Assembly: GCA_006218045.1 (NCBI GenBank)
Contig: VBWB01000006.1
Span: forward strand, 62,001 to 126,000
DNA length: 64,000 bases
Source: Stygiobacter sp.
Lineage (GTDB): Bacteria; Pseudomonadota; Alphaproteobacteria; Rhodospirillales; Magnetospirillaceae
Direction: 5' to 3'
Part shown: in pieces, positions 1 to 64,000 of the stretch
How the letters are laid out: each line of letters begins with the position of its first letter
Position numbering within the stretch: position 1 is the stretch's first letter
Notes under the pieces: generated by a model
Seen by the model: the letters and a program-made list of their open reading frames with translations, nothing else
The model's database searches: none
What the model was told of the DNA's origin: nothing
Made by a program: the position numbers and the translations under genes

Positions 1-84
1 CGGGGACGCGGGGCCGCCGCCCAGGTCCAGGCCCTGAAGCCCGGAACCAACGCCCATCCCTGTGCGGCGGCGGCCATCCCGTAA
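1..84 (+). CDS. 3' end of a protein cut by the window start (unidentified)
   Basis: Frame 1 is open from the window edge to TAA at 82-84 and reads 27 residues, ending in NAHPCAAAAIP. Third positions are mostly G or C, as in real genes here, so this looks like the tail of a gene starting outside the window. No family can be named from so short a tail. It may also be chance, because a short open frame is common at this GC content. Confidence 0.3.
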   Translation, partial: RGRGAAAQVQALKPGTNAHPCAAAAIP

Positions 85-256
85 AAGTGGGAAACTGCAC
101 TGTGGTCAATACGCGTGGACATCGTCACGCTGGACCTCCTCAATTCGTGGGCTTAGTTATAACTGCCCCCTTTCAATGGAATATCGGGTGTGCTTGAATT
201 CGTGTGAAACACGATGTCAACAACATGTAAATATCCGCAGATAACTTAGGAGAGAC

Positions 257-970
257 ATGGTGAACGGATCGGCCAAAGCGCATGTCCTGATCGTTGAAGA
301 CGAGCCGGTGACCCGTGCCAAACTGGCCGCGCATCTGATCTCGGAAGGTTTTCAAGTCAGCGAGGCCGCCGACGCCCGCGACATGCGGACCATCGTCTCG
401 CGCACCATCCCCGACGTGGTTTTGCTGGATATCAATCTGCCGGACGAAAGCGGCCTGATCCTGGCCCGCGACCTCAGGGCCAAATCATCGGTGGGGATCA
501 TCCTGGTCACCGCCCGCCATGACGAGACCGACCGTATCGTCGGCCTGGAACTGGGCGCCGACGACTACATCACCAAGCCGTTCAACGCCCGCGAACTGGC
601 GGTACGGGTGCGCAACCTGATCCGGCGCGTCGCCCCCAGCATGGCGGCCGAGCGTCAGGCCAGCGGCGTCTATACCTTTTCCAACTGGAAGCTGGATTGC
701 GATGCCCGCCAACTGATTTCGCCCGAGGGCGAAGCGGTACGGCTGACCCGGGGCGAGTTCGACGTATTGGCCGCCCTCGCCCGCAATGCCGGACGCGCCC
801 TGACCCGCGACCAGTTGCTGGACCTGACCCAGCATGACGGCGAAGCGGTGATCGACCGTACCATCGACGTGCTGGTCGGTCGTCTGCGCCGCAAGATCGA
901 GGCCGATCCCAAGCATCCGGCGATCATCGTCACCGTGCACGGCATCGGCTATCGCCTGGCCGGAAGCTGA
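257..970 (+). CDS. OmpR-family response regulator, TorR-like
   Basis: A 237-residue two-domain regulator. The receiver covers about residues 8-122, with the acidic pair in LIVEDEP, the phospho-acceptor Asp in VVLLDINLPDESG and the conserved Lys in DDYITKPFNARE. The C-terminal winged helix (about 140-235) has the usual RLTRGEFDVL and TIDVLVGRLRRKIE segments. The receiver text is very close to that of E. coli TorR (EDEPVT, ILLDINLPDE, GIILVT). The start is set by an AGGAG-type ribosome site at 248-254 before ATG 257. A hairpin terminator follows at once. The convergent neighbour is a hybrid kinase ending in an Hpt domain, the type of partner TorR-like regulators use, so the two may form a phosphorelay; this is inference. 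Its regulon cannot be read from the sequence. Confidence 0.9.
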   Translation: MVNGSAKAHVLIVEDEPVTRAKLAAHLISEGFQVSEAADARDMRTIVSRTIPDVVLLDINLPDESGLILARDLRAKSSVGIILVTARHDETDRIVGLELGADDYITKPFNARELAVRVRNLIRRVAPSMAAERQASGVYTFSNWKLDCDARQLISPEGEAVRLTRGEFDVLAALARNAGRALTRDQLLDLTQHDGEAVIDRTIDVLVGRLRRKIEADPKHPAIIVTVHGIGYRLAGS

Positions 971-976
971 TCTTGA

Positions 977-1006
977 CAGGCGGCGGAAGAACGCCTGTTT
1001 TTCTTT
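977..1006 (+). terminator. Rho-independent terminator after the TorR-like regulator
   Basis: Stem CAGGCG (977-982) pairs with CGCCTG (992-997) across a 9-base loop and is followed by TTTTTCTTT (998-1006). It starts 6 bases after the stop codon of the regulator and has the T-run on the plus strand, so it should stop that transcript. Confidence 0.75.
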
Positions 1007-1073
1007 CGTCATGCCCGCGCGGGAGTGACGGGTGTTGCGATGGAACTGTTTCCGATTAAAGGCTCGCAGCCTG

Positions 1074-2960
<1,887 letters not shown>

Positions 2961-2962
2961 GG

Positions 2963-3406
2963 TCACGCCGCCGGCAGTCTGACGATGTCGAACCAATAGG
3001 TTTCCATGATGTGGATGTGTTGGGCGAACTCGTCCGCATCCATGGGTTTGCTGATGAAGGAATTGGCCCCCAGGTTATAGCTGCGGACGATGTCGCGCTC
3101 GGCTTCCGAGGTGGACAGCACGATCACCGGAATGCCGCGCAAGGCGTTGTCACTCTTCAGTTCCTGTAGGATTTCATGGCCCGACCGTCCCGGCAGGTTC
3201 AAATCCAGCAAGATCAGATGCGGGCGCGGCGCCCGGGCGTGATCGGAGCCGATGCGGCGCAGAAAGGCGAAGGCCTCGGTCGAATCCTTGGCATGGTGCA
3301 GGTTGACGGTGTGGCGGCCCCGGCGCAGGGCGATGCGGACCAGGCCAGCATCGGCCAGATCGTCTTCCACCAGCAAGATATGATAACCACCCTCGACCTG
3401 CCGCAT
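2963..3406 (-). CDS. Single-domain response regulator, Rcp1-like
   Basis: A 147-residue protein made only of a receiver: HILLVEDDLADAGL at the start, phospho-acceptor Asp in LILLDLNLPGRSG, switch residue in VIVLSTSEAERD and Lys in ANSFISKPMDADEF. It resembles the Rcp1 family that works with Cph1-type phytochrome kinases, and the kinase gene directly upstream (same strand, 67 bases away) has the Cph1-style HisKA motif. With no output domain it probably passes phosphate to, or competes with, the hybrid kinase encoded directly downstream. The three genes 5501 to 1074 look like one operon: membrane sensor, shuttle receiver, hybrid relay. Partner assignments are inferred from order only. Confidence 0.88.
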   Translation of the reverse strand: MRQVEGGYHILLVEDDLADAGLVRIALRRGRHTVNLHHAKDSTEAFAFLRRIGSDHARAPRPHLILLDLNLPGRSGHEILQELKSDNALRGIPVIVLSTSEAERDIVRSYNLGANSFISKPMDADEFAQHIHIMETYWFDIVRLPAA

Positions 3407-3473
3407 AATCCATCACCCATCCGCGTTCCAGGGTCCGGCAATTCCCACCGCCCCGCAAGTTTAATCTTCCTCG

Positions 3474-5501
3474 TCAGGCTGGCAGAGCCGTCACCGCACG
3501 GCGCATCTTCGGCCAAGTGAACCGGAAAACGGCACCGTCGCCGTCCTTGCCTTCCACCCAGATTTCACCGCCCTGGCGCTCGACGATCTTGCGGCAGATG
3601 GCTAGGCCGATGCCGGTGCCTTCGTATTCGTGCCGGGCGTGCAGGCGCTGGAAAATGCCGAAAGCCCGCTCGCGGTGCTCGGGCGGAATGCCGATGCCGT
3701 TGTCGCTGACGCTGAACTGCCAGTGGGGGCCGCAATCGCGGCAGGCGACGACGATGCGCGGCACCTGCTCGGCCTTGCGGTATTTCAGCGCATTGCCGAT
3801 CAGGTTCTGGAACAGGCGGGTCAGTTCGCCGGAATCGCCCTCGATCACCGGCAACGACGGCGGCACGATGATCATCGCCTGGGTTTCGTCGATTTCCGCC
3901 TGCAAATCCAGCAACGACAGATCAATCATGCGACCGACATCGACCGGGCCGTCGGCCACCCGCCGCCCGACGCGCGAATAGGCCAGCAGATCGGTGATCA
4001 GGGCATCCATGCGCTTGACGCCGTCGCGGATGAAGTCCATGAACTCGCGGGTTTCATCGTCCAGCTTGTCCTCGATGGAATCCTCGATCAGGGTCAGATA
4101 GGACCGTACCGTGCGCAAAGGCTGGCGCAGATCGTGCGACGCCACATAGGCGAATTGTTCCAATTCCTCGTTGGACCGCTTGAGGTCGCGCACCACCCCA
4201 TCCAACTGGTCCTCCATGCGCTTGCGCTCGGTGATGTCCTGGATGGTGGCATCGACGCGGATGGCGTGGCCGTCATCGTCGCGGGCGACCTCGGCCCTGA
4301 ACTGCGCCACCCGCTCGATTCCGTCGCCGCGAATAATGCGGAAATCCTCGACCACCCGATTGCCGCCGCCTTGCACGGCGGCACTGACCGCCGCCGCCAG
4401 ACGCGGGCGATCGTCGGGATGGACGCGGTCGAAGAACACCTCGCGGCTGGGCATCACGTCGCCGGGATTGAGCCCCAGGATGGCGTGGAACTGATCGGAC
4501 CACACCTGCTGGCTGTGCCCCGGCTCCCAGATGGCGCTGCCCACCTGGGCCACGCGTTCGGCGTTGGACAGCAAGGCCTGGGAGCGGCGGTCAAGATCGC
4601 GATAGGCCTGATCCAGACGCTCGACCATGCCGGCGAAGGACTTGCCCAGGCGGGCGATCTCGTCGTCGCCGTCCACATGAAAATGCGCGCCTCTGCCGGC
4701 CGCGAAATCGAACGAGCCGGCAGCATCGGCCAGCGCCGACAGCCGCCGGGTCAGGCGCCGGCTGGTCACCGTCGCCAAGGCCGCCGCCAAGGCGGTGGCG
4801 GCGGCACCGATCAGCGACAGCCACAGGGCGTATTGCCCCAGCGATAAATCCAATTCCTTGCTTTTGCCGCCGACCCGAACCGCCATCTGACCACGACCGA
4901 AGCCGTTGGGTAGCGGGACTTCAGCCTCGGCGCTGATGGCGTTGCCGGGTATGGGCGCGCCCCACGCCGCCTGGATGCTGCGCCCGCCGGCCCGCAACAC
5001 CACCTCGCCGCCCGAGACATCGCCGGGCATGGTCAGGCGCTGGCTCAACCGGTCGAGGCGCAAGCGCCATGACACGCCTTTGTCCGATGCAGTGCTGCCG
5101 GTGACGACGGGAATCATCATCTCGATCAAGCCGCCGCCATCGCTGGAAACCCGCCCCGCGGCCACCCCCAGGATCATCGCCGCCTTGTTCCAGTCGCCCA
5201 ACTCGGCCATGCCGATCACCCGAATGTCCACCGTCACCCCGGCAATGGACAAAGTGGGTGGCAAGCTGGCGTCACCGGCATGTTCAGCCACATGGCCGGC
5301 GATGGTCGCCAAAATGCCGGACACATGGGCGGCATGGGCACGGGCCAGTTCAGCCGTCTGCCGCTCGGCCTGAGTCCGCATCATGCTGAGCGCCACCAAC
5401 CAGGCGCCCACCCCCATGCAGACGACGAAGAACAGGGCCAAGGCCGATGTCGCCGCCGCCACCCGGGTGGAAAGTCGTTGACTGAATCTGTTGAACACCA
5501 T
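3474..5501 (-). CDS. Membrane sensor histidine kinase with HAMP and PAS domains
   Basis: A 675-residue kinase. A first membrane helix (about 13-38) is followed by a roughly 180-residue extracytoplasmic region with no family I recognise, a second helix (about 222-243), a HAMP linker (to about 300), a PAS domain (about 315-425, ending [12 protein letters not shown]), a HisKA domain with His456 in [14 protein letters not shown], and an HATPase domain (Asn570 in [24 protein letters not shown]). The SHDLRQPLR motif is typical of Cph1-like kinases. The extracytoplasmic part suggests periplasmic sensing, but the ligand is unknown. It heads a tight minus-strand series with a single-domain receiver and a hybrid kinase. 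The Nudix gene is divergent, 77 bases away. Confidence 0.9.
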
Positions 5502-5566
5502 GGCCGGTTTAAGTGTTTGCGTCCCCTCCCGACCATAGGACTAGCCAAGCCCGCCAGCAAGCTTGC

Positions 5567-5579
5567 TATAGTGTTGATA
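5567..5579 (+). promoter_or_regulatory. Candidate -10 box placing transcription start at the Nudix start codon
   Basis: TATAGT (5567-5572) is followed by GTTGAT and then ATG at 5579. A start site about 7 bases after the box would fall on the ATG, giving an mRNA without leader. No Shine-Dalgarno sequence is visible upstream. The -35 region is weak. Confidence 0.4.
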
Positions 5580-6010
5580 TGAGCCGCGATTACCCCACCC
5601 ATCCCCTGCCCGCCGTTTTGGCCGCCCTGGTCCACCGGGACCGGCTGGCTCTGGTCCAGCGCGACAAGGAAGCAAGGCCGCGCCGCTGGGGCCTGCCCGG
5701 CGGGGTGATGGAACTGGGGGAAAGCCCCGCCCAGGCCGCCTTGCGCGAACTGGCGGAGGAAACCGGCATCCGCGCAAGCGCCGGGTCCGTCATCGACGTC
5801 TTCGACATGGTGCGCCGCGACGATGACGGGCGGGTGCGCAATCACTTCGTCATTCTGGTGGTGGAATGCCACTGGCTGGCCGGCGACGGTGCCGCCGCCA
5901 GCGACGCCGCCGCCTTCGGCTGGTTCGACCGCGCCGACATCGGGAAACTGCCATATGTGCACGACGCCCTGCCCCGTCTGGCCGACCGTTTGTTGGGGAA
6001 ATCACCATGA
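5579..6010 (+). CDS. Nudix hydrolase, ADP-ribose pyrophosphatase type
   Basis: A 143-residue protein with a full Nudix box (G-x5-E-x7-R-E-x2-E-E-x-G), seen as GGVMELGESPAQAALREL followed by AEETGI. The family hydrolyses nucleoside diphosphates linked to another group; LALVQRDKEARPRRWGLPGG fits ADP-ribose or NADH pyrophosphatase relatives, but the substrate cannot be fixed. The start at MSRDYPTH was chosen because upstream codons overlap the promoter and the family begins about 10 residues before the first strand. It overlaps the next gene by 4 bases (ATGA), so the two are probably co-transcribed and translationally coupled. Confidence 0.88.
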   Translation: MSRDYPTHPLPAVLAALVHRDRLALVQRDKEARPRRWGLPGGVMELGESPAQAALRELAEETGIRASAGSVIDVFDMVRRDDDGRVRNHFVILVVECHWLAGDGAAASDAAAFGWFDRADIGKLPYVHDALPRLADRLLGKSP

Positions 6011-7491
6011 CCCAGGACGACATCATCCGCTTCCTGTCCGATCCGGCCACCCATGGCGGCCGGACGCCCGAGATCATCACCACCCACATCTCGGTGGTAT
6101 TCCTGGCCGGCGACCGGGCGTGGAAGCTGAAAAAGGCGGTGCGGCTGTCGTTTCTGGATTTCAGCACGCTGGAGGCCCGCCACGCCGCCTGTCTGTCGGA
6201 ACTGGAGGTCAACCGGGCCGCCGCCTCTGACCTTTACCTGGGGCTGGTACCGGTGACCCGTGACGCCGAGGACCGCCTGCATCTGGGCGGCAGCGGCACG
6301 GTGGTGGACTGGCTGGTGGCCATGAACCGCTTCGACCAGAACGACCTGCTGTCGGAATTGCTGCGCCGTGACCGGATCGACCGCCGGCTGATCCAACAGG
6401 TGGCCGAAGCCGCCTTCGCCGCCCATCGGGCCGCCCCTTCGCGCCCCGACAAAGGCGGCGCGGCGGGGCTGGACTGGACCATCGCCACCAACGCCGCCGC
6501 CATGGCGGCGCAGGCCGCCATCCTGCCGCCGGCCAAGGCCGCGCTCCTGACGGAAGCATCGCGCGCCCGGCTGCACAAGCTTACGCCGCTTTTGGAACAG
6601 CGGCGGGCGCAGGGCAAGGTGCGGCGCTGCCATGGCGACCTGCATTGCGGCAATATCTGCCTGTATCAAGGCAAGACGGTGCCGTTCGACGCCATCGAGT
6701 TTTCCGATGACATCGCCTGCATCGACGTTTTCTACGATCTGGCCTTCCTGCTGATGGATCTGGACCAAAAGGGCGCCCGCCCTCTGGCCAGCCATGCCAT
6801 GAACCATTATCTCGACCTGTCGGGCGATTATCAGGGCGTGATCCTGCTGCCGCTTCTGCTGTCGCTGCGCGCCGCCATCCGCGCCCATGTGGCCGCCGCC
6901 ATGGGCCGGGGGGACGAGGCCAACAGCTATCTCGACGCGGCCCGGGCCTATCTGGAACCGCCGCCGCCACGCCTGCTGGCGGTGGGCGGTCTGTCGGGCA
7001 GCGGCAAGTCGCGCATGGGCCGTGAGCTGGCGCCGCTGCTGGCGGTGCCGGGGGCGGCGGTGGTGCGCTCGGACGCGCTGCGCAAGCAGATCATGGGCGC
7101 CGGTCTGCTGGAGCGTCTGCCGCCCCAGGCCTATGATGCCGAAACCGGACGGCGCACCTATGCTGCCTTGCTGGACACCTGCGAAACCCTGCTGCGCGCC
7201 GGCCATGCGGTGGTCGCCGATGCGGTCTTCGCCAAGCCCGAGCAGCGCGCCGACATCGAGGCGGTGGCACACCGCGTCGGCGTGCCCTTCGACGGCCTGT
7301 GGCTGTGGACCGAGCCGGATTTGGCCGCAAGGCGCATTCAAAGCCGTCAGGCCAATGTCTCGGATGCCACCACGGCAGTGCTGCAAAGCCAGCTTTCCAT
7401 GGACCTGGGGCCGATGCGTTGGACCCGCATCCATACCGGCGGCTCAAAGCAGGATGCGCTGGACGCGGGCCGGGCCGCGTTGTGCTTGTGA
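6007..7491 (+). CDS. Bifunctional APH-like phosphotransferase / P-loop kinase fusion
   Basis: A 494-residue protein in two halves. Residues about 25-310 match the aminoglycoside-phosphotransferase fold, with the catalytic loop HGDLHCGNICL (209-219) and the metal-binding Asp in FYDLAFLLMDL. Residues about 320-490 are a small P-loop kinase, Walker A GGLSGSGKS (327-335), resembling gluconate or zeta-type kinases. This pairing (COG2187 plus COG0645 type) recurs in proteobacteria but has no settled substrate. The ATG overlaps the Nudix stop (ATGA). Nothing suggests true antibiotic resistance; it may phosphorylate a small metabolite. Confidence 0.85.
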   Translation: MTQDDIIRFLSDPATHGGRTPEIITTHISVVFLAGDRAWKLKKAVRLSFLDFSTLEARHAACLSELEVNRAAASDLYLGLVPVTRDAEDRLHLGGSGTVVDWLVAMNRFDQNDLLSELLRRDRIDRRLIQQVAEAAFAAHRAAPSRPDKGGAAGLDWTIATNAAAMAAQAAILPPAKAALLTEASRARLHKLTPLLEQRRAQGKVRRCHGDLHCGNICLYQGKTVPFDAIEFSDDIACIDVFYDLAFLLMDLDQKGARPLASHAMNHYLDLSGDYQGVILLPLLLSLRAAIRAHVAAAMGRGDEANSYLDAARAYLEPPPPRLLAVGGLSGSGKSRMGRELAPLLAVPGAAVVRSDALRKQIMGAGLLERLPPQAYDAETGRRTYAALLDTCETLLRAGHAVVADAVFAKPEQRADIEAVAHRVGVPFDGLWLWTEPDLAARRIQSRQANVSDATTAVLQSQLSMDLGPMRWTRIHTGGSKQDALDAGRAALCL

Positions 7492-7537
7492 TCACTTAAG
7501 CGCATAATCCAAGGGTCCGACCAAGGGGAGAACCGCC

Positions 7538-8392
7538 ATGTCCACCATCAAGACCATCCTGGCGCCCATCGGCGACGCCGCCGCCGCCGCCGCGCCGCTG
7601 GAGGCGGCCTTCCGTCTGGCCCGCCTGTTCGGCGCCCATGTCACCGCCTTGCATGTGCGGCCCGACCCCACCACCGCCGTACCGCTGATCGGCGAAGGCA
7701 TGTCGGGCGCCATGGTCGAGGAAATGCTGAACGCCGCCGACAGGCAATCGCGTGAGGCCGCCGCCGCGATCCGCCTCGCCTTCGACGAGATCAAGGACCG
7801 CCACGGTATCGCCAGCCAGTCCGCTCCGCCCGCCGATGCCGTCACTGCCGACTGGATCGAAGTCGTGGGACGGGAAGAGGAAATCATCGCCCGCAAGGGC
7901 CGCGTCCATGATCTGGTGGTCATGGGGCATGCGGGTGTGGGCGATGGCTCGGGCCTGGCGCTCAACGCCGCCTTGCTCGATAGCGGTCGGCCGCTGCTGC
8001 TGGCCCCGGCCACCATGCCCGCCGCCCTCGGTCGCCGGGTGGTGGTCGCCTGGAACGGCAGTGCCGAGGCCGGTCGCGCCGCCGCTGCCGCCCTGCCTAT
8101 TCTGGAACGGGCGGAAACCATCACCGTGCTGACCGTCAACGAACATGACGACATGGCCGGCGCCGACGATCTGATCGCCTTTTTCGGCTGGCACGGCATC
8201 AACGCCACCCACCAGGACATTCCCGCCGGCGGCAATGCCGGCATGGCGGTGCTGGAAGCCTGCGCCACCGCCGGGGCCGACCTGCTGGTGATGGGCGCCT
8301 ATACCCATTCGCGCCTGCGCCAGCTGATCCTGGGCGGCGTCACCCGCCATGTGCTGGCGCACGCCGCCATTCCGGTGCTGCTGAGCCATTAG
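7538..8392 (+). CDS. Universal stress protein with two tandem UspA domains
   Basis: A 284-residue cytoplasmic protein. The first domain (about 1-150) begins STIKTILAPIGDA; the second (about 165-284) contains RRVVVAWNGSAEAGRAAAAAL and ends with the nucleotide-binding pattern GAYTHSRLRQLILGGVTRH. The G-x2-G-x9-G(S/T) ATP-binding signature is best kept in the second domain (MGAYTHSRLR..GGVTRH). GGGGAG lies 7 bases before the ATG. Tandem UspA proteins of this kind are common in alphaproteobacteria and are induced by stress or low oxygen, but their exact role is unclear. It is separated by 46 bases from the APH/kinase gene and ends beside a tandem repeat. Confidence 0.9.
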   Translation: MSTIKTILAPIGDAAAAAAPLEAAFRLARLFGAHVTALHVRPDPTTAVPLIGEGMSGAMVEEMLNAADRQSREAAAAIRLAFDEIKDRHGIASQSAPPADAVTADWIEVVGREEEIIARKGRVHDLVVMGHAGVGDGSGLALNAALLDSGRPLLLAPATMPAALGRRVVVAWNGSAEAGRAAAAALPILERAETITVLTVNEHDDMAGADDLIAFFGWHGINATHQDIPAGGNAGMAVLEACATAGADLLVMGAYTHSRLRQLILGGVTRHVLAHAAIPVLLSH

Positions 8393-8527
8393 TTTGGCCC
8401 GTGCCGGGCCCGTTCAGGCGCCACGCGGGCTTGGTTTGGCCCGTACCGGGCCCGTTCAGGCGCCACGCGGGCTTGTTTGGCCCAGGGCGGCCCGTGCCGG
8501 GCCCGTTCAGGCGCCACGCGGGCTTGG
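8393..8527 (+). repeat. Three tandem copies of a GC-rich unit with inverted repeats
   Basis: Units lie at 8393-8434, 8435-8475 and 8476-8527. The third carries about 10 extra bases near its start. Each holds the hairpin GGCCCG-TGC-CGGGCC (TAC loop in copy 2), then GTTCAGGCGCCACGCGGGCTTG. The block fills the space between convergent genes (stop of the stress-protein gene at 8392; end of the methylase gene at 8532), so it may act as a two-way terminator or be an expanding repeat. There is no T-run. Confidence 0.85.
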
Positions 8528-8531
8528 GGGG

Positions 8532-9281
8532 CTACCAGGACTGGCCATCGCGCAAGATGGCCTCGGCCTGGGGGGTATAAGCCCCGTCATCCTGGTGCGC
8601 CAGCAGGCCGGGCAGCAGTTCCATCGGCGCCTTGGAATCCTTGCGCGCCGTCACCATGACCCGGATGGCGGCACGGCCTTGTTTGGGCCAGATGGGGACG
8701 ACGCGGATTTCCCCCACCTTCAGCCCGCCCAGCCCGGCCAGGATGCGACCCAGATGGTCGGCCCGGTGGATCAGCCACAACCGCCCCTTGGGCTTGACGT
8801 ATTTGACCGCCGCCCGCAGCCATTGGCCCAAATCGGCCTCGCCTTCCATATGGCCGATGGCCTTGGAATCGGTGCGCGGCGGCTGGATGGTGCCGGGCTC
8901 GTACCACGGCGGATTGGTGATGACGTGATCGAAGGTGATCCCGCGCAAGGCCGCCGGGCGGCTGGTCAGGCAGCCCTGCACCACATTGTAACGCCCGCCC
9001 AGCCCATTTTCCGTCGCATTGTCCTGGGCCAATGCCGCCAGATGCGGCTGCAATTCCAACCCGGTGACGTGGATGTTGTCGACGCGGGCCAGCAGGCACA
9101 GCCCGGCGGTGCCCACACCGGCGCCAAGATCCAGCACGCTTTCACCGGCCCGGGCCTGGACCGCGGCGGCCAGGAATACCGGATCGGAACCGGCGCGATA
9201 CCCATCCACCGGCTGGCGCAACACCAACCTTCCCCCCAGGAAATCGTCGGTGCTGGTGCGGATATGCGGCAAAGCCGGCAT
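8532..9281 (-). CDS. TrmN6-like tRNA1(Val) adenine-37 N6-methyltransferase
   Basis: A 249-residue class I SAM-dependent methylase. Motif I is VLDLGAGVGTAGL, the acidic SAM-ribose site is in VTGLELQPHLAALA, and the amino-methylase catalytic motif NPPW lies in DHVITNPPWYEPG. The opening DDFLGGRLVLRQPVDGYRAGSDPVFLAA is typical of the YfiC/TrmN6 family, which methylates N6 of A37 in tRNA-Val. The start at 9281 is preferred because AAAGGA lies 8 bases upstream; ATG 9290 would leave no spacing. The gene is divergent from ispB and convergent with the stress-protein gene. A related DNA or protein methylase cannot be wholly excluded. Confidence 0.85.
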   Translation of the reverse strand: MPALPHIRTSTDDFLGGRLVLRQPVDGYRAGSDPVFLAAAVQARAGESVLDLGAGVGTAGLCLLARVDNIHVTGLELQPHLAALAQDNATENGLGGRYNVVQGCLTSRPAALRGITFDHVITNPPWYEPGTIQPPRTDSKAIGHMEGEADLGQWLRAAVKYVKPKGRLWLIHRADHLGRILAGLGGLKVGEIRVVPIWPKQGRAAIRVMVTARKDSKAPMELLPGLLAHQDDGAYTPQAEAILRDGQSW

Positions 9282-9372
9282 CAAAGGCATCCTTTTGCAT
9301 AAGAGAATCGTGCTTGTAAGCTTGACCGACTTTCCGCCGCAAGCCTATGTTCTCGCTGCGGCAGGGGAACAG

Positions 9373-10413
9373 ATGCTTTCAGGAGTGGGTCGAGTGGCAG
9401 TCGTGGTGAGCTTGGAAGAAGAACGGGCCAAGAAGTCCAAGAGCTTTGACACCTTGGTGTCCCTGGTCAAGGATGACTTGGAGAAGGTCAACCGCACCAT
9501 CATCGACCGCATGCACAGCCCGGTTGAGCTGATCCCGCAATTGGCCGGCCACATCATCGCCGCCGGCGGCAAGCGGCTGCGCCCGGTGTTGACCCTGGCT
9601 TCGGCCAAGCTGGCCGGCCATGAGGGCGAACGTCACGTCAAGCTGGCCGCTTGCGTCGAATTCATCCACACCGCCACGCTTTTGCACGACGATGTGGTCG
9701 ACGAATCGGAATTGCGCCGCGGTCAGGCCTCGGCCAATGCCCTGTTCGGCAACAAGCCCAGTGTGCTGGTCGGCGATTTCCTGTTTTCCCGCTCATTCGA
9801 GTTGATGGTCGAAGACGGCTCGCTGCCGGTGTTGGCCATTTTGTCGCGCGCCTCCTCGGTCATCGCCGAGGGCGAGGTGTTGCAGTTGATCACCGCCAAC
9901 GACACCGACACCAGCGAAGATTCCTATCTGGAAGTCATCCGCTCGAAGACCGCCGCCCTGTTCGCCGCCGCTTGCCGCATCGGCGCCATCGTCGCCGAGC
10001 GGCCCAAGGCCGAGGAAGACGCGCTCGACAGCTATGGCCTGAATTTGGGCATCGCCTTCCAGTTGATCGACGACGTGCTGGATTATTCGGCCAAGCAGGC
10101 GGTGTTGGGCAAGACCGTGGGCGACGATTTCCGCGAGGGCAAGATCACCTTGCCGATCATCCTGGCCTTCCGCCGCGGCGATGACGAACAACGCGAATTC
10201 TGGCGCCGTACGGTGGAACGACTGGAACAGCAAGAGGGTGACCTGGAACGGGCCATCGCCTTGATGGAAAAGCACGGTGCCCTGGCCGACACCATCGCCC
10301 GTGCGCGGCATTACGGCGAAGTCGCCCGCGATGCCCTGGCCCTGTTTCCCGACAGCCCGGTCAAACAGGCGATGGTCGACGTCATCGACTTCTGCATCGA
10401 CCGCGCTTATTGA
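9373..10413 (+). CDS. ispB: Polyprenyl diphosphate synthase (ubiquinone side chain)
   Basis: A trans-polyprenyl synthase of about 340 residues. Both Asp-rich motifs are present: LLHDDVVDES (first) and QLIDDVLDY (second), with GGKRLRP before the first. It lengthens farnesyl diphosphate with isopentenyl diphosphate to the C40-C50 tail of ubiquinone. Two starts are possible: ATG 9373, or GTG 9394, which has AGGAG 8 bases upstream and gives the length usual for the family; the protein is intact either way. Its TGA and the stop of the convergent binding-protein gene lie back to back in TGATCA. Confidence 0.92.
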   Translation: MLSGVGRVAVVVSLEEERAKKSKSFDTLVSLVKDDLEKVNRTIIDRMHSPVELIPQLAGHIIAAGGKRLRPVLTLASAKLAGHEGERHVKLAACVEFIHTATLLHDDVVDESELRRGQASANALFGNKPSVLVGDFLFSRSFELMVEDGSLPVLAILSRASSVIAEGEVLQLITANDTDTSEDSYLEVIRSKTAALFAAACRIGAIVAERPKAEEDALDSYGLNLGIAFQLIDDVLDYSAKQAVLGKTVGDDFREGKITLPIILAFRRGDDEQREFWRRTVERLEQQEGDLERAIALMEKHGALADTIARARHYGEVARDALALFPDSPVKQAMVDVIDFCIDRAY

Positions 10414-11556
10414 TCACTCCACCAGCTTCCAGTCGCCGCCCTGGATTTCCACCATGTGCAGGGATTCCAGGGTCAGGCCCATGTGATCGTCGGGCGACAG
10501 GGTGAAAACGCCGCCTTGGCCGACAAAGCCCCGGGTGCGTTCGATTTCGTCGCGCACACGGGCCTTGTCGGCGGTGCCGGCGCGCTTGACCGCCTCCAGG
10601 TACAGATACAGCGCATCCCAGGAATGGCCGGCCATCATGCTGACCTCGTCGCCGGTCCCGGCCTCGAAATCACGCTTGAAGGCGGCCAGGACAGGCTTTT
10701 GCCGGTCGCTGTCGGGCAACACGTCGACGATGGCCAAAGGCGAGGACGGCAGCCGCATGCCGTCGGCGGCCTTACCCACCAACCGCAGGAAGTCCTTGGA
10801 CGCCACGCCGTGCGATTGATAGACCGGCATCTGCAAATCAAGCTGGCGGATGTTGCGGGTGACCACCGCCGGTCCCTGGCCGGTGCCGAACACGAACAAG
10901 GCCTGGACGCCGGGGGTGGCCCGGATCCGGGTCAGTTGCACGGTGACGTCGGGGTCACGCGGGCCATAGGTTTCATCGGCGACGATTTCCATGCCATGGG
11001 TGACGGCCAGTTCCAGGCACTGGGTGCGGCCCGACTTGCCGAAACCGACATTTTCCGACAACAGGGCGATCCTGGACAGGCCGCGCCGTTTCATGTCGCC
11101 ATAAACCTTCTGTGCCGCCAGCCGGTCGGTCTGCGGCACCTTGAAGGTCCATTTGCGCACCGGCTCGATGATGGCGACACCGCCGCCCAGGGACAGAAAC
11201 GGCATCTCGGCCTTGTCCATCAAGGGCAGTACCGTCAGGCTGGTGGGCGTGCCCGAACCGCCGATAATGACGTCGACCCGGTCGGATTCGATCAGCCGCC
11301 GGACCGCCACCACCGCTTTCTCCGGCACCGAACCATCGTCGTAGAGCACCAGTTCCAGCGGACGCCCCAGCACGCCGCCTTGGGCGTTGACGCGGGCCAC
11401 TTCCAGTTCCAGCGTCTTCTTTTCCGGGTCACCCATGGGCGACATCACCCCGGTGGTGGACAGGAAGGCGCCGATGCGGATGGGCTCGGCGGCCAGGGAT
11501 GGCTGGGCGGCAAGTGAAAACACCGACGCGACAAGCAACACCCTTAAAAATTTCAT
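10414..11556 (-). CDS. ABC transporter periplasmic binding protein, branched-chain amino acid type
   Basis: A 380-residue exported protein of the LivJ/Leu-Ile-Val-binding family. It has a signal peptide (KFLRVLLVASVFSLAAQ, cleaved near SLA-AEP), then the two-lobed binding fold starting PIRIGAFLSTTGVMSPMG. The start was placed at ATG 11556 because GGGGA lies 6 bases upstream and it begins directly at the signal peptide; starts at 11562-11589 are possible. No permease or ATPase genes adjoin, so it may serve a transporter encoded elsewhere or act in sensing. Ligand unknown; amino acids, amides or aromatic acids are all seen in this family. Confidence 0.85.
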   Translation of the reverse strand: MKFLRVLLVASVFSLAAQPSLAAEPIRIGAFLSTTGVMSPMGDPEKKTLELEVARVNAQGGVLGRPLELVLYDDGSVPEKAVVAVRRLIESDRVDVIIGGSGTPTSLTVLPLMDKAEMPFLSLGGGVAIIEPVRKWTFKVPQTDRLAAQKVYGDMKRRGLSRIALLSENVGFGKSGRTQCLELAVTHGMEIVADETYGPRDPDVTVQLTRIRATPGVQALFVFGTGQGPAVVTRNIRQLDLQMPVYQSHGVASKDFLRLVGKAADGMRLPSSPLAIVDVLPDSDRQKPVLAAFKRDFEAGTGDEVSMMAGHSWDALYLYLEAVKRAGTADKARVRDEIERTRGFVGQGGVFTLSPDDHMGLTLESLHMVEIQGGDWKLVE

Positions 11557-11704
11557 CACCATCCCCGAGAAGTTCATAAAAGCGAGCATGGATCATAGCC
11601 CGAATCAAGCCCATGCGGCACCGCTTTTGCGCTCGGGTAGGAAAGCATTGCAAATCATTGCCGCTTCAATTTAAAAACATTTCAAACATTGGGGAATGTT
11701 GCTG

Positions 11705-12097
11705 ATGACATGGAAAGAAAATCTGAGCACCGACGTCAATTCCATCGATCAGCAGCATCAGGATTTGATTGCCCAGGTGGAAAAATTCTTCGCCGCATTC
11801 CATGGCGGGCAGGATCGACGCCAGGTGCTGGCCGGGCTGGATGGGCTGATCGAGATGGTCGCCGACCATTTCGCCCACGAAGAACGGGTGATGCGCAACA
11901 TCCACCTGCCCAGTTGGGCGGTGCATGAACGCCTGCACCGCGCCTTGCTGGAGGAAATCAGCGAATTCCGCGAGGAAGTGGCCATGGGCAGCAACCAGCG
12001 CAGCGCCGCCGATATCGAGCATTTCCTCAATCTGTGGCTCTACCGCCATATCGTCGAGGAAGACCTGAAGATCTTCCATCATCTGAACCGGGATTAA
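11705..12097 (+). CDS. Bacteriohemerythrin, single domain
   Basis: A 130-residue four-helix protein with all seven di-iron ligands of the family: His18, the pair His55/Glu59 (H-x3-E), His74 and His78 (H-x3-H), and His115/Asp120 (H-x4-D). It binds O2 at a non-heme di-iron site and probably stores, carries or senses oxygen in the cytoplasm. The start at 11705 puts GGGGA 9 bases upstream; the in-frame ATG at 11696 directly abuts that site. A nested palindromic element follows 7 bases after the stop. A second hemerythrin domain lies in the fusion gene at 20071-22689. Confidence 0.92.
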   Translation: MTWKENLSTDVNSIDQQHQDLIAQVEKFFAAFHGGQDRRQVLAGLDGLIEMVADHFAHEERVMRNIHLPSWAVHERLHRALLEEISEFREEVAMGSNQRSAADIEHFLNLWLYRHIVEEDLKIFHHLNRD

Positions 12098-12104
12098 AGC
12101 TTTG

Positions 12105-12202
12105 CCCGTGGAAAAGTCCCTCGGCTTTGCCTCGGTGTACTTTTCCCCATTTAAATCAACGGGAAAAATACACCGAGCGAAGCTTAAGGACTTTTTGACG
12201 GG
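12105..12202 (+). repeat. Dispersed palindromic element, copy A (short form, 98 bp)
   Basis: Left arm CCCGTGGAAAAGTCCCTCGG... (12105-12148) and right arm ...AAGGACTTTTTGACGGG (to 12202) form an imperfect inverted repeat around ATTTAAATCAAC. The same arms occur at 26874-27035 and 50395-50602, where extra inner segments are present. It lies between convergent genes and would form a long stem on either strand, so it may also end transcription. Confidence 0.85.
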
Positions 12203-12219
12203 TCAGTAAAGCGCCACGA

Positions 12220-12435
12220 TCAGCCGTTCAGCATGGTCTTGATGACGGCCATCATGCGCTGGGCGGCATGGCTGCACTCCCCCTGGCGCGGGCAGCCACC
12301 GGCCGAGGAGCATTTGATCAGGCCGTTGGCGATGGCCAAGCCGCACGCCCATTCGCCGCGATCCACATGCAGGGCAGCCAGCTCGACCCGCGGCGGGTAG
12401 CATTGGCTGTCGTGATGTTCCTGACCGATGGACAT
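12220..12435 (-). CDS. Small cysteine-rich protein, function unknown
   Basis: A 71-residue protein with Cys at 12, 31, 42, 48 and 54, including KCSSAGGCPRQGEC. It has no signal peptide or membrane segment. The spacing of the last four Cys suggests a metal site (zinc or Fe-S) or disulfides, but I recognise no family. The start MSIGQEHH was chosen because codons upstream are compositionally unlike a gene; ATG 12594 would give a longer form. The AT-poor, G/C-third-position coding bias supports translation. It stands alone between a palindromic element and the divergent M48 protease gene. Confidence 0.55.
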   Translation of the reverse strand: MSIGQEHHDSQCYPPRVELAALHVDRGEWACGLAIANGLIKCSSAGGCPRQGECSHAAQRMMAVIKTMLNG

Positions 12436-12635
12436 GGGAGCCTGACCGCTTTGCTGTATCACCCGATACGAATATAACCAAAGCCAAAGACTTTGGGTGT
12501 ATTGGTGTGAATCGCTTTGTGACGCCGTGTCACGGCCATGAGACACATAAATGACACAAGCGTCGCGGTGGACGGGATCGGGTATCTGGTTCACACTCGC
12601 CGTCAGGTTAAATCGAAAAGGTTAAGGGCTTCTCT

Positions 12636-13484
12636 ATGCACCGCCGTTCCGTCCTGGCCGGTCTGGCCGCCGGCGCCATCGCCGCTCCCGCTCATGCCCA
12701 GTTCAGCCTGGGCAATCTGGTCCAAGGCGCCGCCAGCATTGTCGGCGCCTATACCTCGGGCGAGGCCGACGAGATCAAGATGGGGGAGACCTATTATCAG
12801 GATTACCTGAAGAAATCGGGCGGCCTTTACCCCGACCGCAACGCGCAAGAGGCGCTGCGCCGCTTCGCCCAGCCGCTGATCGATGCCGCCGACCGCCAAG
12901 GCCTGGCTTGGGAGGTGTCGCTGGTGAAAAACGATCAGGTCAACGCCTGGGCCCTGCCCGGCGGCAAGATGGCCATCAACAGCGCCCTGGTCAAGCAATG
13001 CCGGGTTCCGGACGAATTGGCCTCGGTCATCGCCCATGAGATCGGCCATGCCGATCTGGGCCACGGTCTGGCGCAGATCCGCAACCAGACCCTGCTGCAA
13101 AGCGTCGGCACCATCGGCAAGGAAGCCCTGGTCGCCTGGATGGGTGGGGCCGGGGCCATTGGCGCCCAGGTGCTGACGGCGTTGGAGGGGCCGCTTTATT
13201 CGCTGGTCCTGTCGGGCTATTCCCGCGAAAACGAATTCGCCGCCGACGCCCATATCTTGAAGATTTTCGCCCGCACCGGTTACGACCCGGACAAGGCGGA
13301 TGATTTCTTCCACACTTTGGACCGCCTGTACCCGGAAGCGACGACGGAAACCACCTCGCTGTTTTCCACCCATCCGGGCACGCTGGAACGCATCAACAAG
13401 ATCGAGGACGCCGCCGCCAAGCTTCGCAGAAGCGGCAATGCCGATACCTCGGGATGGAATGAACTGAAAGCGGCCCTGGGCTGA
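12636..13484 (+). CDS. M48-family secreted zinc metalloprotease
   Basis: A 282-residue protein with an RR-containing signal peptide (MHRRSVLAGLAAGAIAAPAHA; Tat export is possible but the motif is short) and the zinc-binding HEIGH in SVIAHEIGHADLGH, followed by the third ligand Glu in SGYSRENEFAADAH. The domain matches LoiP/YcaL-type M48 peptidases that degrade misfolded proteins in the periplasm. GGTTAAGGG precedes the ATG. It is monocistronic between a divergent small gene and a convergent DUF2892 gene. Confidence 0.9.
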   Translation: MHRRSVLAGLAAGAIAAPAHAQFSLGNLVQGAASIVGAYTSGEADEIKMGETYYQDYLKKSGGLYPDRNAQEALRRFAQPLIDAADRQGLAWEVSLVKNDQVNAWALPGGKMAINSALVKQCRVPDELASVIAHEIGHADLGHGLAQIRNQTLLQSVGTIGKEALVAWMGGAGAIGAQVLTALEGPLYSLVLSGYSRENEFAADAHILKIFARTGYDPDKADDFFHTLDRLYPEATTETTSLFSTHPGTLERINKIEDAAAKLRRSGNADTSGWNELKAALG

Positions 13485-13527
13485 AAACCGCAGGGAGGCC
13501 TGGACGACCAAGCCCCCCCCGTTTCGC

Positions 13528-13731
13528 TCAGTTGAAGGCGCAGCCCGGCTGCACGCCCAGCTTCTTCAGGATCATGGCCAGCGGGCAAAAGCCGGTGAAG
13601 GCCGCCTGGAACATGTTGAGGCCGACAAAACCGGTCAGCAGCAGCCAATAGACCGAATGCACCTGCGACAAGGCCAGGCTGGCCAGGATGACGAAACCGG
13701 CAAAGGCGAAAACGACACGATCAATGGACAT
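13528..13731 (-). CDS. DUF2892 (YgaP-like) inner-membrane protein
   Basis: A 67-residue protein with two membrane helices (about 5-21 and 26-46) and the family signature around [23 protein letters not shown]. In larger relatives this domain is attached to a rhodanese; here it is alone. Stand-alone copies often sit in sulfide- or thiol-responsive operons controlled by ArsR-type repressors such as BigR. An ATTAG-N6-CTAAT inverted repeat lies in the shared upstream region with the efflux operon, which fits common control. No rhodanese gene is adjacent. Confidence 0.8.
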
Positions 13732-13780
13732 GGCTGGTCTTCCTTGAAACGGGGTGGAGCCGTGGCTCCGGCCCTTGTTA

Positions 13781-13796
13781 ATTAGTTGAATCTAAT
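13781..13796. promoter_or_regulatory. Candidate operator between DUF2892 and the RND efflux operon
   Basis: ATTAG (13781-13785), six bases, CTAAT (13792-13796) form an inverted repeat in an AT-rich island (TTAATTAGTTGAATCTAAT, then ATATA) that stands out from GC-rich surroundings. It lies 50 bases from the DUF2892 start and 38 from the adaptor start, so one regulator could control both. ArsR-family repressors bind sites of this shape; no regulator gene is nearby. Confidence 0.5.
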
Positions 13797-13833
13797 ATAT
13801 ACGTCAAGAGCATTGCCACCGGAGCCCCGATCC

Positions 13834-14799
13834 ATGCTGAAATCCGCCCTGCCCGTTTTCGCCTTTGTCCTTGCCGCCGCCCTGCCCGCTTCGGCCGGGG
13901 AAATGACGGTGAAGACCGGGCAGATGGAGGATCTGAAGGCGGTGTTCGCCACGGTGGAAAGCGTCGACGAGGTGCTGGCCCGCGCCCGCATCACCGGCAC
14001 CGTTTCCGGCCTGTTGGTGGATGAAGGCGCCCTGGTCGAGGCCGGCGCCCGCATCGCCACCATCGGCGACCCCAAGCTGGCTTTAGCCACCGCCGGCATC
14101 GACGCCCGGCTGAAAGGCGCCGAGGCCGAGCGCGATCTGGCCGAAATCGAATTCCGCCGCTCGGGCGATCTGCTGGCCAAGGGCGCCGCCACCCAGGCCC
14201 GCGTCGACAATGCCCGCACCCGCCTGGACGTGGCGGCCCGCACCATCGCTGCACTGCGGGCGGAAAAGCAGGTCAGCGCCGAGCGTTCGGGCGAGGGCGC
14301 GGTGCTGGCCCCGGCCACCGGTCGGGTGCTGAAGGTGCATGTGACCCAAGGCAGCGTGGTCATGGCCGGCGAGACCATCGCCACCATCGCCGCCGAAAAC
14401 TACATCCTGCGCATGGCCCTGCCGGAACGCCATGCCCGTTTCATCAAGCTGGGCGACAAGGTGCAGGTGGGGCCGCGCTCGCTGGCTGCCGCAACCACTG
14501 CGCCACGCCTGGGCAGCGTCCGTCAGGTCTATCCGCGCATCGAGGATGGCCGGGTGATGGCCGACGTGGCGGTGGAAGGCCTGGGTGATTTCTTCGTCGG
14601 CGAGCGGGTGCCGGTCCATGTCTCCACCGGCAGCCGCCCGGCCCTGGTGGTGCCACGGGCGACCATCAGCCGCCGCTTCGGCCTGGATTACGTCACCGTC
14701 AAGGACGTGGGCGCCGTGGTGGTGCAATTGGGCCAGGCCGAGGATGACAGCGTCGAGGTGCTGTCGGGCCTGCGCGACGGCGATGTGGTGACGTGGTGA
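13834..14799 (+). CDS. RND efflux periplasmic adaptor (membrane fusion protein)
   Basis: A 321-residue HlyD/AcrA-type adaptor with signal peptide (about 1-21, LAAALPASAG). A barrel-sandwich half (ITGTVSGLLVDEGALVEAG), a short alpha hairpin (about 85-145) and the returning lipoyl half (LAPATGRVLKVHVTQGSVVMAG) follow. It links the inner-membrane RND pump to an outer-membrane channel. ATG 13834 has GGAG 10 bases upstream. It ends at 14799, a few bases before the pump start, so the two are coupled. No outer-membrane factor is encoded here, so a TolC-like protein from elsewhere must complete the pump. Confidence 0.88.
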   Translation: MLKSALPVFAFVLAAALPASAGEMTVKTGQMEDLKAVFATVESVDEVLARARITGTVSGLLVDEGALVEAGARIATIGDPKLALATAGIDARLKGAEAERDLAEIEFRRSGDLLAKGAATQARVDNARTRLDVAARTIAALRAEKQVSAERSGEGAVLAPATGRVLKVHVTQGSVVMAGETIATIAAENYILRMALPERHARFIKLGDKVQVGPRSLAAATTAPRLGSVRQVYPRIEDGRVMADVAVEGLGDFFVGERVPVHVSTGSRPALVVPRATISRRFGLDYVTVKDVGAVVVQLGQAEDDSVEVLSGLRDGDVVTW

Positions 14800-14804
14800 G
14801 CGCC

Positions 14805-17800
14805 ATGAAGCTGGGTCTCTCGGGCGCCATCGCCAAGCACTTCATCCATTCGCCGCTGACGCCGCTGTTGCTGCTGGCCTCGCTGGCGGTGGGCTTCATC
14901 GCCCTGTCGGCGCTGCCGCGCGAGGAAGAGCCGCAGATCAGCGTGCCCATGGTCGACATCATGATCGCCGCCAACGGCCTGAAGGCGGTGGACGCCGCCG
15001 AGTTGGTGACCAAGCCGTTGGAAGACATCGTCAAGGGCATCGACGCGGTCGAGCACGTCTATTCCCAGACCGGTGACGATCAGGTGGTGGTCACCGCCCG
15101 CTTCCAGGTCGGCACCTCGGAAGATGCCGCCATCTTGCGCGTGCATGAGCAGGTGCGGGCCAATCTGCGCGCCCTGCCCCACGGCATGGCCGAGCCGTTG
15201 ATCGTCGGGCGCGGCATCAACGATGTCGCCATCCTGGTGCTGACCATCGCCGCCAAACCGGCCCAGGCCGAGCGCTGGAACGACAACGCCCTTTATAATC
15301 TGGCGGAGGAGTTGCAGCACGAACTGGTCAAGGTCGACGATGTCGGCCAAAGCTACATGGTCGGTGGGCGCCGCGATCAGGTGCGGGTGGAGCCCGACCC
15401 GGAAGCCCTGGCGCTGTACGGCATCACCCTCAATCAACTGGTCACCAAGATCGAGAACGCCAACCGCTCGTTCATGGTCGGCCATGTGCAGCAGGCCGGT
15501 CAGCATCTGCCGGTGGTCGCCGGTCAGACCCTCAACAGCATCCCCGACATCGGCAATCTGCTGCTGTTGGCCCATGACGGTCGCCCGGTCTATGTCAAGG
15601 ACGTGGCCCGCGTGGTGGTGGACGGCGAAAAGCCCCGGGCACGGGCCTGGCACATCGCCGACGGCCAGGCATTGCCCAGCGTCAGCCTGGCCATCGCCAA
15701 GCGCGCCGGCGCCAATGCCGTCACCGTGGCGGAAGAAACCCTGGCCCGGCTGGAACAGGTGCGTGGGCGGCTGATCCCCGAATCCGTCGATATCACCATC
15801 ACCCGTAATTACGGTGAAACCGCGTCGGACAAAGCCGATGAATTGCTGTTCCATCTGGCTCTGGCCACCTTGTCCATCGTCGCCCTGATCACCTGGGCCC
15901 TGGGCTGGCGCGAAGGCGTGGTCGTCGCCCTGGTGGTGCCCACCACCATCCTGCTGACCCTGTTCGCCAGCCATCTCTTGGGCTACACCATCAACCGCGT
16001 CAGCCTGTTCGCCCTGATCTTTTCCATCGGCATCCTGGTCGACGACGCCATCGTCGTCGTCGAAAACATCGTGCGGCGCTGGGGCCTGGACCCCAAGGGC
16101 GACCGGGCCCAAGTGGCGGTGCAAGCGGTGGCCGAGGTGGGCAACCCGACCATCGTCGCCACCCTGACCATCATCGCCGCCCTGCTGCCCATGATGTTCG
16201 TGTCGGGACTGATGGGGCCATACATGAGCCCGATCCCGGCCAATGCGTCGTCGGCCATGATGTTCTCGTTCTTCGTCGCAATCATCATCACGCCGTGGCT
16301 GTTGCTGAAGGTGGCCGGGCGCTCGAAGAACAGCGGCGGCCACGACCATCACGGCCACGCCGACCGCCTGGGCGCCTTCTATCGCCGCCTCGCCACGCCG
16401 CTATTGCAAGGGCGGACACGGTCGAAAAAGCTGCTGCTGGGGGTGACCATCGCCACGCTTTTGTCCATGACCATGTTCGGCTTCAAGGCGGTGACGGTGA
16501 AGCTGCTGCCCTTCGACAACAAATCCGAGGTGCAGGTGGTGGTCGATCTGCCGGAAGGCTCGACCCTGGAAGATACTGAACGGGTGCTGATGGCCGCAGC
16601 AAGCAAACTGGCCGGCCTGCCCGAGCTGACCAGCATCCAGGCCCATGCCGGCATTGCCGCGCCGTTCAACTTCAACGGTCTGGTCCGCCATTCCTATCTG
16701 CGCACCAGCCCGGAAATGGGTGATCTGCAACTGAACCTGCAATCGCGCCACGACCGCAGCCGCGCCAGCCACGATATCGCGCTCGACGTGCGCCAGCGTC
16801 TGGCCGATCTGGTCAAGCCGGCGGGGACGGCCATCAAGGTGGTCGAGGTGCCGCCCGGCCCGCCGGTGTTGTCCACCTTGCTGGCGGAAATCTACGGCCC
16901 CGATGCCGACAGCCGCCGGGCCGCCGCGAAAGAGGTGCGCAAGGCCTTCGAGCAAGTGGATTTCATCGTCGATATCGACGACACCCTGGCCCATCCGTGG
17001 CAGCGCCTGCGGGTGTCCATCGACCAGGAACGCCTGGAATTCCACGGTGTCGAGCAACAGGCGGTCTACGACACCATCCAGGCGCTGATGGGCGGCGTGC
17101 GCGTCGGCTATTCCCATCGCGGCCAAGGCACCAATCCCAAGGAAATCGTCATCGCCCTGGCCAAATCCGACCAGCATCCGGGCGAATTGCTGGCCACCAC
17201 CCCGGTGCCGTCGCGCCGGGGCGTGGTCGAACTGGGCGACGTGGTCGAGGTGACCTATGAACCGGCCAGCCCGCCCATTTTCCGCCGTGACGGACGTTAC
17301 GCCGAGATGGTCCAGGCCGAGTTGGCCGGGCGCTACGAAGCCCCCATCTACGGCATGTTCGCGGTGGAAGATCATCTGCCGGAAAGCGTGCAGGTCAAGT
17401 ATCACGGCCAGCCCCTGGACGAGAGCAAGACCACGCTTTTGTGGGACGGCGAATGGGAAATCACCTATGTCACCTTCCGCGACATGGGCGCCGCCTTCGG
17501 TGTCGCCATCATCGGTATCTATCTGCTGGTGGTGGCCCAGTTCGGCAGCTTCCGCCTGCCCTTGGTCATCCTGGTGCCGGTGCCCCTGACCCTGATCGGC
17601 ATCGTCATCGGCCACATGTTGTTCGGGGCGCCGTTCACCGCCACCTCGATGATCGGCTTCATCGCTTTGGCCGGCATCATCGTCCGCAATTCCATCTTGC
17701 TGGTGGATTTCATCCGCCACCGGTTGGGTGAAGGTGCCTCCATCCGTCAAGCCGTGCTGGATTCGGGGGCGACCCGGTTCAAGCCCATCGCGCTGACCGC

Positions 17801-17963
17801 TGCGGCAGCGATGATCGGCGCTGGCTTCATCCTGGCCGATCCCATCTTCCAGGGCTTGGCCATCTCGCTGGTGTTCGGCTTGCTATCGTCGACGGCGCTG
17901 ACCTTGCTGGTCATCCCGGCGCTGTATGTGTGGCTGCGCGACGACGGACGCGAACTGCCGTGA
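14805..17963 (+). CDS. RND efflux inner-membrane pump
   Basis: A 1052-residue proton-driven pump of the AcrB/acriflavin-resistance superfamily. The first helix is followed by ALPREEEPQISVPMVDI, typical of the branch near the NolG/CzcA types. TM4 carries the proton-relay acidic pair in GILVDDAIVVVENI, and the duplicated half ends with GIIVRNSILLVDFIRHR. The ATG at 14805 fits the family start; an in-frame GTG at 14796 overlaps the adaptor stop. Substrate unknown. The His-rich stretch GGHDHHGHAD after TM6 (around residue 510) could bind metal and is worth noting. A hairpin terminator follows. Confidence 0.9.
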   Translation: MKLGLSGAIAKHFIHSPLTPLLLLASLAVGFIALSALPREEEPQISVPMVDIMIAANGLKAVDAAELVTKPLEDIVKGIDAVEHVYSQTGDDQVVVTARFQVGTSEDAAILRVHEQVRANLRALPHGMAEPLIVGRGINDVAILVLTIAAKPAQAERWNDNALYNLAEELQHELVKVDDVGQSYMVGGRRDQVRVEPDPEALALYGITLNQLVTKIENANRSFMVGHVQQAGQHLPVVAGQTLNSIPDIGNLLLLAHDGRPVYVKDVARVVVDGEKPRARAWHIADGQALPSVSLAIAKRAGANAVTVAEETLARLEQVRGRLIPESVDITITRNYGETASDKADELLFHLALATLSIVALITWALGWREGVVVALVVPTTILLTLFASHLLGYTINRVSLFALIFSIGILVDDAIVVVENIVRRWGLDPKGDRAQVAVQAVAEVGNPTIVATLTIIAALLPMMFVSGLMGPYMSPIPANASSAMMFSFFVAIIITPWLLLKVAGRSKNSGGHDHHGHADRLGAFYRRLATPLLQGRTRSKKLLLGVTIATLLSMTMFGFKAVTVKLLPFDNKSEVQVVVDLPEGSTLEDTERVLMAAASKLAGLPELTSIQAHAGIAAPFNFNGLVRHSYLRTSPEMGDLQLNLQSRHDRSRASHDIALDVRQRLADLVKPAGTAIKVVEVPPGPPVLSTLLAEIYGPDADSRRAAAKEVRKAFEQVDFIVDIDDTLAHPWQRLRVSIDQERLEFHGVEQQAVYDTIQALMGGVRVGYSHRGQGTNPKEIVIALAKSDQHPGELLATTPVPSRRGVVELGDVVEVTYEPASPPIFRRDGRYAEMVQAELAGRYEAPIYGMFAVEDHLPESVQVKYHGQPLDESKTTLLWDGEWEITYVTFRDMGAAFGVAIIGIYLLVVAQFGSFRLPLVILVPVPLTLIGIVIGHMLFGAPFTATSMIGFIALAGIIVRNSILLVDFIRHRLGEGASIRQAVLDSGATRFKPIALTAAAAMIGAGFILADPIFQGLAISLVFGLLSSTALTLLVIPALYVWLRDDGRELP

Positions 17964-17971
17964 TCACCCAC

Positions 17972-18008
17972 ACCCTATCCCGCTGAGTCCCGCTCATCGG
18001 GATAGGGT
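17972..18008. terminator. Bidirectional hairpin between efflux pump and metallo-hydrolase genes
   Basis: ACCCTATCCCG (17972-17982) pairs perfectly with CGGGATAGGGT (17998-18008) around a 15-base loop. It sits between two convergent stop codons. There is no long T-run, so termination is likely but not certain. Confidence 0.6.
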
Positions 18009-18009
18009 A

Positions 18010-18795
18010 TCAGGTCGTAATCACCAGCTTCTTGCCATGCCCGGCCAGACAATACTTCTCGCCGATACCCTTGACGGTCAGGCTGGCGGCGAACATGCGC
18101 GGGTCGCAGGAATTGTCGGCGAACATATCCCAATGGCAGGGGATGGCCAGACGCGGATTGACGCGCATGGCCAGTTCCGCCGCCTGCCAATGGGACAGAT
18201 TGGCATAGCCGCCATTGATGCACACGGCCATGGCGTCAAGCTGGTGCTGTCCGCCCGATTCGGCCAACAGATCGCACCAGGCGGTATCGCCGGTGATCCA
18301 GAATTTCGGCCCGTCATCCACCTCGACGACAAAACCCATATGGGTCTGGTCGCTGGTATCGGTGGGCAGGGCGAAGGTGCCGTGCAGACGGATGTCGTCC
18401 AGTTCCACCACGTCGCCCGGCCAGGTCAGCAGGCAATCCTCGGGCGGCGCCCCGGCCTCGGCGAACAGCGCCTGGGTTTGCGCCGGGCCGAGAAAGCCGC
18501 CGATGCGCCCGGCCTGACAGGCAAGGCACAGGGTTTCCGGATCGGCATGATCCTTGTGCGAATGGGTGCACACCAGCATGTCGGCGCGCAGATCCTGGGG
18601 CAGAATGGGAATGGGCACCTGTCGGGCCAGATCAAGGCCGCGCCGCGACGGATTGCACGAATCCGACAGGTAAGGATCGACGATCACCACCTTGCCGGCA
18701 GGGGATCGGATGACCCAGCCGTTTTGCCCCAAGAACCACACGGCCATGGTCTTGCGCTCGACGAGGGTGCCGTAAATTTCTTCCATCAGGCTCAT
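18010..18795 (-). CDS. MBL-fold metallo-hydrolase, UlaG-like
   Basis: A 261-residue cytoplasmic protein. The metal motif is THSHKDHADPE (H-x-H-x-D-H), with further ligands in THMGFVVE, GDTAWC and IPCHWDMF. The layout, with MAVWFLGQNGWVIRSPAGKVVIVDPYLSD at the front, matches the UlaG branch (L-ascorbate-6-phosphate lactonase and relatives), not beta-lactamases. No ascorbate-use genes are nearby, so the substrate is open. The start MSLMEEIYG was chosen over ATG 18843 because the longer N-terminus is not conserved-looking; no strong ribosome site is seen. It is divergent from a flavoprotein gene, 77 bases away. Confidence 0.82.
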   Translation of the reverse strand: MSLMEEIYGTLVERKTMAVWFLGQNGWVIRSPAGKVVIVDPYLSDSCNPSRRGLDLARQVPIPILPQDLRADMLVCTHSHKDHADPETLCLACQAGRIGGFLGPAQTQALFAEAGAPPEDCLLTWPGDVVELDDIRLHGTFALPTDTSDQTHMGFVVEVDDGPKFWITGDTAWCDLLAESGGQHQLDAMAVCINGGYANLSHWQAAELAMRVNPRLAIPCHWDMFADNSCDPRMFAASLTVKGIGEKYCLAGHGKKLVITT

Positions 18796-18872
18796 GCACA
18801 GAAAGTGGCGCAAGCCGACAAAAAGGGCAAGAGCGGGTGACAACCAGACCCAATCAATCGTATGAAAGCACC

Positions 18873-20066
18873 ATGCAATACGACGTGGTGATCATCGGCG
18901 CCGGCCCGGCCGGATTGATGGCGGCGGAAGTCCTGGGTCGAAGCGGATGGCGGGTGGCCGTGTTCGACGCCATGCCCAGCCCGGCCCGCAAATTCCTGCG
19001 CGCCGGCATCGGTGGGCTGAACCTGACCCATTCCGAACCCTTCGACGCTTTTCTGGACCGCTTCGGCGACCGCGCCCCGTTGTTGGCGCCGGCTCTGCGC
19101 GCTTTCGGTCCGCAACACGTGCGCGACTGGGCGGCTGGCTTGGGGGTGGAAACCTTTGTCGGCTCGTCGGGCCGGGTGTTCCCCACCGATTTCAAGGCGG
19201 CACCCTTGCTCCGCGCCTGGCTGCGGCGCCTGGGCGGATACGGCATCACGCTGCACCTTCGCCATCGCTGGCTGGGCTGGGACGAAACCGGCGCCCACCG
19301 CTTCATCACCCCCGCAGGGGAAATCCGCGTCACCGCCGCCGCCGCCATCCTGGCCCCGGGCGGCGCTTCCTGGCCGCGCCTGGGCAGCGACGGCACCTGG
19401 AGCACGGCCTTGAACGGCTTGCCCCTGGCCCCCTTCCGCCCGGCCAATTGCGGCTTCGACGTGGGCTGGAGCCCGCATTTCCGCCAACGCTTCGCCGGCC
19501 ACCCGGTCAAGGCGGTCGGGCTTGAATTCGGCGGCAGACGGTTGAAGGGTGAGTTCGTCATCACCGAGACCGGCATCGAGGGCAGCGCCATCTATGCCCT
19601 GTCGGCCCGCTTGCGCGACACCATCGAAAGCACCGGCCAAGCGGTGCTGCGCCTGGATTTGAAACCGGATTGGAGCACCGAGAAACTGGCCGCCGCCCTG
19701 GCCCGCCCGCAAGGCAGCCGCTCGCTGGCCAATCACCTGGAGCGTCAGGCCGGGCTCAAGGGCGTCGCCGCCGGATTGGCGCGGGAAGGCCTGCCGCCGG
19801 CAAGCCTGACCGATGCCGCCAGCTTGAAAGCCGTGCCGCTGGTGCTGACATCCCCCCGCCCGCTGGCCGAGGCCATCAGCACGGCGGGCGGATTGCGCTT
19901 CGATGCGGTGGATGAAAACCTGATGCTGGTCTCGCGCCCCGGCACTTTCGCCTGTGGCGAAATGCTGGATTGGGAAGCCCCCACCGGCGGCTATCTGCTG
20001 ACCGCCTGTTTCGCCACCGGCCACGCCGCCGGGCAGGCGGCGGAGCGGTGGCTGGCTAGACCATGA
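18873..20066 (+). CDS. FAD-dependent oxidoreductase, HI0933/YhiN-like (PP_4765 subgroup)
   Basis: A 397-residue flavoprotein. Residues 4-18 give the dinucleotide-binding DVVIIGAGPAGLMAAE, and the family-specific ARKFLRAGIGGLNLTHSEP follows. Near the C-terminus TFACGEMLDWEAPTGGYLL matches the second FAD contact, and GGASWPRLGSDG is also characteristic. The substrate of this branch of the BaiN/HI0933 family is unknown. The start at 18873 begins three residues before the first strand. It is convergent with the large fusion gene, with only 4 bases between stops. Confidence 0.83.
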   Translation: MQYDVVIIGAGPAGLMAAEVLGRSGWRVAVFDAMPSPARKFLRAGIGGLNLTHSEPFDAFLDRFGDRAPLLAPALRAFGPQHVRDWAAGLGVETFVGSSGRVFPTDFKAAPLLRAWLRRLGGYGITLHLRHRWLGWDETGAHRFITPAGEIRVTAAAAILAPGGASWPRLGSDGTWSTALNGLPLAPFRPANCGFDVGWSPHFRQRFAGHPVKAVGLEFGGRRLKGEFVITETGIEGSAIYALSARLRDTIESTGQAVLRLDLKPDWSTEKLAAALARPQGSRSLANHLERQAGLKGVAAGLAREGLPPASLTDAASLKAVPLVLTSPRPLAEAISTAGGLRFDAVDENLMLVSRPGTFACGEMLDWEAPTGGYLLTACFATGHAAGQAAERWLARP

Positions 20067-20070
20067 GGCT

Positions 20071-22689
20071 CTAATACACGCCCTTGCCGTTGAGGAACCC
20101 GGTATAAAGCCGATCCTCGTCGGTGATGTGACCGACCAGCCAGGTTTGCAGGAAGGACAGGAAGTCCACCTGGGTGATGTCGTCGGCGTCCTTGAAGGTC
20201 TGGCGCATATCCAGCAATTGCTGTGACAAGAGGGCGTGGTGTTCGCGGTGGGCCTCTGCCTGCGGATAGGCGTGACGGACCATCAGCGCCTCTTCCTCGC
20301 CGAAATGGTAATGGGCGTATTCGTTCATGGCATCAAGAAGCGGCACGATATCGTCGCCCCCCTGACCGGCCTGAATGGCTTCCAAGATGGCATTGGCTTG
20401 CTCGAACATGCGGCGGTGCTGGGTGTCCAGACGCAGCACGTCGACGCGGTATTCCTCGCGCCAGTGCAGCAACCCGGCATTGGCGCTGTGTTCGCCCTCG
20501 AAAATCGAGGTCATGCGCCGGCCCGAGGCCTCGAACAGCTTCCATCGCACCGACGGGATGCCGGCCAGCAGACCGGCGGGCACCAAGAACACCTCGGTCG
20601 GCGCCAGCGCCTTCAGGCGGAACATGGACGGCGTCCAGAAGATGGACAGTTCCTCGCCGAAAAAGTCGCCCGAGCGCAGGATTTCCACCTGCTGCTCGCC
20701 CAGATAGCGCCCGACCTGACCGGAAATCACCAGGGCCACCGATTCGGGGCCGATATCGATGGTTTCACCCTTGGGAATCCGGCTCAGGGTCATTTCCTTG
20801 GCCAGCCGGTTCAGGGTGCGGGTGGACACCACCTCGCCGAACAACCAAGTGCGTTGCAGGAACTGACGGTTCTCGAAAATACGGGTGATGGCCGCCGACA
20901 GATCGTTGCGGCGGACGAAGTCCTGATACAGCGACGCCGGAATGCGCAGCGCCTTGACGAAGCCGATGGCGCGATAGGTTTCGGTCACCGGGGCGTCGAA
21001 CAGGGCGAACAATTCGCCGATCATGGCGCCCGCCGACAGCACCGAACGGGCACCGCCGTCGATATGCAGCGATTCGACGCTGCCCGACAGCAGCAAGTAA
21101 ATGAATCCCGCCGGGCGCCGTTCCTTGACCAGGATAGTGCCGGGATTGAAGGTTTCCACCGGATTGTTCAGCAACACCCGCAACTGGTGGTGGCGGATTT
21201 CGGGAAAATAAGCCAACAGCAATTCATAGGCCGAACGCCAGATGAAATCGTGGTTGGACGGGATCAGCACATCCACATTGCCGAACGATGCGGTGGAGCC
21301 GATGGCCTTTTGTGCCACCGTGTTGCGGCCCGAAGTGTGGGCCAGGATCACCTTGCCGGAACGGTCATCCCGGAAATCATAGGCGTCGCCATGGATCATG
21401 CCGCCGCCCACGTCCACTTTCTTGACATTGGCGGGCAGTGCGTAAGCGGCGGCGACGTTCAGGTACATGGCCTGGGAAATACCCGGCGCGTCGGCATCGT
21501 CGGTGACGAAGCTGCGCAGCACCTCAAGACGGCACACATCGGCCCAATGGGCATAGGTGCGGTAACCGTCCTCCCACGGTGCGCGGAACATGAACATGGT
21601 GGTTTCCACCGGATGGGGTGAAAACAAGGGCCGTACTTCCAGGCCATCGACCTCGTTCCATTCGCCTTCCACCAGATCGTGGCATTCAAAATAATCGGCG
21701 AAAGCCGACGGCTCGATGGACAACAGCGCCGCCATCTTGCGCGACACCGAGGCGCGCACCAGCGGCGTGGCGAAATACTTGATGCGGTGATCGGCGCGGA
21801 TCAGCGTGGTCAGACCGGAAAAATGATCGTCGTGGGAATGGGTGTGGAAAATACCGTCGATCTCGTTGACGCCGACACCCAAGGCATCCAGCGTCGACAG
21901 GATATTGGGGCCGGCATCGATCAGGTAGACCCGGCCCTGAAACATCAGGATCGAGCTCATGCTCGGGCGGTTGATGTCCCAACCGTCGCCCTCGCCCGAA
22001 TGCACCACGGAAAAATATTCCCGCTGCATGTTGTAGAAGCCCAAGGGATAGGGGCACTCATAGGTCTCGAACGGCGGCAGAGTCAAATCAACGGCGACGC
22101 ACTCGCCGCCGTAACAGATCTCGAAGGCGTTCAGCCGCACCCGGCGGATGGTGACGCCGCCCCGAATCTCCACCGGCTCGGCGTCCACCGTCAGGATATC
22201 CAGCAATTCCTGTGGATGACGGATGCGACCGAAAGCGAATTTCAGCTTCATGCGCATCAGATCCTTGGCCTGCTGCGCTGAAGCCCCCGCCTCGATCAGT
22301 TCGTCTTCGCTGATCAATCCGTAATTGCCGCGATAGATGTATTGCAGTTGGGCGCGGACCTGCTCGGCCGAGCCGATCAGCAGCGGCTTTTCCCCGGTAT
22401 TGCCCGGATGGTCGGGGATGATCATGCCCTGGCGGTACAGCATCTGCAGCACCGGAAATTCGCCCAGATTGGCGAAGGTGCCGTTTTGCACCATCACGTC
22501 GGACAGCAAGATGGCATTGGGGCCGGTCTCATAGGCGATGCCGGCGCATTCGGTGGGGGCGATCAAGCCGCGCTTCATCAGGTGCTTCACCACGTCCGCC
22601 GGGCAGCCGCACAAAATCCGTAAATTCACGGCGGCGACCTCGACCCACCAGACGCCGGTGGTAACCTCGATCTTGCGAATAGAACCCAT
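20071..22689 (-). CDS. MBL-fold / double cyclic-nucleotide-binding / hemerythrin fusion protein
   Basis: An 872-residue protein with at least four parts. Residues 1-225 form a conserved-looking N-terminal region I do not recognise (RILCGCPADVVKHLMKRGLI). Residues about 230-490 are a metallo-beta-lactamase fold with HTHSHDDH (282-289), further His in HWADV and GGGMIHGDAYDF, and IPSNHDF at the end. Residues about 500-610 and 615-725 are two cNMP-binding-like domains (FIYLLLSGSVES, GAMIGELFAL; LVISGQVGRYLG, SGDFFGEELSIF). Residues 740-865 are a hemerythrin with every di-iron ligand (His758, His795/Glu799, His814, His818, His854/Asp859). No DNA-binding or membrane segment is seen. It could couple oxygen or NO binding and a cyclic nucleotide to a hydrolase or oxidoreductase. 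GGGGA sits 8 bases before the chosen ATG 22689; the TTG/ATG starts upstream lack it. Confidence 0.85.
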   Translation of the reverse strand: MGSIRKIEVTTGVWWVEVAAVNLRILCGCPADVVKHLMKRGLIAPTECAGIAYETGPNAILLSDVMVQNGTFANLGEFPVLQMLYRQGMIIPDHPGNTGEKPLLIGSAEQVRAQLQYIYRGNYGLISEDELIEAGASAQQAKDLMRMKLKFAFGRIRHPQELLDILTVDAEPVEIRGGVTIRRVRLNAFEICYGGECVAVDLTLPPFETYECPYPLGFYNMQREYFSVVHSGEGDGWDINRPSMSSILMFQGRVYLIDAGPNILSTLDALGVGVNEIDGIFHTHSHDDHFSGLTTLIRADHRIKYFATPLVRASVSRKMAALLSIEPSAFADYFECHDLVEGEWNEVDGLEVRPLFSPHPVETTMFMFRAPWEDGYRTYAHWADVCRLEVLRSFVTDDADAPGISQAMYLNVAAAYALPANVKKVDVGGGMIHGDAYDFRDDRSGKVILAHTSGRNTVAQKAIGSTASFGNVDVLIPSNHDFIWRSAYELLLAYFPEIRHHQLRVLLNNPVETFNPGTILVKERRPAGFIYLLLSGSVESLHIDGGARSVLSAGAMIGELFALFDAPVTETYRAIGFVKALRIPASLYQDFVRRNDLSAAITRIFENRQFLQRTWLFGEVVSTRTLNRLAKEMTLSRIPKGETIDIGPESVALVISGQVGRYLGEQQVEILRSGDFFGEELSIFWTPSMFRLKALAPTEVFLVPAGLLAGIPSVRWKLFEASGRRMTSIFEGEHSANAGLLHWREEYRVDVLRLDTQHRRMFEQANAILEAIQAGQGGDDIVPLLDAMNEYAHYHFGEEEALMVRHAYPQAEAHREHHALLSQQLLDMRQTFKDADDITQVDFLSFLQTWLVGHITDEDRLYTGFLNGKGVY

Positions 22690-22839
22690 AAAACGTCCCC
22701 GTTCCTTCCCCACCCCCATGCTAGGACTTACTCGTGTGCGCAGCAACTCAATGCTTATGGCAAGGGCGCAATGTCCTAAACAAGTAGCGACCAGGCAACT
22801 TTAACCCTTGACGCCGAAGCCTTATTTATCATATACGGT

Positions 22840-22856
22840 AGTATAAGTTTAATACT
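22840..22856. promoter_or_regulatory. AT-rich inverted repeat upstream of the 55-residue gene
   Basis: AGTAT (22840-22844) and ATACT (22852-22856) flank 7 bases in an AT-rich stretch 15 bases before ATG 22872. TTGACG lies at 22808-22813 and TATACG about 18 bases later, a plausible promoter. The rest of 22690-22871 also has to carry the promoter of the divergent fusion gene. Confidence 0.35.
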
Positions 22857-22871
22857 TTTGAGCGAGCGACC

Positions 22872-23039
22872 ATGCCTCCCATGTCCCCAAATTCCGGTGA
22901 AACCGCCTTGCGGCTGATCGCCCTTGGCGCGCTTTACGGTACCGCCATCGCTTTGGCCGTCGCCTTCTCGCCGGCCAGCGGTTTCGTCCACCCGGAAAGG
23001 CTGGCGCATATCACGGGTACGGTCAGCGTTCACAAGTAA
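22872..23039 (+). CDS. Small membrane protein, 55 residues, function unknown
   Basis: Reading from ATG 22872 gives 55 residues with one membrane helix (LIALGALYGTAIALAVAFS, about 16-34) and a short polar tail ending TVSVHK. Third positions are mostly G or C. A promoter-like AT-rich stretch lies just upstream. Its last 17 bases overlap the 3' end of glk on the other strand. No family is recognised and the ribosome site is weak, so it may be spurious, but the gap to the neighbouring genes otherwise stays empty. Confidence 0.45.
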   Translation: MPPMSPNSGETALRLIALGALYGTAIALAVAFSPASGFVHPERLAHITGTVSVHK

Positions 23040-23973
23040 GCGCCGCCAGACCGGCGAAGGCCGGTTCCGGGTGGGTGACCAGCCAGGTGGGCACAGTGGA
23101 CAGATAGCCGGCGAAGCGCCCCTTGGCCTCGAACCGGCGGCGGAAATCCGAGGCGAAGAACGCCTGAGCCATGCGCGGCAGGATACCGCCGGCCACATAG
23201 ACGCCGCCGCGCGCCCCCAAGGTCAGCGCCAGATTGCCGGCCACGCCCCCCAACATGACGAAGAACAGGGACAGCGCCTGCCGGCACAGCGGACACGACC
23301 CGTCCAGACCATGGCTGGACACCGCCTCGGCGGTGGAATAGGAGGCCGGACTGCCCTGCAACGCCGCCACCGCCTCGTATAAATTCAGCAATCCCGGTCC
23401 CGACAGCACCCGCTCGGCCGAGACATGGCCGAAGCGGCGGCGCAATTGCGCCAATACCGCCGCCTCAAGGTCGTCGGTGGCGGCCATGGTGACGTGACCG
23501 CCTTGGGTGGCCAGGGCCTGCCAGCGTCCGTCGCCGCCCATCACCAGCCCCGACACCCCCAGGCCGGTTCCCGGCCCCAGCACGGCGATGGGGGCGCCGG
23601 CCACCGGCTCGGCCCCACCCAGCTTCAATACATGGGCCGGCCCCAGATGCGGCACCGACAGCGCCGTGGCGGTAAAGTCGTTGACCACCCGCAACGACGA
23701 CAACCCCAATTGCCGCTGCACGTGGTGGACGGAAAAGCGCCAGGGGGAATTGGTCATCTCGATCATGTCGCCGGTGATCGGCGAGGCCACGGCGAAGGCG
23801 CCGCGCTCGGGCCGGGCGCCGTCGTGCGCCGCCAGAAAAGCCCGCGCCGCGTCGTCGGGGCCGGCGAAATCGGCGCATTGCAGCACCATGTCGGGACCGA
23901 TGAATCCGGCATCATCGACCAGGGCGAAACGCACATTGGTGCCGCCCATGTCGGCGATCAGCGACAGGCTCAT
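23023..23973 (-). CDS. glk: Glucokinase
   Basis: A 316-residue sugar kinase of the bacterial Glk family. ADMGGTNVRFALVDD at the start is the phosphate-1 motif, and VLGPGTGLGVSGLVMG is the family glycine loop; a catalytic Asp is in LRVVNDFTATALS. It makes glucose 6-phosphate, feeding glycolysis or glucose 1-phosphate for glycogen. Its ATG overlaps the glgA stop by 4 bases (ATGA on the minus strand), so it is translated with glgA. Starts further upstream lie inside glgA and were rejected. Confidence 0.9.
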   Translation of the reverse strand: MSLSLIADMGGTNVRFALVDDAGFIGPDMVLQCADFAGPDDAARAFLAAHDGARPERGAFAVASPITGDMIEMTNSPWRFSVHHVQRQLGLSSLRVVNDFTATALSVPHLGPAHVLKLGGAEPVAGAPIAVLGPGTGLGVSGLVMGGDGRWQALATQGGHVTMAATDDLEAAVLAQLRRRFGHVSAERVLSGPGLLNLYEAVAALQGSPASYSTAEAVSSHGLDGSCPLCRQALSLFFVMLGGVAGNLALTLGARGGVYVAGGILPRMAQAFFASDFRRRFEAKGRFAGYLSTVPTWLVTHPEPAFAGLAALTCER

Positions 23974-25430
23974 GCATTCACCAGTTCGGCATAAAGAGCG
24001 CCATAGCGGGCGGCGGAACGATCCCAGCCGAAATCCTGGGCGATCCCGGCGGCCTGGATACGGCGCCATTGATCCGGGTCATGGAAAGCGGTGATGGCCC
24101 GTTCGACGCACCATTGGAAGGCCCCGGCATTGGCATACTCGAAGACGAAACCGGTCCCGGTGCCGGTGACCAGACCGTCATAGCTGCAATCCATCACCGT
24201 ATCGGCCAGACCGCCGGTGGCGTGGACCAGCGGCACGGTGCCATAGCGCATGGCATAGAACTGGGTCAGGCCGCAGGGCTCGAAGCGCGACGGCATCACC
24301 AATATGTCGCCGGCGGCGAGCAGGCGATGGGCCAATTCCTCGGAATAGCCGATGGTGACGCTCATGCGCCTGGGCGAGCCGGCGGCAGCGGATTGGAAGC
24401 CCTGCTCCAACGACCGGTCGCCAGCCCCCAGCACGGCCAGTTGCGCCCCTTGGCGCAAGATGGCCGGCAAGGTCGACAGCACCATGTCCATGCCCTTCTG
24501 GTCGGTCAACCGGCTGACGATGACCAAAAGCGGCGCCAGATCATCCTTGTCCAGCCCCAGCGCCTGTTGCAGCCCTGCCTTGTTGACCGCCTTGCCGATG
24601 CGGTGATCGCGGGGCGGATAGGTCTGGACCAGATGGCTGTCGGTGGCCGGATTCCATACGCCGTAATCGGCCCCGTTCAGGATGCCGGTCAGATCGCCGG
24701 CCCGGCCCATCAACACCCCGTCCAGACCACAGCCGAAGCCCGGGGTCTGGATTTCACGAGCATAGCGCGGGCTGACCGTGGTCAGCTTGTCGGCATAGAC
24801 CAGACCAGCCTTCAGGAACGACAAATCGCCCCAATATTCCAGCCCGTCCACGGTGAACATGTCCCAGGGCAGGCCCAGGCGCGGCAGCCACTCGACCGGG
24901 AACTGGCCCTGATAGGCGATGTTGTGGATGGTGAACACCGTGGACACCGGCTTTTCCGGCTTCCAGGCATGAAGATAGGCCGGGGCCAGACCGGTCTGCC
25001 AATCATGGCAATGCAGCACCTGCGGGCGCCACTTGACCGGCGAATCGGGCATGCACAGCCGTGCCGCCACCCACGACAACAGGCCGAAGCGCAAGGGGTT
25101 GTCGGCATAATCGATGCCTTTGGCATCCACATAGGGGCCGCCGTCACGGGCGTACAGGGCCGGGCAATCCAGCAGCCATACCGGCAGGGCGGAGCCGGGC
25201 AGCTTGGCGGAAACCAGCCTGATCTCGGCCCCCACGCCCAAGGGATCGCCGAAACTGGCCACTTGGCGCTTGCCCTCGGCCCGCTCCATCGCCTGGGGAT
25301 AGCCGGGCAGCAGCACGCGCACCTCGTGCCCGGCCGCGATCAGGGCCGCCGGCAGGGCACCGGCCACGTCGGCCAACCCCCCGGTCTTGACCAGCGGAAA
25401 TACTTCGGAGGCGGCGAACAGGACGCGCAT
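23970..25430 (-). CDS. glgA: Glycogen synthase (ADP-glucose type)
   Basis: A 486-residue GT5 glycosyltransferase. The N-terminal MRVLFAASEVFPLVKTGGLADV holds the KTGGL ADP-glucose site, and the C-terminal catalytic segment is PSRFEPCGLTQFYAMRYGTVPLV with ATGGLADTV. Length is usual for the family. It transfers glucose from ADP-glucose to the growing alpha-1,4-glucan, using the product of GlgC encoded divergently 162 bases away. Branching, debranching and phosphorylase genes are not in the window. Confidence 0.95.
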   Translation of the reverse strand: MRVLFAASEVFPLVKTGGLADVAGALPAALIAAGHEVRVLLPGYPQAMERAEGKRQVASFGDPLGVGAEIRLVSAKLPGSALPVWLLDCPALYARDGGPYVDAKGIDYADNPLRFGLLSWVAARLCMPDSPVKWRPQVLHCHDWQTGLAPAYLHAWKPEKPVSTVFTIHNIAYQGQFPVEWLPRLGLPWDMFTVDGLEYWGDLSFLKAGLVYADKLTTVSPRYAREIQTPGFGCGLDGVLMGRAGDLTGILNGADYGVWNPATDSHLVQTYPPRDHRIGKAVNKAGLQQALGLDKDDLAPLLVIVSRLTDQKGMDMVLSTLPAILRQGAQLAVLGAGDRSLEQGFQSAAAGSPRRMSVTIGYSEELAHRLLAAGDILVMPSRFEPCGLTQFYAMRYGTVPLVHATGGLADTVMDCSYDGLVTGTGTGFVFEYANAGAFQWCVERAITAFHDPDQWRRIQAAGIAQDFGWDRSAARYGALYAELVNA

Positions 25431-25592
25431 GACAAGTCCCTATGACAGATAAAGACGGGCTAAGCCTACCCCAAGCAAGGCTGCGGCGAAAGGCGGTTAC
25501 GGCAAGGCAGACCAGCAAGCCCTAAGGTTGCCCCCATCGGCAATCTGTGGCACCGTCCGCTAACCAAAAGCAGTAAAGGGGGGAGAAACGAA

Positions 25593-26867
25593 ATGAGCGT
25601 TTCCAACGATAATCTGAGCGTCAACCCCCGCCTGCGCCGCACCTTGGCCCTGGTCCTGGCCGGCGGGCGCGGATCGCGCCTGAAATCGCTGACCGACTGG
25701 CACGCCAAGCCGGCGGTGCCGTTCGCCGGCAAGTTCCGCATCATCGATTTCGCCCTGTCCAACTGCATCAATTCCGGCATCCGCCGCATCGGCGTGCTGA
25801 CCCAGTACAAGGCCCACACGCTGATCCAGCATATCCAGCGCGGCTGGGGCTTCCTGCGCGGCGAGTTCAACGAATTCATCGAGCTGTTGCCGGCGCAGCA
25901 GCGCACCGACGGCGAGAACTGGTACAAGGGCACCGCCGACGCGGTGTTCCAGAACCTGGACATCATCCGCGCCCACCACCCGGAATTCGTGCTGATCCTG
26001 GCCGGCGACCACGTCTACAAGATGGATTACGGCAAGATGCTGGCCCATCACCTGGCCGAGGGCGCCGACGTCACCGTCGCCTGCATCGAGGTGCCGCTGG
26101 CCGACGCCAGCGGTTTCGGCGTCATGGCGGTGGACGATGCCGACAACGTGATCCGCTTCGACGAAAAGCCGGCCCATCCCCAGCCGGTTCCCGGCAAGCC
26201 CGACAAGGCCCTGGCCAGCATGGGCATCTACATCTTCAACGCCCAGTTCCTGTACGACCAGTTGAAGCTGGATGCCGACCAAAGAGACACCGAGAACGAT
26301 TTCGGCAAGAACATCATTCCGTCGCTGATCGGTCGCCATAAGGTTCTGGCCCACCGTTTCCAGCATTCCTGCGTCATGCATGACGGCGCGCGCGAACATT
26401 ACTGGCGCGATGTCGGCACCGTCGATGCCTATTGGGAAGCCAATATCGACCTGACCACGGTGACGCCGTCCTTGAACATCTATGACGACAGCTGGCCGAT
26501 CTGGACCTATCAGGCGCAATTGCCGCCGGCCAAGTTCGTGTTCGATTCCGACACCAGACGCGGCATGGCGGTGGATTCCATGGTCTCGGGCGGCTGCATC
26601 ATCTCGGGCGCGGTGGTACGCCGGTCGCTGCTTTACTCCAACGTCCGCGTCAATTCCTATTGCCTAGTGGAAGATTCGGTGGTGCTGCCCGATTGCGATA
26701 TCGGCCGTCACGCCCGCTTGCAGAAATGCATCGTCGACCAGGGCTGCGTCATCCCCCCCGGTCTGGTCGCCGGTGAAGACCCGGCCCTGGATGCCAAGCG
26801 CTTCTATCGTTCGGAATCGGGCATCACCCTGATCACCGCCGACATGCTGAAAAAGCTGGAGGGCTGA
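25593..26867 (+). CDS. glgC: Glucose-1-phosphate adenylyltransferase
   Basis: A 424-residue ADP-glucose pyrophosphorylase. The nucleotide loop is [27 protein letters not shown], followed by [25 protein letters not shown]; the glucose-1-phosphate site is [13 protein letters not shown] and the C-terminal left-handed helix domain is present. It commits carbon to glycogen and in this family is controlled by glycolytic intermediates. GGGGGGAG 7-8 bases before the ATG is a strong ribosome site. It is divergent from glgA-glk and is followed by a dispersed palindromic element. Confidence 0.95.
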
Positions 26868-26873
26868 GTCGAG

Positions 26874-27035
26874 CGGGGAAAAGTCCCTCGGCTTCGCCTC
26901 GGTGTACTTTCCCCCGGTTTGGATAGGGAAAACGTAAAAGTGAAAAATAGGCGCAGGGCCGCCCCAAGCCTATTTTTCTCCGTTTAAATCAACGGGAAAA
27001 AGTACACTGAGCGAAGCGAAGGACTTTTTCACGGG
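26874..27035 (+). repeat. Dispersed palindromic element, copy B (middle form, 162 bp)
   Basis: Outer arms match copies A and C (AAGTCCCTCGGCTTCGCCTC at the left; GCGAAGCGAAGGACTTTTTC at the right). Inside is a second palindrome, AAAAATAGGC (26943-26952) with GCCTATTTTT (26968-26977), absent from copy A. It lies between convergent glgC and parE. Confidence 0.85.
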
Positions 27036-27042
27036 TGCCTTC

Positions 27043-29033
<1,991 letters not shown>

Positions 29034-29034
<1 letters not shown>

Positions 29035-29076
29035 GGGCGGCATTATAGGAGAGCATTGGTCAGGCGCAAGCGCCTG
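29034..29076 (-). promoter_or_regulatory. parE promoter with leaderless spacing and an overlapping palindrome
   Basis: On the minus strand TTGCGC (29069-29064), 16 bases, TATAAT (29047-29042), 7 bases, then the parE ATG at 29034. A start site at the usual distance falls on the ATG. The perfect palindrome CAGGCGC-AA-GCGCCTG (29061-29076) covers the -35 and could be a repressor site. Confidence 0.6.
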
Positions 29077-29119
29077 CTGTAGGGTGCCCGCAAACAGATA
29101 CAAGATGTTGGAACAAGAT

Positions 29120-29533
29120 ATGAGCGAGAGTATCGAAACCACCTCCAATCCCTGCGAAAACACGCCCAGGGGCCGGTTGTCCATCCGCACCGTCGCCATG
29201 CCCGCCGACACCAACCCGCACGGGGCCATTTTCGGCGGCTGGCTGCTGGCTCAGATGGATCTGGCCGGCGGCACCCATGCGCTTCACCGGGCCAAGGGCA
29301 TGGTGGTGACGGTGGCGGTGGACAGCATGACCTTCCACGAACCGGTGTTCGTCGGCGACGAGGTCAGTTGCTATACCGACGTGGTCCGGGTCGGCAATTC
29401 GTCCATTTCCGTCCGCGTCGAGGCCTGGGTCCGGCGCGACAACCACGATGAGCAGATCAAGGTGACCAGCGCCCTGTTCCACTTCGTCGCCGTCAACCCC
29501 GATCGCTCCAAGCGGCGGGTGCCGGCGGAATGA
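29120..29533 (+). CDS. Acyl-CoA thioesterase, YciA-like hotdog fold
   Basis: A 137-residue hotdog protein. MPADTNPHGAIFGGWLLAQMD carries the family catalytic region (N-P-x-G-x-I-F-G-G), and MTFHEPVFVGDEVSCYTDVV matches the second strand pair of YciA/acyl-CoA thioesterase II-like enzymes. It hydrolyses acyl-CoA in the cytoplasm; chain-length preference is unknown. ATG 29120 was preferred to ATG 29105 because GGA lies upstream at suitable spacing. Its stop abuts that of the next gene in TGATCA. Confidence 0.85.
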   Translation: MSESIETTSNPCENTPRGRLSIRTVAMPADTNPHGAIFGGWLLAQMDLAGGTHALHRAKGMVVTVAVDSMTFHEPVFVGDEVSCYTDVVRVGNSSISVRVEAWVRRDNHDEQIKVTSALFHFVAVNPDRSKRRVPAE

Positions 29534-30160
29534 TCACCGTCCCGCTGCCCACGTCACCTTGAAGCCGGCGGCGAAACCGTCGATGACGTCGATGGCGATG
29601 GGGAAATTGGCCCAGGTCCACATTTCGATACCGCCACCCTTGGCTTGGCAGCGCTTTTCCGGCCAGCCCAGGGTATCGATGATCTTTTGCTGGTCGTCAC
29701 CCAGGACCAGACCGGAGAATTTCGCCGGGATCACCATGGGCGGGCCGATCAACTGCACCGCCACCACCCGGCTGTCATAATAGGTGACGACGTAATGGGG
29801 GCGGAGGGCGCCGCGCTGGGCCACCTCGTAAATGCGGCTTTCGCTGAACACCCCCATATCGGTAATGTCCACCGGCGGGCCCAGCAGCTTTTCCACCTGA
29901 TCCAGGGAATCGGAGATTCCGATGGCACCGATGCGCAGACAAGGCAGAAAGGTCACCGGGCTTTCATGCTTGGCCATGGCCGCGCCCTGCTGACTGGAAA
30001 CGGTGCAGCCCAATCCATGTTCGGTGGAATAGCGGAACTGCCCCTCGACCAAGGGCAGGGGCGCCCCCGGCGAGGGCAGTCCCTGCGGCCCCTGACAAGG
30101 GGCGGCAACGGCGGGGGAGGCGGCGGCCAAAACGGCCAGCATCGGGATCAGGTAACGCAT
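29534..30160 (-). CDS. Secreted protein of unknown function
   Basis: A 208-residue protein with a clear signal peptide (MRYLIPMLAVLAAASPAVAA) and a mature part with four Cys. I recognise no family. A region around SLDQVEKLLGPPVDITDMG resembles the short repeat found in SmpA/BamE-type folds, where a small motif G-x-P precedes a strand; GWPEKRCQAKGG shows a similar second turn, so an internal pair of such folds is possible. A much longer frame continues upstream past 30160, but it crosses the small-RNA region and was rejected. It ends against the thioesterase gene. Confidence 0.6.
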   Translation of the reverse strand: MRYLIPMLAVLAAASPAVAAPCQGPQGLPSPGAPLPLVEGQFRYSTEHGLGCTVSSQQGAAMAKHESPVTFLPCLRIGAIGISDSLDQVEKLLGPPVDITDMGVFSESRIYEVAQRGALRPHYVVTYYDSRVVAVQLIGPPMVIPAKFSGLVLGDDQQKIIDTLGWPEKRCQAKGGGIEMWTWANFPIAIDVIDGFAAGFKVTWAAGR

Positions 30161-30300
30161 AAGGCGAACCTTACCAAGATTTAATCCCCCCGCAAGACTG
30201 GCGTAAGGTGGTTGGCGACAATATGTCTTCAACAACGGTGATGAACCGGGCCAAGACGGAAACAGCGCTCCTCGTCGAAACCCTTCGTCACCCAGGCGGT

Positions 30301-30440
30301 CCTTGAACTCCTCCGCCGACCGGGAAAGCGGCCTGTCCCCCCAGGTTTTGCTCCCACACTTCGAGACCGGTTCTCCCCCCTGCCGGTCGAACGGATGACG
30401 CCCCCGCAGCTTCCCCCCTGGCTGCGGGGGCTTTCCGTTT
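30301..30440 (+). ncRNA. Candidate small RNA with three C-rich stem-loops
   Basis: Between a minus-strand gene (ends upstream at 30160) and a plus-strand gene (30491) there is no coding frame, yet a strong plus-strand terminator is present. Three stem-loops follow in order: CCTG/CAGG with loop TCCCCC (30332-30345), GACCGG/CCGGTC with loop TTCTCCCCCCTG (30365-30388), and GCCCCCGCAGC/GCTGCGGGGGC with loop TTCCCCCCTG (30400-30431), then TTTCCGTTT. CTCCTCC lies at 30308-30314. Each C-rich loop could pair with Shine-Dalgarno sequences, as in known C-rich-motif riboregulators. The 5' end is uncertain; it may lie as far up as 30200. Confidence 0.6.
30400..30440 (+). terminator. Rho-independent terminator of the candidate small RNA
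   Basis: An 11-bp perfect stem (30400-30410 with 30421-30431), a 10-base loop, then TTTCCGTTT (30432-30440). There is no T-run on the minus strand, so it acts on plus-strand transcription, although no plus-strand protein gene lies upstream within 860 bases. Confidence 0.8.
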
Positions 30441-30490
30441 GATGGGGGCCACGTTAAGGTCACCTTGCTGGTAACGCGGAAGGTCCGGTC

Positions 30491-31168
30491 ATGCGCATTC
30501 TGATCATCGAGGACGACCAAGAGGCCTCGGCCTATCTGGCCAAGGGACTGAAAGAGGCCGGCCATACCGTCGATCAGGCCCATAACGGCAATGACGGCCT
30601 GTTCCTGGCCACCACCGAACGCTACGATGCCATGATCGTCGACCGCATGTTGCCCGGCGTCGACGGCCTGACCATCGTCCAGACCATCCGGGGCGCCGGC
30701 AACACCACGCCGGTACTGATCCTGTCGGCTTTGGGCAAGGTCGACGACCGGGTCAAGGGATTGAAGGCCGGCGGCGATGATTATCTGGTCAAGCCCTATG
30801 CCTTCGCCGAACTTCTCGCCCGTATCGAGGCCCTGGGCCGGCGCACCAGCGCCAGCCAGCCGGAAACCCGCCTCAAGGTGGAAGACCTGGAAATGGATTT
30901 GCTGGCCCGCACCGTCACCCGATCCGGTCGCGACATCGATCTGCAACCGCGTGAATTCCGCCTGCTGGAATATCTGCTGCGCCATGCCGGTCAGGTGGTC
31001 ACCCGCACCATGCTGTTGGAAAATGTCTGGGAATATCATTTCGACCCCCAGACCAATCTGATCGACGTCCATATCAGCCGGTTGCGGCAGAAGGTGGACA
31101 AGGATTTCGACCAACCCCTGATCCATACCGTTCGCGGCGCCGGATACACCCTTCGTGCCGCCCGCTAA
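30491..31168 (+). CDS. OmpR-family response regulator
   Basis: A 225-residue regulator. The receiver has IEDDQEA, the phospho-acceptor Asp in YDAMIVDRMLPGVDG and Lys in DDYLVKPYAFAEL. The winged helix contains DLQPREFRLLEYLLRHAGQVVTR and NLIDVHISRLRQKVD. The type resembles the CusR/CopR/QseB-like group. It overlaps the sensor kinase gene by 14 bases. The short upstream space (30441-30490) holds the small palindrome AAGGT-C-ACCTT (30456-30466), a possible autoregulatory site. The targets are unknown. Confidence 0.92.
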   Translation: MRILIIEDDQEASAYLAKGLKEAGHTVDQAHNGNDGLFLATTERYDAMIVDRMLPGVDGLTIVQTIRGAGNTTPVLILSALGKVDDRVKGLKAGGDDYLVKPYAFAELLARIEALGRRTSASQPETRLKVEDLEMDLLARTVTRSGRDIDLQPREFRLLEYLLRHAGQVVTRTMLLENVWEYHFDPQTNLIDVHISRLRQKVDKDFDQPLIHTVRGAGYTLRAAR

Positions 31169-32543
31169 TCTGCACTTGCCGCCCTTGCTGCGCGCCACCA
31201 CCTTTCGCTTGGCGCTGTCTTACCTGGGCATCTTCACCGTCTCGGCGGTGGCCTTGCTGGCCCTGGTATCGTGGAGCACCTCGGTCTTCATCGAATGGCA
31301 GGTGCAGGAGACCGTCGAGGCCGAGGCCACCGGCCTGTCCGAGCAATACCGCGAGCGCGGCATCCGTGGGCTGGCCGAGGTCATCGCCGGACGCGCCGGC
31401 CAGGATCTGGACCGCCGCGCCGTCTATCTGCTGTCGGGGCCGGGTGGCGTGCGCATCGCCGGCAATTTGTACGGCTGGCCGGCGGAAAGCATCGATTCCG
31501 CCGGTTGGATCCGCTTTTCCATCGAACGCATGGGCTCCGAGGCCTTCGGCACCGAGGTCCTGGGCCGCACCTATGTCCTGCCCGACGACCATCAATTGCT
31601 GGTGGGCCGCTCGCTGCACGAAGCCAAAAGGGTCAAGCTGGCCATCAACCGCGCCCTGGGCTGGGGACTGGCCCTGACCATCCTGCTGGGCATCATCGGC
31701 GGCTATTTCACCAGTCGCCACCTGCTGCAACGGGTCGAGGCCATGAACCGCACCGCCCGGCGCATCATCGGCGGCGACATGAAAAGCCGCATGCATCTGA
31801 CCGGGGCCAGGGACGAGTTCGACCAACTGGCCGCCGGCTTCAACGAGATGATGGACGAGATCGAGCGGCTGGTGGAAAGCATCCGCACCGTCACCGACAA
31901 TGTCGCCCACGATCTGCGGACCCCGCTCAACCGGCTGCGCTCGCGCATCGATGTGGCGCTGTTGTCCGACGAAGACCCGGCCAGCCTGCGCCGCACGCTC
32001 GAGGAAACCTTGGCCGAGGCCGACGAAATCCTGGCCACCTTCAATGCCATCCTGACCATTTCCAGCGCCGAATCGGGGCAGCGCCTGCACAGCTTCGAGC
32101 CGCTCGACCCGGCCCGGCTGGCCGAGGACATCGCCGAACTGTACGAGCCCTTGGCCGAGGAAAAAGGCGTCGCCCTGACCTGCCACACCCAAGGCGGGGC
32201 CACTGTGGATGGCGACCGCCACCTGTTGTTCCAGGCCTTGGCCAACATGGTCGACAACGCCGTCAAGTACACCCCCGCCGGCGGCACGGTCGCGGTCAGC
32301 GTCACCCGCCAGGATGGCGACGTCACCATCACCGTGGCCGATTCCGGCCCCGGCATCGCCGCCGACCAGCGCGCCCGCGTGCTGGAACGCTTCGTCCGTC
32401 TGGACGCCACCCGCTCGACCCCCGGCAACGGATTGGGCCTGTCGCTGGTCAACGCCGTCGCCCGCCTGCATGGCGCCACCTTGGACATGGACGACAACGC
32501 CCCCGGCCTGATCCTCAGCCTGCATTTCACCGCCAGGGCATAG
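31155..32543 (+). CDS. Membrane sensor histidine kinase paired with the OmpR-type regulator
   Basis: A 462-residue kinase starting at GTG 31155, inside the regulator gene. Two membrane helices (about 19-40 and 167-187) bracket a periplasmic domain of about 125 residues of unknown ligand. HAMP follows, then HisKA with His252 in DNVAHDLRTPLNRLRSRID and HATPase with ANMVDNAVKYTPAG, DSGPGIA and GNGLGLSLVNA. It is of the type that pairs with OmpR-family regulators, and the gene order makes the upstream regulator its partner. The protein ends close to a repeated TAGGAGATTGCCC. Confidence 0.92.
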   Translation: MPPANLHLPPLLRATTFRLALSYLGIFTVSAVALLALVSWSTSVFIEWQVQETVEAEATGLSEQYRERGIRGLAEVIAGRAGQDLDRRAVYLLSGPGGVRIAGNLYGWPAESIDSAGWIRFSIERMGSEAFGTEVLGRTYVLPDDHQLLVGRSLHEAKRVKLAINRALGWGLALTILLGIIGGYFTSRHLLQRVEAMNRTARRIIGGDMKSRMHLTGARDEFDQLAAGFNEMMDEIERLVESIRTVTDNVAHDLRTPLNRLRSRIDVALLSDEDPASLRRTLEETLAEADEILATFNAILTISSAESGQRLHSFEPLDPARLAEDIAELYEPLAEEKGVALTCHTQGGATVDGDRHLLFQALANMVDNAVKYTPAGGTVAVSVTRQDGDVTITVADSGPGIAADQRARVLERFVRLDATRSTPGNGLGLSLVNAVARLHGATLDMDDNAPGLILSLHFTARA

Positions 32544-32577
32544 GAGATTGCCCTAAAAGGGTATAGGAGATTGCCCC
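32541..32577 (+). repeat. Short direct repeat between two kinase genes
   Basis: TAGGAGATTGCCC occurs at 32541-32553 and again at 32564-32576. The first copy includes the TAG stop of the sensor kinase gene. The two copies are separated by the palindrome-like CTAAAAGGGTA. It could be a duplication by slippage or a paired binding site. Confidence 0.55.
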
Positions 32578-32628
32578 AGGCGCCGTCTCGCCGCACAATG
32601 CGGACAGACAGCCGGTCGGAGACGAAAG

Positions 32629-35600
32629 ATGGTTTGGCGGCGCCTGAAGGCGGCGTGGGCGGCCCTGACCGCCCCGACGGAACCGAAGCGGATGGAACCG
32701 GAGGAGCAGACCGGGCCGGCCCCGCGCCTGGACACCTTGCTTACGCTGGTGCCGGCAGTGATCTACGTCCGCTCGTACGGTGCCAAATCCAGCCTCAGCT
32801 ATGTCAGCGGCAACGTCCAGGCGCTGCTGGGCTACAGTGTCGACGAAATCCTGCATACGCCGCGCTTCTGGGTCGACCACATCCACGCCGATGACCGCGA
32901 ACGCTGCCTGGGCAGCCTGCACTCGCTGCCGCAATTGGGCATGCTGGAAATGGAATACCGGCTGCGGGCCAAGGATGGGTCGTGGCGATGGCTGCGCGAC
33001 GAATGCCGCATCGTCCCCGGCCTCGACGGCCAGGGCCGCGAGATCGTCGGCTCGTGCATCGACGTCACCGGGCGCCACCGGTCGGAACAGGCCCTGGCCC
33101 GTAGCGAGGCCGAGTTGCGGGCGGCGCAAACCCGTCTGATGGATGCGCTGGAAAGCAGCGACGACGCCTTTTCCGTCTTCGATGCCGATGACCGGCTGGT
33201 CGCCTTCAACAGCCGCTATTGCGCCATCTACCCCACCATCGCCGACATCATCCGCCCCGGCGTAAGCTTCGCCGAATTGCTGCGGGCCAGCGCCCGCCGC
33301 GGCCAATATGCCGGCGTTAGCGCCGAAGACGCCGACCAATGGGTCGACGAGCGGCTGGAGCGGCACAATCATCCCAGCGGCGTTTTCGAGCAATTGCTCG
33401 CCGACGACCGCTGGCTGGAAATCGTCGAACGCCCCACCGCCGAGGGCGGGCGCGTCGCCATCCGCCGCGACATCACGCCGCGCAAGACCATCGAAGCGGC
33501 CATCCGCGACGAATTGCAGTTCAAGCAAAGCCTGATCGACGCCCTGCCCTTCCCGGTCTTCTATAAAAACACCGATCTGATCTATGTGGGCTGCAACGGC
33601 GCCTTTTGCGACGCTTTGGGCAAAAGTACCGGCGACATCATCGGCAAGACCTTGACGGAAACCTATAGCGCCGAAAAAGCCGCCGAATTCAGGGCCCGCG
33701 ACCAGGACTTGCTGACCCAGGGCGGCATCCAGAACTATGAAACGACCTTTCGCTGGGGCGACGGTTCGTTGCGCCAGATCGCCATCGTCAAGGCCACCTT
33801 CAGCGACCCCCAAGGCAAGATCGCCGGCCTGATCGGCACCATCATCGACCTGACGCCGCAAAAGCGGGCGGAAGAACAGATGGTGCAAAACGCCCGGCTG
33901 GCCACCTTGGGCCAGATCGCCTCGGAAATCGCCCACGAGATGAACCAACCGCTGTCGATCATGCGCATGACGGCGGAAAACAGCCTGGAACGGCTGAAGC
34001 AAGGGGACGTTCCGGCGCCTGTGGTGGCCGGCAAGCTGGCCATCATGGTCGAGCAGGCGGGCCGCATGGGCGAAATGATCGCCCATTTGCGCTCCTTCAC
34101 CCGCACCGAGGAAGACGAACGCCAGCCCGTCGCCCCCCTGCCCATCATCAAATCGGCCCTGGCCCTGTCGCGCCTGCGCTTCCAACTCGACGATATCGCC
34201 CTCTCCGTCCACCTGCCGGAAAGCTGTCCCGATCTGATCGGTCGCGGCAACCAGTTGGAGCAGGTGGTGGTGGCGCTGTTGACCAATGCCCGCGATGCCG
34301 TCTGCAGCCGCCACCCACCGGGAAAGCGGCACATCGCCCTCAGCCTGGAACAACAAGGTAGCGACCTGATCTTGTCGGTGGAGGATAATGGCGGCGGCAT
34401 CCCCGACGATTTGTGGTCGCGGGTGTTCACGCCATTCTTCACCACCAAGACCACAGGCGCCAGCACCGGTCTGGGCCTGTCGATCAGCGCTAATATCATC
34501 GCCGCCATGGGCGGACGAATCGGTGGCCGCAACCACGGCGACGGTGCCCTTTTCCAGGTGTTATGGCCCTGCGGCGGCACTCCCGTCGCCGTCGCCGCAG
34601 AGCAACCGACGGCACCAGCGGAATCGGCGCGACGGCACCGCATCCTGGTCGTCGACGACGAACCGCTGGCGGTGGATTGCATCACCGACTTCCTCACCGC
34701 CCGCGATTACGACGTGGTCGCGGCCATCTCACCGCTGGACGCACTGAGCATGGCCGCCGACACCGCCTTCGATCTGGTGCTGACCGACCAGCGCATGCCC
34801 GGCATGGACGGCAACGTCCTGATCGAAAGACTGCGCGCCGTCCGCCCCGATCTGCCGGCCATCATGATGTCGGGCGGGTCCATGCCCATGCCGTCCGCCG
34901 GCAGGGGACCAACCGCCCAATTGCCCAAACCGCTGGTGCTGGATCAACTGGGGCGGACCATCGCGCAATTGCTGTCCCGCCGAGACACGGCGGCGACGGC
35001 GCAACCCTCGGCTCCGCCCCTGCCCCCAGCCCCGCCGTTGGCGACGGCGACCAGTCCGGCCCAGCGCTTGTGGCTGATAGGGGAGCTGACCGCCACCTTG
35101 GCCCACGATTTCGGTCAACCCATCAACATCATCCGCCTGAGCGCCGAGAACGCCCTGGACAGCCTGACGGAAAAGCGCCTCAGCGACGACCGCCTGCGCC
35201 GCACCCTGACCTCCACCGTCGAACAATGCCAGCGCATGCAGGATTTCGCCCATCAACTGATCAACACCACCCGCCGCCCCAACCAGCCGCCCTGTCGCTT
35301 CGCCCCCTTGCCCGCCCTGCGCGCGGCCCTGACCGCCATCCAGGACCGGGTGCGCATGCAGGGCATCGCCTTCTCCTGGCACACCGCCCCGAAACTTCCC
35401 CCGGTCCAGGGCCATGCCCAACGGCTGCAAAACGCCTTTGCCCAGATTCTGAACAATGCCTGCGACGCCCTGGCCGCCGAGGCGGTCAGCCGCCATGCCG
35501 CCAATCCGCCCTGGCACCCCCGTCTCGACGTGTCGTGCCGGGCAGACGACAACAACCGGGGCGTCATCGTCGTGGTTGGCGATAACGGCCCCGGCATCCC

Positions 35601-36048
35601 CCCATCGGTCCTTGATGGACTGCGCGACGGCACCATCCGCAGCCTGGGCCTGCCCATCGCCGCCGGCATCGTCGCCGAAATGGGCGGAACTTTGGATATC
35701 GAGTGTGACGGCGGCGGCAAAGTCGTCATCCGTCTGCCGACGCCACCGCGCCGGGTGCTCCTGGTCGCCGATGCCGCCCCTTTGGCGCCACACTTGGCCG
35801 CCTGGGGGTGGACCACCGAAACCTCGCCCGATCAGGCCGACGCGGCCTTGCTGGTCGGCGATTGGCCCGTCGTGCGGGCAGTGCTGCCGGACCTGGGGGC
35901 CGCCCTACCGGTGCTGGTCGTGGCCGCCACCGACGAGGCCCAGGCCCGCCAGGCGGTGGCCGCCGGCGCCATGATGGTGATCGCCCCGGATACGTCGGCG
36001 GAAGAGATCGCCGCCTGCCTGAATGAATGCATCCAAGATACCGATTAG
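32629..36048 (+). CDS. Hybrid histidine kinase with two kinase cores, PAS domains and receivers
   Basis: An 1139-residue soluble protein. PAS-like domains occupy about 35-150, 170-290 and 296-412. The first core has His436 in SEIAHEMNQPLS, Asn553, DNGGGIP (586-592) and GLGLSIS. A receiver follows (Asp720 in LVLTDQRMPG, Lys767). Residues about 810-1040 form a second core with His826 in TLAHDFGQPINIIRL, N942/N943 in ILNNACDAL, DNGPGIP and SLGLPIAAG. The last 100 residues (RRVLLVADAAP onwards) look like a receiver remnant without the usual phospho-Asp context. Two intact-looking cores in one chain are rare. The H-box of the second core closely matches the N-terminus of the DHp-REC protein encoded at 36823. 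NarL-type regulators just downstream are likely outputs. Confidence 0.88.
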   Translation: MVWRRLKAAWAALTAPTEPKRMEPEEQTGPAPRLDTLLTLVPAVIYVRSYGAKSSLSYVSGNVQALLGYSVDEILHTPRFWVDHIHADDRERCLGSLHSLPQLGMLEMEYRLRAKDGSWRWLRDECRIVPGLDGQGREIVGSCIDVTGRHRSEQALARSEAELRAAQTRLMDALESSDDAFSVFDADDRLVAFNSRYCAIYPTIADIIRPGVSFAELLRASARRGQYAGVSAEDADQWVDERLERHNHPSGVFEQLLADDRWLEIVERPTAEGGRVAIRRDITPRKTIEAAIRDELQFKQSLIDALPFPVFYKNTDLIYVGCNGAFCDALGKSTGDIIGKTLTETYSAEKAAEFRARDQDLLTQGGIQNYETTFRWGDGSLRQIAIVKATFSDPQGKIAGLIGTIIDLTPQKRAEEQMVQNARLATLGQIASEIAHEMNQPLSIMRMTAENSLERLKQGDVPAPVVAGKLAIMVEQAGRMGEMIAHLRSFTRTEEDERQPVAPLPIIKSALALSRLRFQLDDIALSVHLPESCPDLIGRGNQLEQVVVALLTNARDAVCSRHPPGKRHIALSLEQQGSDLILSVEDNGGGIPDDLWSRVFTPFFTTKTTGASTGLGLSISANIIAAMGGRIGGRNHGDGALFQVLWPCGGTPVAVAAEQPTAPAESARRHRILVVDDEPLAVDCITDFLTARDYDVVAAISPLDALSMAADTAFDLVLTDQRMPGMDGNVLIERLRAVRPDLPAIMMSGGSMPMPSAGRGPTAQLPKPLVLDQLGRTIAQLLSRRDTAATAQPSAPPLPPAPPLATATSPAQRLWLIGELTATLAHDFGQPINIIRLSAENALDSLTEKRLSDDRLRRTLTSTVEQCQRMQDFAHQLINTTRRPNQPPCRFAPLPALRAALTAIQDRVRMQGIAFSWHTAPKLPPVQGHAQRLQNAFAQILNNACDALAAEAVSRHAANPPWHPRLDVSCRADDNNRGVIVVVGDNGPGIPPSVLDGLRDGTIRSLGLPIAAGIVAEMGGTLDIECDGGGKVVIRLPTPPRRVLLVADAAPLAPHLAAWGWTTETSPDQADAALLVGDWPVVRAVLPDLGAALPVLVVAATDEAQARQAVAAGAMMVIAPDTSAEEIAACLNECIQDTD

Positions 36049-36113
36049 GCTGAACTTTTTCTTGCGCCTCTCCGCCCAAAGACGTAACACAGAAGGGTGG
36101 GAGAGGAAAAACC

Positions 36114-36755
36114 ATGCGCATAATTCTTGCCGATGACCATGTCATGCTGCGCGAAGGGCTGCGTCCCTTCGTCGAAAGGATTGCGCCCGGCACCATCGTT
36201 CAGGAAGCAGGGTCGTTTACCGAGGCCCTGGCGCTGATCGAGGCGGATCAGGCCGTGGATCTGCTGATCCTGGATATCAAGATGCCGGGCATGAACGGGT
36301 TTCAGGGGTTGTCCACCATCAAGGCGCGCTTTCCCACCATCCGTTGCGTCATCCTGTCGTCCATGGCCGACCGCGACCATGTGCTGGAGGCCATGCGCCT
36401 GGGGGCGGACGGCTTCATCCCCAAACATCTGTCCGGCGGCGCCATGGTCTCGGCCCTGCAATTGGTGCTGTCGGGCGAACGCTTCATTCCGTCCATGCTG
36501 ATGGACGGCCCCAGCAGTCAGGCCAGCGGTTCCGGCGAACGTTCACCCGCGGGCGATCTGCTGGGCCGACTGACCCCGCGCGAACGCGATATCCTGCATT
36601 TGCTGCGCGAAGGCCTGCCCAACAAGGTCATCGCCGCCCGTCTGGACGTCAGCGAGGTGACCGTCAAGTCGCATCTGGGCAACATGTTCCGTAAGCTTGG
36701 CGTGCAGAACCGCCTGCAAGCCATGCGCATGCTGGTTGATACGGAATCGCTATAA
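36114..36755 (+). CDS. NarL/LuxR-family response regulator (paralogue 1)
   Basis: A 213-residue regulator: receiver with LADDHVMLREGL, phospho-acceptor Asp in DLLILDIKMPGMNG, and Lys in FIPKHLSGG; then a LuxR helix-turn-helix (LTPRERDILHLLREGLPNKVIAARL, EVTVKSHLGNMFRKLGV). AGGGTGGGAGAGGAAA before the ATG is a strong ribosome site. It is closely similar along its whole length to the regulator at 37425, and the two flank the DHp-REC gene, so a local duplication is likely. The hybrid kinase upstream is the probable phosphate source. Confidence 0.92.
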   Translation: MRIILADDHVMLREGLRPFVERIAPGTIVQEAGSFTEALALIEADQAVDLLILDIKMPGMNGFQGLSTIKARFPTIRCVILSSMADRDHVLEAMRLGADGFIPKHLSGGAMVSALQLVLSGERFIPSMLMDGPSSQASGSGERSPAGDLLGRLTPRERDILHLLREGLPNKVIAARLDVSEVTVKSHLGNMFRKLGVQNRLQAMRMLVDTESL

Positions 36756-36822
36756 TATCCACCCATTGATGTTTTCACCACCCCTGACCCATGGCATAGT
36801 CGTCGTCCAGGGGGAACAGTCC

Positions 36823-37428
36823 ATGCTGTCGCGTGCCTTCGTCCACGATGCCAATCAGTGCCTGCATGTCATCCGCCTGGCGGCGGAATCGCTGTCGCTG
36901 GACGACACTGACGGGCGGTTGACGCCGGAACGCCTGCGCAAACGGATCGACACCATTCTCGATCAGGTGGATCACCTGACCGCGCTGATCGGCGGCGCCG
37001 CCACTCCCCCTTCCCCGGTGCTGCCGCAACAGCCGGAACGCCTGGACAATCCCTCGGCCCCGCAGATCCTGCTGGTCGACGACGAGGTGTTGGCGGCGTT
37101 GATGCTGGCCGACCACCTGCAACAGCGGGGCTATGGCGTCGACGTCGCCCATGATGGTCAGGAAGCCTTTGATCTGTGCCACCAGCACGTCTATGACGCC
37201 GTGGTCACCGACATCCGCATGCCCCGCATGGACGGCATGGATCTGATCCGCCACCTGCACGATCTGCAACCGGGCACCCCGGTCATCGTCGCCAGCGGCC
37301 ATGTGCGCAGCGGCCATGCCGAGGATTTTCCCGACAGCGTCGCCCAGGTGATCGGCAAGCCGTTTTCCCCCACTCAGATCAGCGAGGCCTTGGCCAAGTT
37401 GGCAATTTTGCCGGGGGCAGGACAATGA
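36823..37428 (+). CDS. DHp-REC protein: kinase dimerization helix plus receiver, no ATPase
   Basis: A 201-residue protein. Residues about 5-60 (FVHDANQCLHVIRLAAESLS) align with the second DHp of the hybrid kinase (LAHDFGQPINIIRLSAENAL), keeping the phosphorylatable His in HD and the pattern H-D-x2-Q-x4-I-R-L-x-A-E. No ATPase domain follows; instead a receiver spans about 80-200 (QILLVDDEVL, Asp in AVVTDIRMPRMDG, Lys in IGKPFSP). GGGGGAA lies 7 bases before ATG 36823. It overlaps the next regulator by 4 bases. It probably acts as a phosphotransfer protein rather than a kinase, comparable in logic to Spo0B. Confidence 0.8.
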   Translation: MLSRAFVHDANQCLHVIRLAAESLSLDDTDGRLTPERLRKRIDTILDQVDHLTALIGGAATPPSPVLPQQPERLDNPSAPQILLVDDEVLAALMLADHLQQRGYGVDVAHDGQEAFDLCHQHVYDAVVTDIRMPRMDGMDLIRHLHDLQPGTPVIVASGHVRSGHAEDFPDSVAQVIGKPFSPTQISEALAKLAILPGAGQ

Positions 37429-38123
37429 CCCAGATGGATATCCTGCTGGCCGACGATCATGCCCTGGTGCGTGACGGGCTGGTGCCGTTTCTGCGACGGG
37501 TAACCGACAATGCCAGTATCCTCGAAGCCGGCAGCTTCGACGAAGCCCTGGTCAAGGCCCGCCAAGCCGGCAATCTGGGCCTGATCATCCTGGATCTGAA
37601 CATGCCCGGCATGGACGGTCTGAACGGATTGGCCACCATGCGGACCGAATTTCCCCAGGTGCCGGTGGTCATTCTGTCGGGATCGACCCATCCCGCCGAC
37701 GCCTTTCATTCCATCGAAAGCGGCGCCAACGGCTTCATCCCCAAGACCATGCGCGGTGAAACCATAATCGGCGTGCTGCGTCTGGTGCTGTCGGGGGAAA
37801 AGTACGTCCCGCCCTTCCTGTTCGACTACCGCGAGAGCCTGGCCCACAAGGAATCGGAAAGTACTGGCAAAAGCGGCCCGCTGGCCGCCTTGTCGGCCCG
37901 TGAAATGGAGATTTTGGCGATGATCGTCGACGGCGCCCCCAACAAGGTCATCGCCCGGGCATTCGAGTTGCAGGAGGTGACGGTCAAGGCCCACCTGCGC
38001 AACATCTTCCGCAAGATCGCCGTCAGCAACCGCACCGAGGCCGCCCGCGTCGCCATCCTGGCCGGATTGACCGGCAGCAGCGCCAGTGGGCCGGTACACC
38101 ATCTGAATGGATCTGTGCGCTAG
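37425..38123 (+). CDS. NarL/LuxR-family response regulator (paralogue 2)
   Basis: A 232-residue regulator. Receiver: LLADDHALVRDGL, Asp in LIILDLNMPGMDG, Lys in FIPKTMRGE. LuxR domain: LSAREMEILAMIVDGAPNKVIARAF and EVTVKAHLRNIFRKIAV. The ATG overlaps the stop of the DHp-REC gene (ATGA), so expression is coupled. It shares EAGSF-EAL, NMPGM-G and the LVLSGE segment with the regulator at 36114. Its stop TAG shares bases (CTAG, 38120-38123) with the stop of the convergent kinase-like gene. Confidence 0.92.
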   Translation: MTQMDILLADDHALVRDGLVPFLRRVTDNASILEAGSFDEALVKARQAGNLGLIILDLNMPGMDGLNGLATMRTEFPQVPVVILSGSTHPADAFHSIESGANGFIPKTMRGETIIGVLRLVLSGEKYVPPFLFDYRESLAHKESESTGKSGPLAALSAREMEILAMIVDGAPNKVIARAFELQEVTVKAHLRNIFRKIAVSNRTEAARVAILAGLTGSSASGPVHHLNGSVR

Positions 38124-39055
38124 GGGCTGAATTCCAGGTTAAGGTCACCGCAGGGCTCGGCCTGAAGCTCGGCCCGCAATTGCCGCGCCAATATCGTGAC
38201 CAGACGCAGGCTCAGGCAATCCTCGCCCACACATAAACCCGACAAGGTCAGGCGCATGCGCCCACCTTGCTGACTTATCCCCACCCGGATGACCCGACCG
38301 ATACCGTCCTTGGCCCGCTTGGCGGCAACGCTGAACACCTCATGCACGATCAAGGCGATGGGCACGGCGACGTCGATGGACGGCGCCGCCAATTCCGGCG
38401 CCACCGCCAGAACCAGTTGCAAATCACCGTCCGCAACACCGGCGGAAGCACAGGCCATGGCATGCAGCGAACGGATGCAGGCGATCAGATCGATCATGGC
38501 GATGCCATCTTGGACCACCAAGGTATCATGGGCCTGAGCCATGGCCAGGATGCGACCATGGACCTGCTCGAACGCCGGGTCGTGGCGGGGGGTGTCGAAA
38601 TACATCATGGCCGACAGTACATGCAGGGTGTTGCGTACGCGGTGCTGCAACTCCCGCGCCCAGGCGTGGTTATCGGCCCGCAATTGCACGATATCGGATT
38701 TCAGCCGCGCCTGATGGGTGATGTCGGCAAACAGGACCAAGACCCGACCGGGACCGGCCATGGCCCGCAATCTGGCTTCGATACGCCGGCCACCGGACAG
38801 ATCCATCACATGGACCTGATCGCGCCCACTTTGGCGCACCCGCCGGCACAAGGACGCCAAGGCGCCGGAATCGGATATCGACAGTATCGTATCATTCCAG
38901 TGCCGCGGCACCCGCTGCTGCCGCCCAAGCAACAGCTTGGCCTCGGTGCTGACAAAGCTCAAGCGTCCGTCGGATTGGGCGATGATTGCGGCCAAGCCGG
39001 CCATATCGGCGAAATTCTGCCGATAGCCCCTCATGCGCTTTGTCAATCTGAACAA
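38120..39055 (-). CDS. PAS / HisKA_2-like protein with a decayed ATPase domain
   Basis: A 311-residue soluble protein. An N-terminal PAS-like region (about 15-115, ending ADITHQARLKSD) precedes an HWE/HisKA_2-type H-box with His138 in ARELQHRVRNTLHVLSAMM. The following ATPase-like domain has lost key residues: the N-box reads LIVHEVFSVAAKRA where family members have N-E-L-x-T-N-A, and the D-x-G-x-G box is replaced by LSGLCVGEDCLSLRLV. ATP binding is therefore unlikely. It may work as a phosphotransferase in the way of ChpT, or as a pseudokinase. It starts at TTG 39055 with GAGGG 6 bases upstream. A NarL-type regulator lies 109 bases upstream on the same strand. Confidence 0.75.
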   Translation of the reverse strand: MFRLTKRMRGYRQNFADMAGLAAIIAQSDGRLSFVSTEAKLLLGRQQRVPRHWNDTILSISDSGALASLCRRVRQSGRDQVHVMDLSGGRRIEARLRAMAGPGRVLVLFADITHQARLKSDIVQLRADNHAWARELQHRVRNTLHVLSAMMYFDTPRHDPAFEQVHGRILAMAQAHDTLVVQDGIAMIDLIACIRSLHAMACASAGVADGDLQLVLAVAPELAAPSIDVAVPIALIVHEVFSVAAKRAKDGIGRVIRVGISQQGGRMRLTLSGLCVGEDCLSLRLVTILARQLRAELQAEPCGDLNLEFSP

Positions 39056-39151
39056 AAGCAGCCCTCATCAGGAACTTGAACTACCCTCGTGATTAACCCT
39101 AAAGCCGGGTCAAAACCAAACGGGCATCGGGGGGAATGTCGAGATTGCCTC

Positions 39152-39167
39152 TAGTTCCTAGGAACTA
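39152..39167. promoter_or_regulatory. Perfect 16-bp palindrome at the end of a NarL-type regulator gene
   Basis: TAGTTCCTAGGAACTA reads the same on both strands. Its right end contains the TAG stop of the regulator gene (39165-39167), and it lies about 100 bases upstream of the kinase-like gene start. It may be an operator for that downstream gene. Confidence 0.5.
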
Positions 39168-39794
39168 CTCGATCAATCCGCGGCGGATGGCATAGGTGGC
39201 CAGTTCGGCGGAATTGTGCAGATCCAGTTTCTGCATGATCTTGGTCCGGTGGGTTTCCACCGTCTTGATGGCGATGGACAAGGTATCGGCGATTTCGCGG
39301 TTTTTCAACCCTTGGGCGATCAGACGCAAAACCTCCGTCTCGCGCGCGGTCAGCGACGGAACATTGGCCTCGCCGCCGTCCAGATGCTCGCGCACCAAGT
39401 CCACATCCAGGCCCGGCCCCAGATATTGCCGCCCCATGCGCACCGAATTGATGGCCGTCATCAGTTCCTCGTGGCCCAGACGCTTCAAGGCATAACCGTC
39501 GGCCCCGGCGGCCAGGGCTTCGGCCACCCGGCGCTCGCAATTGGCGATGGTCAGAATCAAAACGCGGATGTGCGGTGCGGCCCGTTTCAGACGACGCGTC
39601 GCCTCGACCCCATCCAGGCCAGGCATGGACAAATCCATCAAGACGATATCCGGCTTCAGGCTTTTGGCCATATCGACGGCGCTGATTCCGTCCTCGGCCT
39701 CGCCGATGATCGCGACGTCTTCGGCCTTCAGCAAGGCGGCCAACCCCTGGCGCACGAGTAGCTGATCCTCGGCGATCAGGATGCGAATGGGCAC
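39165..39794 (-). CDS. NarL/FixJ-family response regulator
   Basis: A 209-residue regulator. Receiver: ILIAEDQLLVRQGL, Asp in DIVLMDLSMPGLDG, Lys in GYALKRLGHEEL. LuxR domain: LTARETEVLRLIAQGLKNREIADTL with TVETHRTKIMQKL. It differs from the two regulators at 36-38 kb, so it is a separate lineage. The start is GTG 39794 with AAGGAG 8 bases upstream. Its same-strand downstream neighbour is the decayed kinase-like gene, a possible phosphate donor or drain. It is divergent from the NifX-like gene. Confidence 0.9.
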   Translation of the reverse strand: MPIRILIAEDQLLVRQGLAALLKAEDVAIIGEAEDGISAVDMAKSLKPDIVLMDLSMPGLDGVEATRRLKRAAPHIRVLILTIANCERRVAEALAAGADGYALKRLGHEELMTAINSVRMGRQYLGPGLDVDLVREHLDGGEANVPSLTARETEVLRLIAQGLKNREIADTLSIAIKTVETHRTKIMQKLDLHNSAELATYAIRRGLIE

Positions 39795-39967
39795 GTGGGT
39801 TCTCCTTTACCCGGTTGCATGATGACTTGGGGGGCCTGCGACAACATGCACCATTTACGCGATGAAATCGAGAACCGACATGCATTCATCGGGGATTGCC
39901 CCCCTTGCCGTCGGGCGCATGCGCACATATTGTAGACACGGCATATAGCCTGCGGAGAATTTGGGCA

Positions 39968-40357
39968 ATGAAGATCGCCGTCGCCAGTTCGGATTTTCGC
40001 TCGGTCAGCGGCCATGCCGGGCGCGCCAAGCGTTGGCTGGCATTTTCCATCGACGAAGCCGGCCAAGTCAGCGTGCCCGAACAGATCGAATTACCCGGCG
40101 ACCAGGTCTTTCATTATGTCGAGGAAAACGGCCAACCCCACCCGCTGGACGATGTCGACGCGGTCATCACCTTGTCGGCGGGGGAAGGCTTCATCAAGCA
40201 CATGGAAAAGCGCGGCACCATCGTCGCCCTGACGGCGGAAAAGGATGCCGCCAAGGCGGTGGCCGATTATCTGGCGCAAACCTTGTCCGATCCCAAGCCG
40301 CGCCCCATCGGCGCCCTGATCTGCAAGACCCTGGATATCTTTTCCAAGCACAAATAA
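39968..40357 (+). CDS. NifX/NifB C-terminal-like (dinitrogenase Fe-Mo cofactor family) protein
   Basis: A 129-residue protein of the NifX/NafY/NifB-C domain family: it opens MKIAVASSDFRSVSGHAGRAKRWLAF and ends with DAAKAVADYL. In the family the domain carries metal-cluster precursors. Stand-alone relatives outside nif clusters also exist with unknown roles. No nif genes are in this window, so a direct role in nitrogenase is not shown. GGAG lies 9 bases before ATG 39968. A short GGGGG/CCCCC hairpin (40358-40369) follows the stop. Confidence 0.78.
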   Translation: MKIAVASSDFRSVSGHAGRAKRWLAFSIDEAGQVSVPEQIELPGDQVFHYVEENGQPHPLDDVDAVITLSAGEGFIKHMEKRGTIVALTAEKDAAKAVADYLAQTLSDPKPRPIGALICKTLDIFSKHK

Positions 40358-40373
40358 GGGGGAGCCCCCGCCC

Positions 40374-40709
40374 CTATTGCCGGTGGCGTTCCTGCCAAGC
40401 TTGCAGGCGACAGCGTTCGGCCACCTCGCGCAACTGATCGAGGGACTGAAAAACGCCGAATCCCATCAGGTCGTTGCGGATCTTGATCAATATCCAGGCT
40501 TCCGACTCGCGCGTCTGCACCCGGGCGAAATCGGCATCGAGCAGCAATTGCACATAGGTTTGCTGGCATTCGTCGGTCAGATCGCTGAACCATTGGGCCA
40601 GCAGATGATTGCGTCTGGCCCTGATCCAAAACGCCGATTCCTGGCCGGCGATGAAATTGAACTGGCTGGTGACCCCCTTGGCATCGACGGTATGGACGAA
40701 ATCACCCAT
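40374..40709 (-). CDS. DUF1476-like (ATP-synthase inhibitor zeta type) protein
   Basis: A 111-residue soluble protein. ESAFWIRARRNHLLAQWFSDL, then TYVQLLLDADF and ILIKIRNDL, follow the pattern of DUF1476 proteins (F-x-A-RRN-LL-x-W, ADF, KI-DL), known in alphaproteobacteria as F1-ATPase zeta inhibitors. Similarity is visible but weaker than between typical members, and the usual N-terminal FAHDEEL is altered to FIAGQESAF. It could be a diverged paralogue with a different partner. GGGA lies 9 bases before ATG 40709. It lies between the NifX-like gene and aat, away from ATP synthase genes. Confidence 0.6.
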   Translation of the reverse strand: MGDFVHTVDAKGVTSQFNFIAGQESAFWIRARRNHLLAQWFSDLTDECQQTYVQLLLDADFARVQTRESEAWILIKIRNDLMGFGVFQSLDQLREVAERCRLQAWQERHRQ

Positions 40710-40766
40710 GCGCGTTTTCCCGCTTATTGTCCTTCCATTGGAAAATCTCACCGACCACCATACATT

Positions 40767-40800
40767 TCAAAGGGAAATCACCCATCAAAGGGAAATCACC
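40767..40800 (+). repeat. 16-bp direct repeat upstream of aat
   Basis: TCAAAGGGAAATCACC occurs at 40767-40782 and 40785-40800, 18 bases apart centre to centre, then AAGGAG. It lies in the divergent space between the DUF1476-like gene and aat. The function is unknown; it could be a paired regulator site or a slippage duplication. Confidence 0.6.
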
Positions 40801-40828
40801 GGCCAAGGAGAAAACCACTGGATCGGCC

Positions 40829-41464
40829 ATGCGCATCCTGACCACTGATGTCCTCGTGCGGGCCTACACCATGGGATTGTTCCCCATGGCCCGCAGCCGT
40901 GGCGATTCCAAGCTCTATTGGATCGACCCGGAGGAACGGGGCATCCTGCCGCTGCAAGACTTCCATGTGCCGCGCTCCTTGAAAAAAACCCTGCGGCAAG
41001 GCCGTTACCGCCTGACCGTCGACACCGCCTTCGGCGCCGTCATGGAAGGATGCGCCGAGGCCAAAGCGGGGCGCGAGGACACCTGGATCAATGGCCAGAT
41101 CATCGACCTGTTTTGCCAGTTGCACGCCATGGGTCTGGCCCATTCGGTGGAAAGCTGGGACGGCGACCGTCTGGTCGGCGGCCTGTACGGCCTGGCCCTG
41201 GGCGGTGCGTTCTTCGGTGAAAGCATGTTCAGCCGGGCCACCGACGCCTCCAAGGTGGCGCTGGTCGATCTGGTCGCCCGCCTGAAACTGGGCGGCTTCC
41301 TGCTTTTGGACACCCAATTCATCACCGATCATCTGGCCCGCTTCGGCGCCACCGAAATTCCACGCCACCACTACAAACATCTGCTGGCTAAAGCGCTACC
41401 CCTGCCGGCCATCTTCCTGCCCAATCCGGTTGACTGGTCCGCGGCCCTGCCCCCTGGCCCATAG
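40829..41464 (+). CDS. aat: Leucyl/phenylalanyl-tRNA-protein transferase
   Basis: A 211-residue enzyme that puts Leu or Phe on proteins with N-terminal Arg or Lys, marking them for ClpS/ClpAP. Family motifs: AYTMGLFPMA, YWIDPEERGILPL, HVPRSLKK, the catalytic-region EDTWIN, HSVESWDGDRLVGGLYGLALGGAFFGESMF and LLDTQFITDHLARFGA. Length is usual. ATG 40829 fits the family N-terminus (RILTTDVLVRAY), though no strong ribosome site lies at normal spacing; ATG 40727 would add 34 unrelated residues read through a repeat. Confidence 0.93.
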   Translation: MRILTTDVLVRAYTMGLFPMARSRGDSKLYWIDPEERGILPLQDFHVPRSLKKTLRQGRYRLTVDTAFGAVMEGCAEAKAGREDTWINGQIIDLFCQLHAMGLAHSVESWDGDRLVGGLYGLALGGAFFGESMFSRATDASKVALVDLVARLKLGGFLLLDTQFITDHLARFGATEIPRHHYKHLLAKALPLPAIFLPNPVDWSAALPPGP

Positions 41465-41505
41465 GTTGCATCACCGCAAGCACCGGAACTGCTTTGGGGG
41501 CAAGA

Positions 41506-41991
41506 ATGATTTCCACGATCGACAACGCTGCCGTCACCATGCCGCTGGCGGCGTCACCGCTAGGGACGAGCACCGGCGCCGGCGGCTTCGACGCGGCCTT
41601 GCAGGCGGCGCAAAAGGCCCAGGCGCGCCAGCAGGCCCATGAAAGCGAGATGGACGCCATCAAGGAAAAGGGCTTCACCGCCTGGGTGCGCGACACCCGC
41701 ATCGAGAAGCTGAAGGAAGAGCTGCGCAAGAAGATCATGGCCGAAATGGGTCTGGACGAAGATTCCCTGGCCAAGATGGAGCCGGTGATCCAACAGATTC
41801 TGGAGCAGAAAATTCAGGAGGAAGTGGAAAAGCAACTGCAACAGGCGCTGAAGGAAGAAGAAAACCAGGGCGCCCCCGGTCAGTCGGTGGTACAGCAGGC
41901 CGCCGCTCAGGCCGGCAAAAATGACCGACGCGGCATTTCCTGCCCGGTCATTCCTGCCTTGATGGAAGCCGGCGGCACATCCATTTTCTAG
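41506..41991 (+). CDS. Coiled-coil protein of unknown function
   Basis: A 161-residue soluble protein. The first 30 residues are Ala/Gly/Ser-rich; residues about 30-125 are strongly helical and charged (KLKEELRKKIMAEMGLDED, EQKIQEEVEKQLQQALKEEE), consistent with a coiled coil. The tail is Gln/Ala-rich. I recognise no catalytic family. The N-terminal layout, short and disordered with a central helical rod, resembles small flagellar or stator-associated proteins, but that is speculation. GGGGG lies 6 bases before ATG 41506. Confidence 0.65.
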   Translation: MISTIDNAAVTMPLAASPLGTSTGAGGFDAALQAAQKAQARQQAHESEMDAIKEKGFTAWVRDTRIEKLKEELRKKIMAEMGLDEDSLAKMEPVIQQILEQKIQEEVEKQLQQALKEEENQGAPGQSVVQQAAAQAGKNDRRGISCPVIPALMEAGGTSIF

Positions 41992-42049
41992 AAGCGAAGC
42001 TGCCTTCCGCGCAATGCGGCGAAGCCGCCTCCCGCCAGGGAACGACACA

Positions 42050-42784
42050 ATGCCCCGCAACCTCCTGATTCTCGGCGGCATCACCGAAGCCCGTGCCCTG
42101 GCCCGCGCACTGGTCGAACGGTCGGACTTGCGGGTCATTTCGTCCCTGGCCGGGCGTACCGGCAATCCCCATCTGCCGGTGGGCGAAGTGCGCATCGGCG
42201 GCTTCGGCGGAGCGGACGGGCTGGCAACCTACCTGCGCGACAATTGCATCGACGCGGTGATCGACTGCACCCATCCCTTTGCCGCCCGCATGGGCTGGAA
42301 CGCCGCCAAAGGATGCGCGGCGACCGGCGTGCCGCTACTGCGGCTGGAGCGCCCGGCCTGGATGCGCCAGGACGGCGATGCGTGGGACGAAGTCGAGGAC
42401 TGGACCCAGGCCGCCGCCGTGGTCGGTGCCCAATCCAGGCGCGTGCTGCTGGCGGTGGGACGGCAGGAACTGGAACCATTCGCCGGCCTGGATCGGATAT
42501 GGTTCCTGATCCGCTCGGTGGAAGCCCCCGATCCCCTGCCGCCTTTTGCCCAAGCCGAAATCCTGCTGGCACGGGGGCCGTTCCCCTATGCGTCCGAGCG
42601 CGAGTTGCTCACCACCCGCCATATCGACACCATCGTCTGCAAGAACAGCGGTGGCCCCGCCGATGCCAAGCTGGCCGCCGCCCGCGCGCTGGGCCTGCGG
42701 GTGGTGATCAAAAACCGCCCGCCTCGCCCCCATACGCCCAAGGCCGCCAGCGTGGCCGAGGCGCTTTCCTGGCTGGGGGACTAA
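42050..42784 (+). CDS. cobK: Precorrin-6A reductase
   Basis: A 244-residue enzyme of cobalamin (B12) synthesis that reduces precorrin-6A with NADPH. The N-terminal LILGGITEARALARAL holds the nucleotide-binding loop; AVIDCTHPFAARMGWNA and the C-terminal TIVCKNSGGPADAKLAAARALGLRVVIKNRPP are characteristic CobK/CbiJ segments. No other cob genes are adjacent, so it is an outlying member of the pathway here. Start chosen at ATG 42050, two residues before the first strand. Confidence 0.92.
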   Translation: MPRNLLILGGITEARALARALVERSDLRVISSLAGRTGNPHLPVGEVRIGGFGGADGLATYLRDNCIDAVIDCTHPFAARMGWNAAKGCAATGVPLLRLERPAWMRQDGDAWDEVEDWTQAAAVVGAQSRRVLLAVGRQELEPFAGLDRIWFLIRSVEAPDPLPPFAQAEILLARGPFPYASERELLTTRHIDTIVCKNSGGPADAKLAAARALGLRVVIKNRPPRPHTPKAASVAEALSWLGD

Positions 42785-42873
42785 CGCCCTCCCCTCTCCC
42801 TTGATCAACAGGACTGCTTTTCCCTGTATTTTACCGCCTCGGATTTGCTACGGTTGAGTTCCCCCTCGCATCC

Positions 42874-43185
42874 ATGGTTGATCCGTTGACACATGCACGC
42901 ACGCTTTTGACCGTTCTCTCCCTGGCCGCGCTGCTGTCCCCGGCCCTGCCGGCCATGGCGGAAGAGACACGCTCCCCGCTGGAGGACGCCAAGCAGGTGG
43001 TCAAGGACGGCGCCCGCGCGGTCGGCGATGCCACCCGGGACACCACCAAGGCCATCGGTCACGAGACCCGCGACGTCACCAAAGCCATCGGCCATGAAAG
43101 CCGCGATGCCGTCCACACCGTGGGGGACGCCATCAAGAACGCCTGGAAAAGCCTGACCGGTTCGGACGAGCCGAAGGCGAAATAA
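42874..43185 (+). CDS. Small secreted protein with KAIGHE repeats
   Basis: A 103-residue protein with a signal peptide (about 1-29, LLTVLSLAALLSPALPAMA-EE) and a charged helical mature part. RDTTKAIGHETRDVTKAIGH and then ESRDAVHTVGDAI form three 11-residue repeats (consensus KAIGHESRDVT), the spacing expected for an amphipathic helix of the type seen in LEA-like or apolipophorin-like proteins. Probably periplasmic. No clear ribosome site is seen. The role is unknown. Confidence 0.7.
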   Translation: MVDPLTHARTLLTVLSLAALLSPALPAMAEETRSPLEDAKQVVKDGARAVGDATRDTTKAIGHETRDVTKAIGHESRDAVHTVGDAIKNAWKSLTGSDEPKAK

Positions 43186-43316
43186 TCCTGCGGCAACCGT
43201 TTGACGGTTAATTTCAGCCTCCCCCCATCCGTTTCGACAAGAGATATTGCGAATCCGCGACTATCGGGGTTTACTGTCCACGCCGACAGCAACCTTTACC
43301 TTCAGGCCGAGCTGAC

Positions 43317-44825
43317 ATGAACCGCCATATGCCTGGGCTGGCCTTAGCCTTACGATATGCCTTGGGCGCGTTGTTCCTGTTTTTCGTGCCGGCACCGATA
43401 CCGGCCTCGGCCTCCGATCTGGCGGACCTGCTGCGCGAGGCCCGCGCCGCCGGCGAAAACTCCCCCGACATCGCCCACATGACCTTGGTCGAGGCCACCT
43501 CGCGCCATTTGCTACGCATCGAGGGCGACATCGACTTCCCTTTTTCCATCGGCATCGACCTGCCGCTGGATGCCCAGCCGCGCAGCCTGTCGACCGCCCT
43601 GTCCGCCCCCACGGACGAGACCGGGCGCTTCGTCGTCGCCTTCGACGTCGCCTTGGCCAAGGTGTCGCGCAAGGTCCGCGACGTGCAAAACCGGCTGTCG
43701 CGCAAGATCGTCAGCATCAACAAGATCGACAACCCGTCCTATATCCGGGCGGTGAAGCAATACGGCAGCTATTCGGCCAAGCTGGAAAAAGTGCCGGGCA
43801 ACGCCAAGCTGTTGCAATTGGCCGAGGAAGCCCGCACCCGCCTGACCAGCACGCCGCAATTCATCGAACAGCCCGTCTACGGCGAATACACCTACAAGCT
43901 GGCCGATGTGGAAGCGCGCAAGGTGCTGACCGTCAATTACTACGTCATCGACCGCGTCAACCGTACCTATGTGAAATCGGTGTTCGACACGGTGGAAACC
44001 GAACGCTTCACCGTCGCCTATGACGTGGCCTCGTCCGACCCGTCCCAGGCCACCTTCAAGGCGGAAATCTTCCGCGAAAGTCAATTGCGCGATTGGGAAC
44101 GCGCCCCGGTGATCATCGCCCTGTCCCAGGTGCTGGATCACGCGGTGTCGCGCGGCGGTTCCAGTCAGTCCATGAACTCGATGGAAGGCTTGCTGGCGCA
44201 ACTGGGCCAGGACCGCAGCCGCGCCGTGGCCCGGGCCGAAAGCGAGAAATTCGACGACCGACCGCTCAACGACCCGCGCTTCGACAGCGTCGTCGTCGTC
44301 TATACCCACAACGCCGTGGGCAGCGGCTTTTACGTCCGCCCCAACATCGTCATGACCAATTGGCACGTGGTCGACGACAGTTCCATCGTCGAAATGCGCC
44401 TGTACGACAAGCGCGAGACCTTCGGTCAGGTCATCGCCAAGGATGTCCGCCTGGATCTGGCCCTGGTCAAGGTGCAGGATCGCGGCCGCCCGGTGGAGTT
44501 CTTTCGCGGCAAGGAGTTGAGCCCCGGCGACAGCGTCGACGCCATCGGTCATCCGCGGCGCCAGCTTTACACCATCACCCGTGGCGTGGTCAGTGCCGTG
44601 CGCAAGCAAAAGGCCGACACCAACCCGACGCAAAAGCGCGAACCGGTGCTTTATGTGCAGACCGACGCCGACATCAATCCCGGCAATTCCGGCGGGCCTT
44701 TGTTCAAGGGCAACAAGGTGGTGGGGATCAACACCTGGGGCATCAGCGAATCGCCGGGCCTCAACTTCTCCGTCCATTATTCCGAAGCCATGAACTTCCT
44801 GAACGATTCCATGAGGGGGGAATAA
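43317..44825 (+). CDS. Secreted trypsin-like (S1C) serine protease
   Basis: A 502-residue protein with a signal peptide (to about residue 32, PIPASAS). Residues about 35-310 are a region I do not recognise, with beta-rich and helical stretches. Residues about 325-500 form a chymotrypsin fold with the triad His350 (VMTNWHVV), Asp380 (RLDLALVKV) and Ser458 (INPGNSGGPLF). No PDZ domain follows, so it differs from DegP/HtrA. It probably acts in the periplasm. The downstream TraT-like lipoprotein gene starts 2 bases after its stop, so they form an operon. Confidence 0.85.
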   Translation: MNRHMPGLALALRYALGALFLFFVPAPIPASASDLADLLREARAAGENSPDIAHMTLVEATSRHLLRIEGDIDFPFSIGIDLPLDAQPRSLSTALSAPTDETGRFVVAFDVALAKVSRKVRDVQNRLSRKIVSINKIDNPSYIRAVKQYGSYSAKLEKVPGNAKLLQLAEEARTRLTSTPQFIEQPVYGEYTYKLADVEARKVLTVNYYVIDRVNRTYVKSVFDTVETERFTVAYDVASSDPSQATFKAEIFRESQLRDWERAPVIIALSQVLDHAVSRGGSSQSMNSMEGLLAQLGQDRSRAVARAESEKFDDRPLNDPRFDSVVVVYTHNAVGSGFYVRPNIVMTNWHVVDDSSIVEMRLYDKRETFGQVIAKDVRLDLALVKVQDRGRPVEFFRGKELSPGDSVDAIGHPRRQLYTITRGVVSAVRKQKADTNPTQKREPVLYVQTDADINPGNSGGPLFKGNKVVGINTWGISESPGLNFSVHYSEAMNFLNDSMRGE

Positions 44826-44827
44826 GC

Positions 44828-45580
44828 ATGCTGTTGGATCGCCGCCTGTTTATCGTCGGCGCCAGCGCCGCCTTGCTGGCGGCCTGCCAGCGCCGCAATG
44901 TCAGCGACATGGTGGTCGATCCCAAGACCGACCGCATGTACGGCATGCGGTCCGAGGGCATGGTGTTCACCGATCCCGCCCTTTATCCCAATCGCCGCCT
45001 GAAACTGAGCCTGCGCAACATGTCGGGCGATCCGGTGTGGGATCTGGAGGAAACGCGCGAGCAATTGTACCAAGGCTACACCGCCAAGGGCTACGAACGC
45101 TCCGACGGCAGCGATTTCGGCCTGAAGATCGACTTGAACGTCATCCGCAGCCAGCAATACGACCGCGACATGCTGGCACAATACGGCTTCCTCGGTGGCA
45201 CCGCCGGCGCCCTGGCCGGAGCCGGAGCCGGGGCGGTGATCGGCGGCACCCCCGGTTCGGCTGGCATTGGCGCCGGGGCCGGTATGGCCACCGGGGTATC
45301 CTTGGGCACCCTGGCCGGCTATTTCACCACCGACAACATCTATGTGGTGGTGACCGAAGCCATTTTCGCCATCCGCCGCCACGCCACCAAACCGCGCCGC
45401 GTCGTCACCTTCGACGGCAGCCCACGGGTCGAGGAATGGGAGGAAAGCAGCCGCGGCACCTTCAGCGACGTGCACCGGGTGACCATCATCAATTATGGCG
45501 CCGGGCGCAACATCACCCAGTTGGAAATCGCCGACGACATCAGGAAACGGCAGATCCGCTCGCTGATCTCTTTGGTGTGA
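44828..45580 (+). CDS. TraT-like outer-membrane lipoprotein
   Basis: A 250-residue lipoprotein: RRLFIVGASAALLAAC ends with a lipobox (Cys20). The mature part follows the TraT (complement-resistance/surface-exclusion) pattern: LKLSLRNMSGDPVWDLEE, YTAKGYERSDGSDFGLKIDLNV, a Gly/Ala-rich central helix pair (about 122-170) and TEAIFAIRRHATKP. TraT proteins on plasmids block mating or complement. Here it is chromosomal, with no transfer genes, and paired with a secreted protease, suggesting an envelope role. A strong two-way terminator follows. Confidence 0.78.
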   Translation: MLLDRRLFIVGASAALLAACQRRNVSDMVVDPKTDRMYGMRSEGMVFTDPALYPNRRLKLSLRNMSGDPVWDLEETREQLYQGYTAKGYERSDGSDFGLKIDLNVIRSQQYDRDMLAQYGFLGGTAGALAGAGAGAVIGGTPGSAGIGAGAGMATGVSLGTLAGYFTTDNIYVVVTEAIFAIRRHATKPRRVVTFDGSPRVEEWEESSRGTFSDVHRVTIINYGAGRNITQLEIADDIRKRQIRSLISLV

Positions 45581-45596
45581 TTTCCGGGCCAAACAA

Positions 45597-45624
45597 AAAG
45601 CCCCGCCGGCACCGGCGGGGCTTT
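45597..45624. terminator. Bidirectional terminator between TraT-like and Tim44-like genes
   Basis: AAAGCCCCGCCGG (45597-45609) pairs with CCGGCGGGGCTTT (45612-45624) in a 13-bp perfect stem, with T-rich sequence on the plus side (TTTGCTTTT) and the minus side (CTTTTTGTTT). It separates convergent genes. Confidence 0.9.
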
Positions 45625-45640
45625 GCTTTTATCCGGAAAC

Positions 45641-46627
45641 CTACATCTGCTCGATGGCCGACAGCACCCAGGTGCCGCCCGAGCCGCGGACGAAGGTCCA
45701 GGCCTCGGAAGTTTCAACGGCGTTGTGCTGGTCGCCTTCCACCACCTCGTTATCCGACAGCCGCACCATGTAATCGCGGGCCGAGAAGGTGATGATGGCG
45801 GTGGCAAAATCCATGCCGTTCTCGCTCCAGGTTTCGCTGATGTCGCCCTTCAGCAAGGTGACGTCCTCGACCACGTTGCGCACGCCGTTGGCCTGATCGC
45901 GGGCCAGATCCTCGCCGATCCAGCCGGCCACTTCCGGCGTCACCCATTGGCGCAGCGCCACCGGATTGCCGTCGCTCCAGGCCTTCTGCACCCCTTCGAT
46001 GATACGGCTGAACTGGCTCTGGTCGTCGGCGCTGACCTCGAATTCCTTGGCGACGCGGCTGGCGCCGGCCACCGGGGCGGCATTCATGGCCGCTTCACGC
46101 TGATAGGACGCCGGCGCACCCATGTCGACCCCGGCGGGTTGGGTCCGGCGGCGGAACAGGCGGAAACCCAGCCAGATCAGGCCGCCGATCAGGGCCACCT
46201 GCAACAAGGTGCCGAACATGCTGGCCATGGGAGCGGCGCCCGACGCGGCGGCCATGGCCGAATTGCCGCCGAACAGCATGGAGCCGATGCCGGCACCGAT
46301 CAGCCCACCCATGATGCCGCCCATGATCGGGTTGCGCTGGAAGAAGCCGGGCTGCGCCGCCATGGCCGGGGCGGCGGCGGCGGGCATGGCGGCGTTGGGC
46401 CGCACGGCGTTAGGGCTGTACATGGGTTGAGCGGCACCCGGCTGGGCGACACCCGGGGCCGGAGTTGCCGGCGGCGGCGCGATGCTGCGTTCCATCGGGC
46501 GATCATAGGTGCGCGACCCGCGCGAGCCCATGCTGCTGCCCTTGCCGGCCCTGGCCCAGGCTTCGGCGCTCATGGACAGGGCAAGCAGGACGACCAGCAG
46601 GCCGGACAGAATGTGATGGCGTTTCAT
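45641..46627 (-). CDS. Tim44-like domain membrane protein
   Basis: A 328-residue protein with a signal peptide (MKRHHILSGLLVVLLALSMSAEAWA), a disordered Pro/Ala-rich stretch (about 45-95), a Gly/Met-rich helical hairpin (NPIMGGIMGGLIGAGIGSML), one membrane helix (about 140-156, LLQVALIGGLIWLGFRL) and a C-terminal Tim44-like domain (about 195-325, SRIIEGVQKAWSDG...NEVVEGDQHNAVETSEAWTFVR). Bacterial members are of unknown role; alphaproteobacterial TimA-type proteins are related to membrane protein handling. ATG 46627 begins exactly at the signal peptide. Confidence 0.82.
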   Translation of the reverse strand: MKRHHILSGLLVVLLALSMSAEAWARAGKGSSMGSRGSRTYDRPMERSIAPPPATPAPGVAQPGAAQPMYSPNAVRPNAAMPAAAAPAMAAQPGFFQRNPIMGGIMGGLIGAGIGSMLFGGNSAMAAASGAAPMASMFGTLLQVALIGGLIWLGFRLFRRRTQPAGVDMGAPASYQREAAMNAAPVAGASRVAKEFEVSADDQSQFSRIIEGVQKAWSDGNPVALRQWVTPEVAGWIGEDLARDQANGVRNVVEDVTLLKGDISETWSENGMDFATAIITFSARDYMVRLSDNEVVEGDQHNAVETSEAWTFVRGSGGTWVLSAIEQM

Positions 46628-46704
46628 GGTTCCTTCGACCCCCAAAAGATGATGGCGGAGCCCATATAGGTTCCGCCATCATCGATTCAAATATGGATCC
46701 GCCG

Positions 46705-47823
46705 TCAGGACTCGCTTTCGTCCGAGCCCTTGATGCGGCTGGCCAGGGATGCGGCCATGAACATGTCGAGGTCGCCGTCCAGCACCGCCTGGGTGTCGGA
46801 GGTTTCCACATTGGTGCGCAGATCCTTGATCATCTGATAGGGCTGCAACACGTAAGAGCGGATCTGGTGGCCCCAGCCGATATCGGTCTTGGTGTCTTCC
46901 AGCGCCTGGGCGGCGGCCTCGCGCTTTTGCAGCTCGGCCTCGTACAGCCGCGCCCGCAGCATGTCCCAAGCCCGCGCCCGGTTCTGGTGCTGCGAGCGTT
47001 CGGTCTGGCAGGCGACGGCGATGCCGGTGGGGATATGGGTGATACGCACCGCCGAATCGGTCTTGTTGATGTGCTGACCGCCGGCGCCCGAGGCGCGGTA
47101 GGTGTCGATGCGGCAATCGCTTTCGTTGATCTGGATGTCGATGGTGTCGTCGACCACCGGATAGACCCAGGCCGAGGCGAAGCTGGTTTGGCGTCGGGCA
47201 TTGCTGTCGAAAGGCGAGATGCGCACCAGCCGGTGCACGCCGGCCTCGGTCTTCAGCCAGCCATAGGCATTGTGGCCGACGACGCGGATGGTCGCCGATT
47301 TGATGCCGGCGCCTTCACCGGCACTTTCTTCCACGAATTCCAGCTTATAGCCGTGCTGCTCGGCCCAGCGGCTGTACATGCGCAGCAGCATTTCCGCCCA
47401 ATCCTGGGCCTCGGTGCCGCCGGCGCCTGAATTGATTTCCAGGTAGCAATCGTTGGCATCGGCCTCGCCCGACAGCAGGGTTTCCAGTTCCAGCTTGCCG
47501 GCCAGATCCTTGAGCGCCCGCAACTGCGCCTCGGCATCGGCGGCGACGTCGCTGTCGCCCTCGGCATCGGCCAGCTCGATCAGACCCAGCATGTCGTCCA
47601 GATCGGCTTCCAGCTTGCGGCAGCCACTGACCTGGGTATCCAGTTGGGTGCGCTCCCGCATCAGCTTCTGTGCCCTGTCACCGTCATTCCACAGATTGGG
47701 GTCTTCGGCCCGGGCGTTCAGTTCGTCCAGCCGCATCAGGGCGTCGTCCCAGTTCAAGTGACGCTTGAGCAGGGCAACGGACTTGCGGATGTCAGCGGCC
47801 AGCGCTTCGATTTCGGCGCGCAA
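46705..47823 (-). CDS. prfB: Peptide chain release factor 2
   Basis: A 372-residue class I release factor reading UGA and UAA. The catalytic GGQ is in [21 protein letters not shown]; the anticodon-like region before it holds SPFDS (SPF tripeptide, RF2 type). The frame is continuous, so there is no programmed +1 frameshift as in E. coli. It starts at TTG 47823 with AGAGGA 9 bases upstream, which gives the family-typical [14 protein letters not shown]. The penicillin-binding protein gene lies upstream on the same strand. Confidence 0.94.
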
Positions 47824-47878
47824 CGGTCGGTTCCTCTCGGTTTCGGATCAAGCCGGCAGTTTTAGTGAACCGCCGGCG

Positions 47879-50380
47879 TTAATACAAGCCCCCGGGCATG
47901 GGCGGCGGCGGGCCAGCGGGCAATTGCGGCAAGGGCGACACCAGCCCGTGCGCGGTATCGGTCTCGCTGGGCAGCGGGTTGAAGCTGAAACCGTCGGCGC
48001 CCTCGCCTTCCAGCACGTCTTCCTGATCCGACGGCAGGCGGTCGCCCGACTTGAAGGCCTCCCAGATGGCCCTGGCCTCGCCCGGATTGGCCGGACGTCC
48101 GGTGGCCGGGTCGACGCGGACCATACGCACCCCCGGCGGCACGCGGAACGGCGTCGCCGGCTGGTTCTTCAACGCCTCCAGCATGAAATCGCGGAAGATG
48201 GGGGCGGCGACCGAGCCGCCGGTTTCCTTGTCGCCCAGGCTGTGCGGTTCGTCGAAACCGACGAACACGCCCACCGCCAGATCGGGCGAGAAGCCGACGA
48301 ACCAGGTGTCCAGGCTGTCGTTGGAGGTGCCGGTCTTGCCGGCCAGCGGCTTGCCGACGGCGGCAACGGAGCGACCGGTGCCGCGCTGGACCACGCCTTC
48401 CAGGATCGACACCATCTGATAGGCCGATACCGGGTCGACGATCTGCGGGCGGATGTCGGGCAGGCGCGGCATTTCCTGCTGCGAATACTGCACCGGCCAG
48501 CAGCCCTCGCAGAAGCGCTGGTCATGGACGAAAACGGTGCGGCCGTTGCGGTCCTGCACCCGGTCGATCAGGGTGGGGACGACCTTCTTGCCGCCATTGA
48601 CCAGCATGGCATAGGCGGCGGTCAGCTTGAGCACGGTGGTTTCGCCGGCGCCCAGGCTCATGGCCAATTGGCGCGGCAGCGTATCATAGATGCCGAAGCG
48701 GTTGGAATAATCGGCGACGCTGTCCATGCCGATGGCCTGGGCCAGACGCACGGTCATCAGGTTGCGCGACTTTTCGATGCCGACGCGCAACGTCGTCGGC
48801 CCCAGGAAGTCGCCGCTGTAATTCTTCGGTCGCCACATGGGCAGGCCGGGGCCTTGCGGCAGCGCGATGGGGGCATCCAAGATCAGCGAAGACGGCGTGT
48901 AGCCGTGTTCCAGCGCCGTCAGATAGATGAACGGCTTGAACGACGAACCCGGCTGACGCAACGCCTGACTGGCGCGGTTGAACTGGCTTTTGCCATAGGA
49001 CCAGCCGCCGACCATGGCCATGACCCGACCGGTATGGGGGTCCATGGCCACCAGGGCGCCCTCGATCTTGGGAATCTGGCGCAAGCCGTAGGTGCCGGCG
49101 GCGGCGGGCTTGCCGTCGTCGCTCTTGGCCACCGCCTCCACCAACACCACGTCGCCGGCCTGCACCACGTCGGCGGGGCGCTTGGGCGCCGGCCCCACAT
49201 GCTCTTCCTTTTCCCATGGACGGGCCCAGCGCATCTCGCTGAACGGGATGATGCCGCCGGAACCATTGACGAAGCCGATCTGGGCGCTGGCATCGCTGGT
49301 GGCCAGCACCACCGCCAGTTCCCACGGCTCGCCGCCATTGGGATAGGCGACCGCCGCCAGCCGCTGCTGCCAGCCGCCGCCGGCCTGGATGCGGGTGACC
49401 GGGCCGCGCCAGCCATGGCGGCGGTCATAATTCATCAAGCCCTGACGCAGCACCTTGGAGCCATGGGCCTGCAATTCGGCGTCGACGGTGGAGCGCACCA
49501 CCAGCCCGCCCTTGTACAGGGCGGTTTCACCATACTTGGCCACCAGATCGCGACGGATATCCTCGGCGAAGTAATCGGCGCCGACGATCGTGGCGGCATC
49601 GTCGCGCTTGCGCATGACCAAGGGCTCGGCCACCGCCGCATCATGCTCGGCCCGGCTGATCTTGCCGTCCTCCAGCATGCGGCCGATGACCCAGTCGCGG
49701 CGTTCCTTGGCGGCGGCGGCATGGCGGACGGGGTGGTAATTGTTGGGCGCCTTGGGCAGCGCCGCCAAATAGGCGGCCTCGGCGATGCTGAGTTCTTCCA
49801 GACCGCGGTCGAAATAATTGTTGGCGGCGGCGGCAACGCCGTAATTGCCCATGCCCAGATAGATTTCGTTCAGATAAAGCTCGAGGATGTGATCCTTCGA
49901 GAAGGTGCGCTCGATGCGGAAGGCCAGGATGGCTTCCTTGACCTTGCGCTCGATGGACACCTCGTTGGTGAGCAGGAAGTTCTTGGCCACCTGCTGGGTG
50001 ATGGTCGAGGCGCCGACCGGGCGGCGGTCGGCGCCCATGCCCTTATTGCGCAGATTGATCAGAACCGCACGGGCGACGCCGAAGAAATCGACGCCGGGAT
50101 GGTCATAGAATCCCTTGTCTTCCGCCGACAGAAAGGAATCCTTGACCCGTTGCGGGATGACGCCGATGGGGACGAAGGCGCGCTTTTCCACCGCGTATTC
50201 AGCCACCAGGCGGCCATCGCCGCCATAGACGCGGGTGGTGATCGGCGGCTCGTAATGGGCCAGTTGGTGGTAATCGGGCAGCCCTTGACCGAAATGCCAG
50301 AACAGATAGACGGCGCCGCCGCCGGCAGCGATGGCCAGCAGGATCAACAAGCTGAACAGAATGGTCAGGATTCGCAGCAT
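47879..50380 (-). CDS. mrcA: Class A penicillin-binding protein 1A
   Basis: An 833-residue bifunctional peptidoglycan synthase. A membrane helix (about 5-27) is followed by the GT51 glycosyltransferase (SAEDKGFYDHPGVDFFG with the catalytic Glu; GASTITQQVAKNFLL), an OB-like insert (about 290-400), and the transpeptidase with the nucleophile in GSSFKPFIYL, SRN in IEKSRNLMTV and KTGTSND. It polymerises and cross-links wall strands. ATG 50380 is preferred to TTG 50389. Copy C of the dispersed palindrome sits in its upstream region, 15 bases from the start. Confidence 0.93.
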   Translation of the reverse strand: MLRILTILFSLLILLAIAAGGGAVYLFWHFGQGLPDYHQLAHYEPPITTRVYGGDGRLVAEYAVEKRAFVPIGVIPQRVKDSFLSAEDKGFYDHPGVDFFGVARAVLINLRNKGMGADRRPVGASTITQQVAKNFLLTNEVSIERKVKEAILAFRIERTFSKDHILELYLNEIYLGMGNYGVAAAANNYFDRGLEELSIAEAAYLAALPKAPNNYHPVRHAAAAKERRDWVIGRMLEDGKISRAEHDAAVAEPLVMRKRDDAATIVGADYFAEDIRRDLVAKYGETALYKGGLVVRSTVDAELQAHGSKVLRQGLMNYDRRHGWRGPVTRIQAGGGWQQRLAAVAYPNGGEPWELAVVLATSDASAQIGFVNGSGGIIPFSEMRWARPWEKEEHVGPAPKRPADVVQAGDVVLVEAVAKSDDGKPAAAGTYGLRQIPKIEGALVAMDPHTGRVMAMVGGWSYGKSQFNRASQALRQPGSSFKPFIYLTALEHGYTPSSLILDAPIALPQGPGLPMWRPKNYSGDFLGPTTLRVGIEKSRNLMTVRLAQAIGMDSVADYSNRFGIYDTLPRQLAMSLGAGETTVLKLTAAYAMLVNGGKKVVPTLIDRVQDRNGRTVFVHDQRFCEGCWPVQYSQQEMPRLPDIRPQIVDPVSAYQMVSILEGVVQRGTGRSVAAVGKPLAGKTGTSNDSLDTWFVGFSPDLAVGVFVGFDEPHSLGDKETGGSVAAPIFRDFMLEALKNQPATPFRVPPGVRMVRVDPATGRPANPGEARAIWEAFKSGDRLPSDQEDVLEGEGADGFSFNPLPSETDTAHGLVSPLPQLPAGPPPPMPGGLY

Positions 50381-50394
50381 GGCTTCCAACGTCG

Positions 50395-50602
50395 CCCGTG
50401 AAAAAGTCCCTCAGCTTTGCCTCGGTGTACTTTTCCCCGATTTGGATGGGGAAAACCAGTGCGGAAAGCTTCTTTCCGCGCGGGTTTGCGTCTTTTAAGG
50501 AAAAGCGAAAAATAGGCGCAAGGCGCCGCCCCAAGCCTATTTTTCTCCGGTTAAATCAACGAGAAAAAGTACACTGAGCGAAGCGAAGGACTTTTTCACG
50601 GG
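50395..50602 (+). repeat. Dispersed palindromic element, copy C (long form, 208 bp)
   Basis: Shares outer arms with copies A and B (CCCGTGAAAAAGTCCCTC at the left; GAAGGACTTTTTCACGGG at the right) and the inner AAAAATAGGC/GCCTATTTTT pair (50508-50517, 50535-50544). It carries about 46 further bases not in copy B, including GCGGAAAGCTTCTTTCCGC (50461-50479), itself a hairpin. It lies between two same-strand genes, directly upstream of the PBP1A gene. Confidence 0.85.
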
Positions 50603-50675
50603 TAACTCCAACACAAAGGGGCGCAGCCGGTGGTACCCCGTTGCTCCGCCAGCGTCAAGCTTGCGCAGAGTCGCC

Positions 50676-52283
50676 CTACCGCTTCGCCTTCTGCCCTTCG
50701 ACGAAATGGCGGTCGACGGCGCGGGCGATCCCCTTGGCCAGCTTCAGGCGATAATCGGGCTGGCGCAGCAGCTTTTCCTCGGTCGGATTGGACAGATAGC
50801 CCAGTTCCACCAGGATGGACGGCACGTCGGGGGCCTTCAGCACGGCGAAGCCGGCGAAACGGTGAGTGTTGCCCAACAACGTGGTCTCACGCCCCAATTC
50901 GGTGACGACGCCGCCGGCGATTCCGGCGGAGCGGTTCATGGTCTCGCGCTGGGCCAGATCGATCAGGATATTGGCGACATCGGCGGATTCGTGCGACAGG
51001 TCGATGCCGGCGATCAGATCGGCCTTGTTTTCCTTGTCGGCCAGGGTCTGCGCCTCGCCGTCCGAGGCGGTTTGCGACAGGGTATAGACCGACAGCCCGG
51101 CCAATTGCGGATTGGGCACCGAATCGGCGTGCAGCGAAATGAACAGATCGGCGCCGTACTGGCGGGCGATGGCCACGCGCTCGCGCAGACGGATGAAAAC
51201 GTCGCGGTCGCGGGTCAACTGCACCTTGTAGCGGCCGCCCTTTTCCAGTTGCGCCTTCAATTCCCGCGCCATGGCCAGGGTGATGTGCTTTTCATAGATG
51301 CCGGACACCCCCAAGGCGCCGGGATCGACACCGCCGTGACCGGGGTCGATGACCACCACCGCCTTGCCCTCGCTGCGCGGGCTGCGGCTGCTTTGCATGG
51401 CCGGCTCGGGCGCGGCCCGGACCGGAGCGGCGGCTTCCTCGATCACCGGTTGGCGGATGACCGGGGCCGGGGCCGGGGCCGGCTCCACCGGGGCCGACAC
51501 CTCGACCACCGGGCGGGCCAATGGCGGCGGCACCGGCGCCGACAGCATGGGGGAACCGGTCGCGGTGGCGATCACGCCATGTGGACGCTGCGCCGGCGTT
51601 TCCACCACCGGCTGGGCGACGATGATCGCGGGCGGCGGCGGTGCGCTGGCTTGGACCGGCGGTGGCGCCGACGCAGACGGCGGTGGTGCCTGGACAACCC
51701 GCACCGGCGGCTGTACCGGGGCCGCTACGGGCGCCGGCGGCGGGGTGACCTGGGGGGAATAGACGACGATGGCGCGGCTGGCGGCGGCTTCCGGCGCGGC
51801 GGCGGCGACGACAACCGGGCGCGGCGCGGCGGTGGCAGCATTGGTCAGTGGGCGGGCGGAGGCCAGAAAGGCGGCCCGGCTGGTCTTTTGTACGTCCACC
51901 ACCAAGCGCCAGCCCAAGCCGTCACGCGGCGGAATGGTAAACGACGACTTGACCAGCGCCGGTTCCTTCAAATCGACGACGATCCGTCCCTGGTCGTAGC
52001 GCACCCCCTGAATGGCGCCGAAGGAACGGCGGGCGGCGGCATCGTCGCCCCAATCCAGATCGCCGGCTTCCAGCACGATGCGGTCGGGCGAGGCCTGGGC
52101 GAACGACGTGACGCTGAGATTGTCGGACAGATCCATGACCACGCGGGTCACGTTGTCGGGGTGATTGCCCAGACGGATGGCAGAGACACGGGCACGGGCA
52201 AAGGCCTCGGTCGCCGGCAAGGCCACCCAGGTCAGCATGGTCAGCGCCAATAGGGCGCACAGAAAAACCGATCGAGCCTTCAT
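50676..52283 (-). CDS. N-acetylmuramoyl-L-alanine amidase (AmiC-like, AMIN domain)
   Basis: A 535-residue periplasmic amidase that cuts the peptide from muramic acid during septum splitting. Signal peptide about 1-29, AMIN domain (about 30-140, RVSAIRLGNHPDNVTRVVMDL), a Pro/Ala/Val-rich linker (about 150-295), and the zinc amidase_3 domain (about 305-530) with VIDPGHGGVDPGALG, a zinc Glu in EKHITLAMA, HADS in DLFISLHADSV and the catalytic Glu in ILVELGYLSN. The linker is long compared with enterobacterial AmiC. It is divergent from rne. Confidence 0.92.
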   Translation of the reverse strand: MKARSVFLCALLALTMLTWVALPATEAFARARVSAIRLGNHPDNVTRVVMDLSDNLSVTSFAQASPDRIVLEAGDLDWGDDAAARRSFGAIQGVRYDQGRIVVDLKEPALVKSSFTIPPRDGLGWRLVVDVQKTSRAAFLASARPLTNAATAAPRPVVVAAAAPEAAASRAIVVYSPQVTPPPAPVAAPVQPPVRVVQAPPPSASAPPPVQASAPPPPAIIVAQPVVETPAQRPHGVIATATGSPMLSAPVPPPLARPVVEVSAPVEPAPAPAPVIRQPVIEEAAAPVRAAPEPAMQSSRSPRSEGKAVVVIDPGHGGVDPGALGVSGIYEKHITLAMARELKAQLEKGGRYKVQLTRDRDVFIRLRERVAIARQYGADLFISLHADSVPNPQLAGLSVYTLSQTASDGEAQTLADKENKADLIAGIDLSHESADVANILIDLAQRETMNRSAGIAGGVVTELGRETTLLGNTHRFAGFAVLKAPDVPSILVELGYLSNPTEEKLLRQPDYRLKLAKGIARAVDRHFVEGQKAKR

Positions 52284-52781
52284 GCCCCCATTCTCTCTCA
52301 GAGATGATTGAGCGAGCGTTAACGGGTATAACGCAGACGAAATCTCAGCTTCAACTCAAAACTCTTTGATTCCCATGACTCTTCTTATCAATGTCGCGTT
52401 TTCGTCACGGTCCAAGAAGATGATTGTGGAAAGACGTCCGGGCGGCTATTTTGACAGATGCAGGCATGCAGGCTCGGACCTTCCCTTGGGACGGGTGGCG
52501 TGAAAGTTTCTGGCGCAGGGCGATTTTCGCCCGCGCAATCAGAGGGTTAAGCCGATTTTGGGGCTGCCGCCTGCCGTCTTTAGACCCCTTTTGTGAAGCC
52601 GGGCGCGATGCCCGCCAGCAGGTTTTGCCCATGTCCGCACCGAGCGCTTTGACAATGGATTGCCCCGCAGGCGTCGCCGGCTTTGTGTCAGCATTTTCCC
52701 GCCATGGCACTGAGGCGCCTTTCGGTCTGGACTTGGTCCGGGCCTGCGCCTCGCCGGCGGCGCCACGGAGATTAGGATTTA
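52284..52781 (+). other. 498-base region between amidase and rne; probable rne leader
   Basis: I see no convincing gene. Open frames here have poor composition and no family resemblance. It must hold the amidase promoter (AT-rich part 52300-52410) and the rne promoter; TTGACA is at 52451-52456 without a good -10. A perfect GGGCGA-TTT-TCGCCC hairpin lies at 52518-52532. A long rne leader is expected because RNase E commonly limits its own mRNA through the 5' leader. Confidence 0.5.
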
Positions 52782-55574
52782 ATGGTCAAGCGTATGCTCA
52801 TCGATGCCACGCACCCGGAAGAGACCCGGGTCGTCGTGGTCAACGGCACTCGACTGGAAGAACTGGACGTCGAGACCAGCACCAAAAAGCAGCTTAAGGG
52901 TAACATCTATCTGGCCAAGGTGGTTCGCGTCGAGCCGTCCTTGCAGGCCGCTTTCGTCGATTACGGCGGCAATCGCCACGGCTTCCTCGCTTTCAGCGAG
53001 ATCCACCCGGATTATTTCCAGATCCCGGTGGCCGACCGTCAGGCCCTGCTGGCCGCGCAAAAGGCCGAGGCCATGCGCGAAAGCAGCCAGGACAGCGACG
53101 ATGACGCCGCCGAGGAAGCCCGCGCCGAGGGCGAGGGCCAGGGCGATGCCGCCGACGCCGAAACGGAAACCAATGCCGAGGCCGACGCATCCCCGGCCGA
53201 GAACGGCGACGAATCCCCGCCCAAGCCGGTGGAAACCGTCGGCGGCGCCGACGAGGTGAGCGAGCAGGAACAGGAGCGCCGGCGCGCCCGTCTGCTGCGC
53301 AATTACAAGATCCAAGAGGTGATCAAGCGCCGCCAGATCATGCTGGTGCAGGTGGTCAAGGAAGAGCGCGGCAACAAGGGCGCGGCGCTGACCACCTATC
53401 TGTCCTTGGCCGGTCGCTATTGCGTGCTGATGCCCAACACCGCCCGTGGCGGCGGGGTGTCGCGCAAGATCACCAGCGCCACCGACCGTCGTCGCCTGAA
53501 AGCCATCGCCAGCGAGCTGGATTGCCCGGAAGGCATGGCGGTGATCGTCCGTACCGCCGGTTCGGAACGCTCGAAGACCGAGATCAAGCGCGATTACGAA
53601 TATCTGCTGCGCGCCTGGGACAGCGTGCGCGACCTGACGTTGAAATCGTCGGCGCCGTCGCTGGTCTACGAGGAAGCCAGCCTGATCAAGCGCTCCATCC
53701 GCGATCTCTACGCCCGCGACATCGATGAAGTGCTGGTGGACGGCGACGAAGGCTATCGTCTGGCCAAGGACTACATGCGCATGCTGACCCCCAGCCATGC
53801 CAAGAAGGTCCAGCCGTACAAGGACCCGGTGATGCCCATGTTCCACCGCTATCAGGTGGAAAGCCAGCTCGACGCCATGCATTCGCCCATCGTGCAATTG
53901 CGCTCGGGCGGTTATATCGTCATCAGCCAGACCGAGGCCCTGGTGGCCATCGACGTCAATTCGGGCCGCTCCACCAAGGAACGCCACATCGAAGAGACGG
54001 CGTTCAAGACCAATGTCGAGGCGGCCGAGGAAATCGCCCGCCAGATGCGCCTGCGCGATCTGGCCGGTCTGGTGGTCATCGACTTCATCGACATGGAGGA
54101 AAACCGCAACAACCACGCGGTTGAACGCCGCTTGAAGGAAGCGCTGAAGAACGATCGCGCCCGCATCCAGGTGGGCAAGATCAGCGCCTTCGGCCTGTTG
54201 GAGCTGTCGCGCCAACGTCTGCGCCCGTCCTTGCAGGAAACCACCTTCTCGCCCTGCCCCCATTGCGCCGGCACCGGTCTGGTGCGCTCGGTGGAATCGT
54301 CGTCGGTGCATGTGCTGCGCGCCATCGAGGAAGAGGGCATCCGCCGTCGCTCGGCGGAGGTCACCGTCTATGTGCCGTCGCAGATCGCCCTTTATATCCT
54401 CAACCAGAAGCGCGACGCCCTGGCCGCCATCGAGGAACGCTATCAGTTCCGCGTCTATCTGCTGGGCGATGATGAACTGATCGCCCCCAACCTGCGCATG
54501 GAACGGGTCAAGGCGGAGAACCGCCCCGAGGAACCCCGCCCCATCCCGGTGCAGGACATCCCGCTCAGCGTGCCGGAAGAGGACGAGGACGCGGAGGAGG
54601 AAGCCGAGGAAGACGCCGCCGCCGAGGGCAGCGAGGGCAGCGAGGGCACTGAAGTCGCCACCGACCGTGACGGCGACCCCGATGGAGAAGGCCGCAAGCG
54701 CCGCCGCCGCCGCCGCCGCCGCCGCAAGACCGGCGAACAAGGCGCATCGGATCAAGATGCCGGCGGCGAAGATGACGGCAATGATGCCGACGCCGATGCC
54801 GAAGGCGCCGAAACGCCGGAAAGCGAAGGAGAAGGCGCCGCCGAGGATGGCGACGAGGACGCCGACTCTGATCGTGTCGAGGGTGAAACCGACGAAGAGC
54901 GCCGCAAGCGTCGCCGTGGTCGTCGCGGTGGCCGTCGCCGTCGTCGCAACCGCGACGGCAGCGAAGCACCGCAGGCCGAGGAAGGCAGCGTTCCCGACGT
55001 CTCGCTGATTTCCAATCCCGACGCCGTCGCCGATGTCTTCGCCCGGGCAGAAGCCGCCGCCGAGGCCGAGGCGGAAGCCAAGGCCAGCCCGGCTCCCGCT
55101 CAGGATGCCATTGTCGACGAAACTGTTACCGAAGCCGGGGAAAAGCCCAAGCGCAGCCGCGGTCGGGCCAAGGCCGCACCGGAAACCGAGGAAACCGCGC
55201 CGCAAGCGGACGGCGAAGCCGATTCGGCATCCACCGCCGAGGAGAAGCCCAAGCGCCGCAGCCGCGCCAAGCCCCAGCCGGAAGCCGATGGTGAAGCCGA
55301 GGAGAAGCCCAAGCGCCGCAGCCGTGCCAAGGCCGAACCGGTGGCTACCGCCGAGGGCGAGCCGGTAAAGAAGCCGCGCAGCCGCGCCAAGGTCAAGGCC
55401 GAGGCCGAACCGGTGGTTGCGCAGCAAGAAGCAGAGCAGCCCGTCGCCGAAGCGCCGGTCGAGGCCGCGGCAGAGCCGGTGGCCCCCAATCCGGTGCCGG
55501 CGGAAGTGATCGAGGAAGCCCCGGCTCCGGCGGTTCCCACCCGCCGCGGCTGGTGGAACAAACTGGTCGAGTAA
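52782..55574 (+). CDS. rne: Ribonuclease E
   Basis: A 930-residue endonuclease and degradosome scaffold. The S1 domain (about 37-195) is split by an acidic insertion (about 97-175, DSDDDAAEEARAEGEGQ), usual in alphaproteobacteria. Catalytic Asp391 and Asp434 lie in IDVNSGR and IDFIDME; the zinc link is CPHCAGTG (492-499). The tail after about 575 is disordered, with alternating acidic blocks and Arg-rich RNA-binding blocks (KRRRRRRRRRK, RRKRRRGRRGGRRRRR) and four copies of EEKPKRRSRAK-like units. It ends GWWNKLVE, a conserved terminal motif. AGGA precedes ATG 52782. A strong terminator follows. Confidence 0.95.
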   Translation: MVKRMLIDATHPEETRVVVVNGTRLEELDVETSTKKQLKGNIYLAKVVRVEPSLQAAFVDYGGNRHGFLAFSEIHPDYFQIPVADRQALLAAQKAEAMRESSQDSDDDAAEEARAEGEGQGDAADAETETNAEADASPAENGDESPPKPVETVGGADEVSEQEQERRRARLLRNYKIQEVIKRRQIMLVQVVKEERGNKGAALTTYLSLAGRYCVLMPNTARGGGVSRKITSATDRRRLKAIASELDCPEGMAVIVRTAGSERSKTEIKRDYEYLLRAWDSVRDLTLKSSAPSLVYEEASLIKRSIRDLYARDIDEVLVDGDEGYRLAKDYMRMLTPSHAKKVQPYKDPVMPMFHRYQVESQLDAMHSPIVQLRSGGYIVISQTEALVAIDVNSGRSTKERHIEETAFKTNVEAAEEIARQMRLRDLAGLVVIDFIDMEENRNNHAVERRLKEALKNDRARIQVGKISAFGLLELSRQRLRPSLQETTFSPCPHCAGTGLVRSVESSSVHVLRAIEEEGIRRRSAEVTVYVPSQIALYILNQKRDALAAIEERYQFRVYLLGDDELIAPNLRMERVKAENRPEEPRPIPVQDIPLSVPEEDEDAEEEAEEDAAAEGSEGSEGTEVATDRDGDPDGEGRKRRRRRRRRRKTGEQGASDQDAGGEDDGNDADADAEGAETPESEGEGAAEDGDEDADSDRVEGETDEERRKRRRGRRGGRRRRRNRDGSEAPQAEEGSVPDVSLISNPDAVADVFARAEAAAEAEAEAKASPAPAQDAIVDETVTEAGEKPKRSRGRAKAAPETEETAPQADGEADSASTAEEKPKRRSRAKPQPEADGEAEEKPKRRSRAKAEPVATAEGEPVKKPRSRAKVKAEAEPVVAQQEAEQPVAEAPVEAAAEPVAPNPVPAEVIEEAPAPAVPTRRGWWNKLVE

Positions 55575-55593
55575 AGCCCGGCCCAGGTAAATA

Positions 55594-55629
55594 AAAATCC
55601 CGCAGCCGGATTGCCGGCTGCGGGATTTT
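55594..55629. terminator. Bidirectional terminator between rne and glmM
   Basis: AAAATCCCGCAGCCGG (55594-55609) pairs perfectly with CCGGCTGCGGGATTTT (55614-55629), a 16-bp stem with a 4-base ATTG loop, followed by ATTTTC. T-runs occur on both strands and genes converge on it. Confidence 0.93.
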
Positions 55630-55675
55630 ATTTTCGGCATTTCAATGGGCGACCGGTATCAAAGGTCGGTCGCTC

Positions 55676-57028
55676 TCATTCCGCTGCGGCGCCGATGGTG
55701 GCGACGATATCGTCGACCACACTATTGACCAAGACCTTGTCCTCGCCCTCAGCCATCACCCGAATCAACGGTTCGGTGCCCGACTTGCGGATCAGCACCC
55801 GACCGGTGCCGTTCAACCGGGCCTCGCCGGCGGCGATGGCCGCCTGGACGCGGTCCTGCGCCAGCACCGTGTCGGGCTGGCCACTGACGCGGACATTCTT
55901 CAGCACTTGGGGGAACGGGTCGAACAGGTGCAGAACCTGACTGGCCGGCTTGCCCGCCTCCACCAGCGCCGCCAACACCTGCAACGCCGCCACCAGACCG
56001 TCGCCGGTGGTCGAGTGGTCGGACAGGATGATATGACCCGATTGTTCGCCGCCGACGTTGAAGCCGTCACGGCGCATGCGTTCCAGCACATAGCGGTCGC
56101 CCACATTGGTGCGGTGCAAAGCCAGCCCGTGACCGGCCAGATGCTTTTCCAATCCCATGTTGGACATGACGGTGGCGATAATGCCGCCGCCGGTCAATTG
56201 GCCGGACTTGGCCAGGGTCAGACCGATCAGGCCCATGACCTGATCGCCGTCGATGACCGTACCCTTCTCGTCGCACAGCACCAGACGGTCGGCGTCGCCA
56301 TCCAGGGCGATACCCAGATGGGCGCCATGGGCCACCACCTGGGTTTGCAGCGTCTGGGTATGCAGCGAGCCGCAATCCTTGTTGATGTTGAAGCCGTCGG
56401 GCGACACCGCCACCGGAATCACCTCGGCCCCCAATTCCCACAGCACGGTGGGGGCGACCTTGTAGGCGGCGCCGTTGGCGCAATCGAGGACGATCTTCAG
56501 CCCATCCAGGCGCAAGCCGCGGGGAAAGCTGTTTTTGGCGTATTCGATATAACGACCGGCGGCATCATCCAGGCGCTTGGCCTTGCCCAGATGATCGGAC
56601 CCGACACGATAGGCTTCCAGGCCGTTGAACATCTTGTGTTCGATCTCGACCTCGTCCTCGTCCGACAACTTGAAGCCGTCGGGGCCGAACAGCTTGATGC
56701 CGTTATCCTGATAAGCATTGTGCGAGGCGGAAATCATCACCCCCAGATCGGCACGCAAGGACCGGGTCAGCATGGCCACCGCCGGCGTCGGCAACGGCCC
56801 CAGCAGCACCACGTCCATGCCGACGGCGATGAAACCGGCGGTCAGCGCCGGCTCCAGCAGGTAACCGGACAGCCGGGTATCCTTGCCGATGACCACCATG
56901 TGGCGGTGTTCGCCCCGGGTGAAATGGCGACCGGCGGCCATGCCCAGCTTCAATGCCATCTCGGCGGTCATGGGGTCGATATTGGCGGTCCCCCGGATAC
57001 CGTCGGTGCCGAACAGCTTGCGCGTCAT
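55676..57028 (-). CDS. glmM: Phosphoglucosamine mutase
   Basis: A 450-residue mutase converting glucosamine 6-phosphate to glucosamine 1-phosphate for UDP-GlcNAc. Active-site phosphoserine loop [19 protein letters not shown], metal loop [13 protein letters not shown] and phosphate-binding [17 protein letters not shown] are intact. Start ATG 57028 ([13 protein letters not shown]) is the standard family N-terminus; GGGGA lies about 11 bases upstream. In many alphaproteobacteria glmM directly follows folP; here two plus-strand genes separate them. Confidence 0.95.
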
Positions 57029-57105
57029 GAAAAGCAATATCCCCGTATGAAACGAAGGTGACTGGATAGCGCCAAAGATTGGCTTTTGGAAGGTTTTTCA
57101 CACAC

Positions 57106-57119
57106 TATAATGCGGCCCA
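57106..57119 (+). promoter_or_regulatory. TATAAT box giving a probable leaderless LysE-type mRNA
   Basis: TATAAT (57106-57111), then GCGGCCC, then ATG 57119. The arrangement almost repeats that before parE (TATAAT-GCCGCCC-ATG on the minus strand). No ribosome site is visible. The -35 (TTTTGG near 57084) is weak. Confidence 0.55.
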
Positions 57120-57727
57120 TGTCACCCGCCGACGCCCTGGTCCTGTTTTCCGCCTGCGCCGCCGCCATGGCCAGCCCCGGTCCGGGCATCGCCGGCTTGG
57201 TGTCACGGGCTTCGGCTGTCGGACTTGCCGGCTCCCTCCCCTTCATCGCCGGCATGATCGCCGGTGATCTTGTCCTGTTCGCGGCGGCCATGCTGGGCCT
57301 GGCCGGCCTCGCCGCCACGCTGTCATCCTGGATGCCCGCCTTGTCGGCCCTGGCCGGAACATGGCTGTTGTGGCTGGGCTGGAAACAATGGCGCGCCGCC
57401 GATGCACCGCTGGTCAATGAAGGTGCCGCCTCGGCGTCATTCCTGGCCGCTTGGCTGCTGACCATCGGCAACCCCAAGACCATCGTCTTCTATATGGCGC
57501 TGCTGCCCGCCATCATCGGCCCCCAGGGGCTGACCCTGGCCGATGCGGTCCTGGGCGCGGGCATCGTCGCCGCCACCTTGGCCATGGTCATGTTGACCTA
57601 TGCCGGGCTGACCCAAGCGGCCATGGGCTTTTTGCGTCACCCCCGCCCCTTACGCCGGCTGTGCGCGGCGATCATGGCAGGGGTCGGTCTGCTGCTGCTG
57701 GCGCGGGCCGGAATCAGCGTCTATTAA
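57119..57727 (+). CDS. LysE/RhtB-family membrane exporter
   Basis: A 202-residue inner-membrane protein with about six helices. MASPGPGIAGLVSRASAVGL matches the LysE/RhtB signature (P-G-P near residue 20), and LLTIGNPKTIVFYMALLP is the family N-P-K motif. Such proteins export amino acids or similar small molecules. Start ATG 57119 is preferred because the upstream codons coincide with the promoter. The DUF4239 gene follows 30 bases downstream, probably on the same mRNA. Confidence 0.87.
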   Translation: MSPADALVLFSACAAAMASPGPGIAGLVSRASAVGLAGSLPFIAGMIAGDLVLFAAAMLGLAGLAATLSSWMPALSALAGTWLLWLGWKQWRAADAPLVNEGAASASFLAAWLLTIGNPKTIVFYMALLPAIIGPQGLTLADAVLGAGIVAATLAMVMLTYAGLTQAAMGFLRHPRPLRRLCAAIMAGVGLLLLARAGISVY

Positions 57728-57757
57728 TGCTCCGGACGTTTGCTCGCAGGATCATTC

Positions 57758-58534
57758 ATGCCCGCCTTCCTGACCACCCATGACCATTATCTGTTGGCCG
57801 CCATCGCCCTGTTCGGCACCTTGGGTGCCGCCGGGCTGTTCCTGTGGCTGGCCCATCGGTCGCGCTTCGCCCAATTGATCGGCCAATATCGCGGTCTGTC
57901 GCCGCCCTTCGTCAACGTGGTCGGGGTGTTGTTCGCCCTGACCCTGGCCTTTCTCGCCAACGACACCTGGAACGCCCATGACCGCGCCGTCACCGCCGTT
58001 TATCACGAGGCCGGCGGCCTGCGTTCGATCCTGGCGCTGTCCAGCCCGTTGCCACCGGCGCAGCACCGGATCGTGCGTCACGCGGTCGATACCTATGCCG
58101 ACAGCGTGGTGACGCAGGAATGGCCGTTGCTGGCCGAGCGCCAATCATCGGAAGCCACCGCCCAGGCCCTGTCCTCCTTGCTTGAGGTGCTGGCCCGGCC
58201 CGAGATCGCCCAAGCCCTGGCCCCGGCCACCCATGGGGAGATTTTGCAACAGGCGGTGGCGGTGCGCGACGCCCGCGAACAGCGCATCTCGCTGTCGCAG
58301 ACCCACGTCAACCCGCTGAAATGGCTGGGCATGGCCTTTCTGGGCCTGTTGACCATGATTTCCATCGCCATGGTCTATGTGGACCAGGCCAAGGCGGAAA
58401 TCCTGGCGGTAGCCCTGTTCGCCGCCGCCGCCGCGCCGACGGCGGCCATCGTGCTGATCCAGGGCAATCCGTTCCAGCCGCCCAGTTCAGCGTCCTCGGC
58501 ACCGATCAAGGCCATAAGCCCGCGCGGCACCTGA
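57758..58534 (+). CDS. DUF4239-family membrane protein
   Basis: A 258-residue protein with two membrane segments near the N-terminus (about 13-33, LLAAIALFGTLGAAGLFLWLA, and 53-67) and two near the C-terminus (about 185-225), around a helical cytoplasmic or periplasmic core. GLSPPFVNVVGVLFALTLAFLANDTW is the DUF4239 signature. The family is related in layout to bestrophin-like channels, but no function is established. AGGA lies 7 bases before ATG 57758. It is convergent with folP. Confidence 0.78.
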   Translation: MPAFLTTHDHYLLAAIALFGTLGAAGLFLWLAHRSRFAQLIGQYRGLSPPFVNVVGVLFALTLAFLANDTWNAHDRAVTAVYHEAGGLRSILALSSPLPPAQHRIVRHAVDTYADSVVTQEWPLLAERQSSEATAQALSSLLEVLARPEIAQALAPATHGEILQQAVAVRDAREQRISLSQTHVNPLKWLGMAFLGLLTMISIAMVYVDQAKAEILAVALFAAAAAPTAAIVLIQGNPFQPPSSASSAPIKAISPRGT

Positions 58535-58571
58535 GCGGGCCCGTCAACGGGCCGCGCTTCGCGCATAAGCC

Positions 58572-59704
58572 CTAAGCGGCGGCGGACATGGCCTGCCAGA
58601 TTTTGACCGCCTGCACGGTTTCGGCGACGTCGTGGACGCGCAGGCATTGCATGCCGGCGTTGAGCCCGGCCAAATGGGCGGCCAGGGTACCGGGCAGACG
58701 ATGCTGCGGCGTTTCGCCCTGGCTGAGATGGGCGACAAAGGTCTTGCGGCTGGCCGCCAGCAGCAGCGGGCAGCCCAGGCCGTGCAGCAAGGGCAGATTC
58801 GCCAATATCTGGGCGTTGTGGGCGGCATTCTTGCCGAAGCCGATGCCGGGATCGGCCATGATGCGCGATCGGGGGATGCCGGCGGCTTCGCAGGCGGCAA
58901 TGCGCGAAGCCAGATAATCGTACACGTCCAGGGGCGCGCACCCATAGCGCGGATCGGCCTGCATGGTTTGCGGCTGGCCTTGCATGTGCATCAGGATCAC
59001 CGCCGCCCCGGATTTGGCCGCCACTTCCAGACTGCCCGGCCCTTCCAGGGCGGTAACGTCGTTGATGATCCTGGCGCCTGCCGCCAACGCCGCCCGCATC
59101 ACCGGGGCGTGGCGGGTATCCACCGAGACGGTGACATTCCATTCGGCCAAGGCGCGGATGATCGGCTCGACCCGCTGTATTTCCTCTTCCACCGAGACCG
59201 GCTCGGCCCCGGGGCGGGTGGATTCGCCGCCGACATCGATGATATCGGCGCCGGCCTCGACCATGGCCAGGGCATTGGCGATGGCGGTCTGCGCCACCAG
59301 ATTGCGCCCGCCATCGGAAAAGCTGTCGGGGGTGGCGTTGACGATGCCCATGATGCGTGGGCGATCCAGGGACAGCCCGGCCCAATCGCTACGACGGGCG
59401 CCGATGCACTGGACCACCCGACCGATGTGACGGGCCATGTCCTCGCCCTCGGCCTCGGCCCAGCTGATCAACTCGGCATAGGGAGCCAGGGCGATCCAAT
59501 GTTGTCCGCCCTCGGCCCAGATGATGCCGGCGCTGGTGAAAGCCAGCTTGCCATCGGCCAGGGGCCAGCCATGACCGCCGATGATCGCCGCCGCCGCCGG
59601 CTCGCCCGCCACGAGACCCATGGGCAACACGTGCACCTGGTCCGCACGCACGAAGCCCCGCGGCAAGGCGGGGCTTCGGCGAAACGCGGATGTCACCGGG
59701 ACGG

Positions 59705-59708
<4 letters not shown>
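58572..59708 (-). CDS. folP: Dihydropteroate synthase with an N-terminal extension
   Basis: A 378-residue enzyme of folate synthesis joining p-aminobenzoate to the pterin diphosphate. The core starts at about residue 117 with [19 protein letters not shown]; further motifs are [23 protein letters not shown] and the pterin-binding [10 protein letters not shown]. Sulfonamides bind this site in the family. The first 115 residues are extra compared with the usual 270-290-residue enzymes and hold [20 protein letters not shown]. The GTG start overlaps the ftsH stop (GTGA), so translation is coupled. Confidence 0.9.
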
Positions 59709-61627
<1,919 letters not shown>

Positions 61628-61706
61628 GGTCAAACCCTTCCCGGTAGAGGCGCCAGAAATGCGCCGGCAAATAACAGCGTTCCCTACAGATAGTGCCCAT
61701 CACCGC

Positions 61707-63014
61707 CTAAACAAGACAATGGGCAATCTCAGTCAACGGACGACGGGGCGCCGGCCATAGCCACGGCGACGCTGTTTGCCAATGGTCCGAACGGTTATAG
61801 CCGAGGTGAGGCGCGGCGAAAACACCATCCTCATCCATCAGCACCGGAAGGGTGGCCCGAACCGTGGCCGGAATATCCGGCAAAGCCTTGCGTCCCATGG
61901 CCTTGACCACCTTGCCCCAGCCCTGCGGCCCCAATCCGCCCAGGCGCAAACCGGGCGGCGCAGACAGGGGCAGCGCCGCGCGAAAGCGGCCATCCCACAA
62001 GATTTCCGCCCCGGGTTCGGCGGGCACCGGCTCGGCCATGCGCCCGGCTTCGCGGCAAAAAAGCGCCCGCCCCGCCAATACCACCACCCGGCAGCCCGAC
62101 AAAGTGCCGCCCTGGCCGTGGCGCAACCGGCGCAGCAGGCCTTGGCTGCGCTCCAGCCGGGGCGGCAATTCCTCGCCGCCATGGCAGCACAACAGCCGCA
62201 CCAGCAGGCGCAGAGCCACATCCTCGGGCAATCGGTCCCAAGCATCACAATGCACCCAGGCGAAACCGGCGGGGTGAATATGGCCCCACTCGACCAAGGC
62301 ATCGGCGACCATGCGGTCAAGCGCGTCGCCGGCCAAGGCCAGGGCGTGGGCGGTTTGGGCCAGCCGCGCCGGTTCCAGTCCCTCGGCGGCCAGGGTTTCA
62401 CTCAGCAGACGCAGGCGGACGCGGGCATGGCGGGGATCGAGATTGGACGGATCGTCGACCCAATCCTGGTCCCAATGGCGCAAGGTGGCCAGCAGGCGGG
62501 CCTTGGGTACCGTCAGCAACGGGCGCAGCCAGCGCATATGGGCGCCGTGGCGAATGGCCGTCATGGCCGACAAGCCGTCGACGCCCGAGCCCCGCGCCAG
62601 TCGCAGCAAAAAGGTTTCCGCCTGATCATCGCGGTGATGGGCCAGCAGCAGATGGAGAATGCCGGCCTGGCGGCAATACTGTTCCAGCAGCGCATAGCGG
62701 GCGGCGCGGGCACGGCCCTGGATGTCGGAGGTCGGCTTGTCGCCCAGCCAGGGCAAGATGTGATGTTCGATACCGTGATTGGCCAGCCATTGGCCGACCT
62801 GCCCCGCCTCGGCGGTGGAATTGGGGCGCAGGCGGTGGTCGACGGTCAGCGCCACCACCCTGCCCCGATGCTCATGCGCCCAATGGGCGGCCAGCAAGGT
62901 AGCGGCCAGGGAATCGGCGCCGCCCGACACCGCCACGGCCAGACGCGGTCCGGGCTCGAACGGCCCCAGCCGGTCCATCAAACTGGCGAATTCAGCGGGC
63001 GACAGTGCTTTCAT
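61707..63014 (-). CDS. tilS: tRNA(Ile)-lysidine synthase
   Basis: A 435-residue enzyme that modifies C34 of the minor tRNA-Ile to lysidine so that it reads AUA. The PP-loop is VAVSGGADSLAATLLA and the family LAHHRDDQAETFLLRLARGSGVDGLSAM follows; the C-terminal part contains the tRNA-binding domains but is divergent, as is usual. Start ATG 63014 was chosen; the longer form reads into the cpoB gene's end. The order cpoB-tilS-ftsH-folP is conserved in alphaproteobacteria. Confidence 0.93.
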   Translation of the reverse strand: MKALSPAEFASLMDRLGPFEPGPRLAVAVSGGADSLAATLLAAHWAHEHRGRVVALTVDHRLRPNSTAEAGQVGQWLANHGIEHHILPWLGDKPTSDIQGRARAARYALLEQYCRQAGILHLLLAHHRDDQAETFLLRLARGSGVDGLSAMTAIRHGAHMRWLRPLLTVPKARLLATLRHWDQDWVDDPSNLDPRHARVRLRLLSETLAAEGLEPARLAQTAHALALAGDALDRMVADALVEWGHIHPAGFAWVHCDAWDRLPEDVALRLLVRLLCCHGGEELPPRLERSQGLLRRLRHGQGGTLSGCRVVVLAGRALFCREAGRMAEPVPAEPGAEILWDGRFRAALPLSAPPGLRLGGLGPQGWGKVVKAMGRKALPDIPATVRATLPVLMDEDGVFAAPHLGYNRSDHWQTASPWLWPAPRRPLTEIAHCLV

Positions 63015-63052
63015 CAAACGATGATGGCCCCTTCCGTCGAAGGGGCCATGCC

Positions 63053-64000
63053 TTATTTGCAATCGTATTTCTGTTTTTCGGCGGTGGCCGCCCGCTTGAC
63101 CCGGTCGGGCATTTTCGGCTGTTCGTTGAACAAGATGGCGAAGGCGGTGCAGGCCTCTTTCTTCTTGCCCATCTGGCCGAAGGCCGAGCCGGCCTTATAG
63201 ATCATGTCGGCGGCCTTGGAATGCTTGGGAAACTTCTTGTAGCCCTCGAGGAAGGTGACGGCCGAGGTGTTGAAATCCTTGCGCACATAGGCGATGTCGC
63301 CCAGCCAGTACTGGGCGTTGCCGGCCAATTGGTGGTTGCCGTGCTGGGCCAGGAAGTCCTGGAAGCCCTTTTCAGCGGTGGTGTAATCGCCGCCTTGCAA
63401 CGCGTCGTAGGCCATGTCGTACAGACCCTGGGCGTCCTTGGGGGGGGCGGACGGCACCGCCGGGGCCGGCTTCTTCAAATCCTTTTCCGACAGCGTGCCC
63501 AGGCTTTGCGGACCGCTGGCCGGGCCGGGACTGTCGCTGCCCTTGGCCGCCGGCATGGATAATTGCTGCGCCCCGCCCGCCGACGGGGTCGGCGCCGAAG
63601 ACGGACCCTGGCCCGCCTGCAAATCCTTGAGGCGCATATCCAGATCGGCCTGCAAACGCTCCATCTGGCGGCCCACCTGGGCGGCCTTGAAATTGGCTTC
63701 CTCGACCCTGCCGGTCAACTGGCGCACCAACTCTTCCAACTGGTCGACCCGCTCGTCCAGACGCGTCGCCATACCGGGCGACAGCGGCTGCGCCTGCGGA
63801 CGCGGTGCCGAGGCGCCGCCGCCGCCCAAGGCCGGCGAGGTGATCACGGTGGCGCCACCGGCACCACGAGCCGCTTGGGCTTGCATCATTTGCAGGTCGC
63901 GTTCCAACCGGTCCAGCCTGTCGGACATGGCGCGGTTCTCATATTGGGCCATGGCCGGAGCGGCCAAGGCGGTCATGCAAACCAGAACGGTGGCCAGAAC
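63053..64000 (-). CDS. cpoB: Cell division coordinator CpoB (YbgF), 5' end outside window
   Basis: The frame runs open to the window edge, so the start is beyond 64000. The visible part begins VLATVLVCMTALAAPAMA-QYE, a signal peptide. Then come a trimerising coiled coil (about 20-45 of the visible part, and again RLDERVDQLEELVRQLTGRVEE), a long Ala/Pro/Ser/Gly linker, and TPR-like repeats (DAYDALQGGDYTTAEKGFQDFL, AQYWLGDIAYVRKDFNTSAVTFLEG). CpoB acts in the periplasm with the Tol-Pal system. ATG 63976 lies inside the signal peptide and is not the true start. Confidence 0.9.
   Translation of the reverse strand, partial: VLATVLVCMTALAAPAMAQYENRAMSDRLDRLERDLQMMQAQAARGAGGATVITSPALGGGGASAPRPQAQPLSPGMATRLDERVDQLEELVRQLTGRVEEANFKAAQVGRQMERLQADLDMRLKDLQAGQGPSSAPTPSAGGAQQLSMPAAKGSDSPGPASGPQSLGTLSEKDLKKPAPAVPSAPPKDAQGLYDMAYDALQGGDYTTAEKGFQDFLAQHGNHQLAGNAQYWLGDIAYVRKDFNTSAVTFLEGYKKFPKHSKAADMIYKAGSAFGQMGKKKEACTAFAILFNEQPKMPDRVKRAATAEKQKYDCK

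Follow-up and report, generated by a model that had tools for sequence, protein, structure and literature searches.

What is encoded directly upstream of an OmpR-type regulator/kinase gene pair in this Stygiobacter sp. window (the whole 64,000-nucleotide stretch that was analysed, which lies in contig C46 of the 62-contig, 4.33-Mb genome G000)? A sequence-only reading had proposed a small RNA of anti-Shine-Dalgarno character and had left open whether it acts in trans or is a leader of the operon. As sequence features, the small RNA, the character of its loops and the neighbouring pair were all borne out, and the evidence leans clearly to a separate gene: window positions 30216-30436 (+) most probably form a small RNA gene in their own right, ~220 nt long, whose five hairpins carry C-rich loop motifs. 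The range given in that reading was too narrow; the promoter begins near 30170, and the RNA probably occupies the whole of ~30216-30436.

Anatomy of the RNA locus

The predicted RNA and its hairpins are as follows:

30216..30436 (+): predicted small RNA, ~220 nt; start placed by the -10 element and end by the terminator
30239..30290 (+): hairpin 1 domain (H1); inner stem 30255-30276 around GCGCTCC, outer stem TGATGAA/TTCGTCA
30295..30317 (+): hairpin 2 (H2); stem GGCGG/CCGCC, loop TCCTTGAACTCCT
30322..30355 (+): hairpin 3 (H3); variable stem, loop TCCCCC at 30336-30341
30365..30388 (+): hairpin 4 (H4); stem GACCGGT/GCCGGTC, loop TCTCCCCCCT at 30372-30381
30400..30431 (+): hairpin 5 (H5), the intrinsic terminator; 12 pairs, loop of 8, TCCCCCCT, followed by a T-rich tail

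The loop motifs of the five hairpins are GCGCUCC, GAACUCC, and three of the UCCCCC type. The three C-rich stem-loops first proposed are real and correspond to H3, H4, and H5, the last being the plus-strand terminator that had been claimed; the count, however, is five hairpins rather than three, and the CTCCTCC that had been noticed upstream (30308-30314) sits inside a fourth, H2. A terminator scan returned one more site, nested within the H5 stem; shuffled sequences gave 0.9 such sites on average, and the scan taken alone is thus not beyond chance. A covariance model built from 28 loci (R1) matched window positions 30247-30440 (contig C46:92247-92440) with 155 bits.

Folding was more stable than expected (z = -3.32 for 30261-30445), and the minimum-energy fold of the window copy exposed CTCC or CCCC in four hairpin loops, four rather than five because part of the H1 motif was paired; dinucleotide shuffles (n = 60) averaged 0.77 C-rich loops, and none reached four. 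Across 45 homologous sequences, the mean was 4.0 C-rich hairpin loops (range 2-5) versus 0.75 in shuffles, with all five present in the minimum-energy folds of 13, and the median fold z was -4.2, falling below -2 in 41 of the 45. The excess of C-rich loops is weaker for copies taken one by one, as in L069_2000, where 10% of shuffles reached the observed number.

Covarying stems and fixed loops

Conservation of the stems in relatives had been named beforehand as a test of the small RNA reading, and in a 13-sequence alignment they covary: the stems change with compensating substitutions while the loops stay fixed. In this alignment of g16 sequences (A3), the five-hairpin structure was paired in 91.2% of cells, and two-sided changes occurred at 14 of 34 pairs, a number reached by none of 500 shuffles. 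When pairing partners were slid by 1-3 columns, pairing fell to 37-55%, a comparison biased towards the structure, whose pairs were taken from one member of the alignment. Most of the covariation is owed to H1, H3, and H4, since the H2 stem is invariant within A3 and so provides no test there, and H5 varies in one pair only, with a compensatory CG to UA change in two of the 13 sequences. The H1 inner stem covaries across the 13 sequences and H4 shows changes on both sides at six of nine aligned pairs; H3 was paired in 72-82% of cells, a value that partly reflects misalignment.

RNAalifold on all 28 sequences recovered only the H1 core, H2, and H5. Applied to the six closest relatives, it revealed two-sided exchanges in H3 (CG to UA at columns 86/99) and in H4 (columns 122/145 and 123/144 of alignment A4, in which the L004 row lacks 8 bases at its 5' end and has 8 extra at its 3' end); H1 was not recovered among these six, its region being paired elsewhere. 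Minimum-energy folds likewise paired the H1/H2 regions otherwise in at least four of 30 sequences (L012, L020, L023, and L027). Over the 28 sequences, GCGCTCC was invariant and the C runs nearly so.

Distribution and gene copies

A BLASTN search with 30251-30450 gave matches in 31 of 55 Magnetospirillaceae genomes, and the R1 search gave matches in 36 of the 55 at E ≤ 0.01, 35 of them strong, with best E values per genome from 3e-33 to 1e-11; the remaining genome, G014, whose match was weak (E = 0.007), was discounted as a carrier. The carriers comprise every one of the 13 genomes from the window's own genus (g1), every one of the 17 from g16, and five more, representing seven of 17 genera. 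Weak matches left out of the count of 35 had E values of 2e-4 to 0.01 and included, within the family, G014 and second matches in G017, G021, G024, G025, G026, G028, G029, and G033. Beyond the family, three weak R1 matches were found among 297 genomes of the order (G154, G200, and G278), and none except the query among 385 genomes sampled from the class under strict filters. These order- and class-wide searches scored 6-8 candidates per genome in sampled groups, also with strict filters, and the absence outside the family is for that reason not firm. A gapped-pattern scan of named genomes was too loose, as it gave at least 119 matches, nearly all attributable to chance by organism name.

Several of the weak matches were inspected individually. 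L077, one of the three matches from the order, and L078-L080 are apparently ordinary terminators that lack C-rich loops, and L081, with two C-containing loops, lacks a box of the kind described below; all five were rejected. Two loci from family f19, L075:1546-1684 (G278) and L076:1493-1641 (G154), each have three C-rich hairpin loops, where shuffles average 0.68 and 0.47, respectively. Neither has a strong box near the match or the H1/H2 motifs, and they may be analogues or distant kin, perhaps a further small RNA built along similar lines.

The RNA is single-copy in 32 of the 35 carriers and present in ~6-7 copies in the other three (G034, G035, and G041). These genomes had 6, 10, and 7 R1 matches, respectively, with E below 1e-6 for 5, 5, and 6 of them; with the weaker matches that bear the box, one in the first genome (L066), two in the second (L067:2007-2189 and L070), and one in the third (L074), the totals come to ~6, 7, and 7 copies. 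At least one weak match, L068:1557-1725, reads as a plain terminator and was rejected as an extra copy. Two or three copies stand in tandem ahead of the regulator gene (L065, L067, and L072), and dispersed copies lie near genes that by eye resemble gyrB, minD, an XRE-type regulator, and a sensor. Full-length extra copies retain the H2 motif or a variant of it, the C-rich loops, the terminator, and the promoter. Three shortened copies (L066, L070, and L074) have kept the box (scores of 18.9, 21.6, and 14.4) and the terminator C-loop and are missing most of the middle hairpins; they are perhaps decaying or specialised forms.

A conserved promoter box

Two promoter elements were predicted upstream of the RNA:

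30170..30186 (+): predicted regulator-binding box CTTACCAAGATTTAATC, overlapping the -35 position; from the phylogenetic footprint
30204..30209 (+): predicted -10 element TAAGGT; GTAA conserved at a fixed distance from the box in 49 promoters

An ungapped alignment of 49 promoters (32 from single-copy loci and 17 from extra copies) contained the box ATTACCAAA-NN-TTAATC in every sequence, overlapping the -35 position. The full pattern, ATTACCAAANNTTAATC-N6-GAAA-N8-GTAA, holds ~47 bits of information in total, and the best match per promoter ranged from 28 to 66 bits with a matrix trained on those same promoters. The box was the top-scoring site of the 64-kb window (24.8, with the next at 7.5), and its exact core, TTACNAANNNTTAAT, occurs once in the whole of G000, at the RNA promoter; a looser form of the core occurs three times in the genome versus ten times for a reversed control. 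A simple scan found no consensus sigma-70 promoter here, which would suit an activator-dependent promoter. An alternative reading of the promoter as an inverted repeat (ACCTTAC/GTAAGGT) was dropped because the arms, by eye, do not change together across promoters.

The adjacent regulator and its link to DegP

Two genes follow the RNA:

30491..31168 (+): OmpR-type response regulator gene (Pfam Response_reg, Trans_reg_C), putative activator of the RNA
31155..32543 (+): sensor histidine kinase gene (Pfam HAMP, HisKA, HATPase_c), partner of the regulator

The best NCBIfam models for the pair are of the heavy-metal CzcR/CopR and CzcS types, and both score below cut-off (TIGR01387, 270.1 bits against 279.2, for the regulator; TIGR01386, 197.7 bits against 292.55, for the kinase). 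The regulator gene lies directly downstream of the RNA in 31 of the 32 single-copy loci and directly downstream of the tandem copies in all three multicopy genomes, and the kinase gene follows it wherever the locus is long enough to show it. The sole single-copy locus with no regulator after the RNA (L016/L253, G010:C158) has kept the box (25.4).

On the other side of the RNA, a divergent gene (29534-30160, -) encodes a 208-aa secreted-looking protein that had no Pfam match at E ≤ 0.001 and no NCBIfam match at E ≤ 1e-10, and that stands beside the RNA in seven of 31 other single-copy loci. A 555-aa minus-strand frame (29534-31201) was taken to be a chance extension of a shorter gene over the RNA.

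Relatives of the regulator were found at E ≤ 1e-75 in 41 of 120 genomes across the order; 22 loci outside the family were examined, and 19 further listed matches were left aside. The regulator gene follows a DegP/HtrA-type protease gene in 13 of these 22 loci, which are not independent, since several come from one genus; the L232 protease, for example, scored 487.7 bits against an NCBIfam cut-off of 416.2. The other nine have no DegP within the locus, although one of them (L218) is cut by a contig end. With a 17-base matrix made from 28 distinct family sites, the box was found upstream of degP in 12 of the 13 degP-regulator units (13.4-24.7; the exception is L252), at distances that are approximate because the query lacked the N-terminus; in three of the nine remaining loci (L220, L222, and L223; 14.6-24.2) it lay no more than 55 bases from the start of the regulator gene. 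As background, none of 138,184 positions in the 22 loci scored 10 or more.

In 15 of 22 loci, from families in which the RNA was not found, the box thus accompanies the transcription unit of the regulator itself, which is most simply explained if the regulator uses it as its site. We therefore infer that the box is the predicted binding site of the adjacent OmpR-type regulator and that the RNA would be an output of a two-component system that is linked to DegP and probably responds to envelope stress. The envelope-stress label derives from the other families, because the degP homologues of G000 have no box upstream: the best homologue (C54) has no upstream site above 4.1, and the second (C6) has one site (15.8) inside the gene. 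This leaves the RNA gene as the only one in G000 known to have a strong site in its promoter.

A hairpin with a C-rich loop was also seen in the degP 3' region, between the degP stop and the regulator start, in seven of the 13 outside-family loci (L219, L228, L230, L231, L233, L237, and L239). An origin of the RNA from the 3' end of degP is only a lead, because none of the 13 shows the five-hairpin module.

Comparison with known small RNAs

At gathering thresholds, Rfam gave nothing on the window or on sets of 19 and 16 related loci. Individual models also stayed below their cut-offs at the locus: sX13 (RF02232) scored 15.7 bits against 50, alpha-r7 (RF02342) 22.5 against 60, and 6C (RF01066) 24.5 against 47. 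By analogy, the RNA may work like NfeR1 (ar14), sX13, and LhrC, yet it reaches no Rfam cut-off. The comparison first drawn, with RsaE and CcsR, was reasonable, but these three are closer. CcsR shares the feature of C-rich seeds. RsaE, an RNA of Firmicutes, likewise resembles the window RNA in its C-rich seeds (PMC4132741).

NfeR1 of Sinorhizobium meliloti (alpha-r14, RF02344) is described as a set of hairpins with strongly differing stems and the same anti-Shine-Dalgarno motif (PMC10746234), its three identical motifs acting redundantly and independently of Hfq (PMC10746234; PMC8844928). The likeness lies in the same kind of anti-Shine-Dalgarno seed borne on differing stems, with conserved loops and covarying stems in the RNA described here. 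The ar14 RNAs, however, are 115-123 nt with three hairpins bearing CCUCCUCCC, and are regulated by LsrB and NtrC, whereas the present RNA is ~220 nt with five hairpins bearing GCGCUCC, GAACUCC, and UCCCCC, and its predicted regulator is of OmpR type. CCUCCUCCC is absent from the window copy, and with five hairpins rather than three the RNA falls outside the definition of ar14. The ar14 model reached 32.3 bits at the locus, short of its cut-off of 58.8 and with E = 1.8e-4 when 351 bases were searched; it exceeded the cut-off in none of the 55 family genomes. Several of its best matches (up to 56 bits) were at other loci, next to phasin genes, and because ar14 scores as high or higher there, the sub-threshold score at the RNA locus likely reflects convergence.

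These phasin-adjacent loci deserve separate mention. In several Magnetospirillum-group genomes, hairpins with C-rich loops, some of them CCUCCUCCC-like, lie right after a phasin gene (L203:1132-1640, L204:1138-1620, L208 ~1520-1620, and L201 ~1490-1610), the gene being called by Phasin_2 for L203 and L204 and by eye for L201 and L208. A phasin 3'-UTR-derived anti-Shine-Dalgarno RNA is a possible explanation.

The sX13 RNA of Xanthomonas is reported to have three stable stems with apical C-rich loops and to repress mRNAs that carry G-rich motifs near the start, with Hfq dispensable (PMC3771888); it differs in having three loops and 115 nt rather than five hairpins and ~220 nt. LhrC1-5 of Listeria monocytogenes are multicopy, all controlled by one two-component system, LisRK, induced by envelope stress, and furnished with repeated UCCC (PMC4132741). 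The multiple copies, the two-component link, and the repeated C-rich motifs recall the present RNA, for which such control is predicted from sequence; the LhrC RNAs, however, are from a Firmicute, were found with Hfq, and have three motifs in 111-114 nt, whereas the present RNA is mostly single-copy. GsrN of Caulobacter is an alphaproteobacterial stress RNA with an exposed six-cytosine loop as seed, and RNAs like it are typically encoded near their own regulators (PMC5869019); it has one C-rich 5' loop, is controlled by sigma-EcfG, and activates katG, in contrast to the five-hairpin design seen here.

Alternative explanations

If the element did not act in trans but belonged to the regulator/kinase operon as its leader or attenuator, its place directly upstream of the regulator gene in 31 of 32 single-copy loci would be explained. 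The two are set apart by a strong terminator, however, and the dispersed copies in three genomes, like L016, have the promoter, C-rich loops, and terminator without this regulator downstream; a separate gene is favoured because the RNA has its own conserved promoter and terminator and because the dispersed copies keep these together with the loops, and we regard the leader as unlikely. Nor does the locus look like a C-rich terminator region that has no function of its own. Weak R1 matches do occur at ordinary gene-end terminators (L078-L080), and GC-rich terminators can mislead the model, but covariation, invariant loops, a shared promoter, and extra copies are not expected of a spacer, which makes this reading very improbable. 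We give equally little credence to the idea that the transcript is a short mRNA encoding a small protein, or has a dual function: G000 and its closest relative (L003) do have a frame of 27 codons (ATG at 30223), and L018, L019, and L025 share a different one of the same length, but no frame of at least 18 codons is common to the 30 sequences listed, 16 of the 30 have none, and the alignments contain one-base gaps.

The loops might instead titrate a protein that binds C-rich RNA, or G-rich regulatory RNAs, much as CsrB does with CsrA. Many similar loops, in copies multiplied under one promoter box, recall the Csr/Rsm design, with which LhrC has already been compared (PMC4132741). To our knowledge, no protein partner for C-rich loops has been described in these bacteria, which counts against such a sponge. 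The loops are also a direct fit to ribosome-binding sites, and pairing is how the precedents, NfeR1, sX13, and LhrC, work. We therefore consider a sponge rather unlikely and favour a separate gene for an RNA that pairs with mRNAs.

Proposed mode of action and implications

On balance, it is likely that the region encodes a trans-acting small RNA of ~220 nt that is switched on by the neighbouring regulator and whose loops silence mRNAs. In the proposed scheme, the sensor kinase would detect envelope (protein-folding) stress, a kind of stress suggested by other families, in which the orthologous pair is linked to the protease DegP. The OmpR-type regulator encoded downstream would then bind the box at the -35 position and switch the RNA on. 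Each C-rich loop would serve as an independent, largely redundant seed for pairing with G-rich ribosome-binding sites, blocking the translation of several mRNAs, as suggested by RNAs of similar build (NfeR1, sX13, LhrC, and GsrN); if the seeds are independent and redundant, more loops or more gene copies would raise the dose.

The sequence GGGGGGA occurs 3-9 bases before ATG 65 times in G000 versus 12 times for the reversed pattern, an excess that reflects ribosome-binding sites in general. The best candidate within the window was the start of a glgC-like gene (25578-25595, GGGGGGAGAA), which has a perfect ten-base complement to loop 4. As a target, glgC was rejected because the match is not conserved beyond the closest relative, being present among 30 loci only in G000 and in G021 (nine of ten bases).

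The RNA gene is apparently undescribed so far. No description was found in the literature searched, an unnamed mention in supplements or subscription papers being possible; the transcriptome paper on the close relative MSR-1 names one Rfam-predicted small RNA, BjrC80, and in its available text does not name the five-hairpin RNA (PMC9549626).

More speculatively, and with somewhat less than even confidence, we suggest that in Magnetospirillaceae the box of the DegP-linked system shifted from degP to a five-hairpin RNA that had newly arisen, that silencing of many mRNAs replaced or supplemented induction of the protease as the main direct output, and that in one group of species the RNA was multiplied to ~6-7 copies, all under the same promoter. 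If true, an RNA would have taken over the place of a protein in a stress regulon, and the apparent transfer of the box would be an example of regulon rewiring that can be traced. The range from one to ~6-7 copies, and from the three loops of ar14 and sX13 to five hairpins, also raises the question of what repeated seeds buy, be it redundancy, dose, or simultaneous pairing. The finding would add to Magnetospirillaceae, the home of model magnetotactic bacteria, a small RNA family that has no Rfam match and that comes with a candidate regulator and a predicted binding site.
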